In this document: positions 1-13,208 of the stretch, piece by piece | How the letters are laid out: each line of letters opens with the position of its first letter | Position numbering within the stretch: position 1 is the first letter of the stretch | DNA from: Comamonadaceae bacterium | GTDB taxonomy: Bacteria; Pseudomonadota; Gammaproteobacteria; Burkholderiales; Burkholderiaceae_C | Direction: 5' to 3' | Assembly: GCA_947457975.1 (NCBI GenBank) | Contig: CANGYC010000038.1 | Span: 1 to 13,208, forward strand | Length of the DNA: 13,208 nt | The notes under the pieces: generated by a model | What the model was told of the DNA's origin: nothing | Databases searched by the model: none | The model's input: the letters and a program-made list of their open reading frames with translations, nothing else | Made by a program: the position numbers and the translations under genes

Positions 1-46
1 ATTCGTAATGAGAAGGTCGGGTGTTCGATTCATCTCTCCGGCACCA
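1..46 (+). tRNA. tRNA-Thr (anticodon CGU), 3' part only
   Basis: The window opens inside the anticodon arm. The seven-base anticodon loop at 2-8 (TTCGTAA) places the anticodon CGT at 4-6, which reads the threonine codon ACG. The T arm follows: stem GGGTG at 19-23, loop TTCGATT at 24-30 and stem CATCT at 31-35. The 3' acceptor strand CTCCGGC ends at 42, followed by discriminator A and an encoded CCA ending at 46. The anticodon-loop region closely resembles E. coli thrW. The 5' half lies outside the window, so the acceptor and D-arm pairings cannot be checked. Confidence 0.93.
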
Positions 47-51
47 CATTC

Positions 52-79
52 AAGCCCAGCCTCCCAGGCTGGGCTTTTT
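52..79 (+). terminator. Intrinsic terminator of the tRNA-Thr transcript
   Basis: An 11-bp perfect stem (AAGCCCAGCCT at 52-62 and AGGCTGGGCTT at 66-76) with a three-base CCC loop runs into a T tract ending at 79. It begins five bases after the tRNA CCA end, so it is the natural 3' end of the tRNA transcript. Confidence 0.92.
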
Positions 80-80
80 G

Positions 81-108
81 CTTCCTGGCCCTTACTTCCT
101 GGCCCTCA
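81..108 (+). repeat. Two-copy 14-bp tandem repeat after the tRNA terminator
   Basis: Positions 81-94 and 95-108 carry the same 14-bp unit, starting CTTCCTGGCCCT, with one mismatch (TA versus CA at the end). It lies directly after the terminator and about 60 bp before the hydrolase gene. It looks like a small local duplication; no function is evident. Confidence 0.7.
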
Positions 109-165
109 TGCAGCAAGGCGGCTCAGCCTTATCATGCGGGCAGCCCACTTCTGAGGAGCCACAGG

Positions 166-1005
166 ATGCGCAAGACTCTTCTTGCATTGGCAGCAGGTCT
201 GATCTTCTGCAGCACCGGCTTTGGCCAGGCCATTCCACTGCATGCCGAGGGGCTGCAGGAAGAATTGCTGGAGCTGAACATCGACGCCGGTGTCCAGCGC
301 GCTGTGCTCTCACGGCGCGGTGAAGCCAGCACCGCCACCCGGCTGATCGTGCTGCTGCCCGGTTACCCCTCGGTGGTGCGGCCCGAAATGGGCCAGGGTG
401 TGATGATGAACAGCCCGCTGCTGGGGAACTTTCTGATCAGGGCGCGCCGGCACCTGGTCACCGAGCAGACGCTGACGCTTTTGGTGGATTGCCACAGCAG
501 CCAGGGCGATGGCTGCCGGGCCGAGTACCAAGCCTCGCCGGAACGCTACCGCCACGTGATGGCGGCAGTCAACGCAGCACGGGCCAAGGCACCGTCAATT
601 CAGCAGGTCTACCTGCTGTCCACCAGCATGGGCAGCATTTCATCGGGCTTTCTGCCCCGGCACGGACCCGGTCAATTCGCAGGGGCCATTCACACGGCCG
701 CCATCGACCCCACGGCGCCCCACTCCTACCCCCAGCTGGCGCGGCTGAACTACGGCGAACTCAAGCTGCCTCAGGCCTTCATTCACCACGTGGAAGACCC
801 CTGCTCCGTCACCTCCTACGGCTACATCCGCTCGGTGGCCGAGCGGCACCAGATCCCGCTGATTTCGGTGCGCGGCGGCGGCGACTTCCGGGGCCAGCCC
901 TGCCAGGCCTTCACCCAACACGGCTTCCGGAACAAGGAAGTGGCCGTCATGAAGCACGTGCTCAAGCTGGTGCAGGGCGGTGCTTGGGTGTCTGAAGACC
1001 TCTAA
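166..1005 (+). CDS. Secreted alpha/beta-hydrolase-like protein
   Basis: The 279-residue protein begins with a likely Sec signal peptide (residues 1-22, basic MRK, hydrophobic core, possible cleavage after GQA). The mature part resembles an alpha/beta hydrolase: strand and turn LIVLLPGYPS at 60-69 (oxyanion region), a nucleophile elbow STSMGS at 152-157 with Ser154 as candidate nucleophile, a candidate acid in HHVEDPC (Asp211), and a candidate His252 in TQHGF. The elbow has Ser where the usual first Gly sits. Four mature cysteines (109, 117, 213, 246) could form disulfides, consistent with periplasmic location. The ATG at 166 is chosen because GAGGAG at 153-158 is a good ribosome binding site and the signal peptide follows at once. 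The gene is probably a single transcription unit; the next gene has its own AT-rich leader. Substrate is unknown. The fold assignment is from motif order, not from a recognised named family. Confidence 0.8.
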   Translation: MRKTLLALAAGLIFCSTGFGQAIPLHAEGLQEELLELNIDAGVQRAVLSRRGEASTATRLIVLLPGYPSVVRPEMGQGVMMNSPLLGNFLIRARRHLVTEQTLTLLVDCHSSQGDGCRAEYQASPERYRHVMAAVNAARAKAPSIQQVYLLSTSMGSISSGFLPRHGPGQFAGAIHTAAIDPTAPHSYPQLARLNYGELKLPQAFIHHVEDPCSVTSYGYIRSVAERHQIPLISVRGGGDFRGQPCQAFTQHGFRNKEVAVMKHVLKLVQGGAWVSEDL

Positions 1006-1142
1006 GGCCTGCCACCCTTTCCTCTGTTTTTTACGGTTTGGCGCCACGGCCCCCCGCGCGGCCGGGCGGGAATGCACTTGCTTATTGATCGTTGTATCAT
1101 TTGCATTTAGTTACCATTTTTAAAACATAAAGGAATTCAAAC

Positions 1143-1784
1143 ATGGGCAGTTTCAGTGTGTGGCATGGGGCAATCGTGCTGCTGATCGTCGTTCTGGCTC
1201 TGTTGATTCCCAGCCTGCTCGGCGGGGGCGCACGGGGCGCGCTGGTGGTCAAAAAGTTCTTCCACAGCGCCACCCCACGAGAGGATGGCGTGTACGTGGA
1301 AATCGTGGGCCGGCAAAGCGGGCTGATCGCCTGGCTTTTGGCCCTGCTCAAGATCGACCCGACCCTGGAGATGCGCGTGCGCTACACCAAGGTGGAGTAC
1401 ATGGTCTCCAACTTCTCGGGCTTTAACCGGGTGGTGCTACCCATTGAATCGGTGGCCACCATCTTCTTCGGAGTCAGCCGCCCCTGGGTGCAGGCCATCA
1501 TCTGGCTCCTGCTCTTTCTGGGCGGCGCCTGGTTCGCCGCCGAGCTGGGCAGCACCCCCGCCGTGCTGGGCCTGATTGCGCTGGGCCTGCTGGTGGCCAT
1601 CCTGGTGTTTGTGCTCAACCGGCAGCGGACCATTGGCTTTACCGACGTCACGGGCGAGACCTACCGCCTCGTGCTCAAGCGCTCAGTGATCGAAGGCCGT
1701 GAAATCACGGAGCAGACCCTGGACGAGATCTCCCGCATCGTGCTGGCCCTGGTGGATGAGCACAAGAAACCCCAGCGCAGCTGA
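1143..1784 (+). CDS. Three-helix membrane protein of unknown function with TatA-like N-terminus
   Basis: The 213-residue protein has a predicted membrane segment at about 8-28, a soluble stretch at 32-112, two adjacent helices at about 115-134 and 138-158, and a C-terminal cytoplasmic tail of about 55 residues that looks helical. The first eight residues (MGSFSVWH) followed by IVLLIVV strongly resemble the start of the TatA translocase subunit of this bacterial group, but the rest (GRQSGLIAWLL, then IDPT, then VVLPIESV) does not look like TatA. The soluble part resembles a small beta-rich membrane-associated domain, possibly PH-like; this is tentative. The ATG at 1143 has AAAGGA just upstream (1129-1134). 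The next gene starts seven bases after this stop, so the two are almost certainly co-transcribed. I do not recognise a characterised homologue. Confidence 0.85.
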   Translation: MGSFSVWHGAIVLLIVVLALLIPSLLGGGARGALVVKKFFHSATPREDGVYVEIVGRQSGLIAWLLALLKIDPTLEMRVRYTKVEYMVSNFSGFNRVVLPIESVATIFFGVSRPWVQAIIWLLLFLGGAWFAAELGSTPAVLGLIALGLLVAILVFVLNRQRTIGFTDVTGETYRLVLKRSVIEGREITEQTLDEISRIVLALVDEHKKPQRS

Positions 1785-1791
1785 GCGCACC

Positions 1792-2460
1792 ATGAACGAG
1801 ACCACTTCGCCTGAGCTGAACCTGCAGGAGCCTCAGGGCCCTGCGCTGGAGCTGGATGCGGCCCCTCCGAGAAACCTGAAGTCCGATTCGGGGACACCCC
1901 TGGCCGTGGGTGTCCTGGCCGTGATCGCCCTGCTGGCCGCCCTGCTGCTGGTGCCCATGAGCCGAGATACCGAGTCGGGGTCGATGGCCGATGCATCGCC
2001 AACCATGGGCTGGCTAGACGCCCTGCGCCGGCTCCTGCCCGGCCAGGACGACGACGCTGACGATGTGGAGATCAGCATGCCCGAGGCGAGCCCCGCCCCG
2101 GGTGCCGACCCCTTCGCAGTGCCGCAGCTGAGGGCACTCAAGGGCCAGTCCTGCCTCAATTACCTACCCGGGGGCAATACCACCGCCGTCCGCCAGGCTG
2201 TAGCCGACCTGCTGTGGGAAAAGCTCGACGACAGCGTTCAGGCGGTGATGCTGGAGCGGCTTGAGATGTGCACCCCCTTCGAGGCCGTCAGCGGGGACGT
2301 GATCAGCGCCGGTGGCTGCCGCAAGGGAGAATGCGGCCGAAATGACGCGAGCTTTTACATCAACACCCAGGGCAAGGTGGCGGTTGATTACCGCGTGGAC
2401 GGCGTCTGTAACCAGGCCACGGAAGACGGCTTCACCCAGACTCGCCTGCTGTGCCAGTAA
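1792..2460 (+). CDS. Single-pass membrane protein with Cys-rich C-terminal domain, function unknown
   Basis: The 222-residue protein has an N-terminal cytoplasmic stretch rich in Pro and Glu (1-35), one transmembrane helix at about 37-56, and an acidic, low-complexity linker (about 85-110 with DDDADD). The C-terminal domain (about 113-222) carries six cysteines at 121, 160, 176, 181, 206 and 221. If the helix is oriented N-in/C-out, this domain is periplasmic and three disulfides are possible; that is an inference. The start at 1792 is preferred over an in-frame ATG at 1699 because the longer version overlaps 86 bp of the preceding gene and adds an arginine-rich, unnatural-looking N-terminus. 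No strong Shine-Dalgarno precedes 1792. With the seven-base gap from the upstream stop, this suggests translational coupling to the preceding membrane protein. No known family is recognised. Confidence 0.85.
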   Translation: MNETTSPELNLQEPQGPALELDAAPPRNLKSDSGTPLAVGVLAVIALLAALLLVPMSRDTESGSMADASPTMGWLDALRRLLPGQDDDADDVEISMPEASPAPGADPFAVPQLRALKGQSCLNYLPGGNTTAVRQAVADLLWEKLDDSVQAVMLERLEMCTPFEAVSGDVISAGGCRKGECGRNDASFYINTQGKVAVDYRVDGVCNQATEDGFTQTRLLCQ

Positions 2461-2479
2461 AACCGGCAGGTCCTGAAGC

Positions 2480-3316
2480 TCAGGCCCCGAAGCCGTAAAG
2501 GCGGCTGGGGTTGTCCACCAGCACCTGGCGGCGAGCCTCGGGCGAGGCGAGCCAGCCTTCGCGCTCCTGCACCAGCTGCTGCGAGGCGATCGCGCGGTAG
2601 GCACTCACCTCCAGCCGATGCCTGCCCGGCTCGCGGTTGGTGTGGGGCCAGTCGCTGGCCCAAAGCAGGCGGTCAGGGCGCAGCTGCAGCCAGTGCAGCG
2701 CCAGCGCTTTCAGCTCTCTGGCTGCCAGCGGTACGCGGTAGCTGGCCGAGAGCTTGATGTAGACCTCGCCGCGCGCCAGCTTGTCCGCCACCGCCTGGCG
2801 CAAGCCCGCCTCCGCAGCCACGTCGTTCCACAGCGCAAAGTGGTCCAGCACCACCGGCACGGGCAAGGGCCCGGCCTCGTTCATGCCCTCCACCACGGCC
2901 TGCAGCGGCGCGTACACCTGCAGGTGCCAGCCCAGGCCCGCGATGCGAGGCGCCCAGTGCGACAGCTCCTGCGCCAAGGCTGCCGCCTGCGCCTGGCCGG
3001 CGCTTTCCAGGTTGATGCGAATGCCCCGCACGCCCTGCACATGCCAGGCCTGCAGCGTCGCCGCAGAGACCGCGCGGTCTGGTACGGCCACGCCGCGCGC
3101 GGCGCCCTTCATATCGGCCAGGGCATCGAGCAGGCAGCGGTTGTCAGTGCCATACACACTGGGCTGGATGATAACGGCGCTATCCAGTGCCTGACGCTGA
3201 AGATGCGCCTGCAGCTGCGCCACCGAGGCTGGGCCGGGTGTGTAGTGGCGCCCCTCCACCATGGGGTAGCGCGCGGCCTCCCCGATCACATGCACATGCG
3301 TGTCGCAGCCCGTCAT
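2480..3316 (-). CDS. Amidohydrolase-2 family hydrolase, LigI-like
   Basis: The 278-residue protein is a complete metal-dependent TIM-barrel hydrolase of the amidohydrolase-2 family, which includes the lactonase LigI that opens 2-pyrone-4,6-dicarboxylate. Visible hallmarks are DTHVHV with His7 and His9 at the N-terminus, GWHLQVY (His131), VLDHFA (His159), a KLSASYR strand (Lys188), and WASDWPHTN with catalytic Asp222 and His225. NPSRLYGF near the C-terminus is typical of the family end. The hydrolysis product would be a carboxylate, but the substrate cannot be inferred; LigI-type lactones are one option. It lies 14 bp downstream of the dehydrogenase gene on the same strand and is the last gene of that transcript. 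No strong Shine-Dalgarno is seen before the ATG. The plus-strand gene before it ends 19 bp away, in convergent orientation. Confidence 0.92.
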   Translation of the reverse strand: MTGCDTHVHVIGEAARYPMVEGRHYTPGPASVAQLQAHLQRQALDSAVIIQPSVYGTDNRCLLDALADMKGAARGVAVPDRAVSAATLQAWHVQGVRGIRINLESAGQAQAAALAQELSHWAPRIAGLGWHLQVYAPLQAVVEGMNEAGPLPVPVVLDHFALWNDVAAEAGLRQAVADKLARGEVYIKLSASYRVPLAARELKALALHWLQLRPDRLLWASDWPHTNREPGRHRLEVSAYRAIASQQLVQEREGWLASPEARRQVLVDNPSRLYGFGA

Positions 3317-3330
3317 GGCTTGGCCCGGGC

Positions 3331-4389
3331 TCAGGCGAGGAGGCGGCGCACCAGCGCCTGCCCGGCTTCGCGGGTGCCGAGCTGGCCGCCTACATCGCGC
3401 GTGGACTCACGCGCCGCCACGCAGGCCTCGACCGCCTGCTCGATGGCCTGGGCAGCCTCAAGATACTCGCCACGGCCGCTTTTTTGCGCGTACCACGCCA
3501 GCAGCATGGCCGCCGACAGCACCTGCGACAAGGGGTTGGCCAGGTTCTGGCCGGCGATGTCAGGGGCCGAGCCATGCGCGGCCTGGCCCATGGCGTGCTG
3601 GGCCCCCATGTTGAGCGAGCCGCCCAGGCCGAGGCTGCCGGAGAGCTCGGCTGTGAGGTCCGAGAGGATGTCGCCAAACATGTTGGTGGTGACGATCACG
3701 TCAAAACGCTCAGGCGCACGCACGGCGTGGGCCATCATGGCATCGACGATGAAGTCGTCGACCGTCACATCAGGAAAATCGGCTGCGACTTTGCGGCACT
3801 CGTCCAAGAACATGCCATCGGTGACCTTGAGCACATTGGCCTTGTGCACCAGGGTCAGGTGCTTACGCCGTTGGCGAGCCAGCTCGAAAGCACTGCGCGC
3901 AATGCGCTCGCAGCACAAGCGCGTGATGCGGCGCAGCGAGATGGAGACATCGGGCGTGACCAGGATCTCGCTGCCGCCAGACTCCATGTTGCGGTCGGCA
4001 TAAAAGCCTTCGGTGTTCTCGCGCACGACCACCAGGTCGAAGGCGCCGGTCAGGGTGGGAATGCCCTCGTAGGTGCGGGCGGGCCGGATGTTGGCGTACA
4101 GGTCCAGGCTCTTACGGAAAAACTTGGAGGGGTTGATCTCGCCCTTGGCCTCGTCCTTGAATTCGTAGGTGGCCATGGGGCCGAGCATCAGGCCGTCGGC
4201 CGCTTTGACCTTTTCCAGCAAGGCCGGTGTGACGGTGGCGCCATGCAGGCGCAGGCTGTCGTGGCCGGCCACGTCGTGGTGCAGGTCCAGCGCGAGCTTG
4301 AAGCGGCGGGCTGCGGCCTGCACCACCTCCACGGCCACGGCCATGGTTTCAGGGCCGATACCGTCCCCGGGAATGACAACGATCTTCAT
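3331..4389 (-). CDS. Isocitrate/isopropylmalate dehydrogenase family protein
   Basis: The 352-residue protein is a full-length NAD(P)-dependent beta-decarboxylating dehydrogenase acting on a 2-hydroxyacid with a second carboxylate (isopropylmalate, isocitrate, homoisocitrate or tartrate type). Motifs in order are GDGIGPE (8-14), the substrate helix ending RKSLDLYANIRP (Arg92 and Arg102), VVRENTEGFY (Arg123, Tyr130), HKANVLKVTDG (Lys183), VDAM (Asp216), TTNMFGDILSDL (Asp240, Asp244) and HGSAPDIAGQ followed by ANP. Asp277 in APD is the residue expected for NAD rather than NADP use. The substrate helix is neither the isopropylmalate type nor the classical isocitrate type, so no gene symbol is given. 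It is not next to leuC or leuD, which argues for a catabolic rather than leucine-biosynthetic role. The ATG lacks a clear Shine-Dalgarno. A terminator-like hairpin separates it from the upstream binding-protein gene. Confidence 0.93.
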   Translation of the reverse strand: MKIVVIPGDGIGPETMAVAVEVVQAAARRFKLALDLHHDVAGHDSLRLHGATVTPALLEKVKAADGLMLGPMATYEFKDEAKGEINPSKFFRKSLDLYANIRPARTYEGIPTLTGAFDLVVVRENTEGFYADRNMESGGSEILVTPDVSISLRRITRLCCERIARSAFELARQRRKHLTLVHKANVLKVTDGMFLDECRKVAADFPDVTVDDFIVDAMMAHAVRAPERFDVIVTTNMFGDILSDLTAELSGSLGLGGSLNMGAQHAMGQAAHGSAPDIAGQNLANPLSQVLSAAMLLAWYAQKSGRGEYLEAAQAIEQAVEACVAARESTRDVGGQLGTREAGQALVRRLLA

Positions 4390-4409
4390 GTTGGAACAAA
4401 GGTGGGCTG

Positions 4410-4439
4410 AAAAAAAGCAGGGCCATGAGGCCCTGCTTT
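4410..4439 (-). terminator. Strong intrinsic terminator between binding-protein and dehydrogenase genes
   Basis: Read on the minus strand, an 11-bp perfect stem (AAAGCAGGGCC and GGCCCTGCTTT) with a four-base loop is followed by a run of T. It starts just after the stop of the binding-protein gene and ends about 20 bp before the dehydrogenase ATG. It should reduce expression of the two downstream genes unless there is read-through. I see no convincing promoter between the terminator and the dehydrogenase start. Confidence 0.9.
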
Positions 4440-4461
4440 GAAAAGAAGTCGGACCAAGGCC

Positions 4462-5445
4462 TCAGTCAATCTTGATGTTCGCGTCGCGAATGAGCTTGTC
4501 GTACTTGGCAGCCTCGGCGCGAACATAGTCCACAAACTCCGCCGGTGTGTTGCGCGGCACGGCCAGGCCGTCGGCTTCGAAGCGTGTACGAATCTCCGGG
4601 CTGGCCATGATGGCGTTGACCTCGCGGTTGACCAGGTCGATCGCGCTCTGGGGCGTACCGGCCGGCGCGAACAGACCACCCCAGAGGGTGTAGCTGAAGC
4701 CCGGCAGACCCGACTCGGCCACCGTGGGCACGTTGGGCAGGGAAGCAATGCGCTGCGGCGTGGTCACAGCCAGGGCCTTGAGCTTGCCGCCCTTGATCTG
4801 GGGCATGGCGGCCGAGGCGCTGCTGAAGAAGGCCTGCAAGCGGCCAGCCATCAGGTCGTTCAGGAGCGGGCCCACGCCCTTGTAGGGCACGTGGATCATG
4901 TTCAGCTTGGCGCCCAGGCCCAAGGCCACGGCCGACAAATGGCCCGGGGTGCCGGCACCCACGGAGCCATAGCTGTACTCGCCCGGCCGCGCCTGGGCCA
5001 GGCGGATGAACTCTTGCACGGTGTTGTAGGGCGCATCGGCTGGGGCCAGCATCACCAGCGGGGCATTGCCGATCAGCACCACCGGCACCAGCTCCTTGAT
5101 CGGGTCGTAGCCCAGGTCTTTCATGATCAGGCGGTTCACCACCATCTCGCCCGTCTGGCCGAGAAAGAGGGTGTAGCCGTCATTCCTGGACTTAGCCGCC
5201 ACGCGGGTGCCCACGGTGCCCGACACACCCGGCCTGTTGTCCACGACAAAGGGCTGCTTGAGCGAGGTCTGCAGGCGCTCGCCGACCAGGCGCGCAAACA
5301 CATCACCCTGCCCGCCGGGGGCATAGGCCACGATGATGGAGACGGACTTGGCCGGGTAGGCCTCCGTCTGGGCCCACAGCGAGGGGGCGAAGGCCATGGC
5401 CAAACAAGGGATCAAGCGTACAAGCCGGCGAACGATGGAAGGCAT
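4462..5445 (-). CDS. Bug/TctC-family periplasmic substrate-binding protein
   Basis: The 327-residue protein is a tripartite tricarboxylate transporter (TTT) type extracytoplasmic receptor. A signal peptide covers about 1-25 (cleavage near LWA-QT). The first ligand-binding loop is YAPGGQGDVFARLVG (41-55) with the typical GG and Asp48; VVDNRPGVSG then DGYTL is the second family signature, and VPYKG and LPNVPTVAESG follow in the expected places. Such proteins deliver carboxylates, aromatic acids, amino acids or amides to TctA/TctB membrane subunits, or act as sensors. No TctA or TctB gene is present in the window, so it is an orphan receptor or uses a shared permease. It follows the PuuE-like gene by 125 bp. 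The ATG at 5445 is the only good start before the signal peptide, although no Shine-Dalgarno is visible. Confidence 0.95.
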   Translation of the reverse strand: MPSIVRRLVRLIPCLAMAFAPSLWAQTEAYPAKSVSIIVAYAPGGQGDVFARLVGERLQTSLKQPFVVDNRPGVSGTVGTRVAAKSRNDGYTLFLGQTGEMVVNRLIMKDLGYDPIKELVPVVLIGNAPLVMLAPADAPYNTVQEFIRLAQARPGEYSYGSVGAGTPGHLSAVALGLGAKLNMIHVPYKGVGPLLNDLMAGRLQAFFSSASAAMPQIKGGKLKALAVTTPQRIASLPNVPTVAESGLPGFSYTLWGGLFAPAGTPQSAIDLVNREVNAIMASPEIRTRFEADGLAVPRNTPAEFVDYVRAEAAKYDKLIRDANIKID

Positions 5446-5478
5446 GGGGTGTGCAGAAGTGGTGGAAACGAAAAGATT

Positions 5479-5492
5479 CTAAGAACTCTTAG
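5479..5492. promoter_or_regulatory. Perfect 6-2-6 palindrome upstream of the binding-protein gene
   Basis: CTAAGA, AC, TCTTAG forms a perfect inverted repeat in the 125-bp gap before the minus-strand binding-protein gene, about 35 bp from its ATG. On the minus strand it overlaps a possible -10 hexamer (TAGAAT, 5481 down to 5476), but there is no good -35. It could be an operator for an internal promoter or a processing site; neither is proven. Confidence 0.4.
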
Positions 5493-5570
5493 TATGTGGG
5501 CGACTGGTGCTTTCCATGAGCAGCCTGGCGCTCAGGATAGTGGCCAGGCTGCGCCGCCATAGCGAACGCT

Positions 5571-6479
5571 TCAGCTGCCCGGGATGATGCCCGGCGGCAG
5601 GCTGTAGCAGTAGTCGGCAATCTCGCCGGGGCGCGCCAGCCACATCCGGTCGCGGTGAGGGCTTTGCAGGCAGTGCTGCAGGGCCTTGCGCAGCAGGCGC
5701 AGGCGGAAGGGCTGGCCGAAGATGTTGGTGTGCACCGTGATGTTCATCACCAGCGGGTGCGTACGGCACTGCTCGATCATCTCGTCGAACTGGTTGACGA
5801 TCATGTCGCAGAACTCGCTGGCATCCTGCTTGCGGTGCGTGATGACCTGCGAATCGTTGATCTCGATGGGATAGGGCACCGAGAGGATGGGGCCGCTGCG
5901 GGTGCGCATCCAGATGGGCTGGTCGTCCATGGGCCAGTCCATCAGGTACTTGAAGCCGGCCTCCTTGAGCAGGTCCGGGGTGTGCGCCGTCTCGTAGGCG
6001 CCCGAGCCCATCCAGCCTGTGGGCGCCTTGCCCTCGTGGGCCACGAAAGCCTGAATCACGTCCTGCAGGATGCGCTCCTCGTCGGCCTCCCACATGCCGC
6101 GGTGGTTCTCGGCGTTGGTGCGGCCGTGGCCGATGAACTCGTCGCCGCGGCGACGAATTTCATCCATGATCTGCGGCGCATACTCGTAGAGCAGGCTGTT
6201 GACGTTGTGCCCCGCGGGAATCTTCAGCTCGTCCAGTAGATCAAACAGACGCCAGACGCCAATGCGGTTGCCGTAGTCGCGCCAGGCGAAGTTGCGATGG
6301 GTCTGCGGCTCGCCTGTCTTGGCCGGGTCGTGGCCATTGCCCGCACCAAAGGCAAAGCACTCGATGTTGGTGGTCACCACGAAGGCCAGGCGCGCACCGC
6401 CGGGCCAGTCGTAGTCCTTGCGCTCGGGAAGGGGAATGTAGTCGTAGCGGCTGTGGCGCGGCAGCAGGGGGCGGGGCAT
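5571..6479 (-). CDS. PuuE-like polysaccharide deacetylase family hydrolase
   Basis: The 302-residue protein belongs to the NodB/polysaccharide deacetylase fold, in the branch that includes the allantoinase PuuE. Features include PLPER then DWPGGARLAF (17-33), TTNIECFAFG (36-45), DYGNRIGVWRLFDLLDEL (68-85), GHGRTNAENHRGM (117-129, His118 and His126), GWMGSG, and a late TVHTNIFGQP with His250. The Asp-Asp dyad normal in NodB-type deacetylases is replaced by Asn-Ile-Glu at 38-40, as in the PuuE-like branch, so hydrolysis of a small cyclic amide or ureide is more likely than sugar deacetylation. I start at the ATG at 6479 because AGGAG stands eight bases upstream; an in-frame GTG 36 bp further up lacks this. 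It is the first gene of the minus-strand unit. The exact substrate is unknown, and allantoin is only one possibility. Confidence 0.9.
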   Translation of the reverse strand: MPRPLLPRHSRYDYIPLPERKDYDWPGGARLAFVVTTNIECFAFGAGNGHDPAKTGEPQTHRNFAWRDYGNRIGVWRLFDLLDELKIPAGHNVNSLLYEYAPQIMDEIRRRGDEFIGHGRTNAENHRGMWEADEERILQDVIQAFVAHEGKAPTGWMGSGAYETAHTPDLLKEAGFKYLMDWPMDDQPIWMRTRSGPILSVPYPIEINDSQVITHRKQDASEFCDMIVNQFDEMIEQCRTHPLVMNITVHTNIFGQPFRLRLLRKALQHCLQSPHRDRMWLARPGEIADYCYSLPPGIIPGS

Positions 6480-6487
6480 GCGGTGAT

Positions 6488-6492
6488 CTCCT
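6488..6492 (-). promoter_or_regulatory. Ribosome binding site fixing the start of the PuuE-like gene
   Basis: AGGAG on the minus strand lies eight bases before the ATG at 6479. It falls inside the longer reading frame that would begin with GTG at 6515, which is why the shorter protein is chosen. Confidence 0.85.
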
Positions 6493-6554
6493 GGTGATTG
6501 AAGTCTCCCGGGCACGCGCCTTGCATTCGGCTGCGCCCATAGACAGTGCGGCGC

Positions 6555-6584
6555 ATGCTACGTGGCGGCCCGGAAGAATGTCAA
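6555..6584 (-). promoter_or_regulatory. Sigma-70 promoter for the minus-strand catabolic genes
   Basis: On the minus strand a perfect -35 TTGACA (6584 down to 6579) is followed by an 18-bp spacer and TAGCAT (6560 down to 6555) as -10. Transcription would begin near 6548, giving a leader of about 70 nt before the ATG at 6479. Confidence 0.7.
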
Positions 6585-6600
6585 TTGATCACTTAATGTG

Positions 6601-6613
6601 TCCATTTAATGGA
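6601..6613. promoter_or_regulatory. Candidate operator, perfect palindrome TCCATT-T-AATGGA
   Basis: A perfect 6-1-6 inverted repeat ends 16 bp upstream of the minus-strand -35. Its TCCA...TGGA arms are of the kind seen in IclR-family operators such as the E. coli IclR site. The nearby IclR gene at 7908 is the obvious candidate to bind it. A position upstream of -35 suits activation; this is inference. Confidence 0.6.
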
Positions 6614-6734
6614 ACAAAAGGGAAAGTTTTCGACCCTGCCCGCATTCGCGCCTTTGCTTCGCACTTTTGCTGCCGATGATCTGGCCGACTGAAATCCAAG
6701 CCCTGCTGCACGCCTCTGTAACCAGGCTAATAAG

Positions 6735-6747
6735 TCCAAATAATGAA
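6735..6747. promoter_or_regulatory. Degenerate second operator-like box
   Basis: TCCAAATAATGAA matches the palindrome at 6601-6613 at 10 of 13 positions and lies exactly 16 bp upstream of the plus-strand -35, the same distance as the first box from its own promoter. It is not a perfect palindrome, so binding would be weaker. Confidence 0.4.
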
Positions 6748-6763
6748 ATAAATGAGTTGCCGC

Positions 6764-6793
6764 TTGACATGAAAAACAGCCGCCTCCTACGAT
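6764..6793 (+). promoter_or_regulatory. Sigma-70 promoter for the binding protein and iclR-type genes
   Basis: A perfect -35 TTGACA (6764-6769), an 18-bp spacer and a -10 TACGAT (6788-6793) are present. The start would be near 6800, leaving a leader of about 90 nt before the ATG at 6891. Confidence 0.75.
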
Positions 6794-6890
6794 GAATCGC
6801 CACCGCTGTGTTCCGGCCTTCCATGTGTGCGCCAGGACAAGCCATCCGCCCGTGTTCTTCACTGCCACTTTCTGACCAAAGGACTACCCC

Positions 6891-7871
6891 ATGCAGAAGA
6901 CCTCTTTGAACGCGCTCTGGGCCACCCTCGCCTGCGCTCTGGCCCTGGCAGGACCTGCCGCCGCGCAAACCGCGAACTACCCGTCCAAGCCCATCACCCT
7001 GGTGATCGGCTTCACGCCGGGCGGCATCTCGGACGTGCTATCCCGGGCCCTGGCGGCGCGGCTGACAGCGCAGATGGGACAAAACGTGGTGGTGGAGAAC
7101 AAGGCCGGTGCGGGCACCACCATCGCCTCGGCCTTTGTGGCCGCCGCCGCGCCGGACGGCTACACGCTCTATTTCCAGGACATGACCACGCATGCCATCA
7201 GCGCGGCCACCTACAAGAAGTTGCGCTACGACTCGTGGAACGATTTCACGATGGTCAGCCTGGTCGCCTCCACGCCCCTGATGCTGGTCTCCAGCATCGC
7301 CTCGGGCGCCAAGGACGTGAAGACCCTGGTGGCCCAGGCCAAGGCCAGGCCCGACCAGATCGTCTACGCCTCCTCAGGCAATGGCGCCATCACGCACCTG
7401 GTTGGTGAATCCTTCAAGCAGCTCACGGGCACCAAAGCCCTGCATGCACCTTACAAGGGCAGCTCGCCCGCCACGCAGGCCATCATTGCTGGCGAGGTGA
7501 TGTACACCTTCTCCACCATGCCGCCCGCGGTCACCCAGTCCAAGGGCGGTCGCGTCTATCCGCTGGCCGTGACCTCGGGCAAGCGTGTCAATGCAGCGCC
7601 GGATGTACCCACGCTCAAGGAACTGGGCCTGCCCCTGGAAGTGCTGCTTTACAGCGGCGTGATGGGCCCCAAAGGCATGCCGCAGGAAATCGTCGAGCGC
7701 CTGGGCAACGAAATCAGGAAGGCCCTGGCCAGCCCCGAAATGAGGACCACACTGGCCAACGCCGGTGCCGAAGAGATGCCCAGCACGCCCGCCGAGTTCG
7801 CCGCCCTGATGAAAGTGGAGTCTGAAAAGATGGCCCGGGCGGTTCAACTCGCTGGCGTGACGCAGGACTGA
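6891..7871 (+). CDS. Second Bug/TctC-family periplasmic substrate-binding protein
   Basis: The 326-residue protein is a TTT-type periplasmic receptor. A signal peptide occupies about 1-25 (cleavage near AAA-QT). Family marks are PITLVIGFTPGGISDVLSR (34-52, with Asp48), VVENKAGAGTT, PDGYTLYF, APYKGSSPA and APDVPTLKELG. It differs clearly from the binding protein at 4462-5445 in the loops that contact ligand (GGISD here, GGQGD there; NKAGAG here, NRPGVSG there), so the two probably bind related but different ligands or serve different roles, such as uptake and sensing. AAAGGA at 6878-6883 is a good ribosome binding site. It is divergent from the catabolic genes, and the IclR regulator follows after 36 bp, probably in the same transcript. 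No TctA/TctB partner is seen in the window. Confidence 0.95.
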   Translation: MQKTSLNALWATLACALALAGPAAAQTANYPSKPITLVIGFTPGGISDVLSRALAARLTAQMGQNVVVENKAGAGTTIASAFVAAAAPDGYTLYFQDMTTHAISAATYKKLRYDSWNDFTMVSLVASTPLMLVSSIASGAKDVKTLVAQAKARPDQIVYASSGNGAITHLVGESFKQLTGTKALHAPYKGSSPATQAIIAGEVMYTFSTMPPAVTQSKGGRVYPLAVTSGKRVNAAPDVPTLKELGLPLEVLLYSGVMGPKGMPQEIVERLGNEIRKALASPEMRTTLANAGAEEMPSTPAEFAALMKVESEKMARAVQLAGVTQD

Positions 7872-7897
7872 GGCGCCGCTGCTGGAACTTGGCACAC

Positions 7898-7901
7898 GAG
7901 G
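7898..7901 (+). promoter_or_regulatory. Shine-Dalgarno GAGG pointing at an ATC start codon
   Basis: GAGG at 7898-7901 lies six bases before ATC at 7908-7910. No ATG, GTG or TTG exists in that frame between the stop codon TAG at 7902 and the GTG at 7977. This spacing is what identifies ATC as the likely start of the IclR gene. Confidence 0.6.
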
Positions 7902-7907
7902 TAGCCT

Positions 7908-8684
7908 ATCCCCGCTGAATCGACCCAGGTTGCCGGCACGCAGACCATCAGTCGGGCCATTCGTGCCCTGCGCCTGGTGGCGACGCAGTCGGCCAACGGC
8001 ATGCGCCTGGTCGACCTGGCGCAGCAGATGGGCCTGGAGCGCCCCACGGCCCACCGCCTGCTCAAGGCGCTGATGCACGAGGGCCTGCTGGTCAGGCACG
8101 AGGGCAGCCGCCGGTACAGCCTGGGGCCGCAGCTGTTCGAGCTGGGCCTGGCGGCCACACACCACTTCAACCTGCGCGATGTCTGCCAGCCCGTCTGCAC
8201 CTACTTGGCGGAGCAGACGGGCGACACGTCCTTTCTGTTCCTGCGCAGCGGACACGACGCCATCTGCATTTCACGCACCCAGGGCAGCTACCCCATCCAG
8301 ACGCCCTTCGTGCCCATGGGCAGCCGGCAACCGCTGGGTGTGAGCGCAGGCGGGCTGGCCCTGCTGACGGCCCTTCCTGCGGCAGAGATCGAGGCCATCA
8401 TCAGCGCCATCGAACCCAGGCTGCCGGCCTACGGCGACCTGACGGCCGACAAACTCAGGGACTTGTGCGCACTGGGCCAGCGCCAGGGCCACGCCCTGAC
8501 AGAGAACCACGCCGTGCCCGGGGTGCGGGCCATCGGCCTGCCCATCTGCGATGTCTCACAGCGGCCGATTGCCGCCATCTCGGTGGCCTCCACCCAGACC
8601 CGCATGAGCGAGCAGCGCATCAGCGCCATCCTGCCCATGCTCAGGCAGGCGGCCCAGGAGATTTCTCGGCTCCTGCAGCAGTAG
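7908..8684 (+). CDS. IclR-family transcriptional regulator, probable ATC start
   Basis: The 258-residue protein (start at 7908) has the two IclR-family domains. The N-terminal winged helix-turn-helix (about 8-75) contains TQTISRAIRALRLV, then GMRLVDLAQQMGLERPTAHRLLKAL with the recognition helix, and the wing HEGSRRYSLG. The C-terminal effector domain (about 85-258) has GDTSFLFLRSG, PLGVSAGGLALL, and AIGLPICD then AAISVAS near the end. Starting at GTG 7977 would give 235 residues but would remove the first DNA-binding helix and has no Shine-Dalgarno. The frame upstream encodes a normal IclR N-terminus back to ATC at 7908, which has GAGG at the right distance. The gene therefore either uses a non-canonical AUC start or carries an ATG-to-ATC change. 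It lies 36 bp after the binding-protein gene and is the natural regulator of the divergent cluster; its ligand is unknown. Confidence 0.9.
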   Translation: MPAESTQVAGTQTISRAIRALRLVATQSANGMRLVDLAQQMGLERPTAHRLLKALMHEGLLVRHEGSRRYSLGPQLFELGLAATHHFNLRDVCQPVCTYLAEQTGDTSFLFLRSGHDAICISRTQGSYPIQTPFVPMGSRQPLGVSAGGLALLTALPAAEIEAIISAIEPRLPAYGDLTADKLRDLCALGQRQGHALTENHAVPGVRAIGLPICDVSQRPIAAISVASTQTRMSEQRISAILPMLRQAAQEISRLLQQ

Positions 8685-8810
8685 GCGCCCGGCGTCAACA
8701 TTCCTTCTTTGGTCATACGTCAGAAATATTTAAGGATGAGTCAATTTAAAGAAAGAAGTTAATGCAATCATTTGCAGTCTGTTGATATTTCATGCCTCTG
8801 ACCCCTCAGC
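8685..8810 (+). other. AT-rich leader upstream of the hybrid kinase gene
   Basis: This 126-bp gap contains an AT-rich stretch (about 8725-8795) unlike its neighbours, and a short inverted repeat TGCAA, TCAT, TTGCA at 8763-8776. I see no convincing -35/-10 pair and no terminator for the preceding IclR gene. It probably contains the promoter of the kinase gene. Confidence 0.4.
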
Positions 8811-11246
8811 GTGCCCTTCCAACCTGCCACCCTGCGCCCGACTGCTGAGCTTGCCAGCAAGCTCACCGGGGTCGAACCTGCAGCCGCTCCCTCACCCGCT
8901 GCCAGCCCGGCGCTGCTGACCACACGGGGGCTCATGCAAGGCAGCCCCCTGCCCATGCTGTTGTGGTGGGGAGCAGACCAGACGCTCCAGTGCAACGAGG
9001 CCTACCAGCGGCTGATCGGGCAAAGCGCAGCCGCGCTGCAACCCCAGGCCTGGGGACCGCAGTGGAGCGAAGTGGCCAGCTACATCGAGCAGGTCCAGGC
9101 CACGGGACAGGTGGTCTGGCACGAGAACGCGCACCTGCTTCTGCCCCATGCGCCGGCCGGCGAGTTCTGCGGCACCTACAGCTACAACCCGGTGTATGGC
9201 GCCGCTGGTGTCGAAGGCGTGCTCTTCATCTGCTCACGTCACTACCGGGCCAGCACGGTGCATGCGGACGGCCGATTCGGCTATGCGGCCGTCATTCACT
9301 CCATGGACATGGGCTTTGCCATCGTGGAGGCGGTGAACACGCCTGCAGGCGAGCTCTTGGACTACTGCTTCATCGAAGTCAACCCGGCCTGGGCCATCCA
9401 GACGGGCATGCGCGAGGTGCAGGGCAAGTGCATCAACGAGATCGCCAAGGACCAGCGCGAACCCTTCTGGGCCCAAACCATCGGGGAGGTGATCGCCACA
9501 GGCTTGGCCGTGCGCGCCACCACCGCATCGAGCTATCTGCAGCGCAACCTGGATGTGTATGCCATGCGCCTGGGCGGGCCTGGCAGCCGGCAGGTGGCTC
9601 TGCTGGTGCGCGACATCACGAAAAAGACCCAGTCACTGGAGGCCCTGCAACGCAGCGAACAGCGCGCACGGGCTGAGGCCGAGCGGGCCGAAGCCGAGCG
9701 CCAGCGGCTCGACGCTGTGCTGGAGGCCACGCCGGTGGCCATGTTCGTGGCCAACGAGCACGGCGAGTTCATGAGCGCCAATTCGCGGGCGCGCGAAGAA
9801 TGGGGCACCCATCCCCAGGCCAGCAGTCAGCACTGGATGGGCTGGTGGGCCGACGGGCAGGCACGGCATGGCCAGCGCCTGGACCGCAGCGAATGGCCGC
9901 TCAACCGCGCCTTAAAGGGCGAGGTCTCACGCGAGATCATCGAAATCGCTTCGCCCGAAGATGCCAGCCAGCGCAAGATCTACGTGGTGACCGGCTCGCC
10001 CATCTTCCAAGAGGGCGCCGATGGCCGACGCATCAAGGGCGCCGTGGTCGCTGGCATGGAGATCACCGACCGCGCACGGGCCGAGGAGGCGCTGCAGGAA
10101 GCGCACCTGCGCAAGGACGAATTCCTGGCCATGCTGGCCCACGAGCTGCGCAACCCACTGGCGCCCATAGGCGCTGCGGCCGAACTCATGAGTCGGCCCA
10201 ACGCAGGCAAGGAGCTGATGCTGCGCACCAGCGCCATCATCGCCCGGCAGGTGCGGCACATGACTGGCCTGGTCGATGACCTGCTGGACATGTCGCGGGT
10301 GAGTCGGGGCACCATCACCCTGGACAAAGAGTGCCTGGACACCACCTCGGTGCTCAACGACGCCGTCGAACAGGTCACGCCCCTGCTGCGCGCCAAGCGC
10401 CACCGGCTGGAGCTGGAGCCGCTCAGCCAGCCGCTGCTCTTTGAAGGTGACCGCAAGCGGGTCATCCAAGTCCTAAGCAACCTGCTGAACAACGCCATCA
10501 AGTACACGCCCGAAGGGGGCCTGATTCGTCTGTCCATGACCCAGGTGGACGAACACCTGGAGATCCGCATCACAGACAACGGCCAGGGGATGGACGGCAC
10601 CACGCTGGCGCATGCCTTCGAGCTCTTCGTGCAGGCCAAGCGCAGCTCCGACCGGCAGCTGGGCGGGCTGGGCATCGGACTGGCCCTGGTCAAGAAGCTG
10701 GTGGAGCTCCATGGCGGCCAGGTCAGCGCGCACAGCCGCGGTCTGGGCCAGGGCAGCGAATTCCTGGTGTGCTTACCCAGCAGCCGACGCGGCTCACCCC
10801 CCGCGGGCATGAAGGCGGCAGCCGCGCGGGCGGCCACGCACAGTCTGCAGGTGATGGTGGTGGACGACCATGTCGACGCCGCCACCACCCTGGCCATGCT
10901 CATCGAATCGGAGGGCTACGCCTGCAGCGTCAAGCACCAGCCCGAAGAGGCGCTGGAGGCTTCTCGCCAACAGGCCTGCGATGTGTTTGTTCTAGACATC
11001 GGCCTGCCCGGCATGGACGGCCGCGAGATGGCCCGCCGCCTGCGCGCCCAGCCTGCGACCACGTCGGCCCTCCTGATTGCGCTGTCGGGCTACGCGCAAC
11101 CCGAAGACAAGAAAGCCGCCTTCTCCGCCGGCTTCGACCACTACCTGGTCAAGCCGGTGGACACCGCGCAGCTGCTGGACCTGCTGGCCGAGCGCGCCGC
11201 GCAGCTGCGGGCAGGCGAGCAAGCCGCACAGGATCGACCGGGCTGA
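8811..11246 (+). CDS. Hybrid sensor histidine kinase / response regulator with PAS domains
   Basis: The 811-residue protein has a Pro/Ala-rich N-terminus (1-45), PAS-like sensor regions at about 46-145, 158-270 and 300-420 (the second ends LLVRDIT and is followed by an Arg/Glu-rich coiled coil, 271-300), then the kinase core. The H box is LAHELRNPL with phospho-acceptor His444, the N box NLLNNAIKYTPEGG (from 557), the G1 box DNGQGMD (Asp589) and the G2 box GLGIGLALV. A C-terminal receiver (about 690-800) has VMVVDDH, phospho-acceptor Asp729 in VLDIGLPGMDG, IALSGY and Lys781 in LVKPVD. No transmembrane helix is seen, so it senses an internal signal. All catalytic residues look intact. The GTG at 8811 is the first start after an in-frame stop but has no clear Shine-Dalgarno; ATG at 8934, just before the first PAS region, is a possible alternative. 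No cognate output regulator is adjacent. It may act by phosphotransfer or as a stand-alone regulator. Confidence 0.94.
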   Translation: MPFQPATLRPTAELASKLTGVEPAAAPSPAASPALLTTRGLMQGSPLPMLLWWGADQTLQCNEAYQRLIGQSAAALQPQAWGPQWSEVASYIEQVQATGQVVWHENAHLLLPHAPAGEFCGTYSYNPVYGAAGVEGVLFICSRHYRASTVHADGRFGYAAVIHSMDMGFAIVEAVNTPAGELLDYCFIEVNPAWAIQTGMREVQGKCINEIAKDQREPFWAQTIGEVIATGLAVRATTASSYLQRNLDVYAMRLGGPGSRQVALLVRDITKKTQSLEALQRSEQRARAEAERAEAERQRLDAVLEATPVAMFVANEHGEFMSANSRAREEWGTHPQASSQHWMGWWADGQARHGQRLDRSEWPLNRALKGEVSREIIEIASPEDASQRKIYVVTGSPIFQEGADGRRIKGAVVAGMEITDRARAEEALQEAHLRKDEFLAMLAHELRNPLAPIGAAAELMSRPNAGKELMLRTSAIIARQVRHMTGLVDDLLDMSRVSRGTITLDKECLDTTSVLNDAVEQVTPLLRAKRHRLELEPLSQPLLFEGDRKRVIQVLSNLLNNAIKYTPEGGLIRLSMTQVDEHLEIRITDNGQGMDGTTLAHAFELFVQAKRSSDRQLGGLGIGLALVKKLVELHGGQVSAHSRGLGQGSEFLVCLPSSRRGSPPAGMKAAAARAATHSLQVMVVDDHVDAATTLAMLIESEGYACSVKHQPEEALEASRQQACDVFVLDIGLPGMDGREMARRLRAQPATTSALLIALSGYAQPEDKKAAFSAGFDHYLVKPVDTAQLLDLLAERAAQLRAGEQAAQDRPG

Positions 11247-11359
11247 GCAGGCCGGGGAGCCGGCTAGACTGGGCGCCTTTCAAAGTAGCCCACTCGCATG
11301 ACCCCTTCGATTCCCACAGCCCACGGACCGGAACGATCAGGCAGGCAGATAAGAACCCC

Positions 11360-11380
11360 GCAGGCTTTCAGCGAGCCTGC
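11360..11380 (+). other. Hairpin in the leader of the acyltransferase gene
   Basis: GCAGGCT (11360-11366) and AGCCTGC (11374-11380) form a perfect 7-bp stem with a seven-base loop, 25 bp before the GTG start. No T tract follows, so it is not a typical terminator. It may shape the leader or be chance. Confidence 0.35.
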
Positions 11381-11405
11381 CAGCGCGTCCAGCCGGAACT
11401 AAGAC

Positions 11406-12515
11406 GTGGCCTCGCGTCAACTCCATATTGATGCGCTGAAATTCCTCGCAGCGCACGCCATCGTCCTGCACCACGCCGCTCTCTATGGTCCCTTGTCTGA
11501 GGGTCTGGCAGCGGCCTTCCCGGAGCTGGCGTCCTGGCTGGTCAGCCATGCGCTCAAGGTCGTGCATGTGTTTCTGGCCGTCGGCGGTTTTCTGGCCGCA
11601 CGCTCGCTGTCCGAGCAAGCGGTGGGCATGCGCGCCTGGTCAGGCGCTGTGCGCGATCGATTTGCGCGCACCATGCCGCCTTATGCGGCAGCCTTACTGC
11701 TGGCCATGGTCTGCAGCGCCGTGGCACGGCCCTGGCTGCCCGGTGACTTCATCCCCCTGCCTCCGACCGGCTGGCAGGTGCTCGCACACCTGGGCTTCTT
11801 GCAGGGCATCCTGCACTTCGATTCACTGTCTGCAGGGGTTTGGTACGTGGCCATGGACTTCCAGCTCTTTGCCGTGCTGGCTGGCCTGTTGGCCCTGGGT
11901 TCTAAGCGCCGATGGGCACTGGTGCTGCTGCTGGCGGTAGCCTCCATGCTGATCTTCAACCGCCACGCTGGCCTCGATGACTGGGCTGTTTATTTTTTTG
12001 GCAGCTATGGCCTGGGTGCGCTGGCATTCAAGGCCAGTCGTTCCCCCCAGGCCTACCGCTGGCTGGCTCTGCTGGCGCTTCTGGGCCTGCTGGCGCTGGC
12101 GGTGGAGATGCGCGATCGCTTGCTGCTGGCCCTGGCAACGGCGCTCTACCTGGGCCTGCGCGAAGTCCGGTACCGCACACGACCGCCCACCTCGCAGGCA
12201 CCATCAAGTGCGTCGGCATGGCGCGTGAGACTGGCCAGCGTCGTGGTGCACCAAGGCGCTTGTTCCTATGCGCTCTTTCTGATCCATTTCCCGGTGCTGA
12301 TGCTGGCCAACGTTTTGTCCATTGGCCTGGGCAAGAGCCAGCCAGCTCAAGCCGTGGGCCTGCTGCTGCTGGCCTGGCTGGTGAGCACAGTGATGGCCAT
12401 GGCCTTCTATCGATGGGTGGAACTGCCGCTGACTCGCTTGGCAAAGACACCGCGCCTGAATTCCCGGCTGCCTGCACCCGAGACCCATGCCCCCAGCCAG
12501 GCCAGCATGCGCTGA
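11406..12515 (+). CDS. Membrane acyltransferase family 3 (OafA-like)
   Basis: The 369-residue integral membrane protein resembles the acyltransferase-3 family, which moves acyl groups (often acetyl) onto sugars of surface polysaccharides or other extracytoplasmic molecules. The N-terminus RQLHIDALKFLAAHAIVLHH (4-23) matches the family start, with the conserved His pair at 22-23 at the end of helix 1. VHVFLAVGGFLAARSL then stands where family members have a Phe/Ser-Gly-Phe motif, and GVWYVAMDFQLF matches the mid-protein tryptophan motif. About ten hydrophobic helices follow, ending near VSTVMAMAFYRWVELP, which is the usual family ending. A Pro/Ser-rich tail closes the protein. It starts at GTG, because TAA lies just two codons upstream in frame. 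GGA in the leader is a weak ribosome binding site. It stands alone downstream of the kinase gene; substrate unknown. Confidence 0.9.
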   Translation: MASRQLHIDALKFLAAHAIVLHHAALYGPLSEGLAAAFPELASWLVSHALKVVHVFLAVGGFLAARSLSEQAVGMRAWSGAVRDRFARTMPPYAAALLLAMVCSAVARPWLPGDFIPLPPTGWQVLAHLGFLQGILHFDSLSAGVWYVAMDFQLFAVLAGLLALGSKRRWALVLLLAVASMLIFNRHAGLDDWAVYFFGSYGLGALAFKASRSPQAYRWLALLALLGLLALAVEMRDRLLLALATALYLGLREVRYRTRPPTSQAPSSASAWRVRLASVVVHQGACSYALFLIHFPVLMLANVLSIGLGKSQPAQAVGLLLLAWLVSTVMAMAFYRWVELPLTRLAKTPRLNSRLPAPETHAPSQASMR

Positions 12516-12564
12516 GCATCCACACCCAAGGTAGCTCGCGGAAGGTGTGTTGCGTCCCGCAAAG

Positions 12565-12596
12565 CACAAGGCCCGCGCCATTGAGCGGGCCTTGTG
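12565..12596. terminator. Hairpin between convergent genes, probable bidirectional terminator
   Basis: A 12-bp perfect stem (CACAAGGCCCGC at 12565-12576 and GCGGGCCTTGTG at 12585-12596) with an eight-base loop lies between the acyltransferase gene (plus) and the CBM-protein gene (minus). The T tracts on both sides are short or broken, so efficiency is uncertain, but the position between convergent stops fits termination from both directions. Confidence 0.75.
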
Positions 12597-12606
12597 GTTC
12601 AGGACA

Positions 12607-13208
12607 TCAGCAGCTTCTTAGCGCCCAGAAGTAGGTGCTGATGGTCGGCACATACCCCGGGTTGGCGAATTTAGCCAGATAGGTCTTGCCGCTGTAGCTG
12701 ACCACACTGCCCGTCGCGTAGTACTTGCCCTGCACCCAGGCGGTGGCCGTGGTAGTGCATGAGGTGGGTGCCGATGCGGAGGTCGTGCTGGTCGGCACGT
12801 ACAAGGACCACAGCTTAGGCGTCCACTCCGGCGCGGAGTTCACGTTCCAGGTGGTGGCCGACAGGGACGTGGCGACATAGAGCTTGCCCAGGCGGGTGAC
12901 GATATTGCCCGAGGCATAACGGGTGGTGGTGTTCCATTCCGGGTAAGAAACCGCAGCCGGTGCCGGTGCCGGTGCCGGTGCCGGTGCCGGTGCCGGTGCG
13001 GGTGCGGGTGCGGGTGCCGGGGCCGGAGCCGTGCTGGTGGGCACGTACAGGGACCAGAGCGTGGGCGACCACTCCGGCGCGGAGTTCACATTCCAGGCGG
13101 TGACCGACAGAGGCGTGGCGATATAGAGCTTGCCCAGACGGGTAACGATGTCGCCCGAGGCATAGCGGGTGGTGGTGTTCCATTCCGAGTAAGAGACAGG
13201 CGCAGGTG
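12607..13208 (-). CDS. C-terminal part of a protein with repeated CBM5/12-like carbohydrate-binding modules
   Basis: The frame is open from the right edge of the window to TGA at 12607-12609, with 199 residues visible; the N-terminus and any catalytic domain lie outside. It contains two nearly identical modules of the chitin-binding CBM5/12 type, each with an early Trp, then Tyr-Ala-Ser-Gly, a VTRLGKLY strand, an ALA/AT stretch, and Trp-Asn near the end with PEW and LWSLYVP. A long Ala-Pro linker separates them. A third, divergent module at the C-terminus (ATAWVQGKYYATGSVVSYSG onward) is flanked by Cys residues (TSC before it and a final Cys). Such architecture is typical of secreted chitinases, other polysaccharide hydrolases and surface-binding proteins. 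A start at GTG 13089 inside module 1 would be artefactual. The class is clear; the enzyme activity is not visible in this window. Confidence 0.85.
   Translation of the reverse strand, partial: PAPVSYSEWNTTTRYASGDIVTRLGKLYIATPLSVTAWNVNSAPEWSPTLWSLYVPTSTAPAPAPAPAPAPAPAPAPAPAPAPAAVSYPEWNTTTRYASGNIVTRLGKLYVATSLSATTWNVNSAPEWTPKLWSLYVPTSTTSASAPTSCTTTATAWVQGKYYATGSVVSYSGKTYLAKFANPGYVPTISTYFWALRSC
12785..13198 (-). repeat. Two-copy direct repeat, period 246 bp, encoding CBM modules
   Basis: About 168 bp at 12785-12952 recurs at 13031-13198 with a period of 246 bp (82 codons), at roughly 90 percent identity by eye. Frame is kept throughout, so it is a recent intragenic module duplication rather than chance. 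The Ala-Pro linker DNA fills the space between the copies. Confidence 0.88.
12956..13027 (-). repeat. Hexanucleotide microsatellite encoding the Ala-Pro linker
   Basis: About twelve tandem six-base units of the GGTGCC type (plus-strand reading, with several GGTGCG and one GGGGCC variants) encode repeated Ala-Pro. A six-base unit keeps the frame, so changes in copy number alter linker length without stopping translation. Confidence 0.9.

Follow-up and report, generated by a model that had tools for sequence, protein, structure and literature searches.

A conserved AUU/AUC codon as the probable translation start of an IclR-family regulator gene in Comamonadaceae

The window analyzed here is a stretch of 13,208 nucleotides from a Comamonadaceae bacterium, making up contig C38 of a draft assembly that totals 2.31 Mb in 302 contigs, with a completeness of 78%. 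A gene for a TctC/Bug-type solute-binding protein is followed by a gene for an IclR-family transcriptional regulator, and a polysaccharide-deacetylase-type gene diverges from tctC. The coordinates are collected in Table 1. Directly downstream of iclR, a hybrid sensor histidine kinase gene (PAS, HisKA, HATPase, and receiver domains; listed GTG start) occupies positions 8811–11246; in seven relatives, whose stretches are in some cases short (0.6 kb past iclR in G027), no matching gene was found. An open frame on the minus strand (12607–13206), encoding an Ala-Pro repeat linker between repeated domains, runs off the contig end.

Table 1. Features of the iclR locus and the infC gene of the same genome; positions refer to the window unless another contig is named.
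Feature	Position	Strand	Remarks
PuuE-like (polysaccharide-deacetylase-type) gene, divergent	5571..6515	−	82–84% identical and in the same place in seven relatives
Predicted operator 1 for IclR, GTCCATTTAATGGAA palindrome	6600..6614	+	Adjoins minus-strand −35-like TTGACA; putative function
Predicted operator 2 for IclR, GTCCAAATAATGAAA	6734..6748	+	Upstream of the tctC −35-like TTGACA; putative function
TctC/Bug-type solute-binding protein gene	6891..7871	+	36 bases upstream of ATC
Shine-Dalgarno GAGG of IclR	7898..7901	+	GAG at −10 to −8 invariant in 8/8
In-frame stop TAG	7902..7904	+	Two codons before ATC; rules out in-frame starts beyond it within the window
IclR-family transcriptional regulator	7908..8684	+	258 aa and stop TAG, counted from ATC; PF09339, PF01614
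Proposed ATC start codon of the IclR regulator	7908..7910	+	ATT in seven orthologues with DNA
GTG codon 24, first canonical in-frame start codon	7977..7979	+	Rejected: no Shine-Dalgarno, 2/8, cuts into the HTH
infC of the window's genome	L047, contig C251, about 2039–2248		Reads ATC-GCT-ACT-GAA after AAGGA

The iclR frame is open from 7905 to the stop codon at 8682–8684. Counted from ATC 7908, the product matched HTH_IclR with residues 13–63 (E 2e-10; 40.6 bits, cut-off 22) and IclR_C with residues 82–254 (E 3e-25; 89.2 bits, cut-off 24), and thus has the N-terminal and C-terminal domains of the IclR family; an earlier note on this DNA was right in stating that the full DNA-binding domain is encoded. 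The top-scoring solved structure by sequence, the IclR structure 1mkm, also aligns from residue 13. All eight listed NCBIfam models for IclR equivalogs and subfamilies (among them BhcR, PcaR/PcaU/PobR, IclR, KdgR, and AllR) scored far under their cut-offs, as illustrated by BhcR (127.7 versus a curated cut-off of 350).

The earlier note had proposed that translation begins at the ATC codon. When the frame was re-read, there was indeed no in-frame ATG, GTG, or TTG from TAG 7902 to GTG 7977, the only codon between the stop and ATC being CCT (7905–7907), and the GAGG motif was found six bases before ATC as described. The CTG codons at positions 21 and 23 of the window gene were missing from the note's list. 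Its two objections to GTG 7977 were likewise borne out: the best Shine-Dalgarno duplex there was +0.6 kcal/mol versus −6.9 kcal/mol at ATC, and with a start at this codon the HTH would lose its first 11 matched residues. These and all further duplex energies rest on the standard anti-Shine-Dalgarno sequence, entered from general knowledge.

Orthologues were searched for in 87 genomes of the window's genus (its own included), in 399 of the family, and in three of the genus of G398. The search gave seven orthologues, with 68–73% amino-acid identity to the window IclR: G087 (L032), G027 (L003), G100 (L033), G005 (L004), G105 (L034), G398 (L039), and G329 (L040), of which G398 and G329 represent a second genus. 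G398 and G329 were the only additions from the draws on the family and the order (399 genomes each) and from 249 relatives of G398; the genomes of the two draws largely coincide and at most six candidates per genome were scored (at most ten in the 249 relatives), making absence weak evidence. A contig scan for further homologues gave one distant locus, and plasmid records held six homologues of at most 48.5% identity. Three loci that duplicate others (L041, L042, L053) were left out of the counts.

The earlier note had also allowed that an ATG had mutated to ATC, or that the base was a sequencing error. ATC is one base away from ATG and the draft genome is fragmented, which speaks for a recently lost start codon or an error in the window. 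However, the results showed that the codon aligned to the window ATC is ATT in 7/7 orthologues and ATG in none; the third base, position 7910 in the window, is T in all seven and G in 0/7, contradicting both readings, and the iclR gene is intact and constrained. Since seven orthologues carry ATT there, neither an error nor an isolated mutation accounts for the start codon, and we consider either of these explanations extremely improbable. The AUC start is favored over both by the seven ATT codons with a GAG at the same distance, kept although synonymous sites are near saturation. All eight sequences with DNA thus have ATY at the start position (ATC in one, ATT in seven), and two protein clusters of a wider group (P0008, P0017) have been called as starting exactly there.

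To count conservation, the eight sequences were anchored at the start codon without gaps. In columns −36 to −1, the sole invariant ones were G, A, and G at −10, −9, and −8, so that a strong, correctly spaced Shine-Dalgarno is found in 8/8. Within the start codon, A and T were invariant and the third base was T in seven sequences and C in one. The spacers between tctC and iclR are otherwise poorly conserved, pairs agreeing at 6 to 20 of 30 bases, except that those of G398 and G329 are identical (30 of 30); these two therefore count as one lineage, and the number of independent lineages is below eight. Folds of the eight start regions, made from single sequences and compared by eye, did not reveal a common structure.

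The possibility exists that each lineage uses a canonical start codon of its own, namely the GTG of codon 24 (7977) in the window and G087, that of codon 8 in five relatives, and an upstream TTG in G105. Such codons exist. An in-frame stop lies 2 to 6 codons upstream of ATY, with no canonical start in between, in 5/8 sequences (window, G087, G005, G027, G100); the frame is open further upstream in G105, G398, and G329, where a TTG precedes ATY by two codons (G105) or six codons (G398 and G329). In G005, the codon directly before ATT is also ATT. The GTG at codon 24 is present in 2/8 sequences (window and G087) and was rejected as a start, lacking both conservation and a Shine-Dalgarno; the GTG at codon 8 is present in 5/8 and was rejected on account of its absence from the window, G087, and G105. 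Among start-like triplets, all eight sequences share ATN (codons 1 and 18), CTG (codons 21 and 23), and ACG (codon 11), and those other than codon 1 encode ordinary residues of the conserved HTH region.

In all frames from −45 to +75, no ATG, GTG, or TTG is common to the eight sequences, and one out-of-frame intragenic triplet is shared by seven. This bears on entry from an out-of-frame upstream start followed by a programmed frameshift, for which G027 offers an ATG in another frame that is open into the gene. The corresponding frame is closed in G005, though, and at a fixed distance no ATG, GTG, or TTG between −45 and the gene is common to even 7/8 sequences in any frame. Frameshift entry, not being conserved, was rejected, and its probability appears negligible.

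Shine-Dalgarno duplexes were compared at seven codon positions, an eighth (codon 32) being outside the stretch. Codon 1 gave −5.6 to −9.9 kcal/mol and was the best of the seven in 8/8 sequences. When the comparison was extended to start-like codons between −10 and 29, it was the best in 6/8 (in G005 tied with the preceding ATT); in G398 and G329, the internal Ile codon 14 (ATT) was 0.1 kcal/mol better. None of the canonical alternatives in the eight sequences had a Shine-Dalgarno comparable to that of codon 1. The GTG at codon 24 gave −2.5 kcal/mol in G087 in addition to the weak value in the window, and the GTG at codon 8 gave −3.5 in one of its five carriers, the remaining four ranging from +0.4 to +1.9. 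The values for ACG codon 11 were −0.9 to −3.5. The TTG of G105 begins one base after GAG, too short a spacing for a Shine-Dalgarno, and the upstream TTG of G398 and G329 has none (+0.1 kcal/mol).

If translation began at GTG 7977, the codons before it would stay untranslated. In codons 9–23, pN/pS was 0.09 over all pairs, and the variable columns were distributed 3/1/12 over the three codon positions; elsewhere the ratio was 0.57 in codons 2–8, which are loose, 0.20 in codons 24–60, and 0.14 in codons 61–258. The last value led us to reject a pseudogene. Codons 9–23 are constrained even in the pair of the window and G087 (pN 0.03, pS 0.78), which both have the GTG at codon 24 and would leave them untranslated under lineage-specific canonical starts. 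By this pattern of substitution, codons 9–23 are under purifying selection and evolve as translated sequence. Synonymous sites are near saturation (pS 0.68–0.78 in codons 61–258 of the seven window pairs), and the ATY codon and its Shine-Dalgarno spacing have therefore survived a long divergence.

As a control, we inspected 30 homologue loci outside the orthologue group. After L023 (match from residue 66) was dropped, 29 loci with a match starting at residue 20 or earlier were left, and 28 of these have an in-frame ATG, GTG, or TTG before the HTH, although some of the frames are long and the canonical codon there may be a chance occurrence; the 29th, L016, is cut by a contig end that puts its start out of view. 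The canonical codon is ATG in 23 of the 28 loci, as compared with 0/8 in the orthologue group. The infC gene served as a second control. It was found in 7/11 genomes searched, at eight loci, of which six were read (those of the window's genome, four genomes of the same genus, and one of two in G329; L048 and L049 were left out). All six show ATC-GCT-ACT-GAA after AAGGA, with no canonical codon earlier in frame. The window's genome thus appears to have a second ATC start of the same kind, in infC.

Database gene calls were compared among 120 proteins listed in a protein search. A separate profile search had, among its best 120 of 391, a further close cluster, P0121 (199 aa, no HTH listed), which was left out of the counts. 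As a working group, 31 of the 120 (P0042 included) were taken as window-like, being the rows of a large tree branch that lie outside its Ramlibacter-type branch; the tree left out P0076–P0120, which were counted among the 58 others. Calls from residue 16 or later were found in 12/31 window-like clusters, 0/31 Ramlibacter-type clusters, and 0/58 others (Fisher p = 1.3e-4 versus Ramlibacter-type and 1.3e-8 versus both, as a guide only, the sequences being related). The source of P0050 marks it as partial, the window itself belongs to cluster P0001, and P0027 differs little from L032. Other clusters with short calls are P0026, P0028, P0029, P0038, P0039, P0052, P0053, P0056, and P0057. The excess of late calls counts in favor of the ATC start. 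It can also be counted in favor of lineage-specific canonical starts, but the weak Shine-Dalgarno sequences at the two GTG codons and the constraint on codons 9–23 speak against such starts, which also leave the invariant GAG-7 nt-ATY arrangement unexplained. We regard them as improbable, and initiation at the ATC codon is, judged from its conservation, most likely.

Eight clusters of the window-like group are called at or upstream of the ATY position. Ile stands there in P0002, P0005, which the search lists under Limnohabitans sp. JirII-31, P0007, and P0013; P0009 has Val by plain count and Ile one residue further, P0019 has Thr, and P0008 and P0017 are the two that start at the position itself. 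The weak start is thus not universal in the wider group, and some relatives may have a canonical codon at that place. Further clusters of the window-like group, namely P0003, P0004, P0006, P0010–P0012, P0014, P0015, P0018, and P0020, have calls beginning at codon 2, 3, or 8, and the first residue of several of them is Leu or Val; the DNA of these clusters may hide further ATY starts. Monophyly of the window-like group was neither rejected nor shown (p-AU 0.317), and in the free tree the window branched off from all 68 other rows, with support open, so that the weak start may have had one or two origins.

The order tctC-iclR is kept in 8/8 sequences with a spacer of 30–36 bases, tctC being 72–79% identical to that of the window, and the two genes are probably co-transcribed. 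The deacetylase gene diverges from tctC in 8/8, its first quarter only being visible in G398 on account of a contig end. In six of the seven relatives (L054–L058, L060), a second deacetylase-like gene, 27–29% similar, lies beside the first, and the G398 contig ends before this position; at the same place the window has another tctC, an isopropylmalate-dehydrogenase-like gene, and an amidohydrolase gene.

The region between tctC and the deacetylase gene contains two conserved GTCCA-N5-TGRAA boxes near −35-like TTGACA elements of both directions. Seven of the eight genomes carry two exact copies of the pattern GTCCANNTNNTGRAA in their loci, and G087 carries one; outside the group it matches only L036, at a single site. 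When the box at 6600 was searched for in the window with up to three mismatches, four matches were found versus 0.05 expected, two of them being the site itself on either strand and the others lying at 6734 and 8740. These boxes are likely operators of the window IclR.

It is also conceivable, though unlikely, that iclR is translated by termination and reinitiation from tctC, the weak ATY start serving more for coupling than for control by IF3. The spacer between the genes is short and near-constant in 8/8, as such coupling would have it. Translationally coupled gene pairs typically overlap, however, and the spacing found here exceeds theirs; moreover, iclR has its own Shine-Dalgarno in all eight sequences. 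Since reinitiation would also take place at the ATY codon, it amounts to a variant of the reading favored here.

Taken together, the IclR regulator is very probably translated from ATC 7908, a conserved AUU/AUC start that presumably is discriminated against by IF3 and keeps this local regulator at a low level. The part concerning IF3 and the low level would follow from the known behavior of such starts (PMC5472188, PMC13009471). According to this reading, the GAGG Shine-Dalgarno would direct initiation at AUC, which the initiator tRNA would read as fMet, and the weak start would be an old, conserved feature of the orthologue group (AUU in seven relatives, AUC here). Discrimination by IF3 against AUC would yield few regulator copies per tctC-iclR mRNA, and the co-directional tctC in front would yield an abundant binding protein. 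The low-copy regulator would then act on the two boxes between the deacetylase gene and tctC, and its level would also track IF3 activity. The regulator would need its whole HTH but only in few copies, the tctC product would be needed in many, and the weak start would set the ratio.

A wider proposal can be made tentatively and is on balance doubtful: an IF3-sensitive AUU/AUC start may be kept by selection in a pathway-specific regulator so that the threshold of one catabolic or uptake module depends on the ratio of IF3 to ribosomes, and weak starts on low-copy local regulators located behind abundant transport genes may be a recurrent design. The design would possibly be unannotated because gene callers truncate such genes.

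Very few conserved starts other than AUG, GUG, and UUG are known in bacteria. A start-codon reconstruction in 36 genome groups covered 61,358 ancestral AUG starts and 5,080 ancestral GUG starts, of which one each had changed to AUU (PMC5622118). The yield of surveys of this kind presumably hinges on annotation, in which AUU is rarely permitted. A literature search for a non-canonical AUU start in IclR, transcriptional regulators, or betaproteobacteria, with most subscription journals outside its reach, gave no report of the case. In the present case, the AUU/AUC start belongs to an ordinary IclR regulator and is kept across eight genomes and two genera. Its interest lies in its being a local regulator, in a lineage for which no such report was found, masked by annotation that places 12/31 calls inside or after the first HTH helix. 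As a case in which start-codon identity would act as a fixed expression setting of a local regulator, it can be tested directly, and the comparative signature, an invariant Shine-Dalgarno-7 nt-ATY arrangement together with group-wide truncated calls, could be used to search for more cases.

Among known systems, infC, the gene of IF3, starts with ATT in E. coli and ATC in Streptomyces (PMC5472188). Like the window iclR, it has a conserved ATY start; unlike iclR, a local transcription regulator gene without such a loop, infC is autoregulated by its product. E. coli pcnB encodes a poly(A) polymerase, not a transcription regulator. It resembles iclR in having an AUU start, which is reported to limit translation. 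In Streptomyces, sigR is described with a GTC start in 32 of 34 species and GTT in two, repression of sigR by IF3, and an upset response when canonical codons were introduced (PMC5472188). sigR resembles iclR as a transcription-regulator gene that keeps a non-canonical start behind a strong Shine-Dalgarno and is misannotated by gene callers, and in a dosage that matters against an operon partner, to which the iclR case can be likened; the differences are that sigR encodes a sigma factor with GTC/GTT shown by experiment, whereas ATC/ATT in the Burkholderiales IclR-family gene comes from comparison only. Start-site mapping in S. aureus gave AUU for cvfC1 and AUA for ccpN, and the authors regard both starts as conserved. 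In poor medium, expression was about 10% of that reached with AUG; in rich medium, ccpN attained up to 30%. These genes share with iclR a conserved non-canonical ATN start, and ccpN represses metabolic genes; they differ in belonging to Firmicutes, in an extended Shine-Dalgarno, in unrelated protein families, and in starts mapped by experiment (PMC13009471). The IclR start would be an addition to the small known set of infC, pcnB, sigR, and ccpN.
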